A DNA stretch of 64,000 nt from Gimesia chilikensis (GTDB lineage: Bacteria > Planctomycetota > Planctomycetia > Planctomycetales > Planctomycetaceae), in NCBI RefSeq assembly GCF_007744075.1, contig NZ_CP036266.1, positions 2,527,748 through 2,591,747 of the forward strand, in the 5' to 3' direction. Numbering within the stretch: position 1 is the stretch's first letter; the number at the start of each line of letters is the position of its first letter. Positions 1-64,000 of the stretch are shown here, in pieces. The translations under genes were made by a program, and so were the position numbers. The notes under the pieces are model-generated. The model did no database searches and had not been told where the DNA came from. It was given only the letters and a program-made list of their open reading frames with translations.

Positions 1-3000
1 CCGCAAACAGCCTGGTCGGTTCTTCCACAGATGATTTTGTGGGAGACTTCATCTACGGCGATGTGAATATCACGTTGCTCGCTAATGGAAACTATGTGCT
101 CTGCAGCCCGACCTGGGATAACGGAACAGTGACTGATGCGGGGGCGGTGACATTCGGTGATGGAACCACGGGAGTGGCCGGTGAGATTTCCTCGGCCAAC
201 AGCCTGGTGGGAACGACGGCCGGCGACAAGGTGGGCGCCTTGTATTACCTCACCTCCAGTGTGACAGAACTTGCGAATGGCAATTACGTTGTGTCCAGTC
301 CCACCTGGGACAACGGTACGGTGGTCGATGCGGGGGCGGTGACGTTTGGCAGTGGCACGACTGGTGTTTCCGGCGTCATTTCCGCGACGAACAGTCTCGT
401 TGGCATGACGAAAGATGATCATCTGGGGCGAAAGGGACTCAATAAGAACGGTGTGACGCCCCTGGCCAACGGGAACTATGTCGTCAGCAGTCCGAGCTGG
501 AACAATGGCTCGATTGCGGATGCGGGAGCGGCGACGTTTGCTGATGGAACAACGGGCATCAGTGGTGTGATCACTGCCGACAACAGTCTTGTCGGGGCGA
601 CGAAAGATGACCTGGTAGGATATGCCGGGGTCACGGCATTGACCAACGGGAACTATGTGGTGAGCAGCCCTGCCTGGAGTAACAGTTCTGATGTCGTCGT
701 CGGTGCAGTCACGTTTGGAAATGGCACCACTGGAATTACCGGGGCAATCTCGTCCACTAACAGCCTGGTCGGCTCCCATAATGCGGATAACGTGGGCATG
801 GGTGGTGTCACAGCGCTTCCTGATGGAAATTATGTCGCTATCAGCTACAACTGGTCATTCAAAAAGGGGGCCGTGACATTTGGAAACGGGACGACTGGCA
901 TTACGGGCATTCTTTCAGCGGAGAACAGTCTGGTTGGCACCAGAGATTATTCTTATGTCGGCCTGGAGGGGGTGACCGTGCTCGCGAACGGGAATTATGT
1001 GGTCGTCAGTCCGCAATGGTCGAATGCCTCGTATTATAATCTGGGAGCGGTCTCCTGGGGGAGTGGAACCACTGGCGTTAAGGGAGTAATCTCACCTGCT
1101 AACAGTTTGGTGGGGATACAAGCGGGGGACCGTATTGGCTCTGATGGCGTCGTGGCTCTGACGAATGGAAACTATGTGGTCAGCAGTTCGGACTGGGATA
1201 ATGGTGCGATCATTGATGCGGGAGCCGTGACCTTCGGTAATGGGACCACCGGCAGCATTGGACTGGTCTCATCCACCAACAGCCTGGTCGGTTCCACGAC
1301 CGACGATCAGGTAGGTTACCAGTATTACTCGGTGCCCACCGTAACGGCGCTTGCCAATGGAAACTATGTGGTTGCGAGCACATACTGGGACAATGGTTCG
1401 ATTGTGGATGCCGGGGCAGTGACGTTCGGCGATGGCACGACGGGGATCAGCGGTGAGATCAACTCTGCCAACAGCCTGGTGGGAGCGCATGAGGATGACC
1501 AGGTGGGAAAATACCGGGCGGGGGTTTCCGGAGTGACGGCACTGCCCAACGGAAGCTACCTGGTTACCAGTCAAGACTGGGACAATGGCTCCATCGATGA
1601 AGGTGGGGGAGTGACCTTTGGTAACGGGACCACAGGGGTAACTGGTTTTCTGACGTCAAGCAACAGTGTGGCATCAGAATTGGGAGGCAGTTTTTTAATT
1701 AAACTCGTGCGGGATGATGTGAATCAGAGTTTCCTGGTGGCCTACGAAGAAGAGGACACGATTTGGGTCGGTTCGCAGGTTGATGGCTTTAGAGGGACGA
1801 CCTTTGATCTGATCGAAGATGTGGTCGTTTCAGAGCATGCCCCGGAACAGTCGATCGATCTTTCGGGACTGGAAACTGTCACCGAAGGGCCCGTGATCTG
1901 GTCGGCCACGTCTGATAATCCGGATGTGATTCCCGATTCCGGACTGACTGTGCTGGATGAGGCGGGCAGGCCGCGGTTGCGTCTGGTGCCACCTGCAGGC
2001 AGGACCGGTTCTGCTGAGATTACCGTGCAGGTTGAAGATGGGGGTCTGGATCATGACCTGTCGACGCCCGAAGACAACGGCACCTTCCAGCGTTCCTTTA
2101 TTTTCACGATTAACGCGATTGAAGAATCGACGGAGGAATCGCTCACGTTACGGGTCGTGGAGACTCCAACCGAAGTGGATGCCAACGGGGAAGTGGCTGC
2201 CCTGCCTGCGAATGAGTCCTGGATCGGTGAATGGACCGAGTACTGGGTGGAGATCTGGGTGCAGACCGAAAATCTGAGCAGCGCGGGATTGGCCCTGGTT
2301 GGCCTCGAACTGGCGTATCAGACCGCTGCAACCTCCGCGACTGAAATCCACTTTGGTCCCGCATTCACACAGAACCAGTCTGGCACAATTGATGATGTGA
2401 ATGGCGTCATCAGTCAGCTGGCGGCGGTCACCGAGACGGTTGATCTGGGGATCGACAAACAACTGCTGTTTGCCCGCATCAAATTTGAGGCGCTGGCGGA
2501 GGATGAAGTGGCTCTGGATCTGGCGGGGCACAGCCTCAGTTCGGAGACTCTCTCATTCGAAATTACGAGCTCGCTGGTGGGGCTGGGGACCGGGCAAGTC
2601 GTCGAACCTCTGAACATCGAAAATGCCCAGACGGAGATCTGGGCCAATCCCTACGACCTGAATGACGATGGTCAAATCAGTTTCCAGGACCTGCTGCGGT
2701 TTGCCAGTGTGTATGGGGCTGTGCCGAATGAGTCAGATTCCGATTATGCCTGGCTGGCGGATCTGAATCAGGATGGTCGGGTCAATTTCCGCGACCTGGT
2801 TCTGTTTGCAGGTAATTATGGAAAGAACAAACTGCAGAAAGTGAGACCAACTCGGGTTCATTATCCGGACAATTACCCTTACGGCTGGAATCAACAATTG
2901 CAGGCCACGAGTCAACCGGTTGCCGTTTCGACAGCGGCTGCACTGACTCAGTCAGAGGCAGATGTGATGCTGGAGAGTGCCGTTGAGGAGTTGAGTCCGC

Positions 3001-3404
3001 GTCTGTCGTCCGCCGAACAACAGAAACTGGAAGAGGTGCAGATTGAAGTGATCGATCTGGCAGGGACGACGTTGGGGCAGGTCGTCGGAAACACGATTTA
3101 TCTCGACATCAATGCGGCGGGCCATGGCTGGTTCATCGATGCCACGCCCCGGGATCACAGCGAATATCAGGCAAACAGTTCCCTGTCATTGATTGCATCG
3201 CCTAACAGTGAAGCGTCGGGGCTGATTGATCTCTGGACGGTCATTCATCACGAACTGGGGCACCTGCTGGGGGATGAGCATGCGGAGGAGGGAGTTATGG
3301 AATCGACGCTGGCACCCGGTGAGCGGAATCTGCCGGACTGGAATGCTGAGACCGATGACTTCTTTGCTTCACTGAATGCAGACACGGAGTTGCTGGTTTT
3401 CTGA
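1..3404 (+). CDS. Large surface protein with repeats, dockerin and metzincin-like C-terminus (5' truncated)
   Basis: The frame is open at the window edge, so the true start lies upstream; about 1,134 residues are visible. The N-terminal half holds nine copies of a ~55-residue repeat, each with a core like NGNYVVSSPTWDNG followed by GAVTFGxGTTG and NSLVG. Repeats of this kind with W/G/N cores suggest a beta-propeller or beta-solenoid. A linker of Ig/cadherin-like sequence follows. Two EF-hand-like calcium loops (DLNDDGQISFQDLL near codon 873 and DLNQDGRVNFRDLV near codon 908, counted from base 39) form a type I dockerin. Near the C-terminus lies HELGHLLGDEH, which fits the metzincin zinc motif HExxHxxGxxH, followed by a possible Met-turn (GVMES). 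Known family: planctomycete secreted dockerin proteins with this C-terminal domain. Peptidase activity is inferred. Confidence 0.85.
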   Translation, partial: ANSLVGSSTDDFVGDFIYGDVNITLLANGNYVLCSPTWDNGTVTDAGAVTFGDGTTGVAGEISSANSLVGTTAGDKVGALYYLTSSVTELANGNYVVSSPTWDNGTVVDAGAVTFGSGTTGVSGVISATNSLVGMTKDDHLGRKGLNKNGVTPLANGNYVVSSPSWNNGSIADAGAATFADGTTGISGVITADNSLVGATKDDLVGYAGVTALTNGNYVVSSPAWSNSSDVVVGAVTFGNGTTGITGAISSTNSLVGSHNADNVGMGGVTALPDGNYVAISYNWSFKKGAVTFGNGTTGITGILSAENSLVGTRDYSYVGLEGVTVLANGNYVVVSPQWSNASYYNLGAVSWGSGTTGVKGVISPANSLVGIQAGDRIGSDGVVALTNGNYVVSSSDWDNGAIIDAGAVTFGNGTTGSIGLVSSTNSLVGSTTDDQVGYQYYSVPTVTALANGNYVVASTYWDNGSIVDAGAVTFGDGTTGISGEINSANSLVGAHEDDQVGKYRAGVSGVTALPNGSYLVTSQDWDNGSIDEGGGVTFGNGTTGVTGFLTSSNSVASELGGSFLIKLVRDDVNQSFLVAYEEEDTIWVGSQVDGFRGTTFDLIEDVVVSEHAPEQSIDLSGLETVTEGPVIWSATSDNPDVIPDSGLTVLDEAGRPRLRLVPPAGRTGSAEITVQVEDGGLDHDLSTPEDNGTFQRSFIFTINAIEESTEESLTLRVVETPTEVDANGEVAALPANESWIGEWTEYWVEIWVQTENLSSAGLALVGLELAYQTAATSATEIHFGPAFTQNQSGTIDDVNGVISQLAAVTETVDLGIDKQLLFARIKFEALAEDEVALDLAGHSLSSETLSFEITSSLVGLGTGQVVEPLNIENAQTEIWANPYDLNDDGQISFQDLLRFASVYGAVPNESDSDYAWLADLNQDGRVNFRDLVLFAGNYGKNKLQKVRPTRVHYPDNYPYGWNQQLQATSQPVAVSTAAALTQSEADVMLESAVEELSPRLSSAEQQKLEEVQIEVIDLAGTTLGQVVGNTIYLDINAAGHGWFIDATPRDHSEYQANSSLSLIASPNSEASGLIDLWTVIHHELGHLLGDEHAEEGVMESTLAPGERNLPDWNAETDDFFASLNADTELLVF

Positions 3405-3416
3405 TATGTAATTCCT

Positions 3417-5705
3417 CTACTCCGGCTTGCCGATGGTGTTTGTGAAAAACTTTAATGCTTCCTGAAATGCGAATTCGTGATGTCCGGGGGGCGCGCTGAA
3501 TTCCGGGGTTTTGCCTCCGACCTGTTGATACAGGGGAGTGATCAGCTTGATGCAGCGTTTCGCTTCGGCGGGGCTGAAGCCGTCGGAGACCGCGTTGGAG
3601 ATATGCAGGGGACGGGGGGCGACCAGCAGGGCCATCTCGGGGAGGTCGAACGCGGGGAGCAGGCCGGGAATGGCGCCGCAGTGACAGTGTCGCTGACGGT
3701 CACGGATGAAGGAGACCCGCATGCTGCCGAAGATTCCCTGGACGGAAGTGGCTGCGATTCGCGGTTCGAAGGCAGCGGCGGAGAGGGCGAGCAGTCCTCC
3801 TGTTGAGACGCCGGTCGCACCGACTTTGGCTGAATTCACCTGCGGGTCTGCAAACACGTGCTGCAGCAGGATCTGCTGGTGGGCAAACAGCAGGCCGTAC
3901 CAGCTATAGCCATCCAGGCGTAACAGGTGATCCAGTTCATGGTGCCGGTCGCTGCCCGGTTCCATGCCGACGTTTTCCATCGCATAGACAAGGTATCCCT
4001 GTTCGGCAAACTGAGCCGCACAGGCATGCTGATAGCTGTTCGGCTCGGAGAGGATCTGGCTGACTTTGCCATGCCCCATAAAACAGACGATGGTCGGCAG
4101 CTTTTTTTCCGGCTGAGATGGAGGAGCGAGACGGAAGAAGCGAAAGATCCGCTGGCCATCATGGTCGACTGCGAATTCCTGTTGACGGAACGTGCCTCGA
4201 TCTAAGGCTGCCCCCACTGGTTTGATTGTCAGCTTTCCCGGATAAGGATAGACGAACTGTTCCTGGAAGGCCTGGCGTTGCGTCTCCTGCCACTGGGCCC
4301 ATTGACGCTTGTTTTGAAATTCGGGTACGTGCAGCGGACGGGCGCGGGTGGTTTCGGCCTCGTAAGAGTAAGTGGAAGGCACGGTGATTGGCCCCGAGCT
4401 GCCTGCCTGAAAACCGGGAATCTGTCGGGCGGCGTTCGCGTCCGTGATCGCCAGGCATAACCACCAGGGAGGCAGTCCCGAGAGTTTCTGGCCGGGCTGA
4501 AATTCACAGTAATAGATCGAAGCGAAGTGAGGTTTGTCTTTCACAGTGCCATTACTCGTGCCCCGATAGGCGGCGTTAGCGAGCTTTCGCCAGCCATGGT
4601 CGCGGGGGGAGCGTCCTTGGGAAAATGACCAGGCACCGGTGTTGTTGTACTCGAACGCCGCGAAGACCACGGTTGGCTTTTTGAACTGCAGTTCGACACG
4701 CTGACCGCTACCACCGTCAAACAGATAGCGAGGCTGTCCTTCAAGTTCCTGTGGTAACGCGAGCATCTGGTAATCGCGATTCAAAAATGTGTTCTCATCT
4801 ACGCCACTGATTCCGGGGACCAGTGGCGAGCCTGCGGTTTTCTCAATCAGATTGTTCAGCTTCGCAGAGACTTTCTGGCTGGCTTTGAGTTGCTTTAACG
4901 TGGCTTGCAGCGTGGCGACGTCATCGACCAGCAGCGAAGCGGGTTTGTGCTTGAGCAGGGGGATGATTTCATCCGGTTTGCCTGTGGAGCCGTTGAGGTG
5001 CAGTTTGACTCCCTGACGTTTGATGGCGGGGACGAGTGACTCATCGTCGAGCCAGCGGGGCCAGAGGCGAATATATTCCACGCCTGCCTGGGCGAAGGCA
5101 TCGATGGATTCGGGATTTGGAATGAAGCCCAGTTGCTGCGCCTGGGGTAGCAGTTTACGAAACAGCTGCGCCTGTTCCAGGCTTCTGACACCAACGATGG
5201 TCTGCCGCGGATCGCCCTGTTCGCGGACCGTTTTCGCAACCGCTTCGGCATAAGCGGTGCCCTGTTCCTTGAGGTCCAGCAGTACGTTGATTTTTCCGCG
5301 ACAGAGCTGCAGGGCTTCGCCCAGGGTGGGGATTCGTTCGCCTGCGTATGCTTTGTTGAATGCAGAACCGGCGTCGAGCTGTTTTAGCTGAGGCATGGTC
5401 AATTCGGTGGCCACTCCGGTGCCGTCGGTGGTGCGATCGAGTTTGGCATCGTGGAGCAGGAAGAGCGTGCCATCTTTACTGGTCCGCACATCAATCTCGA
5501 CGGCTGTCGCTTTCAATTCGATGGCCCGCTGCAAAGCAGACAGTGTGTTCTCGGGCCGGTCACTGCTGGCGCCGCGATGTGCCACGATCTGTTGAAGAGT
5601 GTCAACGGCTGCTCCCGGATCTGATTCTGCCGGGAAGCTCCAGGCCAGGGGGGAAAGCAGCGTCATCAGACAGACTGCCAGCATGCAGTAAAGTGAGTGT
5701 CTCAT
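3417..5705 (-). CDS. Exported glycerophosphodiester phosphodiesterase fused to an alpha/beta hydrolase
   Basis: A 762-residue two-enzyme fusion. A signal peptide covers about residues 1-24. Residues ~38-270 form a GDPD TIM barrel: AHRGASSDRPENT carries the catalytic His43, VEIDVRTSKDG the metal-binding Glu/Asp, and LLHDAKLDRTTDGTG the second His. A linker of ~170 residues follows. The C-terminal ~300 residues look like the acetyl-xylan esterase/dienelactone hydrolase group, with nucleophile motif GVSTGG and a late GHHEF for the catalytic His. Expected role: periplasmic cleavage of glycerophosphodiesters plus hydrolysis of an ester. It converges on the dockerin gene with only 12 bp between stops. 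GDPD assignment is firm; the substrate of the second domain is unknown. Confidence 0.85.
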   Translation of the reverse strand: MRHSLYCMLAVCLMTLLSPLAWSFPAESDPGAAVDTLQQIVAHRGASSDRPENTLSALQRAIELKATAVEIDVRTSKDGTLFLLHDAKLDRTTDGTGVATELTMPQLKQLDAGSAFNKAYAGERIPTLGEALQLCRGKINVLLDLKEQGTAYAEAVAKTVREQGDPRQTIVGVRSLEQAQLFRKLLPQAQQLGFIPNPESIDAFAQAGVEYIRLWPRWLDDESLVPAIKRQGVKLHLNGSTGKPDEIIPLLKHKPASLLVDDVATLQATLKQLKASQKVSAKLNNLIEKTAGSPLVPGISGVDENTFLNRDYQMLALPQELEGQPRYLFDGGSGQRVELQFKKPTVVFAAFEYNNTGAWSFSQGRSPRDHGWRKLANAAYRGTSNGTVKDKPHFASIYYCEFQPGQKLSGLPPWWLCLAITDANAARQIPGFQAGSSGPITVPSTYSYEAETTRARPLHVPEFQNKRQWAQWQETQRQAFQEQFVYPYPGKLTIKPVGAALDRGTFRQQEFAVDHDGQRIFRFFRLAPPSQPEKKLPTIVCFMGHGKVSQILSEPNSYQHACAAQFAEQGYLVYAMENVGMEPGSDRHHELDHLLRLDGYSWYGLLFAHQQILLQHVFADPQVNSAKVGATGVSTGGLLALSAAAFEPRIAATSVQGIFGSMRVSFIRDRQRHCHCGAIPGLLPAFDLPEMALLVAPRPLHISNAVSDGFSPAEAKRCIKLITPLYQQVGGKTPEFSAPPGHHEFAFQEALKFFTNTIGKPE

Positions 5706-6538
5706 CGTAAAAACCTTTGATATTCCAACTGCCAGGAGGATCTGCTGTCCTCCTGAATTCTAATAGCGATTGCACTATTTATAACGTACCGAAGTACCAG
5801 GTGTTGAGCAAATCATCCACCAGTGATGCAGCATTTTATTCATAGAGTCTTCATGCAGTATCCCGGAACTAACCAGTATCGGGAGAGGAGCTGGAAATTC
5901 AGCTTTCCCGGTTGGTGCCGATCTGTATGATTTGTCAGTTCCAGTTTCACAAAGTGATCGGGGGAGTGGTTTGTGGTTCATTTTGTCAGACCATCTTGTC
6001 GAAGGACGCGGGGGCGTCAAGCGGAAAGTATGAGCCGAGGTCTTCTGAAAGTTCAGTGAGGTGGGTGTGAGTCTGCTGCGAAATGCTCTGAATGTGCTGC
6101 GAAATGATTTGAGTTTGTACGAGACAACAGGAACCGGTTCATTTTGTGCTGGTGAAAAACTGGAAAAACCGACGCCGATTCAGGTGCTTCTGAGTCACTT
6201 GTGCGTCGTGTTCTGGTGCACGCATCGTCCGCCTCGCGCGCGAAGCACAATTACACAAGAATAGGATTCGGGAAGTGCCGATCAAGGGCATTCTATTCAG
6301 TTCTGGAGACAGAACTGCACTGGATATCGAGAAGGGGTTTGAGTTCATGCAGAAAATTCGTGAACGAGATGGGAGTGAAGGTATGTCGGCAGTCTCTACA
6401 GAAGTTACCTCCGGTGGACTGGGGGGCTGTGCACACGATATACTTTTAAGCAGCCGTGTGAGGTACAGTGATTGTGACTTACATGGTCGCCTGTTTTTGT
6501 CAAAAGAGTCTTCAACGTGTTTCACAACTGGGAAATTC
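5706..6538. other. Long intergenic region with a dispersed repeat
   Basis: This 833-bp gap separates two divergent genes. The middle holds copy A of a long dispersed repeat (6003-6340). An open frame continues upstream of the hydrolase start at 6539 as far as 6275, but that extension is translated repeat sequence and has no signal peptide, so it is not taken as coding. Promoters for both flanking genes must lie here, but no clear elements were identified. Confidence 0.6.
6003..6340 (+). repeat. Dispersed long repeat, copy A
   Basis: About 330 bp that matches 56466-56803 in the same orientation at roughly 80% identity by eye. Shared landmarks in order are GGGGGCGTCAAG, TCTGAATGTGCTGCGAAATG, GAACCGGTTCATT, CCGCCTCGCGCGCGAAGCA, AATTACACAAGAATA and TCTGGAGACAGAACTGC. 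Neither copy has a convincing gene. Both lie in long gaps beside unrelated genes. Nature unknown: it could be a non-autonomous mobile element, a structured RNA or a regulatory element. Confidence 0.75.
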
Positions 6539-8617
6539 ATGAATCGTTTACTGCAAGTCTTCACTGTTACATTCGTCTCCTGGCTGCTTGTGGGACCGCT
6601 GGCTGCGGAGCTTACGCGCTTTGAAATTACTGCACGCGAACCGTTTGCCGGTGGTCAGAAATTTGGGTCTGTCGGAGAGTACGAACGGATTAAGGGCCGC
6701 GTGTATTATGCACTCGATCCTGAGTTGCCACAGAATCAGAATGTTGTCGATCTGAAGCTGGCACCGCGTAACAAAGCGGACCGGGTGGAGCTGTCAGCGG
6801 ATCTGCTCATCCTGGCGCCGAAAGATTTGAGCAAAGGCAACGGGGCGCTGTTGTACGATGTCAATAACCGGGGCAACCTGACTGCCTTGCGGATGTTAAA
6901 CTTCGCTTCGGGGAGCAACGATCCCCAAACACAGAAACAGGCGGGTGACGGTTTTCTGATGCGAGAGGGCTTCACTTATGTTTCGAGCGGCTGGGACGGG
7001 GAACTGTTGCCGGGAAGCAGTCGTCTGAGGCTCTTTCCCCCGGTGATTCAACAGCCGATTACTGGTAAGGTGCGTTGTGAAATCGTTCCCAGTTCAGATA
7101 CCACGCGGACGGTCGTCAACTGGGCGAACCATGGTTCCTATCGTCCGACGGCCAAGGGACTGGAGCAGGCGACGTTGACGCATCGTCTGCTGGCCAGTCA
7201 TCCGCGGGTGCCGATTCCCCGTTCGGAATGGAAACTGCATGTCAAGGAGGTCGACAGTGAGTCGCCCGCACAGCTGCCGAAAGTGGAACTCGAGTATCCC
7301 GCCGGACTGAAGAAGCTGCAGATCTACGAGCTGATTTACGAGGCGCAAGATCCCGTTGTGATGGGAACCGGCTTCACTGCGGTACGCGATCTGGTTTCGG
7401 CTTTGAAACAGGGGACGGGAGAGGGGAATCCGTTACTGGTGGAAGGCCAGCCTGTGATCAAGCGGGCGCACTCCTTTGGTGTCTCACAAAGCGGGCGTTT
7501 TTTACGCGAGATGATGTACTGGGGCTTCAATGAAGACGAAGCGGGCCGCCAGGTCTTCGAGGGGATCATTCCCCACGTTTCCGGATCCGGCATGGGATCG
7601 TTCAATCATCGTTTTGCTCAGCCCACGCGGCATGCGGGACAGCACGATCATCATGATTATCCGCCGGACCGTTTCCCCTTTGCTTATGCTGCCCAGAAGG
7701 ATCCGCTGTCGGGGCTGACTGAGGGAATTCTGACCCGGGCCGAGGCCAGTGGTACTGCCCCGCTGGTGATGCATACGCAGTCTTCTTCAGAGTACTGGAA
7801 TCGCAGCGGATCACTTTCGCATACCGATCCTCTGGGGACTACTGATGTCGCTCTGCCTGAGAATGTGCGGATCTACATCATCGGAGGAACGCAGCATGGT
7901 CCGAGCCGATTCACGACCGATAAGGGGGATGGTCAGACGGCGCCTAATCCCGCGGATTACAAACCGTTCCTGCGTGCGTTGCTGCTCTCACTCGACAACT
8001 GGGCGAAAGAGGGAACCGCACCGCCGGCCAGCGTCTATCCGAAGATCAGTGAAGGGACGCTCGTCAACTGGACTCAGAACGCCACCGGGTTTCCACAGAT
8101 TCCCGGCATTCGTTATCCAGGAGTTATTCAGCAACCTGCTTACCTGGATTTTGGTCCCCGTTGGCATAAACAGCGTATCGTCGATTTCCAGCCCCCTCTG
8201 CCGCGCGGCGATTATAGAGTACTCGTTCCCCGTTCCGGACCGGATGGGAATGAGCTGGGATGTCTGTCTGCTCCCGAGGTCGCGGTGCCGGTGGCCACTT
8301 ATACCAGCTGGCGTTTGCGCAGCGAGAACGGTCCGGCCGCCAATCAGCTTTACAGTCTGTCGGGTTCGTATATACCTTTTCCGTTGACAAAGGCTGAACG
8401 CGAACAACGGGGGGATCCGCGACCGTCAGTCGAAGAACGTTATGGCACACTGGAAGCGTACCTCGAACAGCTGGCCGCCCAATGCGAGGTTTATGAGAAA
8501 GCCGGCTATCTGCTACAGGAAGATAGAGAGCGGATTATGCAAACGCAGCGTGAGCGGGTGGCACCTCTATTTGCGAAAATCAATGCGAAAGCAGAACCCG
8601 CAGAGCAGGGCAAGTGA
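6539..8617 (+). CDS. Exported alpha/beta hydrolase-domain protein
   Basis: A 692-residue protein when started at the ATG at 6539, which gives a clean signal peptide (MNRLLQVFTVTFVSWLLVG, then PLAAE). It has the features of the Abhydrolase_10 type family: VNNRGN near residue 110, nucleophile elbow FGVSQSGRFLR (Ser near residue 316), and a conserved HVSGSGMGSFNHRF block. A late GGTQHG may supply the catalytic His. Function: an exported esterase/hydrolase of unknown substrate. It stands alone, followed by a strong hairpin terminator. The family assignment is good; a longer start at 6275 is rejected because it runs through repeat DNA. Confidence 0.8.
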   Translation: MNRLLQVFTVTFVSWLLVGPLAAELTRFEITAREPFAGGQKFGSVGEYERIKGRVYYALDPELPQNQNVVDLKLAPRNKADRVELSADLLILAPKDLSKGNGALLYDVNNRGNLTALRMLNFASGSNDPQTQKQAGDGFLMREGFTYVSSGWDGELLPGSSRLRLFPPVIQQPITGKVRCEIVPSSDTTRTVVNWANHGSYRPTAKGLEQATLTHRLLASHPRVPIPRSEWKLHVKEVDSESPAQLPKVELEYPAGLKKLQIYELIYEAQDPVVMGTGFTAVRDLVSALKQGTGEGNPLLVEGQPVIKRAHSFGVSQSGRFLREMMYWGFNEDEAGRQVFEGIIPHVSGSGMGSFNHRFAQPTRHAGQHDHHDYPPDRFPFAYAAQKDPLSGLTEGILTRAEASGTAPLVMHTQSSSEYWNRSGSLSHTDPLGTTDVALPENVRIYIIGGTQHGPSRFTTDKGDGQTAPNPADYKPFLRALLLSLDNWAKEGTAPPASVYPKISEGTLVNWTQNATGFPQIPGIRYPGVIQQPAYLDFGPRWHKQRIVDFQPPLPRGDYRVLVPRSGPDGNELGCLSAPEVAVPVATYTSWRLRSENGPAANQLYSLSGSYIPFPLTKAEREQRGDPRPSVEERYGTLEAYLEQLAAQCEVYEKAGYLLQEDRERIMQTQRERVAPLFAKINAKAEPAEQGK

Positions 8618-8923
8618 GGTCCGTCATGATATTGATTAAACCTGTCTGTACTTTCTGCAGACAGGTTTAATGCTGCGCGGAGGGGAGTTTTATCTACTTC
8701 CCAGATGAACGCTGATGATGAGTGAGGTGTGTCTGTAAGTGTTATATATTAAAGGGGATATGGGAATCGGTTCTGTGGTTATGACGTTTCTGACCTGTGG
8801 TCTTTATCAGAAATCTGCAGATTCTTTTCAAAAGGGGACCTGAAAAAAAGAATGAGTGTACGATTACTTATAGAACCGGAACATCGCGAGTTGGCTAGCC
8901 TCGAATGATGGTTGAAATATTTC
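8618..8923. other. Intergenic region before the sigma/FecR operon
   Basis: Contains the hairpin terminator at 8636-8670 and then about 250 bp in which the promoter of the sigma operon must lie. No confident -35/-10 pair was seen. Confidence 0.5.
8636..8670 (+). terminator. Perfect hairpin terminator
   Basis: A perfect 13-bp stem, TTAAACCTGTCTG against CAGACAGGTTTAA, with a 9-nt loop, 18 bp after the hydrolase stop codon. The AT-rich stem base could supply the U-tract in either direction. Confidence 0.75.
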
Positions 8924-9448
8924 ATGGAACAGAAAAAACAGGAACTGCAGTTCACAACATTGCTGACGGCGCATCGTCGTCAGTTGTATGCGTTTATCTA
9001 CTCGCTGCTGACCGATCATACGGATGCGGAAGATGTCTACCAGCGCTGCAGCATGATCCTGTGGGACAAGTTCGATCAATATGACATGGAATGCGATTTT
9101 CTGCCCTGGGCCATGGGTATCGCGTTTTATGAAGTGAAAAACTTCCTGCGTGTCTCGTCCCGTGATCGGCACCATTTCTCCGAACAGTTGCTCAACCAGC
9201 TCTTTGAGCGGATGCAGAGCAGCAGTGCTCCCAATGTGCAACTCTCATCGCTGGAGAAGTGTTTGAAGTCGCTGCGTCAGAAAGATCTGTGGCTCGTGCA
9301 GCAGGTTTACTGGGAACGACGAAAATGTACGTCGGTGGCGGAGGAGATGGGAATGAAAATCAACGCCCTCTATGACCGGGTGGGGCGCATCCGCGGTCAG
9401 TTAAGAGACTGTGTGCAGCGGCGTGTGTCGGAGGTGGAACATGCTTGA
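8924..9448 (+). CDS. ECF-type RNA polymerase sigma factor (planctomycete FecR-linked group)
   Basis: A 174-residue sigma-70 family factor. Region 2 is visible as QLYAFIYSLLTDHTDAEDVY, the ECF core-binding signature, followed by the -10 recognition segment ending ...WAMGIAFYEVKNFLR. Region 4 is a C-terminal helix-turn-helix (ECTSVAEEMG-like segment, then INALYDRVGRIRGQL). The ATG at 8924 is preferred over an in-frame TTG at 8912. The last 8 bases overlap the start of the FecR gene, so the two are translationally coupled. In planctomycetes this sigma group commonly precedes FecR-like and PSCyt/DUF1553 genes, as here, and is expected to control the operon. Confidence 0.88.
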   Translation: MEQKKQELQFTTLLTAHRRQLYAFIYSLLTDHTDAEDVYQRCSMILWDKFDQYDMECDFLPWAMGIAFYEVKNFLRVSSRDRHHFSEQLLNQLFERMQSSSAPNVQLSSLEKCLKSLRQKDLWLVQQVYWERRKCTSVAEEMGMKINALYDRVGRIRGQLRDCVQRRVSEVEHA

Positions 9449-11078
9449 AAAAGACCAACGGGACGACGCGGAATTTCAGCGGCTGTTACACCGGCTCGCC
9501 GACGGTCCACTCGATCAGACAGAGACAGAGCAGCTGGAGTCGTTGCTGCTGGATCAGCCGGAACGTCAGACACAGTACCTGGAACTGATGTGCCTCGATG
9601 CTTCCCTGATGGAGTTGGGCGAAATCAGCAAAAGTGTTCCCGACTATCACATCAGTCACCCGCAGGAAAAGAAATCGGTCCCCTGGGGCGTGTGGATGCT
9701 GACGGTCTGTGCTGTGGCCTGCCTGGTTGTGGCGGTTGTCCTCTTTGTTTCTACGGGTAATGAACGGCGGCAGATAGCACAACAGAAAGACCCGGCAGTA
9801 CAGGAAGAAACGAATCAGACCACGAACGAGCAGTCCCCGCAGGAACCGTTTTCAAAAGCAACATTGATCGCAGGCCACCGGGCGGTCTTTCGGGGAACAC
9901 GTTTTCCCACGCTGACGGGCAGTCGCCTGCGGTTCGCTGAGAACTATATGCTGCAGGATGGCATGGTCAAAATCCGCTTTGCCTCGGGAGCGGAAGTGAT
10001 TCTCAAAGCACCCGCTCTGTTCCAGGTGGCGCAGGAAGAGGAGCTGGTGGTGAACCTCGGCCAATGCTCGGTCTATGCACCTGAAGGGGCGGAAGGTTTT
10101 AAGGTCAGCACGCCGACCAGCAATGTGGTTGACCTGGGGACGCGTTTTTCCGTGACGGTTGCCGAAGACGGTGCCTCGAATGTGTCCGTCGTGGATGGGG
10201 AGGCGGAAGTCTCCTCGCTGAGCGATCCCCGCAAAAAGCGTCTGCTTAAAGGGGAGACCGCTTATGTGGGTACCGACCTGAATTTAATGGACGGAGACCG
10301 TGATCAGTCGTCTCAAGATTATATTGACGCCATCCCCGATCACCTGATTGCTTATGAATCGATTCCCGACGAACAGGGACGGGCGAAGTCGCTGGCGTCT
10401 GTCTCCGTGCAGCGGGCGGGAGTGCAGCGGATTTATCAGGTCGACGATTTCATTCTACCTGTCGTGAATCATTATCGGCCCGGCTCGCATGCGTTCGGGG
10501 TCGTTCCCGCCGAAGCGCCCGCTGAGGAATTTAACCGTTTCGGCCCGATGAATCTGTTGTTTGCTTCGGGTTTCATCAACCCGGGCGGAGAGAAAGAAAT
10601 ACACCAGGGCGAATTTCAACTGGGACGTAACGGCACTCCCGGCATGAACCTGGTTTTCGAGCAACCGGTGGTGAATGGACCTGGTCCCGATATGATCATT
10701 TTCGATGCCCAGTCGATCGCCCACTCACTGGAGGGGGATGTGTTTCATTTGTACCCGCAGACCAATCACCCGACTGCCCGGCCGATGACGGTGCGGAAAT
10801 ATGACATCGACGGTCATTCCGAGCAGGCACAGATCATGACCGGCTGCCGTTTGACTCAGTTGAGTCCCGATTTCGCCGACGATGGAACGCCGCTGCCAAT
10901 CGTGGCACGTTCGCAGCTGGTGCATCAGGTTCCCTCGCGGCTGTTTGCCGTCGGGATTGATCTGGATGACATGCAGATTCCGCCGGGCGGATCGATTACC
11001 GGACTGTTCCTGCAGGATGCCCAGGACGATGCCGACCGGATTGACCCGGTAGTTATTGTCGGACTTCCCCCCCGTTAA
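9441..11078 (+). CDS. FecR-domain membrane protein, probable partner of the ECF sigma factor
   Basis: A 545-residue protein. The start at 9441 has a GGAGGTGG ribosome site and overlaps the sigma stop codon (ATGCTTGA). The N-terminal ~80 residues are cytoplasmic and rich in Glu/Leu, as in anti-sigma/FecR N-termini. One transmembrane helix lies near residues 83-105 (WMLTVCAVACLVVAVVLFV). A FecR-like beta domain follows (~140-280), with VVDLGTRFSVTV and VSVVDGEAEV. The last ~250 residues are an exported domain I do not recognise. By analogy with FecR it should sense a periplasmic signal and control the sigma factor. Confidence 0.82.
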   Translation: MLEKDQRDDAEFQRLLHRLADGPLDQTETEQLESLLLDQPERQTQYLELMCLDASLMELGEISKSVPDYHISHPQEKKSVPWGVWMLTVCAVACLVVAVVLFVSTGNERRQIAQQKDPAVQEETNQTTNEQSPQEPFSKATLIAGHRAVFRGTRFPTLTGSRLRFAENYMLQDGMVKIRFASGAEVILKAPALFQVAQEEELVVNLGQCSVYAPEGAEGFKVSTPTSNVVDLGTRFSVTVAEDGASNVSVVDGEAEVSSLSDPRKKRLLKGETAYVGTDLNLMDGDRDQSSQDYIDAIPDHLIAYESIPDEQGRAKSLASVSVQRAGVQRIYQVDDFILPVVNHYRPGSHAFGVVPAEAPAEEFNRFGPMNLLFASGFINPGGEKEIHQGEFQLGRNGTPGMNLVFEQPVVNGPGPDMIIFDAQSIAHSLEGDVFHLYPQTNHPTARPMTVRKYDIDGHSEQAQIMTGCRLTQLSPDFADDGTPLPIVARSQLVHQVPSRLFAVGIDLDDMQIPPGGSITGLFLQDAQDDADRIDPVVIVGLPPR

Positions 11079-11081
11079 ATA

Positions 11082-14000
11082 ATGCTTTCATCTCGGAATA
11101 TTATGTTTCATCGAATCACAACAACCGTATGCTGGCTTTTCATGACTCTGCTGACGATGTCTGCGGCGAACGCCGCTGATATCTCGCCGGAAATGATGAA
11201 GTTCTTCGAGAATGAAGTCCGCCCGCTGCTGGCGGAACATTGCTGGTCCTGTCATGGGGCGAAGGAGCAGAAGGGCGACCTGAGACTCGATACACGCGGC
11301 CACATTCTGCTGGGAGGCGAGTCGGGCACTTCTATGGTTCCAGGTAAGCCGGAGAAAAGTCTGCTGATTGAGGCGGTGCGTTATGAATCGTACGAGATGC
11401 CTCCCGCGGGAAAACTGCCCGAGAAGCAGATCAAGATCCTCGAAAAATGGGTTGCGCTGGGCGCACCCTGGCCCGGGGCCGACGATGCAGTTCCGCTGCG
11501 CAAAGAGCAGGGCCCCCGGTTTACTGCAGAAGACCGCGCCTGGTGGGCGATTCAGCCTCTGCAGGCTGTGACAGTCCCTGACGCGACTGGCGACGGGAGC
11601 AAAAACGAAATTGATCGGTTTATCTTTGCCAGTCAAAAGCAGAAAGGGTTGACGCCGGCACCGGAGGCGGACCGGGAATCGTTAATCCGGCGGGTCTATT
11701 TCGATCTGCACGGCCTGCCTCCCACGCCACAGGAAGTACAGGAGTTTGTGCAGGATCAGCGTCCTGATGCCTACGAGCGGCTGGTCGATCGTCTGCTGGC
11801 CAGTCCGCGTTACGGCGAACGCTGGGCCCGGCACTGGCTCGATGTGGTCCGCTACGCAGATTCTGATGGCTATCGAGCCGACGGTTATCGTTCGAATGCC
11901 TGGCGCTATCGCGATTATGTGATCCGATCGCTGAATGAGGATAAGCCTTATAGTCAGTTCGTGCAGGAACAGCTGGCGGGAGACGAACTGTTTCCCGGTG
12001 ACGTCGACGCCCAGATCGCCACCGGCTTTCTGACGCACGGAATTTATGAGTGGAACAGCCGCGATGTCGCCGGTCAGTGGGATATCATGCTGAACGAGTT
12101 GACGGACACGGTCGGCGATGTCTTCCTCGGCGTGGGGATGCAATGTGCCCGCTGTCACGATCACAAGTTTGATCCCGTATTGCAGAAGGACTATTTCCAG
12201 TTACGGGCGTTCTTTGAACCGATTCTGATTGAGACCGCCCAGGAAGTGGGGACGCCGGAGCAACTGGAACAATACCGCCGCGAACTGAGAGCCTGGGAGC
12301 AGGCGACTAAAGCGATTCGCGAGGAGCTCGCGGAACTGGAAGAACCGTATCGGGAAAAGGCCCGGGCTGTCATCATCTCCTTTCCGCCTGATATCCAGGC
12401 GATGATTCACAAACCGGAAGAGAAACGATCTCCGCGGGAACAGCAACTGGTCGAGCTGGCATGGAGACAGGTAGAGCACAACTACCGGAATCTCGACAAA
12501 CAGCTGAAGGGCGAAACGAAAGAAAAGATTCTGGCATTAAGGCGTAAGCTGGCGAAGTTCGATCAACTGAAGCCGGAACCGCTGCCGCTGGCACAGCAGG
12601 TCCGAGATGTCGGGGCACAGGCGCCTCAGACCAGGATCCCCAAGAAACGGACGAAATGCGAGCCCGGTTTCCTGACGATTCTCGAGACACCGGCGGACGA
12701 TTATTATGGTTCGCCACAGCCGGGGAGCACCAGTCGCAGGACCGCGTTGGCCCGCTGGCTCACGCAGGACAGTAATCCGTTGTCGACGCGGGTGATCGTC
12801 AATCGGATCTGGCAATATCATTTTGGCAAAGGGCTGGCGCCGCACAGCAGCGATCTTGGTCGACTGGGGGGGCCGCCTTCGCATCCCGAATTACTGGACT
12901 GGCTGACACAGCGGTTTCTGGACGGGGACTGGCGGTTCAAGAGTCTGCATCGTCTGATCGTCACTTCAGCGACTTATCGACAGTCGACGCAGCATCCTCA
13001 GGAAGCGTCGATGTTCGCCCTCGATCCTGCCAACAAATTATACTGGTGTGCTGAGACACGCCGCCTGGATGCAGAACAGATTCGCGATTCGATCCTGGCG
13101 GTGACCGGTCAGCTGGATCTCAAGGTGGGAGGCCCCGGTGTGACTCCCAGCGTCCCCCGGCGGTCTATCTATTTGCGGATGATGCGCAACAGCCGTGATC
13201 CATTACTGCAAGTGTTCGATATGCCCCGGTTCTTCACCAGTGTGTCGGCCCGCGATACAACAACCTCTCCCGTGCAGTCACTGCAGCTGTTCAACAGCCA
13301 GCAGATGCTGCGATTCGCCGATCAACTTGCACAACGAGCCGAGCAGGAAGCGTCCAAAGTTCCCTCAGCCGATCAGGAAGAGTTGGCTCTGAGACGCGCG
13401 TGGCAAATCGCTTTCGGGCGACCGGTGACTTCCGGTGAACTGTCACAGGCCCGGGAGTTTCTCGATCGTGAATCCAGGCTGCTGTCGGAACAGAAACCGA
13501 CCGTCGATCTGCAACAATTCGAAACCGCGACGATGCCTTACCGCAACGGGCAGTCGGTGGTGTTTCACGCCGATAAACCCTCTTCGTTCTACGTCGCCGA
13601 TAACCGGCGGTTGACACCGAATGATTTTACCATTGAAGCCTACTTCCAGATTAAGTCGATCTATGACTCCGGAGCAGTGCGAACGATCGTTTCGAAGTGG
13701 AGCGGCAAAGTGTCTGAACCGGGCTGGCTGTTTGGCGTGACGGGCCGCGGTTCCCGTCGCAAGCCGCAAACGCTGGTCTTTCGGACTTATGGTAAGAAGC
13801 AGAACGGAAAGATCGGCGACGAGATTGTCTTTTCGGATCAGCATATTGAATTCAATACGCCCTATTATGCCGCAGTCAGTTTTCACGTGACGGGCGAACG
13901 GGCCGGCTCGATTGACTTCTTCCTGAAGGACCTCTCGAACGACGATGAGCAGCTGGGGAAGATTACGAAACAGCACCAGACTGTCGAGGTGCACGACAAT

Positions 14001-14315
14001 CGTCTGGCGCTGGCCATCGGCCGTATGGTCCAGAATAAGAATAGCCTGTTTGACGGGCTGATTGATGAGGTCCGCCTGTCATCGGCGGCGCTGGATGTGC
14101 CGTCCCTGTTGTATACGCAGGAATCTATCACTGAGAAGACGCTGGGGTACTGGAGGTTCGATCCCGTACCGGGCATGTTTGAGGACAGTTCGTCCCATCA
14201 GTATGACATCACGCGGGATGACCGGCCGACAGCAGCCAGTGATCCCCGTCGTGCGGCGTTTGCTGATCTGTGCCACATTCTGTTGAACTCCAATGAATTT
14301 TTATACGTTGATTGA
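11082..14315 (+). CDS. Planctomycete cytochrome c with DUF1549, DUF1553 and LamG domains
   Basis: A 1,077-residue exported protein. The signal peptide ends near ANAAD (residue 33). A PSCyt1 heme site CWSCH lies at 54-58, with its distal Met expected in YEMPPAGKLP. DUF1549 spans about 165-390 (RRVYFDLHGLPPTP, RWARHWLDVVRYADSDGYR) and carries a second CxxCH (CARCHDHKFDPV). DUF1553 begins near 545 (RTALARWLTQDSNPLSTR). A LamG/concanavalin-like domain (~830-1035) sits before the final DUF1553 helix (DLCHILLNSNEFLYVD). It starts 3 bp after the FecR stop. Probably a periplasmic redox protein acting with DUF1501; substrate unknown. Confidence 0.9.
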   Translation: MLSSRNIMFHRITTTVCWLFMTLLTMSAANAADISPEMMKFFENEVRPLLAEHCWSCHGAKEQKGDLRLDTRGHILLGGESGTSMVPGKPEKSLLIEAVRYESYEMPPAGKLPEKQIKILEKWVALGAPWPGADDAVPLRKEQGPRFTAEDRAWWAIQPLQAVTVPDATGDGSKNEIDRFIFASQKQKGLTPAPEADRESLIRRVYFDLHGLPPTPQEVQEFVQDQRPDAYERLVDRLLASPRYGERWARHWLDVVRYADSDGYRADGYRSNAWRYRDYVIRSLNEDKPYSQFVQEQLAGDELFPGDVDAQIATGFLTHGIYEWNSRDVAGQWDIMLNELTDTVGDVFLGVGMQCARCHDHKFDPVLQKDYFQLRAFFEPILIETAQEVGTPEQLEQYRRELRAWEQATKAIREELAELEEPYREKARAVIISFPPDIQAMIHKPEEKRSPREQQLVELAWRQVEHNYRNLDKQLKGETKEKILALRRKLAKFDQLKPEPLPLAQQVRDVGAQAPQTRIPKKRTKCEPGFLTILETPADDYYGSPQPGSTSRRTALARWLTQDSNPLSTRVIVNRIWQYHFGKGLAPHSSDLGRLGGPPSHPELLDWLTQRFLDGDWRFKSLHRLIVTSATYRQSTQHPQEASMFALDPANKLYWCAETRRLDAEQIRDSILAVTGQLDLKVGGPGVTPSVPRRSIYLRMMRNSRDPLLQVFDMPRFFTSVSARDTTTSPVQSLQLFNSQQMLRFADQLAQRAEQEASKVPSADQEELALRRAWQIAFGRPVTSGELSQAREFLDRESRLLSEQKPTVDLQQFETATMPYRNGQSVVFHADKPSSFYVADNRRLTPNDFTIEAYFQIKSIYDSGAVRTIVSKWSGKVSEPGWLFGVTGRGSRRKPQTLVFRTYGKKQNGKIGDEIVFSDQHIEFNTPYYAAVSFHVTGERAGSIDFFLKDLSNDDEQLGKITKQHQTVEVHDNRLALAIGRMVQNKNSLFDGLIDEVRLSSAALDVPSLLYTQESITEKTLGYWRFDPVPGMFEDSSSHQYDITRDDRPTAASDPRRAAFADLCHILLNSNEFLYVD

Positions 14316-14323
14316 GGCGCTCC

Positions 14324-15757
14324 ATGTTCTCTACACCACATATTGAAATACCCCGCACCCGACGCGAGTTCCTGGAACGCAGCGGACTCGGCTTTGGTTC
14401 CGTAGCGTTGGCCAGTCTGCTGGCGCAGGCAGAGAGCTCCTCTGCTGCGGGGGGATCAGCGCCAGTCACAGGGCCTGTTCCTCATCACAAGCCGACGGCG
14501 AAGAACATCATCTTCCTGTTCATGGAAGGGGGACCGAGCCATATCGATCTGTTCGATCCCAAGCCGTTGTTGAACAAGCTGGCAGGACAGACTCTGCCCG
14601 ACAGCTTCGGTCAGATTCTGACCGCCGCCGGGGAATCACGGTCTCCATTGCTGATCTCGAAGCGAAAGTGGAAACAGCATGGCGAAGCGGGAACCTGGGT
14701 CTCTGACTGGCTCCCCGAAATTGCGAACTGCGTCGACGATATTGCCGTGATTCGCTCCTGCTGGGCCGATGGACTGAATCATTCCTCCAGCGTCTGCCAG
14801 ATGAATACGTGTTCGCTGATCGGCGGTCGCCCTTCGCTGGGAAGCTGGGTGACGTACGGTCTCGGTTCAGAAAACAGGAACCTCCCCTCGTTCGTGGTCA
14901 TGCAGGATAACCGTTCTTCCGTTGTGAATGGTCCGCGAAACTGGGGGACCGGATTCATGCCCGCTGTGTACCAGGGAATTCGTTTACAGGAAGGCAAGCA
15001 GCCGATTCCAAATCTGAATAACCCGGAAGGTGTGACAGACGCCCGACAACGCGAAAAACTGTCGTATTTGAAATCCTTGAATCAGGGCTATGCCCGGCAG
15101 CACGCCCGGCAGACAGAGCTCGACGCACGCATCGCCAGTTACGAACTCGCTTTTCGGATGCAGTCTGAAGCCCCCGAGGCAGTCGACCTGAGCCAGGAGA
15201 CCGCAGCCACCCGCAAGTTGTACGGGATGGATCAGCAGGAAACATCGTCCTTCGGTCGGCTCTGCCTGATGTCACGCCGACTGGTGGAGCGGGGCGTCCG
15301 TTTCGTGCAGTTGTATCATGGGGCAGGCAGCAAGTGGGATGCTCATTCGGGGATCGAGAAAAATCACACCCAGCACTGCAAGGCGATGGATCTGCCTGTC
15401 GCCGGACTGATCCGGGATTTGAAACAACGGGGATTACTGGATGAGACGCTCGTGGTGTGGGGAGGCGAGTTTGGACGGACCCCCATGTCAGAAAAGGGAG
15501 ATGGCCGCGATCACAACCCGACGGGATTCACCATGTGGATGGCCGGCGGCGGGGTCAAAGGGGGACAAACCATCGGGGCCACTGATGAGCTGGGGCTGCG
15601 GGCGATTGAAGATCGGATGCATGTTCATGATCTGCACGCCACGATTCTGCATCTGCTGGGCCTGGACCGGATGAAACTCACGTACGAATACAACGGCCGC
15701 CCCGAACGTCCCACGGTCAATGAAGGTGAGTTCCAAACGAAGCTGGTGACTGGTTGA
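14324..15757 (+). CDS. DUF1501 (sulfatase-like fold) exported protein
   Basis: A 477-residue protein. The ATG at 14324 follows GAGGCG and lies 8 bp after the preceding stop; an in-frame TTG at 14312 is a poorer start. A twin-arginine leader is present (RTRREFLERSGLGFG), so it is exported folded. DUF1501 motifs include IIFLFMEGGPSHIDLFDPKP near the N-terminus and LVVWGGEFGRTPMSE and GRDHNPTGFTMW toward the C-terminus, which resemble the alkaline phosphatase/sulfatase superfamily metal site. It is the constant partner of DUF1549/DUF1553 proteins and closes this operon. The biochemical role is not established. Confidence 0.9.
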   Translation: MFSTPHIEIPRTRREFLERSGLGFGSVALASLLAQAESSSAAGGSAPVTGPVPHHKPTAKNIIFLFMEGGPSHIDLFDPKPLLNKLAGQTLPDSFGQILTAAGESRSPLLISKRKWKQHGEAGTWVSDWLPEIANCVDDIAVIRSCWADGLNHSSSVCQMNTCSLIGGRPSLGSWVTYGLGSENRNLPSFVVMQDNRSSVVNGPRNWGTGFMPAVYQGIRLQEGKQPIPNLNNPEGVTDARQREKLSYLKSLNQGYARQHARQTELDARIASYELAFRMQSEAPEAVDLSQETAATRKLYGMDQQETSSFGRLCLMSRRLVERGVRFVQLYHGAGSKWDAHSGIEKNHTQHCKAMDLPVAGLIRDLKQRGLLDETLVVWGGEFGRTPMSEKGDGRDHNPTGFTMWMAGGGVKGGQTIGATDELGLRAIEDRMHVHDLHATILHLLGLDRMKLTYEYNGRPERPTVNEGEFQTKLVTG

Positions 15758-15766
15758 GCTGACTAT

Positions 15767-15807
15767 TTAAACAAGGGGGCATCATCAGTGGAGATCCCCT
15801 GGTTTAA
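15767..15807. terminator. Bidirectional hairpin terminator between convergent genes
   Basis: TTAAACAAGGGG pairs with CCCCTGGTTTAA (12 bp, one mismatch) across a ~17-nt loop. It lies between the DUF1501 stop and the DUF1552 stop and could serve both strands. Confidence 0.6.
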
Positions 15808-15846
15808 GCAGATCGATTCATGCTGTCTCGTTTGTGTTTTCAGATG

Positions 15847-17235
15847 TCAGGAGCTGGCGGGGATCTCTGAGATCTGTTTGGTGGCGATGCCGACGGGGCG
15901 GTCCAGCGGGATGCCGGCACAGGTCAGTAACGTTGTCAGCAGGTCGCCCTGGTTGCCTTTGACATCGGGCAGGAAGCGTCCGGTGTTGATCGCACCGCCG
16001 CCGCTTCCGGCGAGAATGAAAGGCAGGTTAGCCCGGGTGTGCCGGTCGCCGTCTTCGAGCCCTGATCCCCACATCATGATGCAGTTCTCCAGCAGAGTGC
16101 CGTCCCCTTCTTTCAGGCTGTGCATCTTGTTGACCATGTAGGCAAACTGGTCGATGTTGAATTTCGTGATCGCGGCGACTTTATCGACCTTCTTCTTCTC
16201 GCCATTGTGGTGAGTCTGCGAATGGTGCTGGTCTCTGAAACCGAGTTCGGGATACGAGACGCCATTCGGGGTGGAACCGATGTAGGTGCAGACGCGGGTC
16301 GTGTCGGTCTGGAAGGCCAGTACGTTGAGGTCGCACATCACCTGCATGTACTCACTGCGTTTGTCTCCTTCGGGAATCACGATCTCGATGGGAGGCGAAT
16401 CAGTTTTGTGACTGCGGCTCGGACGGACTCCTGCTTTCTCGAGGGCCGCTTCTTTCTGGCGCATTTCGATGGCGGCGATCCGGCGTTCTACCGAACGCAC
16501 GCTGTCGAGGTATTGATCCAGTTTCTTCTGGTCGGTTGATGACAGCGTACGACGCAGATCGCGGGCGCCGCCGATCACCAGGTCCAGCATGCTGCGATCT
16601 AAACTGCTCATCCCGTTAGCCGACAGTCCGTCCCCCTGTTCCTTTTTGTTGAACAGACGGTTCAGCACGTTACGGGGATTGGTCTCGGCGGGAACCGCCT
16701 GGGTCGGCGAGCGGAAGCTGCAGTGCGAGTAGTAGGCTTCGTTCAGCCCCGCCTGGTTTTCCTTCCACGTTTGCGGCATCGTGGCCAGTTCCAGTGACGG
16801 GAGGGCGGTAAATGCACCCAGGGAATTCGCGGCAATCTGATCGGCGGAGATCGAGATGCTGATTTCGTCCCGCTTGTCCGGATCGGGCAATGCTGCGGTC
16901 AGCCAGGTCGAAAGTTCGAGTGCGTGGGGAGCCCCGCGATAAGGGCCGTTGGAAACGCCGGCGATGCCCTTCATCAGCAGACACTGGTCGATCACCGGTC
17001 GCAGCGATTCCAGAGCAGGGGGCGGTGATTTCAGAAACGTCTGGGGATCCTTGGGCCAGAACTGATCCATAATTACGCCATGTGGCATATACATGAATCC
17101 CAGGCGGACCGGCGGCTTGAACGCTTTTTTCTCGCTGGCTTCGGCCCAGCCCATGACATCCAGTAGAGGTAGAGCCAGGGCGGCTCCGAGGCCTTTCAGA
17201 CAGGTACGACGATCGATTGCTTTATAATTGCTCAT
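15847..17235 (-). CDS. DUF1552 exported protein
   Basis: A 462-residue protein with a twin-arginine-like leader ([19 protein letters not shown]). The body has the DUF1552 pattern: [20 protein letters not shown] near the N-terminus, [37 protein letters not shown] in the middle and [22 protein letters not shown] near the C-terminus. The last is similar in logic to DUF1501 (metal-binding alkaline phosphatase-like fold). It is transcribed after the DUF1592 gene at 17329-19254 with a 93-bp gap, the usual planctomycete pairing. Function unknown beyond that association. A paralogue lies at 56926. Confidence 0.9.
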
Positions 17236-17328
17236 GGGAAAGCCTTTGGGTGGGTTGCAGAGGAAAACTTAAATTGTACGACGGGTTGCAAGTCCGTCAT
17301 GCAAAGAGGGTGCTGTGTGGTCCGCCTG

Positions 17329-19254
17329 TCACTCAATGCGACGATGCGTGAAGGGGTAACTGGTGACGACCTCGGTGATCAGCGTCTGCATGCGATAATC
17401 GTCTTTCGCGATCTTCTGCATCAGTTCATCGATCACAATTTCGTCATACCCTTCCAGGCGTCGACATAATGCATAGGCTAACAGACGCTCGACCAGATTG
17501 CGAGAAAACTTTACGCTGTGGTCGGCGATAATGGCTTTGAGTTCCTGGGGGTTGGAAAAATTCCTGCCGCCCGGAAGTTCACCGGAGGCATCGATGGCCT
17601 GGCCGTTTTCGTCTTTGTCGCGCCAGCGGCCGATGGCGTCGAAGTTCTCCAGACCGAACCCGATCGGGTCGAGCAGGCGATGGCAGTTGGCGCAGACCGC
17701 TTCGGAGCGGTGCAGTTCGGTCCGTTCGCGGAGCGTCAGGTTGGCAATCTGTTTTTTGTCCTGTTTCTCCAGCGAGGGGACATTGGGTGGGGCGGCGGGG
17801 ACATGATCTCCGAGGACCTGTTCCAGGACCCAGACTCCTCTGTTGACGGGACTGGTGCGGTTCGGGAACGATGTCGCTGCGAGGACCCCGGGCATTCCCA
17901 GGATTCCACCGCGATTACCATTGGTCAGTTTGACCTTTCGCATTTCGGGGCCGGTGACGGTTTTTTCCAGGCCGTAGATTGTGGCCAGGTTCCCGTTGAG
18001 GTACGTGTAATCGCTGTCGATGAAATTCGAAACGCTGCGGTTCTCGCGGACGATGCTTTCGAAAAACAGGCGGGCTTCGTCGTACATGGCCGTCCGCATG
18101 TCGGCGGTCATCTGCGGGAATTTCTCAGGATCAAAGGTTCGCGTGTGTATCTCTCCCAGCTTGAGCCACTGCGCCCCAAAGCCATCAAACAGGGCGCGCG
18201 AGCGCGGATCCAGCAGCATCCGCGTGACCTGAGATTTCAAGACTGGCGGTTCATGCAGTTTTCCCTGTTCGGCCAGTGTCATCAGCTCCGCGTCAGGCAT
18301 GGTGGCCCAGAGCAGATAAGACAGACGCGAGGCGAGCTGAAAATCATCAAGGGGCACGATGCCCTTTTTCGTTTCCACCTCTTTAGCCGGTGTGATAAAC
18401 AGAAACTGGGGCGACACCAAAATCGCCTTGAGCATCAGTCGGCAGGAGGCCTGGTAGCTGAGTTTGTTCTGTTTTGCCAGATCAAACACATTCAGCAGAA
18501 CATCGATTTCTGCAGAGGTGGGCGGGCGGCGATAGGCTTTTCGTGCCAGTGACTGCGTGATCTTGCGTACGGCTGCCTGCTCGTCTGACCCGGACCGGGG
18601 AGTTTCTCCAAAGAGCTGTTTTTGTATTTCGGTAGGGGCTTCCCCTTCCGGTGCCACGACTTGATTCAGGACTTTTTCAGAGATGGTCAGGTACTGTTCG
18701 AGCTGGAGCGGGGAGAGCGAATTGAGATATCCTTCGCCGCTGACTTCGTCCGGCAGGCTGGCGACGATGTCTGGATCGACATCCAACAGGTCGTGGAGCG
18801 TGTTGCCATATTCCGTTTTGGTGAGCCGCCGAATGACAAACGGACCTGGATCTTTGGGGCTGAGATATTTCACTTTCTGCAGCCATTCTGCAAACATCTG
18901 ACGCTCTTTGTCGGATGGCTGGTCCAGTCCTTCGGGGGGCATGTCGTGTGCTTTCACGCGGGCTGCGGACTTTTTCCACTTCTCACTGAAAGCGGCATGG
19001 CCGGGACTTTGCAGAGCCGGGTCAAAGCTGAGGCCGGCTTCAGTGGGGCGCCTGTTCTGATGACAGTCGATGCAATATTTTTTGATGAAGGGCTTAACCT
19101 GTTTATCGAAAAACTTTTTGGCGTCCGCTTTGTGTGCAGCCAGCGATTTATCCTCTTTGGACTCAGCGTGACTCGTGTTCGGACTGACCCACTGGATGCC
19201 CAGCACCATCACAGTGATCGCGCTACGGACAAAATGTGCCTTTGTGATACTCAT
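17329..19254 (-). CDS. Planctomycete cytochrome c / DUF1587-DUF1592-DUF1588-DUF1585 protein
   Basis: A 641-residue exported protein with a signal peptide to about residue 30. The heme site CIDCH lies at 61-65, with AHDMPPEGL as the likely distal Met. The usual domain series follows: DUF1587 ([19 protein letters not shown]), DUF1592 ([16 protein letters not shown]), DUF1588 ([21 protein letters not shown]) with a second CxxCH ([20 protein letters not shown]), and DUF1585 at the end ([21 protein letters not shown]). It is the first gene of a two-gene operon with DUF1552. Its role is presumed to be periplasmic redox chemistry on an unknown substrate. Confidence 0.9.
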
Positions 19255-19266
19255 TCAAAAACTCCT

Positions 19267-19308
19267 CAGACAGCATACTTTATACTCATTCATTGTAGTT
19301 GCTGTCTG
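19267..19308. promoter_or_regulatory. Inverted repeat upstream of the DUF1592 operon
   Basis: CAGACAGCA and TGCTGTCTG are perfect 9-bp inverted arms separated by 24 nt, immediately upstream of the DUF1592 start at 19254. They could be a two-site operator or a leader hairpin. Function is inferred from position only. Confidence 0.4.
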
Positions 19309-19432
19309 GTACACTGTAAATAATGGGCCGAGCTGAGGTCGCTTCGGCAGAGCCTGGCAATGACAATTCACGAAATATTCATTCTTAAAAAACGTGCGAG
19401 ACATATCAAAACATAATCGAGGGTGATGCACG

Positions 19433-19945
19433 ATGAATTCAGAACGTCACACTGAGAATGAGCAGGCCTGGGTTACCGCACAACAGTCCGACTTGTCAGA
19501 TATTGGATTTGAGCAGGTGACTCCAGATCGGAATGCGGGGCTTCTCAAGCAACTTGAGCACGAACTGTCGCCCGGGCATCCGATTTACGGGATCAGTGCC
19601 AATGTGCTGGGGGCTTTCAGTGGGACTGATGATATCTTGCTCAAGCTGGACACTGAAGTTGAAGGGGCGAGGTATGCCCTGGTGCATCTGACCTGGGGAG
19701 GCACGCAAACGCCACCCTGGCCCTCGACGCAATTGATCTCTGATCTCGATGAATGGTTGGAATCGGTCATGCCGTCTCCCGAACAAATGGCGGAAATCAA
19801 CAAATTCAACGAAGCGCGGAGGCGGCGTGAACAGAGACGCCAACAACTCAGCCAGCTGGGATTTTATCTGTTTATGGTCTTAGTGATTGTCACGCTGTTT
19901 CTCGCGTTCATGACTCAGGTTAAGCCTGAATGGTTTGGACTGTAA
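19433..19945 (+). CDS. Hypothetical tail-anchored membrane protein
   Basis: A 170-residue protein not recognised as a known family. The N-terminal ~125 residues are soluble, with a central alpha/beta-looking stretch (YALVHLTWGGTQTPPWPSTQL). They are followed by a strongly basic segment (EARRRREQRRQQ) and one C-terminal transmembrane helix (FYLFMVLVIVTLFLAFMT). The basic segment before the helix fits an N-in, tail-anchored topology. The start ATG follows GAGGGTGATGCACG. It is flanked by unrelated genes, divergent from DUF1592 and convergent with a CHAT gene, so context gives no function. Confidence 0.65.
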   Translation: MNSERHTENEQAWVTAQQSDLSDIGFEQVTPDRNAGLLKQLEHELSPGHPIYGISANVLGAFSGTDDILLKLDTEVEGARYALVHLTWGGTQTPPWPSTQLISDLDEWLESVMPSPEQMAEINKFNEARRRREQRRQQLSQLGFYLFMVLVIVTLFLAFMTQVKPEWFGL

Positions 19946-20026
19946 CGTAGACTAGCTGATTTCTGATCGCGACGAGATTTCGTGTGCTGACGATTTTTTT
20001 CGACGCTTCCTGGTGAGTCAGGACTG

Positions 20027-23000
20027 TCAGTCACTACCAGTCAGAGTAAAAGCTGCCCAGAAGAAGGGGTGGGCGGCTCCGTTGCGTTCCTGTCGTGATT
20101 CAATGCGGTTGAGTTGCGCCTGCCGTAATGCTTCTGATTTGGTTTTTCCCGCAGCCAGATGTTCAAAGAAGTCCTTCATTAAAAAGGCGGTCTGGCGATC
20201 TTCGATTTTCCAGAGGCTGGCCACAACACTGTTGACGCCGGCTAGCTGAAATGACTGCCGGAGTCCTGCAACGCCTTCTCCGTTGTTGATCTCACCCAGG
20301 GCTGTATCACAGGCACTCATCACTACCAGGTCGGTGTGTTCCAGATCTGTTTCCAGAATTTCCGCCCCGGTCAACACACCGTCTGAACCTGAAGTGGATT
20401 CATTAAAGCCTGCGAACAACAGGCCTGACCTGAGCAGCGGGTTATTCAACTCAGTGCGAGGCTCGGAGTCGAATGTGAACTCACTTGTTGTGGCATTGTT
20501 GTCACTGGGCAGGAAGATGCCATGCGTGGTCAGCACCATGATTTCGGGTGAGGAAGCTTTTTTTACTGCCTGTTCGGTCGCCTGCTTTCCGGTCAGGACG
20601 ACAGGCGGGCGTCCACAAAGTTGATTGATGGCAGGTGTGATACTGGCGGCTTCTGCAGCAGCGAACTTCAGACGTGGTACGGGGCTGAAGTTCTTGAAAA
20701 TTGCGGACCCTCGCGTCTCAATCGCGGGGGGAGCAGGGGACTGATCAGGGGCTGAAACTTTCGTTTCAAAATCCGGGTCTGCAACAATCAGCGGTGCATT
20801 TGCGGAGGCAGTTTCGTCTGATGGAAGCAGATCCCGTCCACTGACCACCAGGCGGAGCTGATGTGATTTGATTAACGGTTCTCCCTGGACGGAAAGTGCT
20901 GCCCAGGGGACGAGCCAGAGTGAGGCATCGGGGCTGATGATGATATTTCGGGACTGTTTCACACTGTCCGGCAGAGGGGACCAGAGCTTCTGGCTGATCT
21001 GCTGGAGTGCGGCGTTGCAGGCTTCTGTCGCTTTCGCTTCCCCCTGAGAGACGATTAAAGTAACGCTGCTTTGCAGTTCTTGTGAAGCGGCATTGATCTG
21101 GGCATCAATAGGACCCGCTGGGCCGATGTCGATGATTTGCACCGGTTCCTCCCCGGCCGAGGTGATCCAGGCCACATAGCGGGATTCTTTGCTCTGATCA
21201 TCGCTGAGCTCTGCGGGGATCTGCAGGCGGATGAAGTCAATCAGGACCGTCTCCGGTTTTAGTACCTGCTGCACAGACTGATGTGTTACCCAGGCCTGGC
21301 CAGACAGCGCCTGGTCCGCTTTCAAGTTCAATTCGGATTTGAGGCGTGTAATACGATCATTGATTTCTGAATTTCGGGGAACCTGACTGCCGACAGCAGA
21401 TGCGGCCTGAATTCCTGTAATCGCTGCATCGAGCTTCTCCAGGCGTCCTGTCTGGGCTGCGATTCGGTGCAGGCGATGTTGTAACGACAGTGCTTCATGG
21501 GAGGTTGCTTTTCCGTTGATCATCCACTCTGCAGATTGTTTTATGGATGCAGACTCTGCCTGTTGCTGCCACGCCATGGCCAGGGACTGGTGCAGAGACG
21601 GGCGGTCCTTCCGGTTCAGGTAACTTAACTGATGTGTATCACTCAGGAATGGCAGCTGCTCCCTGATATGGCGGCGCGATAATCGGCGTGCCTTGTCGCT
21701 GGATTCCAATGCCACATCAACCTGACCGGACACATATTGATATTGCGCCAAATCGGAAAATGCCTGGACGGTCAGGGGATGTGCGCCGAGGTCCTGGCTG
21801 GCGATTTCACTGACTTCCTGCGCCAGGGACAATGCTTGTGCCAGTTCGTTTCGTTGCTGGTGGATCCGTGCTATCAGTAAGCGTAATTGTGAGACCTGCT
21901 GGTGTCTGAGTCCCTGAATGGGCATCCGTTTCTTCAATGCCTGTTCGCAGTTTTCGAGGGCTGCATCAAGTTGCCCCTGTTTCAGGTAAACGCGGGCAAT
22001 GGTGGAGAGGGTGATCGCGGCATACAGTGGACGGTTCTGCTGCTCAAAACTTTTTAATGCGCGTTGCAGATGAGGCAGCGCCTGTGTCAGCTTGTCTCGG
22101 TGAAGCAGGTCTTCGCCTAAGCGGCGGTAGGCATCTGCTGCTCCCATGGAAAACTTCTGCGGACTGTTCTGATAGAGCTTCACACTCCGTTCGAGATAAT
22201 CGGAGGCGCTGGGATCGCCAATCGCGCCCAGTCCAAATCCGAGTGCACTGTAATAGGACGCGACCGTAAGGGAATCGGTTCCGCCCGCTGCTTCGGCGAT
22301 CTCGACGCCTTTGCGAAAGTGAGCCAGCGCACTGGCGTGATCTCCCGCTTGAGAACAGAGGTAACCAAGCTGGGAATGTGTGAGAGCGGTTTGCAGATTG
22401 TCTGCAGGGAGTTGTGCGGCACGAATTGCCAGTGCCCGTTCCAGCAAAGTTCTGCCCCGGGTTGGTTCTCCTAACAGAAATTGATTCCAGCCGGCGTCAT
22501 GCAATAGGCTGGCTGTGCCGAGATGATCGGTTCCATAATGTTGTTCATAAAGAGGCAGGGCCTGCTCCCATTCTTTAGCGGCTTCCCGTCGCTTGTCCTG
22601 CGAGATCAGGACCTGTCCCAGTAGATTATGCGTCAGCCCTCGGGCCTGGCCGCTGATCTGATCCGTGGGTAATTCCAGAATTGTTCGATAGAGGCGCGCC
22701 GCTTCAGCGGAGCGATTGAGACGCTGCGCGATTGCCGCCTGATCTGACATGACCAGAAAGGCGGTTTCGGTCTGCGTCAGTTGATTCGTTTCAACCAGCT
22801 TCCAGGTTTTCTCTGCATACTTTTTCGCCAGAGGATACTTGCCGGCCCGGATCAGGGAGGTCACGATTTCACGATGTTTCCTGATGTTTTCGGCCGGGGC
22901 AACCTGGTAAATCTTGTCGTAAAGATCAAACAGTCGCTGATAGTTGTTTAAGGCATAGTCTTGATCGATATCGAGGGCAAAGCGGGCTGCCAGATGATAG

Positions 23001-23629
23001 GCACCCGCCAGAGCAGGGCTGTTGGGAGCGAAGAGGGCTTCCTGGGTGGCGACTGCTGTTTCAATCTGCTTACGTCCTTCGGCTGTCTGTCCCGTCATGG
23101 CTGTCAGCCAGCCGACCGCGATGAGTTCATTGAGCGTCTGCGGATGTTCGTCGCCGTAGAGGCGGCGATGCTCCTCAACGGACTCTCGGGCGGCTTTGAG
23201 GGCTGGCTGATACTGTTTCTTGCTCGCCAGCTTTCTCACCTGGGTGGCTGCAGCGTCGGCCTGTCGTTTCCATTGTTGTGCCTGTTGGGGATCCAGTTGA
23301 CGCACCTGCAAATGAGTTCCCTGTGTCCAGCCCCGCTTCGAGGAACCAGGAATTTTGATCAGCAGCCAGCCCTGATTCTCCTGGAAGCCCCAGACGGTGC
23401 TGCCCTGCTTCAGACGGGTGACGACCTGCTTTCCTTCGTAGACGTCCGCGGTATTATCAATCACTACATATTGCTGAATGGTTGGCTTGTTCTCCTGGGC
23501 CAGCAATGAAACGGGTAATGTCAGCAGGAGTGCCTGGCAGAGAATTCGCAGTAAAACTGAGTTTGGGGAGAGAGGTGTCATCGCTTCGATCTTTTCTTTA
23601 AGGAGATATATCGGGCTGATGAGTTTCAT
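20027..23629 (-). CDS. Exported SH3/TPR protein with C-terminal CHAT peptidase domain
   Basis: A protein of about 1,200 residues. The ATG at 23629 is chosen; a TTG lies two codons upstream and another ATG at 23581 would also give a signal peptide (LLRILCQALLLTLPVSLLAQ). After export come a small SH3-like domain (GSTVWGFQENQGWLLIKI, then RGWTQGTHLQV) and a long array of TPR repeats (~120-700). A CHAT domain forms the last ~350 residues. The catalytic His is in LTTHGIFLP (near 1036) and the Cys in VVMSACDTALGE (near 1107), 71 residues apart. It ends with the conserved HPFFWAAFTLTG. CHAT proteins are caspase-like cysteine peptidases. It is the last gene of an operon of three, 46 bp after the SH3-TPR gene. 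Confidence 0.9.
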   Translation of the reverse strand: MKLISPIYLLKEKIEAMTPLSPNSVLLRILCQALLLTLPVSLLAQENKPTIQQYVVIDNTADVYEGKQVVTRLKQGSTVWGFQENQGWLLIKIPGSSKRGWTQGTHLQVRQLDPQQAQQWKRQADAAATQVRKLASKKQYQPALKAARESVEEHRRLYGDEHPQTLNELIAVGWLTAMTGQTAEGRKQIETAVATQEALFAPNSPALAGAYHLAARFALDIDQDYALNNYQRLFDLYDKIYQVAPAENIRKHREIVTSLIRAGKYPLAKKYAEKTWKLVETNQLTQTETAFLVMSDQAAIAQRLNRSAEAARLYRTILELPTDQISGQARGLTHNLLGQVLISQDKRREAAKEWEQALPLYEQHYGTDHLGTASLLHDAGWNQFLLGEPTRGRTLLERALAIRAAQLPADNLQTALTHSQLGYLCSQAGDHASALAHFRKGVEIAEAAGGTDSLTVASYYSALGFGLGAIGDPSASDYLERSVKLYQNSPQKFSMGAADAYRRLGEDLLHRDKLTQALPHLQRALKSFEQQNRPLYAAITLSTIARVYLKQGQLDAALENCEQALKKRMPIQGLRHQQVSQLRLLIARIHQQRNELAQALSLAQEVSEIASQDLGAHPLTVQAFSDLAQYQYVSGQVDVALESSDKARRLSRRHIREQLPFLSDTHQLSYLNRKDRPSLHQSLAMAWQQQAESASIKQSAEWMINGKATSHEALSLQHRLHRIAAQTGRLEKLDAAITGIQAASAVGSQVPRNSEINDRITRLKSELNLKADQALSGQAWVTHQSVQQVLKPETVLIDFIRLQIPAELSDDQSKESRYVAWITSAGEEPVQIIDIGPAGPIDAQINAASQELQSSVTLIVSQGEAKATEACNAALQQISQKLWSPLPDSVKQSRNIIISPDASLWLVPWAALSVQGEPLIKSHQLRLVVSGRDLLPSDETASANAPLIVADPDFETKVSAPDQSPAPPAIETRGSAIFKNFSPVPRLKFAAAEAASITPAINQLCGRPPVVLTGKQATEQAVKKASSPEIMVLTTHGIFLPSDNNATTSEFTFDSEPRTELNNPLLRSGLLFAGFNESTSGSDGVLTGAEILETDLEHTDLVVMSACDTALGEINNGEGVAGLRQSFQLAGVNSVVASLWKIEDRQTAFLMKDFFEHLAAGKTKSEALRQAQLNRIESRQERNGAAHPFFWAAFTLTGSD

Positions 23630-23681
23630 TGGCAACCAATGTTTGTGAGTCCTGTTTGAACGAGCGGCTGATTTTTATCTC

Positions 23682-25202
23682 TTAGTCTGCTGGTGGCTCG
23701 TTTCCGGGCGTTGCGTTTAACGCGGCGAGATTCTGTTGCGCCTGAATGGTTGCCCGATGATCGGCCCCCAGTGCTTTCTGGTTAATTTTCAGCGATTGAG
23801 AGAGCAGTGGTTCTGCCTCTGATTTCTTTCCCTGCATTCGATACAGGTTTCCCAGTCTTCCGAGCGCGACAGCAGTAGCAGGATGTTCTGCGCCCCTGGT
23901 TTTTTGAGTGATTTCCAGAGCTTCCTTAAAGTAAGGCAGTGCCTGGGAATATTCTTTCCTGGCATAGTAATAGTTCCCGAGGCTGTTGAGCGAATAAACC
24001 AGGTCGGGATGCTGTTCATCCAGAGAGTCCCGACGGATCTCCAGGTTTTTCAGCATGAGTTGCTCAGCCTCGGAATACTTGTCCAAATGATCAAAGATCA
24101 TGACCAGATTATCGCGCAGGATTGTGGTTTGCAGATGATTTTCTCCCGTCTCGCTGGAGACGAGTTCCAGGCACTTGAGGAAGATCGGTTCTGCTGCCGC
24201 ATACTTTTCCTGCATCACGTAAATCCGTCCGCGCTCATGTAAGGCCTTGACCGTCTCGGGATGCGTTTCTCCCAGGGACTTTTGGCGAATAGTGTGACAC
24301 TGTTGCATATGTTGTTCTGCCTGGGGATAAGCCTGCATCTGCAGATAGAGTTTCGCCATTTTGTCATGCACAACTGACGTTCGATAATGATCTTTCCCAT
24401 AATTCTGAGTCATCACAGACAGGATCTGCTGATAAAGCGTTTCTGCCTGTTTGTATTTTTCCATCGCTTCATAGAGGGACCCCAGGTTAATCATCGCGGA
24501 GACGGTTCCCTGGTGCTTTGGCCCCAGTTGTGTTCGGGCCAGGTTGAGGCTTTCCTTGAGCAGTGGCTCAGCCTTGGAATAGCGTTTCAATGTTACGTAT
24601 AGCGATCCCAGGTTATTGAGTGAAGCCGCTGTTTCAGGATGAGCATTCCCGAAGACCTGTCGACGAATCTCCAGGCATTCTTCCGTGTAGGAAGTGGCTT
24701 TTTCCAGGTCCTGCAGTTCGTGGTAGGCGACTGCGGGAAAGGACATGACGGATGCGGTATCGGGATGATATTTTCCGTGGACCGCTTTTACCTGTTCCAG
24801 AGCCTGTAATCCGAGTTGCACTGCCTGTTCGCGATCCCCGCTGGAATACAGCTTCATGGCTGCGGTGTATGTCTCTTGTGCTGACTTGATTTTCTGCATT
24901 TGCTCTGCGGTTAACTGAATGGGGCTGGCCTGGTCGCGGGAGATCCAGCCGTGCAGCTGGGATTTTGGATCCTTGACCTCATACCAGTTTTCAGTCGTGG
25001 CAAACGCCCAGAACCGGTTTCCCTGTTTGACTGTTCTTAAAACTTTCGCATCCTGACTGCGATCGACTTTGATTTCTGCCTGGGGCGTGCCGACGATCAG
25101 CATTGGCCCTTCCGCAGACAGGGCAGGGCGAGTCAGCACAACACACAGCAGTCCGATCAAATAACCTGTAAGAATCAGTCTGGTTGTTTTCGTGGCTTGC
25201 AT
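23682..25202 (-). CDS. Exported SH3-like/TPR repeat protein
   Basis: A 506-residue protein started at the ATG at 25202, which gives a signal peptide (LILTGYLIGLLCVVLT, then RPALSAE). A frame extension to 25271 is less likely. An N-terminal SH3-like domain (residues ~30-90: GNRFWAFATTENWYEVKD, then HGWISRD) matches those of both CHAT neighbours. About eight kinesin-light-chain-type TPR units follow, with repeated cores such as HPETAASLNNLGSLY. There is no catalytic domain. It looks like a peptidase-free version of its neighbours and may act as a scaffold, adaptor or substrate for the CHAT proteins. It lies between the FlgO-like gene and the CHAT gene in one operon. Confidence 0.85.
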   Translation of the reverse strand: MQATKTTRLILTGYLIGLLCVVLTRPALSAEGPMLIVGTPQAEIKVDRSQDAKVLRTVKQGNRFWAFATTENWYEVKDPKSQLHGWISRDQASPIQLTAEQMQKIKSAQETYTAAMKLYSSGDREQAVQLGLQALEQVKAVHGKYHPDTASVMSFPAVAYHELQDLEKATSYTEECLEIRRQVFGNAHPETAASLNNLGSLYVTLKRYSKAEPLLKESLNLARTQLGPKHQGTVSAMINLGSLYEAMEKYKQAETLYQQILSVMTQNYGKDHYRTSVVHDKMAKLYLQMQAYPQAEQHMQQCHTIRQKSLGETHPETVKALHERGRIYVMQEKYAAAEPIFLKCLELVSSETGENHLQTTILRDNLVMIFDHLDKYSEAEQLMLKNLEIRRDSLDEQHPDLVYSLNSLGNYYYARKEYSQALPYFKEALEITQKTRGAEHPATAVALGRLGNLYRMQGKKSEAEPLLSQSLKINQKALGADHRATIQAQQNLAALNATPGNEPPAD

Positions 25203-25271
25203 GATAACCTCGCATTCTGAGAGTGTGTTTTCAGGAGACGAACTCGGTGAGATGACTCCGCAGCATCTCAT

Positions 25272-26651
25272 TCAGGGGCGATAATAGGTGATCGTAACCG
25301 ACATGACGGGCGTGGGATCAGCCTGGAACTTCACTGTTTTGACTTTGTTATCCGTTTGTGCGCCTTGCACGATCAACCCACCGCGGGTTTCCGGTTGTTT
25401 TTTTCCGGCCAGGCGAATCTGAGACTTCAAGGCTCCCAGATTTGCCGGTTGCTCTTCAGGCTGAACTCCTCGCAGCATGGCAACCAGGTCCTGTTCATCT
25501 TCATTTAAAATCGTGGGTTGGGGTTTGGCTTGCTGGAGTTCCTGAAAGACGGTCATCTGGATCTGGCCGGTGTGCCGTCCGTAGTCCATGGCACGTCTGG
25601 CCGATTCTGCTTCCGAGAGAACCTGAAACTGCTCGGCCGTATTGTCATCTTTCATCTGATACCCCTTGACTACGGTCCGTGTGTGATCGGGGGAGAGAAT
25701 CCATTTGTTGCAGTCAAGGTCCCGCTTGACCTGACGATACAGTGTGTTTTCGCCGTTGACTTTGAGCACGATCCCCAGACGCCCTTTGGCGGAGCTGTTA
25801 CGAATCAGTGCCATTTCGACTTTCTGGCCCTCTTCCGGTTCAGCGACAAACGCCTGACCGTCTTTCATTGTGACGGGCACCTTCCGGCCGTCATAAAAGA
25901 TTTCAAGTTTTACGGGAGCCGCGGCGTCCATTAACGGGAATGTGTCCTGCTGCTTTTTCACGCGGGCGGCTGTGTTCAGAATCTGCTGTTGTTTCTGTTT
26001 CTGCTGGTCGTTGAAGGACAGCTGTGTCGAACCGCCGTCAAAGGCGCCACGCAGGAAGAAGCTTTCTCCGATGCCTCCGATTGACTCAGCATCCAGGTCG
26101 ACATCAAAGACTTCGCAGGCCCGCTCTAATTTTCCGTTTGCTTTATCAAAACAGAGAATGCCGACCGAAGCACGCTGGTTATCATCATGCACCAAAACGA
26201 TGCCTGTCAGAAAAGCATCGGCTGCCTTTTTCTCTTTGCCCCATGCCAGTTTGAATTCAGGACCAAAAAATGCCTGGCGCCCTGCTTCCGTTAAATGATC
26301 AGCGTCTTTGAGTTCAGCGGCTTGTGCGCTTGCATCCTTGATGATGTTGAGCTGGCGAGCTTCATCAAAGGGATTTGCCAGGATCAATCCGACTTCCAGG
26401 CGATCTGCGAGTAGAGAATTCAGAGCACCCGCACTGGCGGTGATTTTCTCGCCCGGCTTTTTGACACGGAACTTCAGAACTCCGACGGTTTTGAGTTGTC
26501 GCTGATTGAGATAGTCGATGACCTGGGGGATCTGTTTCTGGAGTCCCTGTTGAATGGTCTGGGCCTGGCTCATTCCCGGCACGACCATGGTTGTTATCAA
26601 CGCGATCAGGAGTGTGAATGTCATTTTCATGATGCGGGCCTGGTATTTCAT
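25272..26651 (-). CDS. Exported protein, FlgO/CsgG-like N-terminus, in the CHAT operon
   Basis: A 459-residue exported protein with signal peptide FTLLIALITTMVVPGMSQA (an internal ATG at 26630 is an alternative start). The first ~180 residues (QLKTVGVLKFRV, LNSLLADRLEVGLILAN) recall FlgO/CsgG-like domains, which often accompany bacterial caspase-like proteins. A second beta-rich region (~255-370: KLEIFYDGRKVPVTMKDG, VEMALIRNSS, GIVLKVNGENTLYRQ) resembles stress-response or surface-interaction domains linked to DUF4384. The C-terminus may be another small beta domain. It is first in the operon with the TPR and CHAT genes (its stop abuts the next frame) and is preceded by ECF-type promoter B. 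Family assignment is tentative; export and operon position are clear. Confidence 0.72.
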   Translation of the reverse strand: MKYQARIMKMTFTLLIALITTMVVPGMSQAQTIQQGLQKQIPQVIDYLNQRQLKTVGVLKFRVKKPGEKITASAGALNSLLADRLEVGLILANPFDEARQLNIIKDASAQAAELKDADHLTEAGRQAFFGPEFKLAWGKEKKAADAFLTGIVLVHDDNQRASVGILCFDKANGKLERACEVFDVDLDAESIGGIGESFFLRGAFDGGSTQLSFNDQQKQKQQQILNTAARVKKQQDTFPLMDAAAPVKLEIFYDGRKVPVTMKDGQAFVAEPEEGQKVEMALIRNSSAKGRLGIVLKVNGENTLYRQVKRDLDCNKWILSPDHTRTVVKGYQMKDDNTAEQFQVLSEAESARRAMDYGRHTGQIQMTVFQELQQAKPQPTILNEDEQDLVAMLRGVQPEEQPANLGALKSQIRLAGKKQPETRGGLIVQGAQTDNKVKTVKFQADPTPVMSVTITYYRP

Positions 26652-26711
26652 GCTAAGTTAGTTCCCTATGCGTTCATTGAAGAATGAGAGTGAGTCGTTC
26701 ACTTTCTACAC

Positions 26712-26742
26712 TGTAAACGACTCAGAATCGTAAATCTTCCCG
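26712..26742 (-). promoter_or_regulatory. Predicted ECF sigma promoter B (FlgO-like/TPR/CHAT operon)
   Basis: On the minus strand the site reads CGGGAAGATTT, 9 nt, AGTCGTTTACA. Spacing between GGAA and CGTT is 17 nt, normal for ECF promoters (-35 GGAA, -10 CGTT/GTC). It shares 22 identical positions and exact spacing with site A at 33390-33420. It lies 60 bp upstream of the start at 26651. Confidence 0.72.
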
Positions 26743-26945
26743 TCATTTCTGAATTTTCTGGAATCAGCGTCCGCTGCCTGTGGTCTGTAGCTTCAGACAG
26801 CCGGTCCTGGATTGAGTCGGTGCCAGAAAGTACTTTATGAGACAGAGGTTAAGTCTGTTGTTTAAAATTACAGTTAGAGTGGATTACAATCGAAAATGTG
26901 ACCGCGATTGACTCTTGTTGTGGTTCAGACAGACGTGATTCACGT

Positions 26946-29900
26946 TCAACGACTTTCGTTTTTACCTGTATGTGTAAACGCGGCCCAGAAGAATGGATGA
27001 GCGGCTCCATTCCGATCGCGGCGGGCCTGGATGCGTTTGAGTTGCGCCTGCCGGAGTGCGGTCGATTTTTTCATTCCCTGGGCGAGATTGGAAAAGTATT
27101 CTTCCATCAACAGGGCTGTTTCCTGATCGGGGATACTCCAGAGTGATGCGACGACGGATTCTGCACCGGCCAGTTGGAAGGCCTGTCGGAGTCCTGCAAC
27201 ACCTTCCCCCGAACGGATTTCTCCAACGCCGGTTTCGCAGGCACTGAGTACGACCAGACGCGTTCCACGCAGGTCGGTACTGATGATTTCCAGACCGGTC
27301 AATACGCCGTCATCTTTCTGTTTTCTGAGGGCTTCCGGCCGGTTGTTGCACCCGGCCAGCATCAGGCCGCAACGGAGCAGAGGGTTGACTGCTCCCTCTT
27401 GATTCGTCGGATAGGTCTGCACCATCCGCGACATCTGATTGAGGGCGGCTGTCCGCAGGGCTGCCAGGTCGGGATCGATGGGCTCTGTCTGTTCGGTTGT
27501 GTCTTTTTTCTCTGGCGTAGATGGCTTCGCCGAAGCAGATTCTTTTTTGCTGCTATCTGCCTTCTTGAGCTTCAGGCCGGTGGCGTCCATCTGTTTCTGA
27601 TAATGGTCCCGCTGCTTGGGATCGTTCAATTTATCGAATACCTGGTAGAGACGATAATAGGAACCGAACATCAGTTTTTTGTTTTCCGGCGAGATTTTTT
27701 CCCTGATTTCAACAGCACGTTGCAGTTCGGTGGCCGCTTCCTGATAGCGTTCGCGGCGTTCCAGAAACTGACCGAGCAGACTATGGGCCAGGGCAGTCCG
27801 TTCGGATTCCGCCCCATAGACTTTTATTCGCAGGGCCAGATTGTCCCGAAAACGTTTCTCTGCTTCGGTAAACTGTTGATTCGATTCCAGTAGCCGGGCC
27901 ATCTTCAGGTCAGCAGCAATCGTATTGATGTTTTCCAGTCCGTATTTCTCTTTGTAGTATTTGATCTGAGCTTCCCGGGCTTCACAGGCGAGGGCGTAGT
28001 CATCTGATTTTTCGGCAGCGCTGATTAACAGAGAGCGGATGGTATGCACGGCTTTCTCATTGGGGCCCCGGACCCGGGCTCCCATGCGCCAGGCCTGCTC
28101 ATAAGCGTTCGTTTGCGCCTGGTAATCTTTCAGGGAACCGCAGAGGCTGGCCAGGTTCTTGAAAGCGTACATGGTTTTTGTGCTTGAGCCGTCATTCAAC
28201 AATCTGTAATCCAGCTGAAATTCATAGTAGGGGCGCGCTTCTTCATAACGTTTCAGGGCCCTCAGAATCCGGCCTGAAAGTCGGGCTGAGTTGAAAGTGG
28301 CTATCCCATTTAAGCCCTGGATTTCGTTACAGATTTCAAAGGCCCATTGGGCGGGGACCAGGGCTTTCTGATACTCTTTGGCCTTGTAGGATTTGTTAGC
28401 AGCATTATAAATTCTGGCTGCATGGTAGAGTGCTTTTTTCTGTTCCAGGCTGACGGCAGCTTCATCGGGCAGGAAGAATCCATGCGTGCTCAAGACGAGT
28501 ACTTCGGGGCTGCGGATCGATTTGAAAGCGGCCTCCGTAGCCTGGGCTTCGGTCAACAGACGTGGGGGACGCGTGTATTTGCTGATGGGGGGCGCAATTC
28601 TCAAGGCTTCCTGGGCCGTGCCGGGCAGCAGATTGACCGGTCCCAGCTGTAAGCCGGGCTCTGGCTGCTCGGTCTGACTGAGTCCGAACAGATTGTAATC
28701 CGGATTGGCAAAGATGATGGGAGCCGTCACACCTGAACTAGGGCTTTGGCGATCTGCCAGCAGTTCCCGTCCGGAGACAACAAAGCGAAATTCAAACTGT
28801 TCGACGGCGAAACGATCTTTCTCTAGCGGGAGTGCCGCCCAGGGAACCAGCCAGAGCGAGGCGTCTGGAGATAGAATGACCTGCTGCACGTTGGTTAAAT
28901 GCGGGAGCAGAGGTTTCAGTGTCTGCTGACATAGTCCCTGCAGCAGTTTTTGAGTCGCCGCGGTCGCCTGTGATTCGCCGGTCTGCAGGGTTTGAGCGGC
29001 CCCTTTCTGAATGGATTGCAGTCCCGTCCGTAGAGTGGCTTCGATCTCCGAGGCAGAGCCCAGGTCAATAGTTTGGATGCGACCTTTTCCAGTGGGGGGA
29101 ATGATCCAGGCGGCGTAGCGGTGTTTTTCAGCTTGAGCACCATCTTCGTTGATCGTATAGGGAGTGATGCGCACAAATTCCACCAGCACGGAGTCTGAGG
29201 GCAGTTGTGCCCGAATCTGTTTCAGGGTGACCCATTCGCTTCGATTGAGTTCCGCATCGGCAAGACCCAGCTGCTGGATCAGTGTCTGTTCCTGGCGATT
29301 CAGCGCATCCAGCCGAGCCTGTTTCTGCTGTTCGTTGAGATCGGATTTTAATGCCAGGGATGCCAGTTCGCGTCGAATGGCAAACAGGTTTTCCGCAACC
29401 GAGCGGGCGGCTCCTTTGAATTGTCGTAATAGACGCTCGTGGCTGGAGAGGGTTTCCTGAACCAGGGCTTTGCGGTTGAGAATCGCTTCCAGGCTTTTTT
29501 CCATCAGGTACTCGTTATCGCGCTGCGACCACATGATGCCCAGGGCCTGTTGATACTGGTGGGCATCATAGCCGGTGAGAAAACGGAGCTGCTCCTTCTG
29601 GCTCAAGCCGGGCAGCACTTTGTCGGTAAAGCGTTTTGAAATGCGGCGTTGACGATCGAACGCGTCCGCAGCCTCATTCCAGTTTCCGGAATGCGCTTCC
29701 ACCACCGCCAGCATACCCAGGACCTGGGCCAGCTCGCGGTCATCCGAATTCTTTCTGTCTGCAGTCTGTCCCAGCTGCTGGTAAATATTAAGAAGTTCCC
29801 GCAAGCTGCGCGCCGCCACTTCCCGGTTGCCATTCCTGTATTCCTGGGAGGCCAGCTGATACTGAAGCATTAACGTCTGGGGGTGATGTAAGCCCTGGGT

Positions 29901-31028
29901 GCGTTGGGATGCGGCTAATGCTTCCCGGGTGAGTTGAATCGAAGTCTGGTCATCGCCGGTCAGGAGGGCGATGGCGGAAGAGGTTTTGATATACAGCGGG
30001 TGATCTTTGCTGAACTTGCGCTGCACCAGCGGCATGAGTTCTTTGCTCAGTTTGATGGCCTGTTCCCATTCCCCGCTCTGTTGTAACAGCAGCATCAACT
30101 CATATTGAACTTCGATGTTGTCGGCACTTTCTCCACGGCCCGCTTTGCGATTCGTGAGGATGATTTCTTCATACAGTTTACGGGCTCCGGAAACATCTTC
30201 CAGTACATACAACACCCCCGCCAGTTGCCGTTTTCCTGAGAGCGTTTCTTTATGTGAGGGACCAAATGCTTTCGTACGCAGTTGAACCGATCGTTCGATC
30301 AGAATGCGGGCCTGGGTGATATCCCCCTGGCGTTCATACATGACTCCCAGGTTGGCCAGTACCGTGGCCTTACCTTCGATATCATCCGGGAAGTTCCGTT
30401 CGCGAAGTTTGCTGACCCGTTCCAGAGTCGTTCGTGCGTCCCGGTATTGTGCGGCCCGGAACTGAATCGCGGAGAGCATTTCCAGGGCGCGCACCGTATC
30501 CAGATGGTCTTCGCCTTTCCAGCGTTCCAGTATGGGTAATGTCTCTTTCAGAATGCGGATGCTTTTGAGGTACTCGCCTTTTTTATCCAGTTCAATCCCG
30601 TAGTTTGACAAAGCTGCTGCGGTGTCGGGGTGATTCGATCCGTAGACCTGCTGCAGGTTCTGCCAGACTTTCTGCTGGGCCTGATGTCTTTCAGCGGAAT
30701 AGGTCGTCGATTTGATGTTCTCGATCTGCTTGAGTAGTTGAATTACTTCTTTCAGGAGTTGTTTCTGCTGATCGGTTTGTTTCGGGGTTTGATGATCGGC
30801 CAGGGGAATCCAGCCTTTTTCGTTGAACTCGGGATGTTTGACCCAGGTCCATTTGCCCTCGGTTTTGAACGCCCAGACTGTCTGTCCCGGTTGCAGGGCA
30901 GCGATGCTCCGGTTTTCTACCCGGAGACTGGTGGGCTTTGTAATCACCACCAGCTGTTCGGCTGAGGCAGACTGGAGCAGCATCGTTCCAATTAATAGCC
31001 CGAAGATAAGTCTCGAGAGCAATTTCAT
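26946..31028 (-). CDS. Exported SH3/TPR protein with CHAT peptidase domain split by a TPR insertion
   Basis: A 1,360-residue protein. Signal peptide about 1-23 (LIFGLLIGTMLLQSASA), an SH3-like domain at 25-80 (GQTVWAFKTEGKWTWVKH), and TPR repeats to about 500. A coiled segment and then the CHAT domain follow. The catalytic His is residue 849 (VLSTHGFFLPDE) and the Cys is residue 1264 (VVLSACETGVGE), 415 residues apart. The extra ~340 residues between them are more TPR units (RYEEARPYYEFQLDYR, RRERYQEAATELQRA), then a Lys/Ser/Thr/Glu-rich linker. The CHAT C-terminus ends HPFFWAAFTHTG. Both catalytic residues are intact. Its own promoter was not found; it lies 107 bp after the cytochrome gene and may be co-transcribed with it. 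Confidence 0.9.
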   Translation of the reverse strand: MKLLSRLIFGLLIGTMLLQSASAEQLVVITKPTSLRVENRSIAALQPGQTVWAFKTEGKWTWVKHPEFNEKGWIPLADHQTPKQTDQQKQLLKEVIQLLKQIENIKSTTYSAERHQAQQKVWQNLQQVYGSNHPDTAAALSNYGIELDKKGEYLKSIRILKETLPILERWKGEDHLDTVRALEMLSAIQFRAAQYRDARTTLERVSKLRERNFPDDIEGKATVLANLGVMYERQGDITQARILIERSVQLRTKAFGPSHKETLSGKRQLAGVLYVLEDVSGARKLYEEIILTNRKAGRGESADNIEVQYELMLLLQQSGEWEQAIKLSKELMPLVQRKFSKDHPLYIKTSSAIALLTGDDQTSIQLTREALAASQRTQGLHHPQTLMLQYQLASQEYRNGNREVAARSLRELLNIYQQLGQTADRKNSDDRELAQVLGMLAVVEAHSGNWNEAADAFDRQRRISKRFTDKVLPGLSQKEQLRFLTGYDAHQYQQALGIMWSQRDNEYLMEKSLEAILNRKALVQETLSSHERLLRQFKGAARSVAENLFAIRRELASLALKSDLNEQQKQARLDALNRQEQTLIQQLGLADAELNRSEWVTLKQIRAQLPSDSVLVEFVRITPYTINEDGAQAEKHRYAAWIIPPTGKGRIQTIDLGSASEIEATLRTGLQSIQKGAAQTLQTGESQATAATQKLLQGLCQQTLKPLLPHLTNVQQVILSPDASLWLVPWAALPLEKDRFAVEQFEFRFVVSGRELLADRQSPSSGVTAPIIFANPDYNLFGLSQTEQPEPGLQLGPVNLLPGTAQEALRIAPPISKYTRPPRLLTEAQATEAAFKSIRSPEVLVLSTHGFFLPDEAAVSLEQKKALYHAARIYNAANKSYKAKEYQKALVPAQWAFEICNEIQGLNGIATFNSARLSGRILRALKRYEEARPYYEFQLDYRLLNDGSSTKTMYAFKNLASLCGSLKDYQAQTNAYEQAWRMGARVRGPNEKAVHTIRSLLISAAEKSDDYALACEAREAQIKYYKEKYGLENINTIAADLKMARLLESNQQFTEAEKRFRDNLALRIKVYGAESERTALAHSLLGQFLERRERYQEAATELQRAVEIREKISPENKKLMFGSYYRLYQVFDKLNDPKQRDHYQKQMDATGLKLKKADSSKKESASAKPSTPEKKDTTEQTEPIDPDLAALRTAALNQMSRMVQTYPTNQEGAVNPLLRCGLMLAGCNNRPEALRKQKDDGVLTGLEIISTDLRGTRLVVLSACETGVGEIRSGEGVAGLRQAFQLAGAESVVASLWSIPDQETALLMEEYFSNLAQGMKKSTALRQAQLKRIQARRDRNGAAHPFFWAAFTHTGKNESR

Positions 31029-31135
31029 TCAATCACCCGACTTCAACCTGGTGTAAACAGAAATGTCTGGGAAAACTGTGAACACGATTAATGTAAAACA
31101 ACGGACCCGCAGGCTTAGCACTGAAGACTCAATCG

Positions 31136-33334
31136 TTACCTGGTTTCGATACTGATTGTTTTCTTTATCAGCTGGCTGGGATTATTTATGAGCCGATGCT
31201 GGTCGTCATCAAAACGGTAGAAATCGTGAACGAAGCGATCGTTGACATTCTTCCCCCGCAGCAAAACCCCGGGACTGAATTGTTGGGGGCTGGCAAAGAC
31301 GGTAATGAATTCGGTACCCAGTTGCGGTTGAATTTTAATCGAACCGGTTTCCGGGAAACGATATACGCTGCCATTTTTTAAGGGCAGCACCTGTTTGGTT
31401 AAAGCGACTTTGCGACCTCGGGCGCTGGTGCCTACCAGTTCGATAAACAGATCGACGCCGGTTTCATTTTTGATGGTGATCACCATCTCGTCGCCGGGCG
31501 AAAACAGATTGCTCTTCTGATTGGTGCTCACTTTCAGGTTCCGCGCCAGTCCTTCGGCTAAATGGTCCGGACGAGTCAGACCATCGACGGCAGCGATGGG
31601 AGTGCCGATACCCAGCTGGCGTACGACCCGGTCGTAATAGTCCTCCCAGGTATCGCGGCGGATTACACCGCCGGTGGATAAGCCTGCCAGGCCCAGTTGT
31701 GTGAACTGGGGAAGCTTGAATACCGCATTCAGCTGCCCCGGTTCTTTGAGGCCCAGTTCGCCGGCGGCCTGGGTGAGCGTTAGTGGGGCATCGATGAATT
31801 TACGGGTGGTGGCGGTTAAGGGTTCATTTTTCACGTTGCCTCCCAGAGCTGCCTGCATGGCGGACTGGAAGCGTGCTTCATCCTTATCGAGCAACTGGTC
31901 CATTTCCTGCTTGGGGATGTAGAGGCGTAGAATGTCACGTGTGTTCAGGCCGGTGTTATTCGGCAGTGCCTGAAATGCAGGGCGGATATTGTCAGAAAAA
32001 CGTTTCATTCCCCGGTCGTGACAACGCATGCAGGCCAGTCCGTTACGGACGACTCTGTCTTCCGAGAATTTGTCGGTGACGATTGTAGTGGGGGCTTCCA
32101 GGATGCGGTTGCCTGCGTTGTCGGTGACCAGATAGGCCTGCAGCCCGTTGGGCAGATTCCAGATCATCTCGCCGCCAGCATAATGAAAATCGAGCGGGTC
32201 GGCGAACATGTTCTGCAGACCTTTGCTGGTCTCGAAATCAAAGCTTTTCCAGTAGGCACCGTCTCGAGAAGGGTGCCGTTCGACAATGCGATTGTTGCGC
32301 GAAACACCGGAGAGCGTCATGCCCGCCCGGCTGGCAATAAAGTTCTGCAGGTTTGCTTCACTGTCGACGCCGATCATCTGTTCGAGCTGACTCAATTCAT
32401 GCGGCAGTTCGAGAAGATCTTCATAGAGTGGCGATTGGGTGGCGACGCTGATCAACCAGTCAATGCGGACATAGGGTACCGGTCTGATCAGGCCGGCCGG
32501 CTGGAGGTAGACCTCCCGAAGTTGTTCGAATGTCTCTGCGTTTTCATAGGCGATGCCATACGGGTATTCGAGCAGGACCATATCGAACTTGTCGACGTTG
32601 GCGTTGCCGGGCAGCTTGTGAGGTGAAACGGGGGTCACGACCGATTCATGCCAGCCCAGTTTGCGAATATCAACGGCGAAGATCGTATTAGTATCCGGAT
32701 CGACGGCAATCGGTTTGACGATGTCGGGCTGCCAGGACAAGTGGTTCAACGCTTTGGTCAATGCAAATTGCTGTTCGCGCAGTTCTTCTGCAGTCGCACC
32801 TGCGGTCAACAGGTGGTTGCTGCTGAAGAAACGCAGAAACGGACGGTCAGCGCGGGGTGTGGCTTCCACGAATTTCAGGATCTGCTTTAAGACAAATTCA
32901 GTGCCGATGGTATTGGCAAACGCGGGATCCTGACTCGCTTGAGCAGGGACGGCAACATCTTCAGGAAAAGCAGGGGCTTTGGCTTCGATCCATTTGCGGA
33001 CGATTTCAATTTCTCCCGCACTGAGCGGCGGCCGCGGTGCTTCCGGCATACGGAAGTCTTCATCATCGGAAGCGATGTAATCGTAGAGCACGGATTCATC
33101 GACATTGCCCGGCACGACGGAGCCTGCTGCACCGACAAACGTGCTCAGGTCGAGAATATTGATGTCTGCTTCCCGACGCGTGTCTCCGTGACATTCCAGG
33201 CAGCGTGTGCGGAAAATCTGTTTGACTTCCGCTGACAGGTTTTCTTCCTGTGCCCTGACCGTCATCGTTAAACAGGACAAAGATATGGCAATTAGAGACA
33301 GTAATTTCCACGGGTTTGACCGGCTGCGGCTCAT
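31136..33334 (-). CDS. Exported c-type cytochrome with DUF4384-like C-terminal domain
   Basis: A 732-residue exported protein. The signal peptide is about 1-28. A PSCyt1-type heme site CLECH is at 45-49, followed by DEDFRMPEAPRPPLS as the probable distal Met region. A second CxxCH (CMRCH) lies at 435-439. Residues ~610-700 (FSPGDEMVITIKNETGVDL, FIELVGTSARG, GSIKIQPQLGTEFITVFAS) match the pattern of DUF4384, a domain usually found beside bacterial caspase-like peptidases. The protein precedes a CHAT gene by 107 bp and has ECF-type promoter A 55 bp upstream. A role passing redox information to the CHAT proteins is inference; the cytochrome motifs are seen directly. Confidence 0.8.
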   Translation of the reverse strand: MSRSRSNPWKLLSLIAISLSCLTMTVRAQEENLSAEVKQIFRTRCLECHGDTRREADINILDLSTFVGAAGSVVPGNVDESVLYDYIASDDEDFRMPEAPRPPLSAGEIEIVRKWIEAKAPAFPEDVAVPAQASQDPAFANTIGTEFVLKQILKFVEATPRADRPFLRFFSSNHLLTAGATAEELREQQFALTKALNHLSWQPDIVKPIAVDPDTNTIFAVDIRKLGWHESVVTPVSPHKLPGNANVDKFDMVLLEYPYGIAYENAETFEQLREVYLQPAGLIRPVPYVRIDWLISVATQSPLYEDLLELPHELSQLEQMIGVDSEANLQNFIASRAGMTLSGVSRNNRIVERHPSRDGAYWKSFDFETSKGLQNMFADPLDFHYAGGEMIWNLPNGLQAYLVTDNAGNRILEAPTTIVTDKFSEDRVVRNGLACMRCHDRGMKRFSDNIRPAFQALPNNTGLNTRDILRLYIPKQEMDQLLDKDEARFQSAMQAALGGNVKNEPLTATTRKFIDAPLTLTQAAGELGLKEPGQLNAVFKLPQFTQLGLAGLSTGGVIRRDTWEDYYDRVVRQLGIGTPIAAVDGLTRPDHLAEGLARNLKVSTNQKSNLFSPGDEMVITIKNETGVDLFIELVGTSARGRKVALTKQVLPLKNGSVYRFPETGSIKIQPQLGTEFITVFASPQQFSPGVLLRGKNVNDRFVHDFYRFDDDQHRLINNPSQLIKKTISIETR

Positions 33335-33389
33335 GCCTCACCTCTCTTGAATTCTCAGGTTGTGACAGTTCAAAACGGGTAGTTATCAA

Positions 33390-33420
33390 TGTAAACGACT
33401 GTCCGTTCAAAATCTTCCCG
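33390..33420 (-). promoter_or_regulatory. Predicted ECF sigma promoter A (cytochrome/CHAT unit)
   Basis: The minus strand reads CGGGAAGATTT, 9 nt, AGTCGTTTACA, identical to site B at 26712-26742 outside the 9-nt spacer core. The -10-like CGTTTACA ends 55 bp before the start codon at 33334. The remaining ~390-bp divergent gap (33335-33727) holds site C and a weak CCCTG/CAGGG hairpin near 33579. Confidence 0.75.
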
Positions 33421-33629
33421 GGTCTTTCCATTTTTTAGAAGAATTCATTCAGTGCCGGCCAGAGGGCTCTGCCTCCTCTCATTCTCCAACTGGATCGAAA
33501 ACTGAGGCAGCGGACCTGCACCATTAGAGTGAGGGACTTTATTTCATCTGCCTGTTGACTGTGATGCATCGAAATATCCCCTGTTTTTCAGGGTTTGGGG
33601 AATCATTTTGTTTCTTTGAGGAAAATCGC

Positions 33630-33654
33630 GGAAGAAATCTGACGCGTGCCCGTT
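33630..33654 (+). promoter_or_regulatory. Possible ECF promoter C upstream of the small-gene/sigma unit
   Basis: On the plus strand GGAAGA is followed by CGTT with the same 17-nt GGAA-to-CGTT spacing as sites A and B. The bases after CGTT differ (CTCC rather than TACA). It lies 73 bp before the start at 33728 and could autoregulate the sigma factor region. Confidence 0.35.
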
Positions 33655-33727
33655 CTCCTGTTGAAAGCCGGAACAATGCTGAGTCTGGCAGACAATTGAA
33701 TCAATTTTATTTTTGAAAGGGAGAACC

Positions 33728-33940
33728 ATGTCCAATCTCATCACATTCGTATTGGATCTGTCCATGATCGTCAGCGGAGTGGGAATCCAGAAAGATCTCA
33801 GTGATCTGCATCTGGATGCAGACTGCAACCCATCCGAAATTCAGATGCTGGAAAACACCGTGAACTGGGACGACAACATCATCCATCAGGGAGTCGATGT
33901 CGACGAAAGACTGCTGGAAAAGTACAGCAATCTCGTTTGA
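33728..33940 (+). CDS. Small hypothetical protein beside the ECF/CHAT locus
   Basis: A 70-residue protein starting MSNLITFVLDLSMIVSGVG. An AAGGGAG ribosome site precedes the ATG at 33728; an upstream TTG at 33713 is not needed. The first 20 residues are hydrophobic but lack a basic start, so it is not a clear signal peptide. The rest is strongly acidic (about 15 Asp/Glu). No family recognised. It stands first in a run of four co-directional genes leading to the sigma factor. Confidence 0.6.
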   Translation: MSNLITFVLDLSMIVSGVGIQKDLSDLHLDADCNPSEIQMLENTVNWDDNIIHQGVDVDERLLEKYSNLV

Positions 33941-34002
33941 GTCCCGCAAAGACCATTCAGCTCACAAACTTAAAACCACCAACGTAAACAGGAGCCATTG
34001 TC

Positions 34003-34272
34003 ATGTTTAATATGAAACTTCTCAAAACCGCTTTACTCTGTACCGCTGGCCTGGTACCGCTTTCAGCCGGGCAGGTTGCCCAAGCCCGTTCCTACGCTCA
34101 ACCGCCGGTGCGGTGCGTGATGAAGCCGGTTGTGACCTACCAGTTTCAGAAGCGACGTTTTACGCATTTTGTCACACGGTACGACCACTTTGGCAGACCG
34201 TACCGGGTCAGGCAGGTTTGTTACAAAACCGTCCGCGTTCCCGTGACGACCTGGGTTCGCGTGTGTTACTAG
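34003..34272 (+). CDS. Small exported Arg/Tyr/Val-rich protein
   Basis: An 89-residue protein with an AGGAG ribosome site and a clear signal peptide (LLKTALLCTAGLVPLSAG, cut near AQA). The mature ~60 residues are basic and carry Arg/Lys, Tyr and Val in alternation (FVTRYDHFGRPYRVRQVCY), with three Cys that could form disulfides. It resembles small exported planctomycete proteins of unknown function. It lies 62 bp after the acidic small protein and 110 bp before the ECF sigma gene, so it may be a target or sensor in that regulon. Confidence 0.7.
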   Translation: MFNMKLLKTALLCTAGLVPLSAGQVAQARSYAQPPVRCVMKPVVTYQFQKRRFTHFVTRYDHFGRPYRVRQVCYKTVRVPVTTWVRVCY

Positions 34273-34382
34273 ACTGTCGTCTGTTCCGGGGATGTCTGTA
34301 CCCATTGCCAGAGACATCCCTTTACCAGGGAAGCGGGCGGAATCTGCTTGAGATCCAGAACGTTCCCGGCTATCGTAGGGGA

Positions 34383-34970
34383 ATGTCCACATGCGAAAAC
34401 CTCGAATCCCGATCAGATGAAAAACTGGCGGACCTGATCAAAGGTCAGGGAGAGACGTTCGCGCAGAAACAGGAAGCAGAAGCCGCGTTTAATCTGTTGT
34501 ATGATCGTCATGCCTCAGTTCTGCTGGGATTCCTGAAAGTACGCTGCAGTTCGCATATCGTCGCCGGGGACATAGCCCAGGAGACCTGGTTACGGGCCTG
34601 GCAGAAAATTCCGGAGTACTTTGACGGATCCCATTTCCGTGGCTGGTTATTTCAGATTGCGAAGAATCTGTTGCTGGACGAATTTCGAAAAAAGAAGATG
34701 ACCTCACTTTCTGAGGGAATGGACGCGCCTGAAATGCAGGATGCCGCTCAGGCTTTCATCAATCAGGAAGAGAAACAGCAGTTGCAGGATTGTCTGAGTC
34801 AACTGGATGACTCCCGGCAGCAGATTGTTCAATTGCGGCTGTCAGGGCAGAGTCATCGCGAAATCAGCGATCAGTTGCAGATCGACTACACAACGGTTCA
34901 AACCCGTTTCCATCGAGCCAAACAGTTCCTGGAAGAGTGCGTCCAGTCGACACGGAAGGAGACTGCCTGA
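34383..34970 (+). CDS. ECF-type RNA polymerase sigma factor
   Basis: A 195-residue sigma-70 family factor. The open frame extends upstream to 34113, but the ATG at 34383, with AGGGGA before it, gives the proper length. Region 2 is clear: FNLLYDRHASVLLGFL, VAGDIAQETWLRAWQKI and FRGWLFQIAKNLLLDEFRKKK. Region 4 has DDSRQQIVQLRLSGQSHREI and a recognition helix (YTTVQTRFHRAKQFL). Its stop overlaps the next ATG by one base (TGATG), so it is coupled to the membrane protein that follows. Its position opposite the CHAT cluster and the ECF promoters before two CHAT units make it the likely regulator of that cluster. Confidence 0.92.
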   Translation: MSTCENLESRSDEKLADLIKGQGETFAQKQEAEAAFNLLYDRHASVLLGFLKVRCSSHIVAGDIAQETWLRAWQKIPEYFDGSHFRGWLFQIAKNLLLDEFRKKKMTSLSEGMDAPEMQDAAQAFINQEEKQQLQDCLSQLDDSRQQIVQLRLSGQSHREISDQLQIDYTTVQTRFHRAKQFLEECVQSTRKETA

Positions 34971-35848
34971 TGCTGACCGCTTTCAATTTACCTGAGGAAA
35001 CGGATGAACTGCGAGCCTGGCTCGATGGCATACTGCTTCAGCCGGAGCTGATGTCGGTTGTTTCTCAATTAGCGGCCGTGTATGCAGCAGAGAACGAGGC
35101 GCAGCCGAGCCTGGATGACGTTTTACAGAATCAGCGGGAGTCCGTGTTAGAGCAGGGCTGTCAGGTGCTGTCACCACTTCAGATACAGCAGTTGTTAACC
35201 CATCCGGAGCTGCTGCTCGAACTGCAGGAGCAACTCTTTCTGGAGGGAGGGGCTTTCTGGCAGGAGCGGATTGCGGCGCTGACGGATGAGACGGAAGTCT
35301 CTCGCGGGCAGGACTGGCTGAAGCAGCAGATCGCTGAGCCGCCTGCGACCGAGATGCAAAATGTAACAACCGCGCCTGCGTTCCAGACTGTTTCCTATCG
35401 AAAAATTGGAATCATTGGTTTCGTCTCAGCGGCTTTGGTATTGGTGGCTCTGTTTTTGAATCAGGAGCCGGCTGCTCCCCAGGGCTGGGGTTGGAATCGA
35501 CCAGGCGCATTGACGGCGGATGTGCCTGCGGCTGAATATCTCAATCAACTGGCCGATTCCGCGGAAGAGTGGTTTAACAAGCCGACGGAGACCAAAGCAG
35601 CTCTGGAAACTCGCTTGAAACAGTTTCGTGCGGGGTGTGAAACACTGATCAAGGCACCGCATCCGCAGTTATCCCAGGACGATCGAACCTGGCTGGTCGA
35701 ACGGTGCCAGGCATGGGCCGGGAAACTCGATGAACAGATCGCTGCTTTGAACGAGGGAGCCGATCTGCAATCGGCCGATGAGGCGGCTGATGCCCTGATC
35801 CGAAAACTGGTCAAGGCCCTGCGCACGCGTGCAAACACCGTCGGCTGA
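34970..35848 (+). CDS. Single-pass membrane protein, possible anti-sigma factor
   Basis: A 292-residue protein coupled to the sigma gene (stop/start overlap TGATG, with AAGGAG before it). The N-terminal ~140 residues are acidic and helical (LDGILLQPELMSVVSQLAA, LQIQQLLTHPELLLELQEQL). One transmembrane helix follows (IGIIGFVSAALVLVALFL, near residues 147-164). The exported C-terminal ~125 residues are helical. No anti-sigma zinc motif or ASD signature is seen, so the role rests on position, topology and coupling. I know of no named family for it. Confidence 0.7.
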   Translation: MLTAFNLPEETDELRAWLDGILLQPELMSVVSQLAAVYAAENEAQPSLDDVLQNQRESVLEQGCQVLSPLQIQQLLTHPELLLELQEQLFLEGGAFWQERIAALTDETEVSRGQDWLKQQIAEPPATEMQNVTTAPAFQTVSYRKIGIIGFVSAALVLVALFLNQEPAAPQGWGWNRPGALTADVPAAEYLNQLADSAEEWFNKPTETKAALETRLKQFRAGCETLIKAPHPQLSQDDRTWLVERCQAWAGKLDEQIAALNEGADLQSADEAADALIRKLVKALRTRANTVG

Positions 35849-35907
35849 TTCCACATCGTCTTCAATGATTGCCTATGTTCCCAGGCATACGAGAAAGGTC
35901 GTTTGAA

Positions 35908-38559
35908 ATGAGACTGCTTATGCTTCGATTTGCATGTGTCGTGATTCTGCTCTTTGCAGGGAGTGCGCGTGTCTGGGCTGATTCGGTCCGTCTGCCTGTG
36001 ATTCAGGATAACTCGATTGTCATGGTTGATCGGGAGTGGTCGGTCAATGCCGGTTCGAGTAGTCGGATACGAATTAAGGGGAACCAGCACATCGTGGCAC
36101 TGAACTTCGATCTGGCGGCTGTAAAGGGAAAGACAATCACGCGGGCCGAACTGGTTTGTTATCGCGCCGCAGAAACGATTTCCGCAGTCACGCTCTCCAC
36201 GATCGCGGCCCCCTGGCAGGAGATGACGTCAACGGGTTTGACTGCGGGTATCGAGGGAATCAACGGATGGGGCTATCCTGGTGCACGATTTCCTGCTGTT
36301 TCGGGCGGAAATGCATTTACCCTCGTTCAGCAGTCAGAGTTTGAACTGCGTGACGGTCAGTACCACTGCGAAGTGCCTGTCGATCTGATTCATGCCATGA
36401 CCACAGGCGCTGCCTTCGGACTGGCACTGCATGAACACGAAACGGATTACGGACGGAACCCCACGATCTTCTCGCGTGAACAGTCCAGCAAACAGCCGTA
36501 CCTGCTGGTTGAGACCGAAGACCATTCTGACGACGCACCACTGCCTGCCACAGAATTGCAACTGGTTCCGGTTGACGGAGCGTCTGCTCAACTGACGCTG
36601 AAGGCACCGCAGCGCGGCTTTGCTTACAATGTTCTTGTGGATGGGCATCCATTGGGGCGGCATAATATTCCCCTGGTGCATCCCGGAGAGAGGCAGACGA
36701 TTCCGCTGCGCGATCTCCCTGATAATGTGACAAAGCCGGGACTGCATTCAGTAGAAGTGATCACCGTCAACCGCACGGGACAGCAGTCGCAACCAGTTCA
36801 GGTAAAGGGGAAACTTTTCAGCGCTGCGCCAGTCCGATTGCCCCAGGTGCGTCTGCTGCCTGCTGCCAGGGCTCCCGTGTCTGGTCTCTCAGTGATACCA
36901 GTTACTGACAAGTATGACCGGAATGGTCGCGCTGTGGGGGACTTGCCCCCGGATTATCGGATACATAATTCCCTGTTCGATGGCCAGCGAATTCATCTGA
37001 CGGCCGCCGCCGGTGAGGTGGTCGGCTTTCAGGTACTCCTGCGTGGTGACAAAGAAGTTTCCGTCCGATGCCAGCTCGATCCACCGGAATGGCGCGTGGA
37101 TCTGTTCCAGGCAAAGTATGTCCCGACCCAGGGGCGTCAAATTCCAGATCCGCTGGTACCTCTGCCGAAAACGATTCCTTTAGATCGAGAGCAGGATCAG
37201 GCAGTCTTTGTCGACTGCTACGTTCCGTTCGAGGCAACAGCAGGGGACTATACCGGGAAACTCGCGGTTTCCGATGGTCGTGAAGTTCCGCTCAAGTTGA
37301 CCGTGCTGCCTGTCCGACTTCCGCGGAAGGCGTCGTTCCTGTGTGAAATGAACGGCTATGGTCTCCCGGACCATGTTGACGATTATTACGCGCTGCAGCA
37401 GGTGGCGTACGACCATCGGGTGCATGCGAACATTCTGCATTATTCGCATCATACCGCAGCCCCTGGCGCCCGGAAGAGTAACCTCGATATGCGTCTCCGC
37501 TCCGGTCGCCGAATGAACAATCGACGGTACGACGCCATTGAGCCGGGGGCGAAGCAGGCTTACTGGGACGACTTTGCCGAAGCGTTTGGTCCGTATCTTG
37601 ATGGATCGTGTTTTGAGGATGGTCACCGCGGTCGGATTCCGGCTCCGGGGTTCTACCTGACGTTTCATGAAAGCTGGCCGCTGAACTGCCGGGCTTATTT
37701 CAATGGGGACCCTGATGCATATCGTGCCTTCAAAGACACTCCGGTCTACGCTGAGACGTATGTGAATGTGCTGGAAGATTTTGCGCGACTGGCGAAATCC
37801 CGGGGCTGGACCGAGGCCGGTTTTCAGGTGTACTTTAACAACAAAGGGTCTTTGAACGAGAAGACCAAAGCGCCGTGGATTCTGGATGAGCCGTCGGCTT
37901 TCTGGGACTATCGTGCCCTGCAGTATTATGGAGAGTTGACGGACCGCGGGCGGAGAAACGCCGACGAAATTCAGATTGACTATCGGATCGATATTTCCCG
38001 ACCAGAGTATACCCGGGGAGAACTTGAGGGGCGGGGAGACCTGTGGGTAGTTTCAGCATCAGCGTTTCAGAACTATCGCAGGCTGGTCACCGACCGCATG
38101 CAGCGGGATGGATTGCGGGTCTGGGTTTATGGTACTTCCAATCCGGTGCACGAGAGTAATCGTCAGCTGCAGGCCTGGGCAGTGGATGCCTGGAGATATG
38201 GTGCGACCGGTCTGGTTCCCTGGCAGACGGTCGATAAATCGGGGCAGGCGTTGCGAAAGGCCGACCAGTTGGGGCTGTTCATCTTTTATCAAACCCCGGA
38301 GGGAAAAACGGTGATCCGCCATTCGGCTCGTCTGAAAGCCTATCGTGAAGCGGAGCAACTCATCGAGTATCTGACCCTGGTTCAGCAGCGGCAGGGTTGG
38401 ACAGCCAGCCAGATGCGGGCATTTATTGAGCACTATGTCACTTTGACCGGATCGGTCCGGAAGCAAAATGATGACGACGCGGGGACAGCGGAATACGACC
38501 GGCGGGCACTGTTAAATTTTGATCGGCTGAGACAGGCAGCTATAGAATTGTTACGGTAG
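35908..38559 (+). CDS. Exported DUF4091 glycosidase-like protein
   Basis: An 883-residue protein. The ATG at 35908 follows GAGAAAGG and gives a signal peptide (MRLLMLRFACVVILLFAG, then SARVWADS); an upstream TTG frame is rejected. The N-terminal ~190 residues form a beta domain like the DNRLRE/CBM modules (TRAELVCYRAAETIS). A middle Ig-like region leads to the catalytic TIM-barrel-like DUF4091 section (KASFLCEMNGYGLPDHVDDY, RALQYYGELTDRG, VYGTSNPVHESNRQLQAW, TGLVPWQTVD). It probably acts on external polysaccharide. It lies 59 bp after the membrane protein gene, but promoter independence cannot be judged. Confidence 0.8.
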   Translation: MRLLMLRFACVVILLFAGSARVWADSVRLPVIQDNSIVMVDREWSVNAGSSSRIRIKGNQHIVALNFDLAAVKGKTITRAELVCYRAAETISAVTLSTIAAPWQEMTSTGLTAGIEGINGWGYPGARFPAVSGGNAFTLVQQSEFELRDGQYHCEVPVDLIHAMTTGAAFGLALHEHETDYGRNPTIFSREQSSKQPYLLVETEDHSDDAPLPATELQLVPVDGASAQLTLKAPQRGFAYNVLVDGHPLGRHNIPLVHPGERQTIPLRDLPDNVTKPGLHSVEVITVNRTGQQSQPVQVKGKLFSAAPVRLPQVRLLPAARAPVSGLSVIPVTDKYDRNGRAVGDLPPDYRIHNSLFDGQRIHLTAAAGEVVGFQVLLRGDKEVSVRCQLDPPEWRVDLFQAKYVPTQGRQIPDPLVPLPKTIPLDREQDQAVFVDCYVPFEATAGDYTGKLAVSDGREVPLKLTVLPVRLPRKASFLCEMNGYGLPDHVDDYYALQQVAYDHRVHANILHYSHHTAAPGARKSNLDMRLRSGRRMNNRRYDAIEPGAKQAYWDDFAEAFGPYLDGSCFEDGHRGRIPAPGFYLTFHESWPLNCRAYFNGDPDAYRAFKDTPVYAETYVNVLEDFARLAKSRGWTEAGFQVYFNNKGSLNEKTKAPWILDEPSAFWDYRALQYYGELTDRGRRNADEIQIDYRIDISRPEYTRGELEGRGDLWVVSASAFQNYRRLVTDRMQRDGLRVWVYGTSNPVHESNRQLQAWAVDAWRYGATGLVPWQTVDKSGQALRKADQLGLFIFYQTPEGKTVIRHSARLKAYREAEQLIEYLTLVQQRQGWTASQMRAFIEHYVTLTGSVRKQNDDDAGTAEYDRRALLNFDRLRQAAIELLR

Positions 38560-38835
38560 CAGGTCACAACAGCAGTCCATGCAAACCACTGGGGTCGGCA
38601 CAAAGAAAGACAGTCTGCAATACCGCGAGCGAAATCCGCACAGGGCCTTAGCCAGTTTTCAACCTGGAAGTTACCTGAGAACAAGTTTGCAGGATTACCG
38701 ATTTCAGACTGCTTGCGCTGAATGCTTCAGCCAAAGATCCCTGACAATTTCAACAGAGAGCGAAATTGCATGAGAGGCTACCAGCTTTGGGGGGCATCCA
38801 AACGGGCGAGGTGAATTCGCTGCTGTTACTGTTTG

Positions 38836-40272
<1,437 letters not shown>

Positions 40273-40588
40273 GGTATGCGCTTTCCGTCAAAGGGTGATG
40301 CTGATTACCAACTGTTATAAACAAATGGCTGCTTCGGTCCAGCAAAAAGTTCCTGACGACTTTTTTACTCGTGTCTGTAGGCAGAAAGTGAAGAGTCAGG
40401 TTCCATATTGTAAATCTAAACTGACTGAGTATTATACTCAATGTGCTGACATTATATTCAGTATCTCTGTGTGATATGAAGCTGCCGGGGCAGTATATCA
40501 AAACGAATCATCAATAATTCTGCACGGATTTATTCCCTCTCAGAACGGGTCCGTGCAGGTTCATCACAAGTTAGATGCCTTTAGAGAA
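40273..40588. other. Divergent intergenic region
   Basis: An AT-rich 316-bp gap between the ceramidase-like gene and the RNase Z-like gene. No repeat, hairpin or clear promoter was recognised, though both flanking promoters must lie here. Confidence 0.4.
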
Positions 40589-41608
40589 ATGACTCTCCAC
40601 TTCCAGGTGCTGGGAAAACCAGGCCGCGATAATGCACTTTTCGTTCGCGTCGAGTCGGGACAATCGACCGCGCGATTACTGTTTGACTGTGGCGATGGAT
40701 GCTTATCGAGCCTGCCATTTTCCGAGATCCAGGCGATCGATCATCTGTTCTTTTCGCACCTGCACATGGACCACATTGGCGGTTTCGATTCGTTTTTCCG
40801 TTGTACTTTCAATCGCGATGTCAAGCCGAACGTGATTTGGGGCCCTGCAGGTACGTCTGCCATTCTGCACCATCGATTTCAAGGATTCTGGTGGAATCTT
40901 CACGCGAATCAATCTGGAAGATGGTCTGTAAACGACGTGCACCCGACCGATATTGAACGATTCCGCTACGAGATTTCCGAAGCGTTTTCTGAATGTCACA
41001 ACGAGGGTAAGACCGAACAATGCAGTCCGCTACTGGATACGAGCGACTATTCGGTCTCTGCGATCCACTTGAAGCATAACGGCCCCTGCCTGGGATATGT
41101 GGTTCGCGAAAAACCGAAGTGGAACATCCAGACCGACCGTGTTGCTGCAATGGGTCTGCGTCCCGGTTCATGGATGAAAGACCTTAAGAGTGACACTGCG
41201 AATCCGACGATTGAAATCGAGGGCCGGACATTTGATCTCGCGGCACTACGAAACGATTTGTTAATTGAATCGCCTGGCGAATCGATCGCATACCTGACTG
41301 ATTTCCTGCTGGATGATGCAACGAGCGAACAACTGCAGGAAGTATTAGGCGATTGCACTACGGTTGTCTGCGAAGCGCAGTACCGGGATCAGGACATCGA
41401 TCTCGCACAACGCAACTTTCACACAACGACCACAGTGGTCTCCCAGCTGGCCGCCCGCTCCGGTTTCGGCAAACTCGTCTTATTCCATCTATCCGACCGG
41501 TATACGAGAGAGGAATGGGGTGAGATGTTGACCGAATGCCGAACGATTTTTCCCAACACTGAGTTCCCCAAAGACTGGAACATCGAACCAAACAGTAACG
41601 GCAGCTGA
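40589..41608 (+). CDS. Metallo-beta-lactamase fold hydrolase, RNase Z-like
   Basis: A 339-residue cytoplasmic protein (ATG at 40589; an upstream GTG at 40553 is possible). The metal motif HLHMDH (His57, His59, Asp61, His62) lies after FDCGDGCLSSL. Later YLTDFLLDD supplies the bridging Asp, and LVLFHLSDRYTREEW the last His in an RNase Z-style 'LxHxSxRY' block. RNase Z trims tRNA 3' ends, and the C-terminal block favours that group over a lactonase. A dispensable arm is not obvious. tRNA processing is plausible but not certain. It marks the left border of the accessory island. Confidence 0.75.
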   Translation: MTLHFQVLGKPGRDNALFVRVESGQSTARLLFDCGDGCLSSLPFSEIQAIDHLFFSHLHMDHIGGFDSFFRCTFNRDVKPNVIWGPAGTSAILHHRFQGFWWNLHANQSGRWSVNDVHPTDIERFRYEISEAFSECHNEGKTEQCSPLLDTSDYSVSAIHLKHNGPCLGYVVREKPKWNIQTDRVAAMGLRPGSWMKDLKSDTANPTIEIEGRTFDLAALRNDLLIESPGESIAYLTDFLLDDATSEQLQEVLGDCTTVVCEAQYRDQDIDLAQRNFHTTTTVVSQLAARSGFGKLVLFHLSDRYTREEWGEMLTECRTIFPNTEFPKDWNIEPNSNGS

Positions 41609-41648
41609 CAAGATGTGGCACCGAAGCATGCTCATCTTTCACGGGGTA

Positions 41649-41698
41649 TTAAGAGGACAGGACTTTAGAATCAAAGAGTCCTGAAACTTTTTAATTCC
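41649..41698 (+). repeat. Palindromic island repeat, copy 1 (degenerate)
   Basis: GGACAGGACTTT and AAAGAGTCCTGAAAC are the two arms of a degraded copy of the island palindrome. Confidence 0.55.
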
Positions 41699-41727
41699 TT
41701 CGTTCACACTTCGTCAGGTTGTCTTAA

Positions 41728-41758
41728 TTGACGTATCTGGAAGAGTTTATGTTATAAT
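41728..41758 (+). promoter_or_regulatory. Possible sigma-70 promoter for 41801
   Basis: TTGACG and TATAAT separated by 19 nt, slightly over the best spacing, 43 bp before the start of the small gene. Confidence 0.4.
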
Positions 41759-41800
41759 CGAGGTCTACCCAAAATCAGAAACCAGCTCTGACCATTTATC

Positions 41801-42127
41801 TTGTTCCCGGTGGAATTAGAGAAAGTAAAGTCAGTGAGTGAATTTACGTTGCTCAATAAGCAGGGAGTCAAGTCGGACCAAGGTTTCGAAGTACAAATGG
41901 TAAATCGCCACTGTATTGAATATCGCGAAGGCGATCTGGTTCTCAGTATAGAAGTTGAAATGGGAATGAATGGCGAAATGCCTTGCTTGTTATATTCTCC
42001 TGAGGACTTGAGCATGTCGCACAATGCAGAGGCAGTTCGGCCCATAGATCGAACGCGCATTGAGGAGAATTTTCGTCGAGCGATGGAGTTTCTAGGTGTT
42101 CTGGTTATCGCTGAATCTCCCGAATAG
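41801..42127 (+). CDS. Hypothetical protein, island gene
   Basis: A 108-residue soluble protein from a TTG at 41801; a GTG at 41810 is an equally good start. No family recognised. It contains a probable beta-hairpin region (FEVQMVNRHCIEYREGDLVLSIEVEMG) rich in acidic residues and a helical tail (RIEENFRRAMEFLGVLV). Size, acidity and surroundings resemble immunity proteins of polymorphic toxins, but no toxin gene is nearby. A possible sigma-70 promoter lies upstream. Confidence 0.55.
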   Translation: MFPVELEKVKSVSEFTLLNKQGVKSDQGFEVQMVNRHCIEYREGDLVLSIEVEMGMNGEMPCLLYSPEDLSMSHNAEAVRPIDRTRIEENFRRAMEFLGVLVIAESPE

Positions 42128-42254
42128 ATTGTGGCAATAATAGGGGATGTCAAACCACCCAACGGGGATAATTAAAACGGGAAACAGGGCAATAAAAAAG
42201 GTACCATCAGGGTCTGCCCCCTCTTTAACTCCTCCCCCAATACGGAGTTGTTTC

Positions 42255-42473
42255 ATGTCGTTAACAAAAGATGATGTCCTTCGAATGATGAATGAGGATC
42301 AGGGTAAATTGACTGAGTACATTTTTATCGAAATGGGCTTGGTAGGAGTTCTCGAAGAGTTGATTCACGATGGTTGTGTCCAACGAGTACATGTGCAGAA
42401 CGATTTTGATATCATTGAGTTAACGGTTAAGGGGTTAAACCGATCCCGAAGCACACTGTCTTCAAACGACTGA
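42255..42473 (+). CDS. Small hypothetical protein, island gene
   Basis: A 72-residue protein started at the ATG at 42255, which has CGGAG upstream. An in-frame extension to 42147 runs through repeat-like DNA (GGTCTGCCCC, CTTTAACTCCTCC near 42210-42236) and is rejected. It is acidic and mostly helical (KLTEYIFIEMGLVGVLEELI). Family unknown. It ends with RSRSTLSSND. Confidence 0.5.
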   Translation: MSLTKDDVLRMMNEDQGKLTEYIFIEMGLVGVLEELIHDGCVQRVHVQNDFDIIELTVKGLNRSRSTLSSND

Positions 42474-42545
42474 CTGACGCAGCACAACTACGTCTGTCGC
42501 TATGGCTACTTGCTTTCTGAGAATCTGGCCATAATCTTAACGAGG

Positions 42546-42605
42546 GAAGAATAAAGGGGGGAGGACTCTTTAATGTAATTCAGATTCCTGAACCCTTATT
42601 AATTC
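42546..42605 (+). repeat. Palindromic island repeat, copy 2
   Basis: GAAGAATAAAGG, GGACTCTTTAATGTAATT, then a mutated right arm GATTCCTGAACCC. It lies just after the stop codon of the minus-strand gene at 42608 and may act as its terminator. Confidence 0.65.
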
Positions 42606-42607
42606 AT

Positions 42608-43912
42608 TCACTTCTTGTCCGGAACGGATTTGAGGCGCTCTCTCAGAATTTTAATCAGTCGGTCATACGCTTCTAAACGCTCCTTTTCCGTTCGCCAACC
42701 TGTGACACCCGCCGCCTGATGAGCTGCCCATGAATCGCCATCCAGAATTTTATGAATTGCCAAAAGTGCGCGATCACAAACACGACCTTCATGCCAGCCT
42801 CCGGAGCCGTAGTTAATCCGCGCTTGTCGTTTATCTTCCAGCGCTGCTTTCAGTAATTCGACCAACTTCGGATCGGCAACTGCACCCGCATCAAGGACAG
42901 CCGTGGCCCAGTGTGACAATTCCTTGTCAGGGATCGTTTGCACCTGTCGATTGAGGATGGGATGGTGCTTTAACAATGCTGCCGAGACGCGAACGACATA
43001 GGGCTCCCTTTTCCTCCACTCAGACGTGTGGCGACTGAGCACGTCGAAATAGACCCACTTGCCCTTTTCGCAGCCTTGAACGAGTGGCTCAAGAAACTCT
43101 TCATTCCAGATGTTGTAGTTCGCGGCATCCCAATAGACGATGTCTGGCTCCGTTTGGAATGCCTCGCGGTAGTAGGCTAGTACCTCTGGAGCGTCAGCGT
43201 ATTTGGCGAAAATGTTCTGGACAAGCGGGCTGCGGACGGGAGAGTAACGCGAATCCTTCAGCGCCGGCAGATAGTCGCCGAGTGTCAGACCGTCTTGCAC
43301 CTTAGGCATATTGAATAAAGCGTGCATCCTGGACAGATTCTTTTCAAGATCACCAGGAGCTTTGAGGTATTGTTTCATTTCTTGAATCAACTCAGTCACC
43401 TCCGCCGCAGATGGGTGACGCAAACCAAACGTAAAGGATGGAGTGTCCTTCGGAGTCTGATAGCGGTCTCCGCCCACGATCTCGATTTCAACCTTTGGCT
43501 GAATCTTGACTCGCAGCTCAGTGACAGGACGCAATCCCATATTGATAGAGGCAAACTCGAGTGTCTCTCCGCTGAAGCGATGGCGTCCCGGAGGCAGTCT
43601 CTTGATTGAGCCGAAGACACCACTTAATTCGCGTATCATCAAAACATCAGTTGAGGTAGTCTCGTGGAGAGTCAGGTTGAGATTGGTCCGCATCTGCCCA
43701 ACCTGCAATGTCTTCTGCGTGTGATTCTCCAATTCCAGGGTCAGCCACTTCTTGTCTGCCAGCGAGGTGGGTGACCTGTATAAGAGTCGGGCGGAAACCA
43801 CCTCACTGTTCCATAAGACGGCGGTACTCCAGCCAGCGACTTCCGCTTTTCCCGCATTTGCATCGGGTGGACAACAGGAAATTGCGAGCACACAGGCTAA
43901 CAGGTGACTCAT
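42608..43912 (-). CDS. Hypothetical exported protein
   Basis: A 434-residue protein. The ATG at 43912 has a strong GGGGAGG site; the longer frame to 43987 does not begin as a signal peptide. The leader (MSHLLACVLAISCCPPDANA) suggests export and possibly lipidation at a Cys. The N-terminal ~180 residues look beta-rich (LLYRSPTSLADKKWLTLELE) and the rest helical (DNRYSPVRSPLVQNIFAKY-like, LKAALEDKRQAR). The helical half may be HEAT-like, judging from regular helix pairs. No function can be assigned. It sits inside the repeat-rich island. Confidence 0.65.
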   Translation of the reverse strand: MSHLLACVLAISCCPPDANAGKAEVAGWSTAVLWNSEVVSARLLYRSPTSLADKKWLTLELENHTQKTLQVGQMRTNLNLTLHETTSTDVLMIRELSGVFGSIKRLPPGRHRFSGETLEFASINMGLRPVTELRVKIQPKVEIEIVGGDRYQTPKDTPSFTFGLRHPSAAEVTELIQEMKQYLKAPGDLEKNLSRMHALFNMPKVQDGLTLGDYLPALKDSRYSPVRSPLVQNIFAKYADAPEVLAYYREAFQTEPDIVYWDAANYNIWNEEFLEPLVQGCEKGKWVYFDVLSRHTSEWRKREPYVVRVSAALLKHHPILNRQVQTIPDKELSHWATAVLDAGAVADPKLVELLKAALEDKRQARINYGSGGWHEGRVCDRALLAIHKILDGDSWAAHQAAGVTGWRTEKERLEAYDRLIKILRERLKSVPDKK

Positions 43913-44173
43913 CGTCGAAACCTCCCCATCAATGAAATCGATCCGCCAGACAATTGGCTTTTGAACAGACCGTATTCCCGGCCACATGTAAGTAGAGTCA
44001 CAGTCCTGATAGTTGAGTGGAATCTGATCCTTCAGGCACTGCAGAACAGTTGAACGATATTAGCTCTCGGACGATGCGCCCAGAGAAAAGCATGATACAC
44101 AAAAGAGGGCAATCGTATGAGCGCAAACTATTACACCACAACAGTCAGTGCCATTCGTGCCAGGAACCTTTGT

Positions 44174-45127
44174 TTATCTGGTAGTACCCAGGTCAGGTGG
44201 TTGAACTCTCAGCCGTTTGTAAGTGGAACAAATCAGATGCTGCACATCAATTCGGGCTAAATCCGTGAGCAACTTCGGTAACTCGTCTGGGACCTGTAAG
44301 TCTTTTTGAGCAGAATGCAACTCTTCTTGATGGCGATTGCTGTACCGTTCATACATTGCCAATAGTGCTTTTAAATATTCTTCGTTTGTGAGAGTTGAAT
44401 CGATTTTTTGATTCGCAAGAATCGAACCTTTGAGGTCTTCTTTAAATACAAATGATTTCAGATTCTCATTGGTGAATACAAATTTGGCCCACCAGGCAAG
44501 CAACGGCCGAAACAGCTTATCTTCTGCTAATTCCTGGTACACCTTGCTCAGATTGGCTCGATGGAACGCAACCACCCATCGCTGTCTCTCTGGGGAATTC
44601 TTTGGCTGAAGAATTGTGTTCCAGCCTGAGGGTAACTTCCTTATCTCTTGTTTGATCTGCGATTCTTTCGTCGACAATTCGCCATTGAGTTTCTTGACAG
44701 CTGTTCTAAGAAGTTGATTCTCTTCCAGAATCTTATACTCCCACTCACGCTCATATTTCGGGACCGATTGCCAATTTAGGTAAGCCTGATCAAACTGCTT
44801 TCTTTTCTCTAGCGGAAGATCATTAATTGACTTTATGGAGGCATCATCTTCTCTGGGAACCTTGGCCCGAGAATACATCACATATTTGACTCTCCGTGGC
44901 AGGGTAGGTGCGGCCATTCCCGCAGAAACGGGCAAAGTTCGATTCGAAGCCTCTTTTTTTCCCAGAATGGGCTGATCCCGACAATGACCGTTCTTCCACG
45001 GCTGGCTCCAACTTTTTGAAAGTGGAGTGAGCATGATGCTGATGAAACCGAAAATGAAAATAATCGGCAACTTAATTTGGACTGATTGGGTTTGCGAAGT
45101 CAATTTGTGAATGCCTCTAGAATCCAT
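44174..45127 (-). CDS. Hypothetical membrane-anchored protein
   Basis: A protein of about 317 residues (ATG at 45127; GTG at 45151 is an alternative). A hydrophobic helix near the start (LPIIFIFGFISIMLT) is likely a signal anchor. The remaining ~260 residues are charged and helical, with EREWEYKILEENQLLRTAVKK as a possible coiled coil. No family recognised. The final residues (PPDLGTTR) are followed by the window's island DNA. Its neighbours do not explain its role. Confidence 0.55.
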   Translation of the reverse strand: MDSRGIHKLTSQTQSVQIKLPIIFIFGFISIMLTPLSKSWSQPWKNGHCRDQPILGKKEASNRTLPVSAGMAAPTLPRRVKYVMYSRAKVPREDDASIKSINDLPLEKRKQFDQAYLNWQSVPKYEREWEYKILEENQLLRTAVKKLNGELSTKESQIKQEIRKLPSGWNTILQPKNSPERQRWVVAFHRANLSKVYQELAEDKLFRPLLAWWAKFVFTNENLKSFVFKEDLKGSILANQKIDSTLTNEEYLKALLAMYERYSNRHQEELHSAQKDLQVPDELPKLLTDLARIDVQHLICSTYKRLRVQPPDLGTTR

Positions 45128-45494
45128 CCTGAAGCTACTAATATTGTCCACTGTCAGAAAACTGTGGCTGCGTAAAAAAGTACTGGTTCGACAGAAGATT
45201 ATTCATTATGAATGGGATACTAAAGTTTAGTGGTTTTGCAGTTTCAGGACAAGTTCAAATAAAAACTCACATTGCATTCAGTTAATAAAGGCATAAAGGG
45301 GCAGCGACTCTTTTTAATTAGTAATACTTGGATAGCACCGTAAATGCGACCTGTGAATCATTACTGAGAACAAAGTATTTCGCATACTTCGTGCACTGTA
45401 GACAATGTAATAATATTGGAGCTGCAGAATAAGATGCAGCAAGTTTGAATGTCCTGTCCAGCGAAGACACATAATTACAGAATCGCATACCAGA
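45128..45494. other. Intergenic region with a half repeat
   Basis: AT-rich 367-bp gap. The only recognised element is the left-hand half of the island repeat at 45285-45320; no gene or promoter is clear. Confidence 0.4.
45285..45320 (+). repeat. Palindromic island repeat, copy 3 (left half only)
   Basis: ATAAAGGGGCAGCGACTC followed by TTTTTAATTAG; the right arm is missing. Confidence 0.45.
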
Positions 45495-46310
45495 ATGAGT
45501 TTTGACCGCGCTGTTTCCCTCGCTCGATACAACTGGCCGCTTTACCTCACCTGCTGCCTGGTGGCAGCTGTTGGATTTACCATCTGGACGACCCAGCTGG
45601 GGCCGCCGCTCATCCTTTACCTGGGACTCTTCGGTGCTGTGGTTGCGACCTGGTATGCGATCGCGTCTTTCGTCGCATTTCACATCATGTTTGATCGTCC
45701 TGATTTTCTTTCCGGTGATTGGCTGACTCGTTGCGTCGAACTGCCGCCCCAATCATGTGTCCAACTAAGTATCTGCGTCGAGGAAACGACTCTCCCAGTC
45801 CCGAAAATATTTCCTCTCGCCGAATACATCGAACTGGACCTGTTTGACGAATCCCTGATGACCGAACCGGCAATTGCCAGAGCAAAGCAGAAGTCTGGCG
45901 ATTCCCCGATTCTCGCCGCCAAACCAGATGCACTGCCGCTGTCAGACAACTCTTCTGAATTGACAGTGGTGACTCTCGTTGTGCACGAAATCCGCGATGC
46001 GTCACAGCGCGAAGCATTTTTTCGGGAGTTAGCACGAATCACCACCCCGGGAGGGCGGCTGATTATTGCCGAACATCTTCGCAACGTTGCTGCCGCTGCG
46101 GTATTTGGCCCGGGGTTATTCCATTTCTACCCTCGGTTCGCCTGGATAACGCTGGCGAAAAATACAGAACTCGAAATAGAATACGAATTTGATATCACGC
46201 CATTTTTCCATATCTTTGTGTTGCGTCATTCGGGATGCAGCCAAAAAGGATATGAACAGACGGGATGCAGCCAAAAAGGATATGAACAGAAAAGGTTCCA
46301 GGAACCATAA
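45495..46310 (+). CDS. Membrane-anchored methyltransferase-like protein with degenerate SAM site
   Basis: A 271-residue protein. Two transmembrane helices occupy the N-terminus (LYLTCCLVAAVGFTIW and LILYLGLFGAVVATWYAIA). The later part follows a class I methyltransferase plan: DALPLSDNSSELTVVTLVVHEI corresponds to motifs II-III and RITTPGGRLIIAEHLRN to the post-motif III strand. However, the glycine-rich motif I is not seen where expected (LPPQSCVQLSICVEETT), so SAM binding may be lost. The C-terminus has a perfect tandem duplication of ten residues (GCSQKGYEQT-like units). The family fold is a fair call; activity is doubtful. Confidence 0.65.
   Translation: MSFDRAVSLARYNWPLYLTCCLVAAVGFTIWTTQLGPPLILYLGLFGAVVATWYAIASFVAFHIMFDRPDFLSGDWLTRCVELPPQSCVQLSICVEETTLPVPKIFPLAEYIELDLFDESLMTEPAIARAKQKSGDSPILAAKPDALPLSDNSSELTVVTLVVHEIRDASQREAFFRELARITTPGGRLIIAEHLRNVAAAAVFGPGLFHFYPRFAWITLAKNTELEIEYEFDITPFFHIFVLRHSGCSQKGYEQTGCSQKGYEQKRFQEP
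46231..46290 (+). repeat. Perfect 30-bp tandem duplication inside the gene tail
   Basis: Two identical 30-bp units (each starting CGGGATGCAGCC and ending TATGAACAGA) lie in frame at the 3' end of the methyltransferase-like gene. Identity is complete, so the event is recent. Confidence 0.9.
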
Positions 46311-46317
46311 ATTGCGG

Positions 46318-46378
46318 GAAGAATAAAGGGGTCAGGCCTATATAATGTAATTAAGAGTCCTGACCCCTTTTAATTTTC
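46318..46378 (+). repeat. Palindromic island repeat, copy 4
   Basis: GAAGAATAAAGGGGTCAGG, TAATGTAATTAAG, then GAGTCCTGACCCCTTTTAA. Left arm has CCTAT in place of ACTCT. It begins 8 bp after the methyltransferase-like stop codon. Confidence 0.85.
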
Positions 46379-46478
46379 CATTTTAAACGGTTGATCAAGC
46401 GAGATGAGCAGCCTTTGAGAAAAGCAACAAAGGGTAGGATTCGCTGAATTGAGTCCAGCCTCTTTATTATCCCCTTAT

Positions 46479-47180
46479 TCATGTAATTTCCTGTTCCCAT
46501 TCCGTAATTGTTTTCTCGTAGAGATCCTTGGTATTGATATACCAATCAGGTTGTGAACCAATCCAAAGGTTTCCAAGTGGGCCTGTTTCTGATGCGTCTA
46601 TCACTTCTTCGTTCAATCCCAAAAGCCTAGTGTAATCAGCTCTAGCTGAGCTGATAAAGGTGCTGTCATTTGCGGAGTCTTTAGCGTATCGAGCGGCTTT
46701 ATCTGCTGCTATATATGTGGAGAGTCTGATCTTCTCTAGATCATCAGGTTTGTATTCCAATACTTCAGAGCCTTTGCCTATGGTGTGAGCTCTGGAAATG
46801 GCCATTCCAGCTGAAGAGACTGAAATGGCAGCCCTGACTAAGCTGGTGTCTTTTTTGAACCCAGCACTACGCTCTGCGATCTGGAAGACCATGAAGCCCA
46901 AACCAAAGACATCAAAGCCGGTGAATCGGTAAGTCTGGCCAGAGCCGCCATGAACAAGATTATTATATGCCGTATTGAGTTTGACAACGGACTCTTTATA
47001 TGATGCTGTAATATATTCTATTAGCCAAGGTTCCGTTGTATTAGGTTCTGTTATAGGATTTGGTCGTGAAGTCAATAGTGGCTGGACCCTCAATGCACAA
47101 CGCAAGGCATACACCGCAACTGAAGCCTGTGATAGCCTATGTAACTCTTCCTCACTTGGCAGCTCATTTTCACCACTCAT
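46479..47180 (-). CDS. Hypothetical helical protein
   Basis: A 233-residue protein. The ATG at 47180 has GGAG 8 nt upstream; the TTG at 47192 is rejected. Almost wholly helical, with a less polar central stretch (FTGFDVFGLGFMVFQIAERS, LVRAAISVSSAGMAISRAH) that may be buried rather than membrane spanning. The end (GPLGNLWIGSQPDWY) contains several Trp/Tyr. No family recognised. It lies in the island between repeat copies 4 and 5, which both point to the same sense. Confidence 0.6.
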   Translation of the reverse strand: MSGENELPSEEELHRLSQASVAVYALRCALRVQPLLTSRPNPITEPNTTEPWLIEYITASYKESVVKLNTAYNNLVHGGSGQTYRFTGFDVFGLGFMVFQIAERSAGFKKDTSLVRAAISVSSAGMAISRAHTIGKGSEVLEYKPDDLEKIRLSTYIAADKAARYAKDSANDSTFISSARADYTRLLGLNEEVIDASETGPLGNLWIGSQPDWYINTKDLYEKTITEWEQEIT

Positions 47181-47268
47181 CACAATCTCCAATCAAACAC
47201 TTAGACATAAAAGGAGGCTGGACTGAATGGTACTTTCAAGTTTTAACTCGTTTCAAGAGACATTGGGG

Positions 47269-47330
47269 CGGAATAAAGGGGTCAGGACTCTTAATTGCAT
47301 TAAAAAGTCCTGACCCCTTTAGGTCTTCCA
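47269..47330 (+). repeat. Palindromic island repeat, copy 5
   Basis: GGAATAAAGGGGTCAGGACTC, TTAATTGCATTAA, then AAGTCCTGACCCCTTTAGG. It ends precisely where a gene fragment (47333-47470) begins. Confidence 0.85.
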
Positions 47331-47332
47331 TA

Positions 47333-47470
47333 AAGTGTGTCTGGGCACTATCGGAAATTGAGACTGCAGAATCGAAAAACAAGCTTGAATTCATTGCGCA
47401 GCATGACACCAGACATGAGGTACAGCAACTCGCACTTTCAAAGCTTTCAAATTTCGAAAGAAAACCATAG
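47333..47470 (+). pseudogene. 3' gene fragment cut by repeat copy 5
   Basis: In the frame ending at the TAG at 47470 the sequence reads VWALSEIETAESKNKLEFIA, then QHDTRHEVQQLALSKL. This helical pair pattern is typical of HEAT-like repeats at a protein C-terminus. Upstream the frame passes through the palindromic repeat and has no matching start, so this is most likely the orphaned end of a gene lost by rearrangement. No family can be named. Confidence 0.5.
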
Positions 47471-47559
47471 TGAGGAAAGGCCTGTCTAATCAACGGGGCC
47501 GCTCTTTTTTCACTCTTAAGAGTGACAGAACATTTCCAACCGTACCTGGGAGATTTGTT

Positions 47560-47988
47560 ATGCGCCTGGAAGAACGAATGTATTCAGAGACTGACACGCA
47601 GCAGGTCATTGAGATTGCCTCGCACCCAGGCTGGCAGCTCGATAAGGCGCATGCCATGTATGAACTTGCCTTCAGGGCTCTGGAAGATCCTTCCCTGTTG
47701 AGCGTAGCGTGGAACTGCATTGGCAGCGAACTTGAGGTCATGAATCGGCAGGGGCCACCCCTGGGACAGCCAGCGGCAACAGTATTGGTAGATGCAAATC
47801 AGGAAGCAGTTGAGAGGGCATTGGTCGAAGCGATGCAAGTGTGGTCAATTGAGCAGCAACGGGATTTCTTCCTGGGGATTATTGAGAAACCAGAACGATA
47901 TACTTACTTAAACCGCTTGATTATAAATTTCAGTCTCGCTCCCAAGGTTGATATCGACATCGATGGGAACGTTACTGAGCATCTTTAA
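47560..47988 (+). CDS. Hypothetical soluble protein, island gene
   Basis: A 142-residue protein. The ATG at 47560 has GGGAG upstream; the open frame continues to 47470 but without a ribosome site. Predominantly helical (DKAHAMYELAFRALEDPSLL, VERALVEAMQVWSIEQQRDF) with an acidic C-terminus (KVDIDIDGNVTEHL). Not recognised. Size and acidity are compatible with an orphan immunity protein, which is inference from context only. Confidence 0.6.
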   Translation: MRLEERMYSETDTQQVIEIASHPGWQLDKAHAMYELAFRALEDPSLLSVAWNCIGSELEVMNRQGPPLGQPAATVLVDANQEAVERALVEAMQVWSIEQQRDFFLGIIEKPERYTYLNRLIINFSLAPKVDIDIDGNVTEHL

Positions 47989-48095
47989 AAGTAACGACAC
48001 TTAAATTCTACCGGTCTCTTGATTGAGATATTACAGGTGCAGAAAGCTTTTTTCCCAAGCCATTTGAAGCAGCATACAGAGGGAAAGCGTAGATC

Positions 48096-48431
48096 ATGAT
48101 GGCAACAATTCAAAAATCAGACATCGAATGGCTGGCAGCAAATCGTCCGAGGGATCTGCATGATCTTTTGATGGGGACATCGGCATACACGCAGGATGTA
48201 AGCGATTCCTTTTCTGAGTGTGATGACGAATCAGACTGGACGCTCGTTATTCACCATCTGCTATTTGCCGAGCAGTTTGGTGCGGCTGCTAGAAATACGA
48301 AAGGCGAATGGAAAGGGGAAAGGTATTATCCATCTCACAGAGAAGTATTCGACGGATGGCTCGTAACGGGGATGAGCGGTCTTCACCCCGCAGAACTATA
48401 TGCCTACCTGGTTGACAATCCAGTCGGCTGA
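48096..48431 (+). CDS. Hypothetical soluble protein, island gene
   Basis: A 111-residue acidic protein with GAGGG before the ATG. The region DVSDSFSECDDESDWTLVIH is strikingly acidic. A Trp/Tyr-rich middle (GEWKGERYYPSHREVFDGW) and ELYAYLVDNP at the end suggest a compact fold. Family unknown. It sits 107 bp after the previous gene in the same direction. Its character again recalls immunity proteins. Confidence 0.6.
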   Translation: MMATIQKSDIEWLAANRPRDLHDLLMGTSAYTQDVSDSFSECDDESDWTLVIHHLLFAEQFGAAARNTKGEWKGERYYPSHREVFDGWLVTGMSGLHPAELYAYLVDNPVG

Positions 48432-48568
48432 ATGCGGAATCAGCAGATCGACAGGCATGGTTAATGAGAGGAAGCGACTTTTAATTACGTCCCGATGGCA
48501 ACGCTGCTCAATTCAGCGTAGACAGATTATTGAGTGGTTTTGTAGAGAATAGATGAAACACACCTGAA

Positions 48569-49099
48569 ATGACAATGACACCAGATGAGCTGTGGAACGA
48601 AATACAGTATTGTTTTCTCAACGATGGTGAGGCGTCATTGCCAACGCTTGAACTGCAGAATCTTTCAGCGAAAGAAATCAACTCCGTTTATCTCCAGATG
48701 CGAATACAGTCGCAGGTGGTAACACCGGCTCCGTTCTTCTGGCATGATGTTGAAAAACGAAATATACCGCTTGATGATGTTGCGAACGCTGCAGAGTTAG
48801 TCGTATCAGGTCAGGCTGCTCCGTTCAGCTTCACGGTAGAGGCAATCCAAATTGATGACGTCATTCTTCCGATGCTTACCATTGAAATATTTCAGGACAC
48901 TGTGGCGATCAGCTTCAGCACAAGGGATCACTGGAATGCTCTTCGTGCCTGCGCATTCTTTTCATGGTTGTCATTCTTGCTGGATGGCACCCAGGCTGGA
49001 CAGCTCGTCGTGTCGGCCGTCAATGGTCCACCTGATCACAAGAGATTTACGCAGGCATGGAACAGGTTCATTAACGACAGTGGGAGAGCAGAGCAGTAA
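48569..49099 (+). CDS. Hypothetical protein whose 3' end is duplicated downstream
   Basis: A 176-residue soluble protein with alternating helices and strands (PDELWNEIQYCFL, FTVEAIQIDDVILPMLTIEI). No family recognised. Its last 11 codons and about 90 bp of downstream DNA recur in degenerate form at 51391-51522, where they end another reading frame (QVWNRFIKEGG against QAWNRFINDSG). That shows a former paralogue nearby. In arrays of immunity genes such tandem paralogues are usual. Confidence 0.65.
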   Translation: MTMTPDELWNEIQYCFLNDGEASLPTLELQNLSAKEINSVYLQMRIQSQVVTPAPFFWHDVEKRNIPLDDVANAAELVVSGQAAPFSFTVEAIQIDDVILPMLTIEIFQDTVAISFSTRDHWNALRACAFFSWLSFLLDGTQAGQLVVSAVNGPPDHKRFTQAWNRFINDSGRAEQ

Positions 49100-49303
49100 G
49101 ATGTGTCTGGAGCATCAAATTGATGCATTACTGACAAGCTGCGAATTAAGGAGAACGAAGGTTCCTGAGACATTTATTTACTCGGGAAAGATCTGTCTTT
49201 AATCAAATATACAAAAACGTCAACAGTTCAATCGTGATGAATTGAAGCATGCTCTTCGGTATATTCGTAATGAGAGATATTTGCATTAGATTGGAGCAAT
49301 TGA

Positions 49304-49543
49304 TTGAAAAAAACATTTACTGAAACTGAGATTCTTGCAAAAGCAGTCAACGAGTTCATGACACGGCCCAATCGCCGAAAGCTAAAAGACATTCTTGTCC
49401 AATCGTCTTCACAGTTGGCGACGAGCAAAAAAACTGGATGGAAGGTGTTTTTTGTGTTCGAGGAGGCTGACTTATTCTTGAATAATTGTATGACTTTCGA
49501 AGTCGATATAGATGGAGAGGTGAAAGTCTTCGAAAGCATGTAA
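49304..49543 (+). CDS. Small hypothetical protein with TTG start
   Basis: A 79-residue protein. TTG at 49304 is accepted because GGAG lies 8 nt upstream. Basic N-terminal half (RPNRRKLKDILV) and a beta-like C-terminal half (GWKVFFVFEEADLF, FEVDIDGEVKVFESM). No family recognised. Confidence 0.5.
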   Translation: MKKTFTETEILAKAVNEFMTRPNRRKLKDILVQSSSQLATSKKTGWKVFFVFEEADLFLNNCMTFEVDIDGEVKVFESM

Positions 49544-49757
49544 TTCTCTTTTTACCCTAAACAGTCTTAGACAATAATGCCGATCGACTTCCTCGACTAT
49601 GATAGGCGACCGTTCCATTCGAGCCAGGAAGCTTAAATTGATTTGTAACGCGTTAAAAAAACTTTTAACGGGAAGTAAACGTTTTTCTTAAGGCACTTAG
49701 ACTGTAGTAAAAACAGCAATCCCTACAGGGGCAAAACAGAGAACGCGGATTAATAGA

Positions 49758-49931
49758 TTGAGTTATCAAACTATTTATGTTGTGGATTTACCTGGCACTG
49801 TTTTTAATGAACAGCTTGATCCAGCATGTCGTGCCAGTGATGTGGATCTTCGCCATTTTCTAGAAGAAGATGAATGTTGGGAGGGATGTCTACCTGATTC
49901 AAGGAAGAATAAAAGGGTCAGGACTATTTAA
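49758..49931 (+). pseudogene. 5' gene fragment ending in repeat copy 6
   Basis: From a TTG at 49758 the frame reads SYQTIYVVDLPGTVFNEQLD, then CRASDVDLRHFLEEDECWEG. It looks like a genuine protein N-terminus. After about 48 codons it runs into the island repeat (RKNKRVRTI) and stops. The rest of the gene is absent, so the repeat marks the break. Family unknown. Confidence 0.45.
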
Positions 49932-49945
49932 TGTAATTTAATAAA
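49903..49945 (+). repeat. Palindromic island repeat, copy 6 (left half)
   Basis: GGAAGAATAAAAGGGTCAGG, ACTATTTAATGTAATTTAA; the right arm is missing. It ends the ORF fragment at 49931. Confidence 0.6.
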
Positions 49946-50007
49946 GTAAGCAGTTGAACCTTTTTGTCCGCTCTTTTAGGGATTCTTTTTTTGTTTAGGT
50001 GACAGTC

Positions 50008-50421
50008 ATGTTTAATCAAGAATGTGTTCCGATATTTTTAACTCTTACTTTATTTTTACCAACTTTTAGCTGCTCCAAAGAATTGAATCCTCAGAAAAAA
50101 ACTTCAAGTATTGTTGGCACTTGGCAATTCCCAGGTCCAAATAAACCGGCACTCCATACCGATTGGGGCCCTCTCTGGACCACTTATATTATAAACAGTT
50201 CAGGAAAATTTGAATATATTTTAAGCGACAAGGGGGGAGATGTTCAGGGTTTACCTGAAGGATCAATGTTTCGACAATTTGGAACCTATAAGATCACAGA
50301 TACTACATTTGAAACGGAAATAGATGGAGAAGTCGTCATTACTCCGTATTCTTTGCAAAATGATCATTTGATACTAACTGATAAGGACGGCAAAACTGTT
50401 GAATTTATAAGGCTTAAGTGA
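50008..50421 (+). CDS. Putative small lipoprotein, lipocalin-like pattern
   Basis: A 137-residue protein (ATG at 50008; GTG at 49999 also possible). The leader PIFLTLTLFLPTFSC suggests a lipoprotein with Cys as the first mature residue, although Phe at -2 is not ideal for the lipobox. The mature part is beta-rich: IVGTWQFPGPNKP, FEYILSDKGGD, GTYKITDTTFETEI, LILTDKDGKTVEFIRLK. A GTW opening and repeated strands resemble small lipocalin-like domains. No function known. It is notably AT-rich relative to the flanking chromosome. Confidence 0.65.
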   Translation: MFNQECVPIFLTLTLFLPTFSCSKELNPQKKTSSIVGTWQFPGPNKPALHTDWGPLWTTYIINSSGKFEYILSDKGGDVQGLPEGSMFRQFGTYKITDTTFETEIDGEVVITPYSLQNDHLILTDKDGKTVEFIRLK

Positions 50422-50531
50422 AAGGTTATAATTAAGGCTTTATCAATCTTCTCTTGCTCCAAATTCGGAATTAGATAGAAAGTTAGTGACTTTGCCCCCA
50501 ACCTTGTACAAGTTGGAATGTTAGAGGCCCA

Positions 50532-50590
50532 GGAAGAATAAAGGGGTCAGGACTCTTTAATGCAATTAAGAGTCCTGACCCCTTTAGGTC
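50532..50590 (+). repeat. Palindromic island repeat, copy 7
   Basis: GGAAGAATAAAGGGGTCAGG, ACTCTTTAATGCAATTAAG, AGTCCTGACCCCTTTAGGTC. A near-perfect inverted repeat (AAAGGGGTCAGGACTCTT). Confidence 0.9.
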
Positions 50591-50598
50591 CCGCAGAT

Positions 50599-50724
50599 AT
50601 GAACTTCCAACATTTGATAAACCTTATCGGTTCACCGATTTCTCAAATTGGTAGTTCAGGTCAACGAAGCATATACATTCAAGCGACCTCAGATGTGATT
50701 ATTGTGAGCAGTCTCTTTAGATGA
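50599..50724 (+). CDS. Short ORF between two palindromic repeats
   Basis: A 41-codon frame (MNFQHLINLIGSPISQIGSS, then GQRSIYIQATSDVIIVSS). It begins 8 bp after repeat copy 7 and ends 11 bp before copy 8. It could be the start of a gene whose remainder was lost, or chance. No good ribosome site. Confidence 0.2.
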   Translation: MNFQHLINLIGSPISQIGSSGQRSIYIQATSDVIIVSSLFR

Positions 50725-50735
50725 TTAGATAATAA

Positions 50736-50798
50736 GGAAGAATAAAGGGGTCAGGACTATTTAATGTAATTAAGAGTCCTGACCCCTTTTAATCCTCT
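50736..50798 (+). repeat. Palindromic island repeat, copy 8
   Basis: GGAAGAATAAAGGGGTCAGG, ACTATTTAATGTAATTAAG, AGTCCTGACCCCTTTTAATC; both arms intact. Confidence 0.9.
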
Positions 50799-50858
50799 CA
50801 ATGCGTTTAGAAACCACGAAACAACATTGGAAGCGATGCAAAGGATTTATGGCCAACT

Positions 50859-51347
50859 ATGAATTATGGACCACACGACAATCTCGTCCATGAGGTTTTG
50901 GAGTACCTCGATTCCAACGACTTGCTGGCTGCTGCTGACAACGTTCCCCCGACCATAGTTGCCATCGACGATTTTGAGGCTGCTAAGGAGATGGCCTTCA
51001 GCCAGTTCTTTGGGGCATCAAAACTCTCATGGAGCGACATCCGAGAGGCCGAATTGGCGGAAGCGATGAATGCACCTGACGAGGGAGAAATTCATCGCCT
51101 GTTTGATGAGTTCTTCGATGTTGTCGCATCAAAGGCCAGGTTCGATTATGATTACGACGAGATCGCCAATGAGATAATCTCCGACATCCTCAATGTGTGT
51201 TATTGGAGAGCCGTTTATGGCAGTACGAATGGCCTGTTTGAGCAGATGTTGGAAGTATACAGGAATGGAGGCTGGCCATGTGGATGGCAAGGAGATTGGC
51301 CCGGCGGTCAGTTGGTTGCATTCTTCCCTCCATCTAAGTCTGAATGA
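50859..51347 (+). CDS. Conserved-looking acidic protein, island gene
   Basis: A 162-residue soluble acidic protein (ATG at 50859). Helical through most of its length (HEVLEYLDSNDLLAAADNVP, EIANEIISDILNVCYWRAVY). It ends with GGWPCGWQGDWPGGQLVAFF. A closing 'GGWPCGWxGxxPxGxLvvF' pattern is familiar from uncharacterised proteins in polymorphic-toxin immunity neighbourhoods, so an immunity-type role is proposed with caution. It is followed by the broken paralogue fragment at 51391. Confidence 0.6.
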   Translation: MNYGPHDNLVHEVLEYLDSNDLLAAADNVPPTIVAIDDFEAAKEMAFSQFFGASKLSWSDIREAELAEAMNAPDEGEIHRLFDEFFDVVASKARFDYDYDEIANEIISDILNVCYWRAVYGSTNGLFEQMLEVYRNGGWPCGWQGDWPGGQLVAFFPPSKSE

Positions 51348-51369
51348 CTACCTCCTCCCTTCCAACCGC

Positions 51370-51389
51370 TTTGCCCCCTTTATTCTTCA
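51370..51389 (-). repeat. Half copy of the island repeat at a duplication boundary
   Basis: TTGCCCCCTTTATTCTTC is the reverse complement of a left repeat arm (GAAGAATAAAGGGGGCAA). It directly adjoins the duplicated fragment starting at 51391. Confidence 0.55.
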
Positions 51390-51390
51390 A

Positions 51391-51522
51391 GTTTGGAACA
51401 GGTTTATTAAAGAGGGTGGGTGAGCAGGGCAGTAAGATGTACCTGGAACCTTCAATTGATACATTACCGACTAAGCCGCGTATACCGTAATACGAAGGAT
51501 TCTGACACCTGTATTTACTCAG
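51391..51522 (+). pseudogene. Degenerate duplicate of the 3' end of the 48569 gene
   Basis: About 130 bp aligning with 49055-49185 at roughly 75-80% by eye. Shared blocks include TGGAACAGGTT, GAGCAG, GCAGTAAGATGT, CAATTGAT or AAATTGATGCATTAC, ACGAAGG and TATTTACTC. The coding part gives WNRFIKEGG and a stop, matching WNRFINDSG of the intact gene. The body of this paralogue is gone; a repeat arm lies exactly at the break. Confidence 0.7.
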
Positions 51523-51568
51523 CATTTTGTATTGCGTTGAACGCAGCCAAAAAAGCAGGAAGGCTAAG

Positions 51569-52150
51569 ATGTTTTATTTGATTGAACCCGATGACGAACT
51601 ATCAGACAACTGGCTGTTTTTTGAGGAAGATCTGAACGGTGTGCTTGTGGTTCGAGAAGAGTATCGTGACCTGGTGTGTCAAAGTTGCGGAAAGATTGAC
51701 GAAAATATCGCTATTTCCCGTGGCCTGAGCTCACATTTTATAGTGGAAACAAACAGCGATATTGTTGCAACGTCTGAGGATTGGATCTGCGTATCGGCAC
51801 GTTTTTGTGACGAGATCATGAAACTGAAATTTGGGGGACTTAGGTTTATCCCTCTTGCAGATTCGAAACATTCGATTGTTATGCCCGAGTTACTTGTCGA
51901 AACCGATGAAACCAGGGCCGGCTTTGAAAACCATAATCAGTGCACAAGTTGCGGTAGATTTGGTGAAAGAATCATTGGGCCTTTTATTCAAGGAATGAGG
52001 TTGCCAGCATCCGATTCCACATTCTTCGCTTCATCAATCGCCAACGAGAATGTGAAGGTGAGCTATTATCGATTTTTCGCCAGCGAATTAATAGTAGAAG
52101 CAATCCGAAAGCTGGAATTCGCAGGAATCGATTTTGTAGAAACCGCATAG
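51569..52150 (+). CDS. Hypothetical protein with two CxxCG motifs
   Basis: A 193-residue protein (ATG at 51569, GGAAGG upstream; a TTG at 51527 is rejected). It carries two zinc-ribbon-like pairs, LVCQSCGK near residue 32 and QCTSCGR near 130, each followed by a beta-strand region. They could together bind one or two zinc ions. The rest is mixed, with ELIVEAIRKLEFAGIDFVE at the end. Similar double-CxxCG proteins occur among toxin-antitoxin/immunity-type orphans in myxobacteria and planctomycetes. Precise function unknown. Confidence 0.62.
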   Translation: MFYLIEPDDELSDNWLFFEEDLNGVLVVREEYRDLVCQSCGKIDENIAISRGLSSHFIVETNSDIVATSEDWICVSARFCDEIMKLKFGGLRFIPLADSKHSIVMPELLVETDETRAGFENHNQCTSCGRFGERIIGPFIQGMRLPASDSTFFASSIANENVKVSYYRFFASELIVEAIRKLEFAGIDFVETA

Positions 52151-52163
52151 AGACAATTGTGAT

Positions 52164-52228
52164 TAAAGGCATATCGGGGCGGGACTCTTTGATATCACTA
52201 GCAGTCTTGCCCCCTTTTAATTCTTCCA
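52164..52228 (+). repeat. Palindromic island repeat, copy 9 (degenerate)
   Basis: CGGGGCGGGACTCTTTGAT, ATCACTAGCAGTCTTGCCCC, then CTTTTAATTCTTCC. Both arms are mutated in matching ways, so pairing is kept (GGGGCGGGACT with AGTCTTGCCCC). Confidence 0.6.
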
Positions 52229-52329
52229 TTGATGATAGAGTGTACGGCCCGGATATAAGGCGAGTATTGAAGAATGTAATTAGTGATTGGAGGAGTCTCC
52301 GTCCTGATCTATTTCAAGGTACACACCAA

Positions 52330-52770
52330 ATGACAACTTCAGAAGAACTTTCTAAAACGCTTTACTCTGACAATACCCAAGAGTTCATGACTCTTGCCAA
52401 CAGCCTGGCAACAGAAGGCACAACAGAAAGTGTAGATGTTTTACTGGCGTGTTTTGAAGATGATGATGATTATTATGATGAAATGTCTGTTCTGATGCAT
52501 GCCATAGAGCGGATTGATCCAACTCCAGTTTATGAATCACTTAGCAAAGGATTACCTGATTTAAACGATCGAGCGCCTGGGTGGAGCGAAGAGTTGGTGA
52601 AACGACATCTTAGTGTACCTGGAATTGCAAAAGAGGGGGGATTTAGTATTTCGGCTTTCGTGTGTGCGTTGAGAGAAGTTCCGGAGTCTTTGGCGGTTGC
52701 TAAGTCAATTGCCAGCAGGCTAGTCTCTGATGAGCGAATACCAGCCGATGTTTTGTATTTCTTCACTTAA
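52330..52770 (+). CDS. Imm30-like orphan immunity protein
   Basis: A 146-residue protein from the ATG at 52330 (a GTG at 52240 is also possible; further upstream the frame runs into repeat copy 9). The pattern fits the Imm30 immunity family of polymorphic toxins: LLACFEDDDDYYDEMSVLMH, AIERIDPTPVYESLSKGLPD, then LNDRAPGWSEELVKRHL. These give the acidic cluster, the HAIE core and the late 'APxWxxEL' helix. Imm30 proteins neutralise toxins delivered by neighbours. No toxin lies in the window, so it would protect against outside toxin. The family call is from memory of the motif and needs a profile search. Confidence 0.6.
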   Translation: MTTSEELSKTLYSDNTQEFMTLANSLATEGTTESVDVLLACFEDDDDYYDEMSVLMHAIERIDPTPVYESLSKGLPDLNDRAPGWSEELVKRHLSVPGIAKEGGFSISAFVCALREVPESLAVAKSIASRLVSDERIPADVLYFFT

Positions 52771-53058
52771 TTTAACGAATTCAGACTCGCTAGATCCTCT
52801 GAAACATTCGATTGTGAGAGAGCCTGTCGCTATTTTTCATTGGTGGAATAAAGGGCTCACTGCTGCCCGTTTCACGCTGTTTATTTCGATTTTTGGTATA
52901 TCAATGGCCGTCTATTCGCTACATCGCGATACAGGTGGTTCTGTGAGGTTGTGTGGCGTCGTTAGAATTATGAGTTGATTTCACTGATCTCCTGGCATCT
53001 AATCGCGTTAAATCTTCCATTCGTTCTATGCTCCTTCTGTAATTACGGAGGTCAAACC

Positions 53059-53337
53059 ATGTGGTTTTACGAAACTAAAATTGGAATCTTCACGATTCGC
53101 GAGAGGTCGGGCAAGTACCATGTTTATTTTGATGGCGAGGACCTCGGAAGTTATGACACACCTTGGCAAGCATCTGAAGACTTAGCTGGAGGCCGCATGC
53201 CTACTCTCTCCTGTGGTGTTGATACAGCAACCCTCGGGATCGCTCCCCATACGGACCAATGGCTTAAATTAATTCATGGTAGACCTCTGGGGAATAAAAC
53301 GGCCCAGCATCGCCAGTCCGGGGAGAAAAGCCAATAA
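53059..53337 (+). CDS. Small hypothetical protein
   Basis: A 92-residue protein with a strong GGAGG site before the ATG at 53059; the frame upstream is not coding. The first 45 residues form a likely beta-sheet unit (IGIFTIRERSGKYHVYFDGE, DLGSYDTPWQASEDLAGG). The C-terminal part is polar. Short one-domain proteins with this pattern are widespread but uncharacterised. Confidence 0.65.
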   Translation: MWFYETKIGIFTIRERSGKYHVYFDGEDLGSYDTPWQASEDLAGGRMPTLSCGVDTATLGIAPHTDQWLKLIHGRPLGNKTAQHRQSGEKSQ

Positions 53338-53351
53338 ACGCCTATGTTTCG

Positions 53352-53414
53352 AGAAGAATAAAGGGGTCAGGACTCTTAATTGCATTAAAGAGTCCTGACC
53401 CCTTTAGGTTCTTC
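53352..53414 (+). repeat. Palindromic island repeat, copy 10
   Basis: GAAGAATAAAGGGGTCAGG, ACTCTTAATTGCATTAAAG, AGTCCTGACCCCTTTAGG; both arms intact. It lies 14 bp after a gene stop. Confidence 0.9.
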
Positions 53415-53416
53415 TA

Positions 53417-53554
53417 ATGGAAGTATTGCAACTAGTGAAATTTACTTGGTCAATGGGTAACAAGATGTCTTCAGGGCAATTTGAAAAGCAGACCAAGCTG
53501 AGGCTTACTTGTACAATCATACAGGCGGGATATAATGGCACATATGATTTCTAA
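53417..53554 (+). CDS. Short ORF directly after repeat copy 10
   Basis: A 45-codon frame (MEVLQLVKFTWSMGNKMSSG, ending AGYNGTYDF) with no ribosome site. Probably chance or a fragment; recorded because it starts at the repeat edge as other fragments do. Confidence 0.15.
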   Translation: MEVLQLVKFTWSMGNKMSSGQFEKQTKLRLTCTIIQAGYNGTYDF

Positions 53555-53625
53555 AACTCTATCGCAAAAACACTCTGGTATGAAACAATAATTCTAGGAC
53601 ATCGATTACTCATGAAAGTTTTATC

Positions 53626-53994
53626 ATGACAATAAATAATCCTGTAAGTAAAACACATTTTAAAATCACTTCAGATCGACTTCAGCATTTCACAAATGAA
53701 ACTTTTATGTGTGATGATTGTCAGTACGATTATCACCCTAAGGTTCATAGTCAGCCTTATATAGTTCAATTTGGCGCGATACTCATTGCAACATCTCTGT
53801 TCTTGGTTTTTAAATTTCAAGCCCCTGTCTGGCTGTATGCCTTGTTACCAATATTGATTGGTGGCTATATGATTTGGTATCATAATAGAGATAGACGCAT
53901 TATGGCATCTTCAAGCACTTCTAAGCTGAAATATGGCGATATAATACTTGAGTGCCCCAAATGTGGCAGCACTAAAGCAACGAAGGTAGGATAA
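53626..53994 (+). CDS. Hypothetical zinc-ribbon membrane protein
   Basis: A 122-residue protein. CDDCQYDYHPKVH (near residue 29) and CPKCGSTKATKV (near 110) form two CxxC pairs that could join as a zinc ribbon. Between them are two transmembrane helices (FGAILIATSLFLVFKF and APVWLYALLPILIGGYMIWY) with both termini likely inside. No family named. The last intact gene of the island. Confidence 0.6.
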   Translation: MTINNPVSKTHFKITSDRLQHFTNETFMCDDCQYDYHPKVHSQPYIVQFGAILIATSLFLVFKFQAPVWLYALLPILIGGYMIWYHNRDRRIMASSSTSKLKYGDIILECPKCGSTKATKVG

Positions 53995-54041
53995 CCCTGC
54001 TCTCGTACTCATACACCAACAAATGTATCTACGTTGGATGT

Positions 54042-54070
54042 GAATAAAATAAAGTGGTCAGGACCAATCC
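54042..54070 (+). repeat. Palindromic island repeat, copy 11 (left half)
   Basis: GAATAAAATAAAGTGGTCAGG, then ACCAATCCTG; the right arm is mostly lost. Adjacent to the transposase remnant. Confidence 0.4.
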
Positions 54071-54220
54071 TGTTCGGCCCGGGGGTTGCTTGCGGCGGCT
54101 GATTTTGGATCAGGGTCTTGAGTGATTGTAAAATCTACGGAGTGGTATTACGAGTACTTGTTCTCAGATAAATCGGCGCAGCGTGAAGTAAAGCAGACGA
54201 GACGTACTGGCGACCCGCGT

Positions 54221-54724
54221 TTAATCTTTCTGTTTTTGCAATCGGGAAATATGCGACAACAGTTCTTCTTCGTCGCACATGCCGGTGAAATACCAGCAGA
54301 TCATTTCATAGGTTCGCAACGTCGGTTTGCGACCGGTCCACAGACTGATCAGCATGCTGGCAATGATCGCACAGTAAGTCTGAATTTCGATACCGTTTTG
54401 CGACCTGCTTAACAGATGGCGACAGCCCAGCATGTGCTTGAAGAATCGGAAGAAGATTTCAATCGTCCAGCGATAACGATACATCAATGCAATGATCTCC
54501 GCGGGAACGTCCAGCAGATTGGTCGCGATCCGTAACACGCCATCGCAGTTCGGCCCCGTGCTCTTGCCGCCATAGCGGGTGCGCTTCTGATGCGGTGCCA
54601 TCTCGATCAGAATCAATCGCAGGCGATGCTCCTGTAGGCCTGATTGGAAACAGTAATGATACGTTGAGCTCTTTCTTTTCCGCATACATTGATTTCTTCG
54701 TACAGAGATTCTGAGAGGTTTCAC
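54221..54724 (-). pseudogene. IS4-family transposase, C-terminal remnant
   Basis: About 167 codons carrying the end of a DDE transposase. The core MYRYRWTIEIFFRFFKHMLG holds the IS4 YREK-type signature (Tyr, Arg, Glu, Lys), followed by HLLSRSQNGIEIQTYCAIIA. The catalytic Glu is present, but the first two Asp-bearing regions and the N-terminus are missing. Inverted repeats were not found. It is a dead insertion sequence marking the right border of the accessory island, 63 bp from the antiporter stop. Confidence 0.78.
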
Positions 54725-54787
54725 TTCTCAACTGTTATTATCTCAGTTTCCGGTTGCTAAATCGCTTATTTTCCCGGCGATCTGTCG

Positions 54788-56191
54788 TTAATGGGCGTCT
54801 GTTTTGCTTTGTCCTGCGAGGCCCAGGCGGTTGAGCATGGGGCCGATGGTCAGGCCGCCGACGAGGATGGAAAAGGCGACGACGACGTAGGTCATGGTCA
54901 GGATGAGTTCGCCGACGGTATCATACTGCGATTGCTGGGCGTGGATCTCTTCTTTGAGTGAGAGGGCGAGGGCCACACTGATTCCGCCGCGGAGACCGCC
55001 CCAGGTCATGACTTTGATCGCATGCGATGTGAACTGTCGGCCGGCCAACTTCTTCAGGGCGGTGATCACCGTACCCACGGAGAGGAATCGCGCCAGCAGT
55101 GCCGCGGGGATGGCCAGCGCTCCGGCCAGCAGATATTTCTCCTGGAACGACAGTACCAGGACCTCCAGGCCGATCAGTACAAACAGCACCGCGTTCAGCA
55201 GCTCGTCGACCAGCTCCCAGAACGTGTCCAGGTGCTGGCGGGTTTTGTCGGACATCGCCAGTGTGCGGCCGTGGTTCCCCAGGATCAGCCCTGCGACCAC
55301 CATTGCCAGCGGCCCGGAGAGGTGCAGCTTCATCGCCAGCGCGTATCCGCCTGTCACGACCGCCAGCGAAATCAAAATCTCCGTGGCGTAGTGATCGATG
55401 GATCGCAACAGCAGGAATGCGAGCAGCCCCAGTACAAAGCCCAGTGCAATGCCGCCGCCAGCTTCGAGGGTGAAGAGTTTCGCGACGTCGCTGGCGTTCG
55501 TCTCTGCGACCTCTGTGTCTGCGTGCTCCTCGTGTGGATCTTCCTGTTCGCTCTGCTGAACGACCTGGTTCGACTCCTGCTGATTTCCGTCTGCGTGCGA
55601 CTCGCCATGCCCGCCCAAACCGGCGATGCCCAGGAGTGCGATAAAGACCACCACGCCGACGCCGTCGTTGAACAGTGACTCGCCGGCGATCTTAGTCTCC
55701 AGCGATTTGGGGGCACCGAGGCTCTTGAAGATTCCCAGGACCGCAATCGGGTCGGTGGGGGCGACGATGGAGCCGAAGATCAGGCAGTAGATGAAACGGA
55801 CCTCGATGCCGAGCCAGCCGGTGATGAGATAAGTGAGCCCGCCGACGATGAACGTCGTGGCGAGGACGCCGATGGTCGCGAGCAGGGCGATGGCCGCGGT
55901 TTGTTCTTTGAGGTCGTTGAGGTTGACGTGCAACGCTCCGGCAAAGAGCAGGTAGCCGAGCATGCCCTGCATCAGCGTCTGGTCGAAGTCGATCGAGCCG
56001 ATGAGCGTTTCGGCCGCGGTGAGCACCGTCGCTCCGGGCACGATTCGATCGATCAGCAGCAGGGCGATTGCGTGCAGCATCGCCAACAGCATCAGGCCGA
56101 CCGTTGTGGGCAGCTTGAGCAGTTTGTGGTTAATGAATGCGAAGGCCGCTGCGAGGGCCACGAGGATGCCGGCGATATCGAAAAAGTTCAT
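54788..56191 (-). CDS. CPA1-type Na+/H+ antiporter
   Basis: A 467-residue membrane protein. The ATG at 56191 ([20 protein letters not shown]) is preferred to a longer frame starting at 56260. About twelve hydrophobic helices are visible. CPA1 signatures include [17 protein letters not shown] (the Asp of the ion site) and [15 protein letters not shown] (the ND pair), with [18 protein letters not shown] near the end. It exchanges Na+ or K+ for H+ across the inner membrane. A hydrophilic insertion of about 45 residues ([28 protein letters not shown]) lies between helices, rich in His/Glu/Gln, and may be a regulatory loop. Single gene, minus strand. Confidence 0.9.
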
Positions 56192-56925
56192 GGCCGTTAT
56201 TATAGGGGCCTGCGCCGGGAAGAAAAGGAGTCTAGTGGTTTTGTGGCAGAGAAAAAACAACGCACTTCGGATGCCTGCAATGCCCCGACACGGACTCAGG
56301 AAAGCGGTTCTGGTTCCAGTTAACGATGTTCATCTTCGGGGCTGCATTGCGCTCTGGTAAAATACGTGTCTGGTTTCCTGATTGCGGTGCCGGGTTCTGA
56401 AGCAGAGTCTGTCCTGTGCTGATCTTTGATTCTGCATCGATGGGGGCTGGTGATCTGGTATTTTGTGAATCGGCGTGGGGGCGTCAAGTGGAATGGGTGT
56501 GTTGACTGGCTCCGAGTGTGCAGTGAAGTGGGGGGAGTCTGGTGTGAATTGCTCTGAATGTGCTGCGAAATGATTTGAGATTGTACGAGACAGCGGGAAC
56601 CGGTTCATTCTGTTCCGGTGAAAAGCGGGAAAAATCGACGGCGATTCAGGTGAATCTGAGTCACAAGTGAGACAGGTTTTGGTGCACGCATCATCCGCCT
56701 CGCGCGCGAAGCAGAATTACACAAGAATACGATTCGGAAAGTGACGATCAAGTGCAGTTTGTTCCGTTCTGGAGACAGAACTGCGCTGGTCATTGGGAAG
56801 GGGGCACACGCACAATACAAAAACGTTTGAGGGGCAGGGGAGGTCGCTGCCGGATTGAGCAGTGAGCTGGATGCTGATGGTTCCGGCGTATTTCAGCCCG
56901 TTTATTTTAAAGGCACGCGATTGCA
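56192..56925. other. Long intergenic region with a dispersed repeat
   Basis: 734 bp between the antiporter start and the DUF1552 stop. The centre is copy B of the long repeat (56466-56803). No gene is supported in the rest. Confidence 0.5.
56466..56803 (+). repeat. Dispersed long repeat, copy B
   Basis: Same orientation and extent as copy A at 6003-6340; landmarks TCTGAATGTGCTGCGAAATG, GAACCGGTTCATT, CCGCCTCGCGCGCGAAGCA and TCTGGAGACAGAACTGC recur in order. Scattered substitutions without frame preservation argue against a coding function. Confidence 0.75.
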
Positions 56926-58275
56926 TCAGGTCAATAATTGCTGGACGGGGCCGGTGCTGTCGGCGAAGCGGTCGAGCTTGAGGCCCATGACATGTGCGTG
57001 GGTGAGCCAGAGGTTTGCCAGGGCAGTGCCATCTGAGCAGTGCAGATGCTGTCCCGTCTTTAAGCGTCCTCCACCGGAACCGGCGACGACGATGGGCAGG
57101 TCGGTATATTGATGCGTGGCACCGTCGCCCAGACCAGAGCCATACGTGAAGATGGTATTGTCCAGCAATGACGTTCCATCCGACTCACGAATGGCATCCA
57201 ACTTCTGCACGAGATAAACAAACTGTTCCATATGAAAGCGATCCACCTGCAGCAGTTCTTTCATAAACTTATTCTGATTATGCGACATCTGATGATGGCT
57301 CATCGGTTTGTCGAACAGCGATTCGTAGCGCATGGGGGTATCCCAGCGTTCGGGGCCAATCATCAGTGTGGCCACATTGGTTAAACCAACCTGCAGGGCT
57401 GCGACCATCAGGTCTCCCATCAGACGAATATACTGGCCACGGGGGAGCTGGGAGTTATCTGGTTCTTTGACGGAAGCTTTGCCTATTTCATGTTTGATCT
57501 GATCGAGTTTGTCCATCTGTTCTTCGATCGTCCTGATGCCATCGAAGAACTCCTGAAATTTCTCACGGTCTGCACGGCCGAGTCGTCTGTTTAATGAGCG
57601 TGCATCTTCGAGAACCAGTCCCGTGATATCGCGAAACGCCTGATTCTCCTGTGTGCCGAACATGCGGCGGTAGACTTTCCGTGGGTCACGCATCGAAGGC
57701 GCGACATGCCCCGTGCCATACCAGGAGATATTGTCAAAATAGATCGACTCTTTGTTGTCCCGGTGGCTGTTGCAACTCAGCTCCAGGGTGCGGAACGGAG
57801 TCTTCTCCCCGACGTGGTCCGCAATGATATGATCGAGTGTCCGCGCCAGGGGGTATACCGACGACTTGACTGCATGGGCAGTGGCGCTGCTTAAAAAACA
57901 GGAGGCACATTGGGCGTGCACATCGCTTCCATGCTTGTAGAAGCGATCCATGCCGGTGATGAGCGTGACTTTCTGCTTTACTTTTTCGAGTGGTTGCTGC
58001 GTGGGCGTTAGTTCTTGCAGAGGACGCACCCCCACTTTCAGGCCGGTTTCCCGGGTAATCTCTTCCTGACTGCTTGTGAATTTGGGAATCGCCGCATTCT
58101 GTTCGCCCGGAAAGAAACCGCGACGCACCACGCCAATGGGCACATAGAAGACCGCCAGGCGTTGGGCGGGTTGCGGAGGAACTTCAGAGTGCGCGAGACT
58201 TTCCAGCCAGGGCAATGCCAGTGTCGCACCTGCTGCTCCGCGGAGAAATGATCGCCGACTGGTTTTCATCATCAT
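56926..58275 (-). CDS. DUF1552 exported protein (second copy)
   Basis: A 449-residue protein with a twin-arginine leader (SRRSFLRGAAGATLALPWLE). DUF1552 landmarks: RLAVFYVPIGVVRRGFFPGE, VTLITGMDRFYKHGSDVHAQ, RSLNRRLGRADREKFQEFFD, NTIFTYGSGLGDGATHQYTD. It follows the DUF1592 gene at 22 bp, so the two are one operon. Compared with the paralogue at 15847 the HAQCASCFLS region contains two Cys not seen there. Function unknown. Confidence 0.9.
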   Translation of the reverse strand: MMMKTSRRSFLRGAAGATLALPWLESLAHSEVPPQPAQRLAVFYVPIGVVRRGFFPGEQNAAIPKFTSSQEEITRETGLKVGVRPLQELTPTQQPLEKVKQKVTLITGMDRFYKHGSDVHAQCASCFLSSATAHAVKSSVYPLARTLDHIIADHVGEKTPFRTLELSCNSHRDNKESIYFDNISWYGTGHVAPSMRDPRKVYRRMFGTQENQAFRDITGLVLEDARSLNRRLGRADREKFQEFFDGIRTIEEQMDKLDQIKHEIGKASVKEPDNSQLPRGQYIRLMGDLMVAALQVGLTNVATLMIGPERWDTPMRYESLFDKPMSHHQMSHNQNKFMKELLQVDRFHMEQFVYLVQKLDAIRESDGTSLLDNTIFTYGSGLGDGATHQYTDLPIVVAGSGGGRLKTGQHLHCSDGTALANLWLTHAHVMGLKLDRFADSTGPVQQLLT

Positions 58276-58297
58276 TCTGCCATTCTACGCTAACATG

Positions 58298-60418
58298 TTA
58301 CGGGATCGTTTCAGGATGAGTTTGCTGATTCAATGACACAGCCTGGTTTCCCTGCCTGACTGTACCCTGTAAGAAAGGGCGACTCAATACGATTTCTTTG
58401 ATGAGAGACTGGAAGCGGTAATCTGCGGCTGCTGTTTCCGTCACAATTTTTTCCAGAGCGAATGAATCTGCCGCTCCCATTTCGCGTCCGAGGGCGAATG
58501 CAAGCAGATGGGCGGCAAATGCCCGAGTAAAGCGGTCCTTTTCCGTCAGCAAAGCATCTTTGAACTCGATGATATTTGCGAATTCATGTTTGCTCAGCAA
58601 CTTGCCACTGGCGTCGACCGTTCGCCCGTTGGGGTATGTTTTACGCCAGAGGCCGGCTGCATCATAATTTTCTAACGCAAACCCTAAGGGATCAATCCGC
58701 TGGTGACAGCCTGCGCAGCTGGCATGTTCTCTGTGGGCAGCAAATCGCTCACGCAATGTCAGGTTTTCTTCGCCCGACTTTGGCTTGTCTTCCAGTAAGG
58801 GGACATCAGCGGGGGGAGGTTTGGGGGGATCATTCAGAATGACGCCTGCAATCCAGGCACCGCGCGTAATCGGCTGAGTTCGCGTGGCATTCGATGTCAT
58901 CGTCATGACGGCAGCGTTGGTGATGACTCCGCCCTGCCGCCGATCTTTTACTGGTACACGTCGAAATTGCACTGTCACCGGTGAGCCAGGATTTCCGCGC
59001 GTCCCATCGCGGTACCAGGCCTCCAGCAAATCACTGCGATAACTGAAATCGGAATCGATTAACTTGAGGACGGACTGGTCTTCAATCAGTAAGGTTTCAA
59101 ACAAGAGTAATGGCTCCAGCATCATATGCATGCTGGCACGGTACTTGGAAAAGTAGAACTGTGGGTACCGCTGACGATCAGGAGTGGAAGAGATAATGCG
59201 TTCCAGTTGCAGCCATTGGGTGGGAAAGCTGTCGCAAAATCGCTTCAGGCGTTCGTCATGCAGCATGCGGTCAACCTGCCCGGTTAGCACATCAGGCTCA
59301 TGAAGCTTTCCAGCCCCAGCCAGGTCGAGCAGGGGCTGATCAGGAATACTTCCCCAGAGGAAAAACGAAAGACGCGAAGCCAGGCTGAAATCATCAATGC
59401 CTGTCTGATTTGGAGAGGCTCCGTCGGTTGGCTGATCATACAGATAGAAAAACTGGGGCGAAGCCAGTACCGCTGCTGCCGCTTCCTGCATGCTTTCCGT
59501 AAAAGACTTTTGCTGTTGGATCTGACTTATGACATAAGAGGTATAACGCTCCACAAGTTTGTCGCTGGCAGGACGTCGAAAAGCGCGTGTCAGAAATTTC
59601 CTTAAGCGAATTTCCACGATCGCCTGTGTTTCTTCCGCTGTCCCTTCTGCCGGAGCTGCGAAGAACTGCTTCCAGATACCACAGGTTTTGGCGTTGAAGT
59701 CGGCACTGAAGACAATGGAACGGCTCAGTCTCAGAAATGATTCCAGCAGTAGAGGGGAAAGCGAAAGGTGATCGGCTCGATTATCGAATCCGTTCTCGGC
59801 CCGCAGATCCTGTGGAAAGGCGGCTACTCCGCCCAGTCGTTTTTCGATCAACTGAGACTTGCCCAGCGGACGACTGCCGACCCGCACCTGCTGAGGCATC
59901 TTTCCGGTTTGTGGCTGAAAGTAATTGTCGTACTCCCGCATCATCCGTTCCGGGAGTGAGAAGACTTCCACTTTCAGCTGGAACAGATCCTGAACGGCAT
60001 TGTTGTACTGAAACCGGTTCATGCGTCGAATCGGTGTGCCCGGCACGTTCTCCGCTGATTCAATCGATTGCTTTAAGTATGCTTTCAGACTAGCTACCAG
60101 TTGTGTACGCGTCTTCTCAGAAAGAGGCTGTTCACTTTCAGGTGGCATGTATCCGGAGTCGACTGCCTCAATTAAATCCTGCAACGTTTCCGGAGTGCTT
60201 ACCAGTTGATCGGAATTTTGCAGGCTGAGCAGATTGACCTCGCCTTCAACCTTTCCATTCTTGCCGTGACACTTCACACAGAACTGCTGAAAGGCCGGAC
60301 GGATGATGGTCGAGAAAGAATCAGTCTGTGGATCAGGCGCAGGCTCAGCTCCCTGGCTAAACAGGGGCGAAAGCCAGATCGCCACAAAAACACTGCTATA
60401 CGAAAATCGTGATATCAA
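58298..60418 (-). CDS. Planctomycete cytochrome c / DUF1587-DUF1592-DUF1588-DUF1585 protein (second copy)
   Basis: A 706-residue protein if started at TTG 60418, which has AGAGG upstream and gives a fine signal peptide (SRFSYSSVFVAIWLSPLFSQ, then GAEP). The open frame runs to 60559 but that N-terminus is not a leader. Heme site CVKCH at 47-51, with YMPPESEQPLS as distal Met region. DUF1587 (RMNRFQYNNAVQDLFQL), DUF1592 (FLTRAFRRPASDKLVERYT), DUF1588 (GGVITNAAVMTMTSNATRTQ) with CAGCHQRIDPLGFALENYDA, and DUF1585 (FTRAFAAHLLAFALGREMG). First gene of an operon with DUF1552. Confidence 0.88.
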   Translation of the reverse strand: MISRFSYSSVFVAIWLSPLFSQGAEPAPDPQTDSFSTIIRPAFQQFCVKCHGKNGKVEGEVNLLSLQNSDQLVSTPETLQDLIEAVDSGYMPPESEQPLSEKTRTQLVASLKAYLKQSIESAENVPGTPIRRMNRFQYNNAVQDLFQLKVEVFSLPERMMREYDNYFQPQTGKMPQQVRVGSRPLGKSQLIEKRLGGVAAFPQDLRAENGFDNRADHLSLSPLLLESFLRLSRSIVFSADFNAKTCGIWKQFFAAPAEGTAEETQAIVEIRLRKFLTRAFRRPASDKLVERYTSYVISQIQQQKSFTESMQEAAAAVLASPQFFYLYDQPTDGASPNQTGIDDFSLASRLSFFLWGSIPDQPLLDLAGAGKLHEPDVLTGQVDRMLHDERLKRFCDSFPTQWLQLERIISSTPDRQRYPQFYFSKYRASMHMMLEPLLLFETLLIEDQSVLKLIDSDFSYRSDLLEAWYRDGTRGNPGSPVTVQFRRVPVKDRRQGGVITNAAVMTMTSNATRTQPITRGAWIAGVILNDPPKPPPADVPLLEDKPKSGEENLTLRERFAAHREHASCAGCHQRIDPLGFALENYDAAGLWRKTYPNGRTVDASGKLLSKHEFANIIEFKDALLTEKDRFTRAFAAHLLAFALGREMGAADSFALEKIVTETAAADYRFQSLIKEIVLSRPFLQGTVRQGNQAVSLNQQTHPETIP

Positions 60419-60753
60419 GGTCGCCTCTGATCCGGGATTCACCAATGAGAATAAGACTGAGAGCGTTCTATGTATAACTTGCCGCTTATATATTAACTCG
60501 GCGCCCCCCACGATGTCTATTACGGAGTGGATCTCCCCTGATTTAGTGGGTCTTCTCAATACTAAGCTGGGGGTTGAAATCAGAGTGCTGGCAACAAACG
60601 GCTCTCGATTTTCTGTTTCAACTTAGCCATATCCCGCTGCGGTACTTGTGCCTGTCTGTTCGTGTCTGGTAGATAAACCAAACCGTTGTGATACAATCAA
60701 AGATCTCAACTTCTTACAGATATCATACCAGAGCCGACGCGCAGGGCATTTCA
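60419..60753. other. Divergent intergenic region
   Basis: 335 bp between the DUF1592 and sulfatase starts. Both promoters must lie here. TTGTGATACAATC near 60680 could be a -10 region for the sulfatase, but no matching -35 was found. Confidence 0.35.
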
Positions 60754-62193
60754 ATGACAGATCAACGACCAAACATCATATTCATCATTACCGATCAGCA
60801 GCGCTTCGATACGATTCATGCTGCCGGCTATGATTTTATGGAAACGCCCCACCTAGATCGTCTGCATCGCGAGGGAATTGTATTTAACAACTGTTTTATC
60901 ACCGCTGCTTCCTGTGCTCCTGCGAGAGCATCGCTCTTTACAGGTCATTATCCACACACGACGGGGATTCTGAAAAATGCAGATACCTGGAAGCATGGCT
61001 GGATCGAAAACCTGCAGGAGGGAGGTTATCAGACGGTCAATATCGGTAAGATGCACAGCTGGCCCTACACGACTCCTCTGGGCTTCGATCAGCGGTACGT
61101 TGTGGAGAATAAAGATCGCTACCTGGAAGGTCGCTATTTTTACGATGAGTGGGATAAAGCCTTGCGAGCCCGCGGTCTGGTAAAACAGCAACGGGAACTC
61201 TACCGCCAGCTACCTGATTACAAAGAATCTCTGGGCGCGTTTGACTGGCTGCTGGATGAGGATATGCATCCTGACATGTTCGTGGGGAACATGGCGGTCG
61301 ACTGGATTCGCAATTACCCAGTGAGCGAACCGCTGTTTCTGGAAATTGGTTTTCCCGGACCGCATCCTCCCTATGATCCGATTCCGCGGTATACCGAGTC
61401 TTATCTGAAAAAAGATCTCAACATCGCACCCGTTCTGGAAAGTGATCTCGTGCACCAGCCGGACCCATTGAAGGCGATGCGAATTCATAATCATGAGGTG
61501 GATCATGACTCAGTCGTGCATCTCCTTGAGCCCACGGAAGAACAGCTACACCGACAGCGCGCCTATTATCTGGCGAACGTCACGATGATTGACGACAAGG
61601 TGGGGGAGATTATGACTGCACTGGAAGAGAAGGGACTGCTCGACAACTCGATTGTCATCTTCAGCTCCGATCATGGCGATTGCCTGACAGACCATGGACA
61701 CAGTCAGAAATGGACCATGTATGATGTCATTACCCGTGTGCCGATGATTATCTGGGCGCCAGGTCGCTTTGGCGAACCGCGGGCGATTGACGGTCTGGTT
61801 CAGCAGATGGATCTGGGGCCCACATTGATGGGGCTTGCTGATATCCCCATACCGGAACCAATGGCAGCACGCAGCCTGTTGCCGCTGCTGGAATCGGATG
61901 CTGAAGCGGCGTCATGTTTACGTGACGTCGTTTTTGCCGAACAGGCCAAAGATGGCATTCTGACAACCAGCAAGTTTATGACCATGGTGCGTACGCAGGA
62001 TTGGAAACTGGTTCACTTTCTGGACGAACCGTGGGGCCAGTTGTTTGATCTCACAACTGACCCCCTGGAGGTAGACAACCTCTGGGATGCGCCCGAACAT
62101 GCCGATAAGAAGAAAGAGCTGCTCGCCATCCTCCGCGAATGGCGCATTCGTGACAGTTATGAAAACTCCGACCTCTGGGAGGATTATCGGTAA
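60754..62193 (+). CDS. Sulfatase without a signal peptide
   Basis: A 479-residue sulfatase. The ATG at 60754 (AGGG upstream) begins at the first beta-strand, PNIIFIITDQQRFD, whose Asp14 would bind calcium. The formylglycine motif CAPAR (Cys54-Arg58) in SCAPARASLFTGHYPHTTG matches CxPxR fully, so maturation by a formylglycine-generating enzyme is expected. Further metal-site motifs: IVIFSSDHGDCLTDHGHSQK and TMYDVITRVPMIIW. The C-terminus has WKLVHFLDEPWGQLFDLTTD. Closest in look to choline-sulfatase/arylsulfatase A type enzymes. No leader is seen, so it probably acts in the cytoplasm; substrate unknown. Confidence 0.88.
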   Translation: MTDQRPNIIFIITDQQRFDTIHAAGYDFMETPHLDRLHREGIVFNNCFITAASCAPARASLFTGHYPHTTGILKNADTWKHGWIENLQEGGYQTVNIGKMHSWPYTTPLGFDQRYVVENKDRYLEGRYFYDEWDKALRARGLVKQQRELYRQLPDYKESLGAFDWLLDEDMHPDMFVGNMAVDWIRNYPVSEPLFLEIGFPGPHPPYDPIPRYTESYLKKDLNIAPVLESDLVHQPDPLKAMRIHNHEVDHDSVVHLLEPTEEQLHRQRAYYLANVTMIDDKVGEIMTALEEKGLLDNSIVIFSSDHGDCLTDHGHSQKWTMYDVITRVPMIIWAPGRFGEPRAIDGLVQQMDLGPTLMGLADIPIPEPMAARSLLPLLESDAEAASCLRDVVFAEQAKDGILTTSKFMTMVRTQDWKLVHFLDEPWGQLFDLTTDPLEVDNLWDAPEHADKKKELLAILREWRIRDSYENSDLWEDYR

Positions 62194-62207
62194 CTCTGAT
62201 TATCGTC

Positions 62208-62221
62208 GATCAAGCTTGATC
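62208..62221. repeat. Perfect 14-bp palindrome after the sulfatase gene
   Basis: GATCAAGCTTGATC lies 15 bp after the sulfatase stop, in the gap to the convergent ppc gene. No T-run follows, so terminator function is uncertain. Confidence 0.4.
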
Positions 62222-62322
62222 TGTTCGGCTGAATGACGCTTCCAGGGCATGCTGCCTCATCCGCAATGAGTCTAGAATCCTGATTTGTATCTTAAGTTCC
62301 GGTTCCGGTTATGTGGGGCAAC

Positions 62323-64000
62323 TTAACCCGTTGTTCTCAAACCGGCGGCAATGCCCTGAATCGACATTCGAATCAGATGCACCAGATCGTCATTGTCTGC
62401 TGCTTCATTTTCTGCAGAGCGTTTTCGTTCCAGCAGAATGACCTGCGCGAGGTTGAGTGGGTCAACGTAAGGGTTACGGCTACGTACCGACTTCTTCAAC
62501 CAGTCAACATCGGCCAGTAATTCGGAATTATCCTTAATCATCAGAATTGAACCGCGACTCAATTCAAACTCCGTAGAGATCATTTCCCAGAGTTCGGATG
62601 CATTCTCGTCATGGGCCAGGACAGCATACTCTTGCGCGATCTGCATATCAGCTTTCGCCAGGGCGAGTTCCGCATTGTCGATCAATGCTCGGAACATGGG
62701 CCATTGGCGATACATCGTGCGAAGCGTCGCCCAGGTCGAGCCATCCTGATCGACAAACTTTCGAATCGAGGTTCCCATTCCATACCAGGCCGGTAAGAGA
62801 TGACGGGATTGTGTCCAGGCGAACGTCCAGGGAATCGCCCGAAGATCATCCAGAGTCCGACGTGCCGCTTTTCTGCGGGAGGGTCGGGATCCGATCGGCA
62901 AAGTTTCAATTTCGCTGATGGGTGTCGCTCGATCAAAATAATGGAGGAAACCGGGGTGCTCGATCAACTCCCGATACTTCTGCAGAGAAGCCGTGGAGAG
63001 TTTCTCCATCGTACCTGCCCACGCAGGATCCAGATCTTGCAGCGGGCCCGCACTCACCATCAGTGTGGCATTGAAAACCTGTTCGAGATGGCGATGCGCG
63101 ATCACGGGATCATCATATCGTTCCGAAAGAACTTCCCCCTGTTCCGTTACCCGCAATCGCCCCGCCACGGATTTGTGGGGCAGAGATTGAATTGCTCGTG
63201 CGGCAGGCCCGCCACCTCGGCCCAGCGCTCCGCCGCGTCCATGAAAAACCGTCAGTCCGATATGATACTTCTCTGCAGTCTCCGCGAGTTGTTTCTGGGC
63301 CTGATGCAATTCCCAGCAAGCCGTCAAATACCCGCCATCCTTGGTACTGTCGGAGTATCCGACCATTACAATTTGAACCCGCTGGTCCGTTTCTGTGAGG
63401 TACTGCTGGTAAATGTCATCTGTGAGAAGTTCCTCGAGAATTGACGCAGCATTCCGCAGATCGTCAATCGTTTCAAACAGAGGAATGATCGGCAAAGCCG
63501 GAACAGCGCGACCCTCGCCTTGTCGCTGGAGCCAGGCGGTTCGCCACAGCCAGAGGACCGTCATCACGTCCTGAGCGGAATGCGTCATGCTGATGATGTA
63601 ACCGCCAATCGATTCCGGGCCCCACTGATCGTAGGCTTCCGCCAATAAAGTGAATGTCTCAAAAACTTCACGGGACTCGTCGCTAAGTTGAGAGACATCT
63701 ATGCTGCAGGGTGTGCCTGATGAGATAAAATCCAGAGCATCGACCTGCTCGTCCGCTGTCTGCAAAGAGACGACCTCATCCAGGCAGCGGCGATGGACAA
63801 CCGAATTTTGTCGCACGTCAAGGCAGGCAAAGTGAAGTCCGAAGGTACGCGCCAGGTCGATCCAGGGCTGCAAATACTGCTCGGCAATTCTTCTTCCCCG
63901 ATTTTTCTGAACGCTCTCGTGTAACTTATCCAGATCATCGCGGAATTCTTCAACAGATTGATAGCTACCGGCCGCAGGCTGATCCTGGGAAAGCGAATCG
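62323..64000 (-). CDS. ppc: Phosphoenolpyruvate carboxylase, C-terminal part (5' end beyond window)
   Basis: About 558 C-terminal residues; the frame stays open to the window edge (VQKNRGRRIAEQYLQPWIDL precedes the first internal start-like codon). PEPC signatures: VMVGYSDSTKDGGYLTACWE, and FHGRGGALGRGGGPAARAI, the glycine-rich active-site loop where His and Arg bind PEP/bicarbonate. The C-terminus SIQGIAAGLRTTG matches the family's usual end (xNGIAAGMRNTG), which carries residues of the active-site and inhibitor region. The enzyme carboxylates PEP to oxaloacetate to replenish the TCA cycle. It converges on the sulfatase gene. Confidence 0.95.
   Translation of the reverse strand, partial: DSLSQDQPAAGSYQSVEEFRDDLDKLHESVQKNRGRRIAEQYLQPWIDLARTFGLHFACLDVRQNSVVHRRCLDEVVSLQTADEQVDALDFISSGTPCSIDVSQLSDESREVFETFTLLAEAYDQWGPESIGGYIISMTHSAQDVMTVLWLWRTAWLQRQGEGRAVPALPIIPLFETIDDLRNAASILEELLTDDIYQQYLTETDQRVQIVMVGYSDSTKDGGYLTACWELHQAQKQLAETAEKYHIGLTVFHGRGGALGRGGGPAARAIQSLPHKSVAGRLRVTEQGEVLSERYDDPVIAHRHLEQVFNATLMVSAGPLQDLDPAWAGTMEKLSTASLQKYRELIEHPGFLHYFDRATPISEIETLPIGSRPSRRKAARRTLDDLRAIPWTFAWTQSRHLLPAWYGMGTSIRKFVDQDGSTWATLRTMYRQWPMFRALIDNAELALAKADMQIAQEYAVLAHDENASELWEMISTEFELSRGSILMIKDNSELLADVDWLKKSVRSRNPYVDPLNLAQVILLERKRSAENEAADNDDLVHLIRMSIQGIAAGLRTTG

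Follow-up and report, generated by a model that had tools for sequence, protein, structure and literature searches.

The window is the whole stretch of DNA that was analysed, 64,000 nucleotides from Gimesia chilikensis. Its central part carries, on the minus strand, a cytochrome gene followed by a gene for a TPR-CHAT protein (CHAT1), and further on the genes for a 459-aa protein, an SH3/TPR protein and a second TPR-CHAT protein (CHAT2). The plus strand carries two small open reading frames, an ECF sigma factor gene and the gene for a putative membrane anti-sigma factor (ASF). Three putative promoters precede these genes (Table 1).

Table 1. Genes and putative promoters of the locus, with positions in the window.
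Feature	Positions	Strand	Remarks
CHAT2, TPR-CHAT caspase-like protein	20027-23635	-	Pfam CHAT, TPR_12; probably exported
529-aa SH3/TPR protein	23682-25271	-	Pfam TPR_12, SH3_3
459-aa protein, "FlgO-like"	25272-26651	-	signal-peptide-like N-terminus
Promoter 2 (putative), CGGGAAGATTT-N9-AGTCGTTTACA	26712-26742	-	exact match; precedes FlgO-like/TPR/CHAT2 unit
CHAT1, TPR-CHAT caspase-like protein	26946-31028	-	Pfam CHAT in two stretches, TPR_12; probably exported
732-aa protein (cytochrome)	31136-33334	-	Pfam PSCyt1; two CxxCH (residues 45, 435); probably exported, N-terminus judged by eye
Promoter 1 (putative), CGGGAAGATTT-N9-AGTCGTTTACA	33390-33420	-	exact match; precedes cytochrome/CHAT1 unit
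Promoter 3 (putative), GCGGAAGAAATCTGACGCGTGCCCGTTCTCC	33628-33658	+	PWM match; precedes ECF operon
70-aa ORF	33728-33940	+	first after promoter 3; equal length and similar C-terminus in loci L042, L039, L041
89-aa small protein	34003-34272	+	signal-peptide-like start; YDHFGRPY motif; between promoter 3 and ECF gene
ECF sigma factor, 195 aa	34383-34970	+	Pfam Sigma70_r2 (E 9e-15), Sigma70_r4_2 (E 6e-12)
ASF, putative membrane anti-sigma factor, 292 aa	34970-35848	+	ECF gene adjacent or overlapping in other genera

Both TPR-CHAT proteins are predicted caspase-like proteases of clan CD. They match Pfam CHAT with E 4e-65 (CHAT1) and 2e-70 (CHAT2), and the His and Cys motifs are present in each. 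In CHAT1 the TPR block separates the His motif (THGFF at 848) from the Cys motif (SACET at 1262) of the CHAT domain; in CHAT2 the motifs are THGIF at 1037 and SACDT at 1107. The start of CHAT2 in Table 1 is the first TTG, and the true start is probably internal. The 459-aa protein, called FlgO-like in the initial annotation, has no Pfam family. Judged by eye, the starts of both CHAT proteins, the cytochrome and the FlgO-like protein resemble signal peptides, as do those of six Peptidase_C14 (C14) proteins that were inspected.

The sigma factor consists of regions 2 and 4_2 only, as is characteristic of ECF (group IV) factors. Its relatives in the PDB are SigL, SigE and SigW, and among the best 25 NCBIfam models only the general ECF superfamily model scores above its cut-off. 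One TM segment is predicted in the ASF, near residues 146-164, and in 26 of the 27 ASF proteins that were aligned the 19-residue stretch of highest hydrophobicity lies in the middle. Positive charges are more numerous on the N-terminal side of this segment than on the other side in just 17 of the 27. Two cysteines of the C-terminal part, C223 and C246, are invariant in all 27 members. The ASF has no family in Pfam, NCBIfam or PADLOC. Profile searches of the PDB gave best E values of 0.07 and 0.14 with two profiles and nothing below 0.1 with the 27-row profile, and a relationship to Csx30 or to any solved protein, which was considered, found no convincing match there. As relatives in Pfam and the PDB are lacking, the anti-sigma label of the ASF rests on adjacency and predicted topology, from which we infer that the two proteins form a sigma/anti-sigma pair.

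Promoters 1 and 2 share two identical blocks separated by 9 nt. The initial annotation had described them as identical ECF-type promoters, 55 and 60 bp ahead of the cytochrome and FlgO-like genes, with an ECF sigma gene 1 kb away. The stated positions are exact: promoter 1 ends 55 nt before the ATG (33334) of the 732-aa cytochrome gene, promoter 2 ends 60 nt before the ATG (26651) of the 459-aa gene, and the ATG of the ECF gene (34383) lies 962 nt past the nearer copy, promoter 1. The genome-wide motif search that it had proposed reveals no random scatter, as the two-block motif occurs in the 8.29-Mb genome with up to three mismatches at promoters 1 and 2 only. Read backward, the motif is matched nowhere in the genome, and shuffling the window 100 times gives no match either. 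The uniform expectation for the genome is 0.04 matches with up to three mismatches and about 1e-6 for exact ones. Chance origin of the pair is ruled out by the genome-wide search, by this expectation and by the spacing counts given below.

The pair of sites was real, but incomplete as a set. A third, diverged copy, promoter 3, lies on the plus strand and was overlooked initially. It is followed by the 70-aa ORF, the 89-aa protein, the ECF gene and the ASF gene in this order. The 22 positions identical between promoters 1 and 2 include about 10 that are kept across genera (GGAAGA and CGTT), hence the identity of the pair goes beyond the need of the family-wide core. This shared core is GGAAGA-N15-CGTT, equivalent to GGAAG-N16-CGTT. 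The wider pattern GGAAGAW-N14-CGTTYNC has seven exact sites in the same genome, three of which are those of the locus. One extra site, near 3757160, scores 20.5, compared with 22.2 for promoter 3, and lies within a long antisense frame; two others score 15.7 and 13.9, and the fourth is on the minus strand.

All 7 loci of the genus have the core ahead of their ECF gene, L039 and L041 even twice. Because a copy is found upstream of the ECF operon, the sigma factor probably controls its own genes, i.e. the operon would carry the promoter type read by its own product. Neither of the two small proteins of the ECF operon has a Pfam family. The YDHFGRPY motif of the 89-aa protein mostly reads YDHCGxPY elsewhere. 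With a motif pattern composed after inspection of about ten examples, such small proteins are found in 16 of 43 loci of other genera, where they are encoded ahead of the ECF gene, and the antisense control gives 0.

Within the genus, 17 genomes were compared. The motif with up to three mismatches is present in seven, which are the same seven that possess an ECF orthologue (at least 70% identity, or the genome's own copy; that of G014 is split in two frames), and the other ten have neither. The Fisher probability of this co-occurrence is 5e-5 with kinship ignored, and G000, G005, G006 and G014 share the same locus and have ECF proteins with at least 97% identity along most of the sequence. A three-mismatch site, G015:C86, was considered as an added member and rejected, about 0.6 such sites being expected over the 17 genomes.

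Counterparts of promoter 1 are exact in L037, L038 and L040, and L042 has one with a single mismatch before the orthologous gene. For promoter 2, the counterparts before the orthologous gene are exact in the same three loci and carry one mismatch in L039 and three in L041. Gene order varies, and the site precedes whichever gene stands first: L042 has the cytochrome gene and then the flgO-like gene with a single site ahead, while L039 and L041 have no cytochrome gene and one site before flgO-chat1. The comparison of orthologous loci suggested in the initial annotation thus gives the result it had anticipated, as the two blocks are kept and the 9-nt middle has diverged. This is seen between the cytochrome sites of the window and L042 as well as between the FlgO-like sites of the window and L039, in line with its view of a sigma factor target and not a copied sequence. 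Two distant cytochrome-flgO-CHAT loci, L034 and L035, have no match to the ECF orthologue and no site at up to five mismatches.

The same loci bear on the alternative that one promoter region was copied during rearrangement of the locus, the identity reflecting recent duplication instead of constraint by a sigma factor. The 22 agreeing positions exceed the family-wide core of about 10, and the split of an operon such as that of L042, where the cytochrome and flgO-like genes form one unit with one site, could have duplicated the promoter. However, both the middle and the flanks differ between the two copies, and the flanks of the cytochrome type and of the flgO type each match their own orthologues. 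Moreover, the core is held at one spacing in other genera, and in the distant locus L105 the blocks are found before other target genes. We consider duplication unlikely as the explanation of the identity; a copying event may lie behind the pair, with the blocks nonetheless constrained.

The evidence from other genera comes from an ASF profile, built from seven orthologues, that matched 35 of 170 genomes of the family and, in a sample of 397 genomes of the class, 50. The loci scanned were 51 ASF loci outside the genus (793 kb), five family genomes with matches (G037, G038, G133, G162 and G165) being set aside. In 43 of the 51 the ECF gene is adjacent to the ASF gene or overlaps it. At spacing 15 the core has 57 matches in 32 of the 51 loci, whereas each of 25 other spacings between 5 and 30 gives 0-10; the highest of these counts, 10 at spacing 11, is unexplained. 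Control patterns at spacing 15 give 3 matches with swapped halves and 1 with reversed halves. Within the 700 nt that precede the ECF gene, the spacing-15 core is found in 19 of 43 loci and is absent from 24; in these regions spacing 11 gives 4 matches, three of the 25 other spacings give 1 each and the rest none, and the reversed core gives 0. Of the 57 sites 27 are intergenic, the non-coding share of the sequence being about 9% by the same crude gene caller.

In the genus, 22 loci around unrelated ECF genes (76 kb) contain no core on either strand, and upstream of the 17 of these 22 genes that were placed by tblastn there are 0 exact cores. A generic ECF site is ruled out by this absence. Together with the fixed-spacing core in ECF/ASF loci of other genera, it supports the original proposal of ECF-type promoters. 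The form of the sites agrees with this, as they are bipartite, with a -35 and a -10 element at fixed spacing and CGT in the -10. The -35 reads GGAAG, with AAG as the conserved letters in the PWM, and not AAC. AAC in the -35 is described as an early hallmark that later versions of the ECF classification dropped as a requirement (PMC8103513).

The promoters might also belong to another of the genome's ECF factors, the neighbouring one regulating something else. Cross-recognition among ECF factors is known, and at E<=0.001 the genome has 25 matches to this ECF, counting the factor itself. On the other hand, the ten genomes of the genus that have no orthologue of this ECF still match other ECF genes, and keep many of them, and yet have no motif. 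The 22 loci of unrelated ECF genes, which have no core, speak against it as well, and we regard this reading as very unlikely.

With a PWM of 11 sites of the genus, 43 sites score at least 17 in the 51 loci, and the reversed PWM gives 0; some of the 11 sites came from a PWM refined on the same loci that were later scanned. The PWM of the five first sites reaches a top score of 25.3 over all loci, compared with 16.8 when reversed. It reaches score 10 upstream of 15 of the 43 ECF genes, while the reversed PWM does so for 3 and each of 200 column-permuted PWMs for at most 7. At scores 14 and 16 the sense counts there are 4 and 2 and the antisense counts 4 and 3; some antisense matches are probably promoters of divergent genes. 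In the unrelated ECF loci the five-site PWM scores up to 16.2, and its reverse 14.0. Since the five-site PWM is weak upstream of the ECF genes and the wider one was partly refined on the scanned loci, we take the exact-core spacing test as the main evidence.

Could the sites be the operator of another regulator, e.g. a repressor or activator spanning two turns, with the ECF gene as a bystander? The core is missing from some ECF/ASF loci, and an inverted repeat of 11 bp (26692-26702 and 26713-26723) has one of its halves inside promoter 2. But this repeat is missing from L039 and L041, the core itself is non-palindromic and tracks the ECF/ASF pair across genera, and both the content of the -35 and -10 elements and their separation are ECF-like. 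We regard an operator as very unlikely.

The genes behind the sites are of recurring kinds. In the 51 loci there are 90 sites with PWM score of at least 13, compared with 12 for the reversed PWM, and they lead to 61 downstream genes, in which 13 Sigma70_r2, 11 Peptidase_C14 (caspase), 9 FGE-sulfatase and 7 PSCyt1 domains are found. Among 110 random genes, drawn from the 565 remaining genes of these loci (590 minus the longest), there are 3 with C14 and at most 2 with PSCyt1 (Fisher 8e-4 and about 0.01, respectively). In L105 three C14 genes (two full FGE fusions and one partial) and a PSCyt1 gene each have their own site ahead. Protease families are also concentrated around the ECF/ASF pair. 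Over 46 genomes with 49 ECF/ASF loci, and with tandem copies counted singly, at least 24 of 165 C14 matches fall within the loci against 0.38 expected (13 loci, about 60-fold), and so do 7 of 127 CHAT matches against 0.29 expected (5 loci, about 24-fold). For the cytochrome, 17 of 87 homologues at E<=1e-20 lie inside loci, compared with about 0.2 by base share, among the best 24 or fewer candidates per genome. A site precedes 9 of the 17 cytochrome homologues found by tblastn in the loci, with PWM scores of at least 13.9 and a maximum of 10.7 for the reversed PWM. Among the complete C14/CHAT genes within or next to the loci, 7 of 43 have the exact core immediately upstream, and none of these 7 is one of the 6 complete CHAT genes; for protease genes elsewhere the count is 1 of 15. 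Protease genes that have no core of their own may be transcribed from genes ahead of them or in some other way. That this signal recurs across genera at genes for caspase-like proteases and cytochromes suggests a widespread circuit that would control bacterial caspases.

Hence, we suggest, with a probability of about 0.86, that the three sites are promoters of the neighbouring, stress-type ECF sigma factor, which would have a mainly local regulon, be held by the membrane anti-sigma factor ASF and drive the caspase-like proteases and the cytochrome. The regulon would comprise mainly the putative cytochrome/CHAT1 unit, the FlgO-like/TPR/CHAT2 unit and the sigma factor's own operon of two small ORFs, ECF and ASF. 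In the resting state the TM-anchored ASF would hold the sigma factor via its N-terminal half, presumably cytoplasmic. An extracytoplasmic, perhaps redox, signal on the outer half, which carries the invariant cysteine pair, would release the sigma factor. The free sigma factor would then fire all three promoters in a positive loop. The output would be the predicted exported caspase-like proteases together with the cytochrome c-type protein.

Given their signal-peptide-like starts, the proteases and the outer half of the ASF would share a compartment. A more speculative extension, which we put forward tentatively and hold to be rather doubtful, is that the exported proteases (CHAT here, Peptidase_C14-FGE elsewhere) are also the trigger. 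They would cut the outer part of the ASF, gated by the cysteine pair and the PSCyt1 protein, and redox or envelope damage would thereby set off a caspase circuit that amplifies itself.

To our knowledge, how bacterial caspase homologues are switched on is largely open. The present analysis yields a promoter defined by its sequence, together with a sigma factor and a candidate family of anti-sigma factors that is present in 50 of the 397 class genomes. With these, regulon members can be proposed on the basis of sequence, and testing caspase control directly becomes simple. The promoter set itself is of a well-known kind, and the coupling of the probably autoregulated sigma circuit to caspase-like proteases is the novel part. 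A literature search over titles and the beginnings of abstracts revealed no paper on the promoter or on a planctomycete ECF/anti-sigma pair with exported caspases; an earlier description as an ECF group is possible.

The locus is similar to systems of the E. coli RpoE-RseA type in the r2 and r4 domains of the sigma factor, the overlapping gene for a single-TM partner, the small local regulon and the conserved bipartite promoter found also ahead of the ECF operon. However, unlike in that type, the -35 is GGAAG and not the AAC called typical in PMC8103513, the partner belongs to a family that has no Pfam or PDB relative, and the putative target genes encode caspase-like proteases along with a PSCyt1 protein. 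The neighbourhoods of EACC/TRADD-N proteins, where Kaur et al. 2021 describe ECF genes near bacterial caspase-domain proteins (PMC8195603), share with the loci studied here, as far as the consulted portion of that article goes, caspase-domain proteins, variable partners and adjoining ECF sigma genes; the same portion gives neither a promoter nor a membrane partner of the ASF kind. Similar in layout is the type III-E CASP system, with an ECF factor (CASP-sigma), its inhibitor Csx30, the TPR-CHAT protease Csx29 and three predicted sigma sites in the locus (PMC10028731). Here, too, one locus combines an ECF factor, a putative inhibitor, TPR-CHAT proteins and three putative sigma sites, but the CHAT proteins have signal-peptide-like starts and the candidate inhibitor is a predicted membrane protein. 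PADLOC gives no match to Csx29 or Csx30 for six proteins of the locus, the ASF has no convincing PDB relative and the proteins are apparently exported; therefore we do not claim CASP membership. The parallel with the CRISPR-linked Csx29/Csx30/sigma relay is one of layout, and the protease-triggered circuit, if true, would be the equivalent of the Csx29-Csx30-CASP-sigma relay outside the cytoplasm, working without CRISPR.

The -10 half of promoter 2, the predicted ECF-type site ahead of the FlgO-like gene, falls inside an imperfect inverted repeat. In the locus comparison the repeat is present in the same-genus loci L037, L038 and L040 and was not found in L039 or L041. All three predicted promoters are intact in L040 (genome G014) despite the break of its ECF gene into two frames, which reflects either a frameshift or an assembly error.

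With the core spacing changed from 15 to 11, GGAAGA and CGTT give 10 matches in the 51 loci from other genera that encode the putative membrane anti-sigma factor (ASF), second only to spacing 15; these may represent either a second class of sites or related loci counted repeatedly. Elsewhere in the G. chilikensis genome, GGGGAAGATCCCCACCAGGTTTCCGTTTTCG scores close to promoter 3 and is a possible extra target; a long antisense reading frame overlaps it.

Genes for the PSCyt1-domain cytochrome, the FlgO-like protein and CHAT proteins are also clustered in L034 and L035; the stretches examined there gave no ECF orthologue match, and the motif was not found in these clusters. Contig C8 of G166 (L095, L169) carries nine Peptidase_C14 matches in about 23 kb, together with one ECF/ASF pair; a Pfam scan of one of the nine showed an FGE fusion. 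Among the 46 genomes searched, PSCyt1 homologues lie no more than a few kb from Peptidase_C14 genes also on contigs outside the fetched ASF loci.

Table. Locations of the features discussed.
Feature	Location	Detail
Inverted repeat at promoter 2	window 26692-26702 and 26713-26723	11-bp arms, 10/11 matching
CHAT1	window 26946-31028	His motif residue 848; Cys motif residue 1262
Additional site	own genome 3757160-3757187	
Split ECF gene	L040 15198-15781	
Gene cluster	L034 9001-15748	
Gene cluster	L035 6958-16983	
PSCyt1 near Peptidase_C14	G203:C38, G187:C125, G259:C226	

In CHAT1, Pfam matches and motif positions place a TPR block between the His and Cys motifs, splitting the CHAT domain, and the L039 orthologue has the identical layout. 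CHAT2 carries the same motifs, with only 70 residues separating His from Cys.
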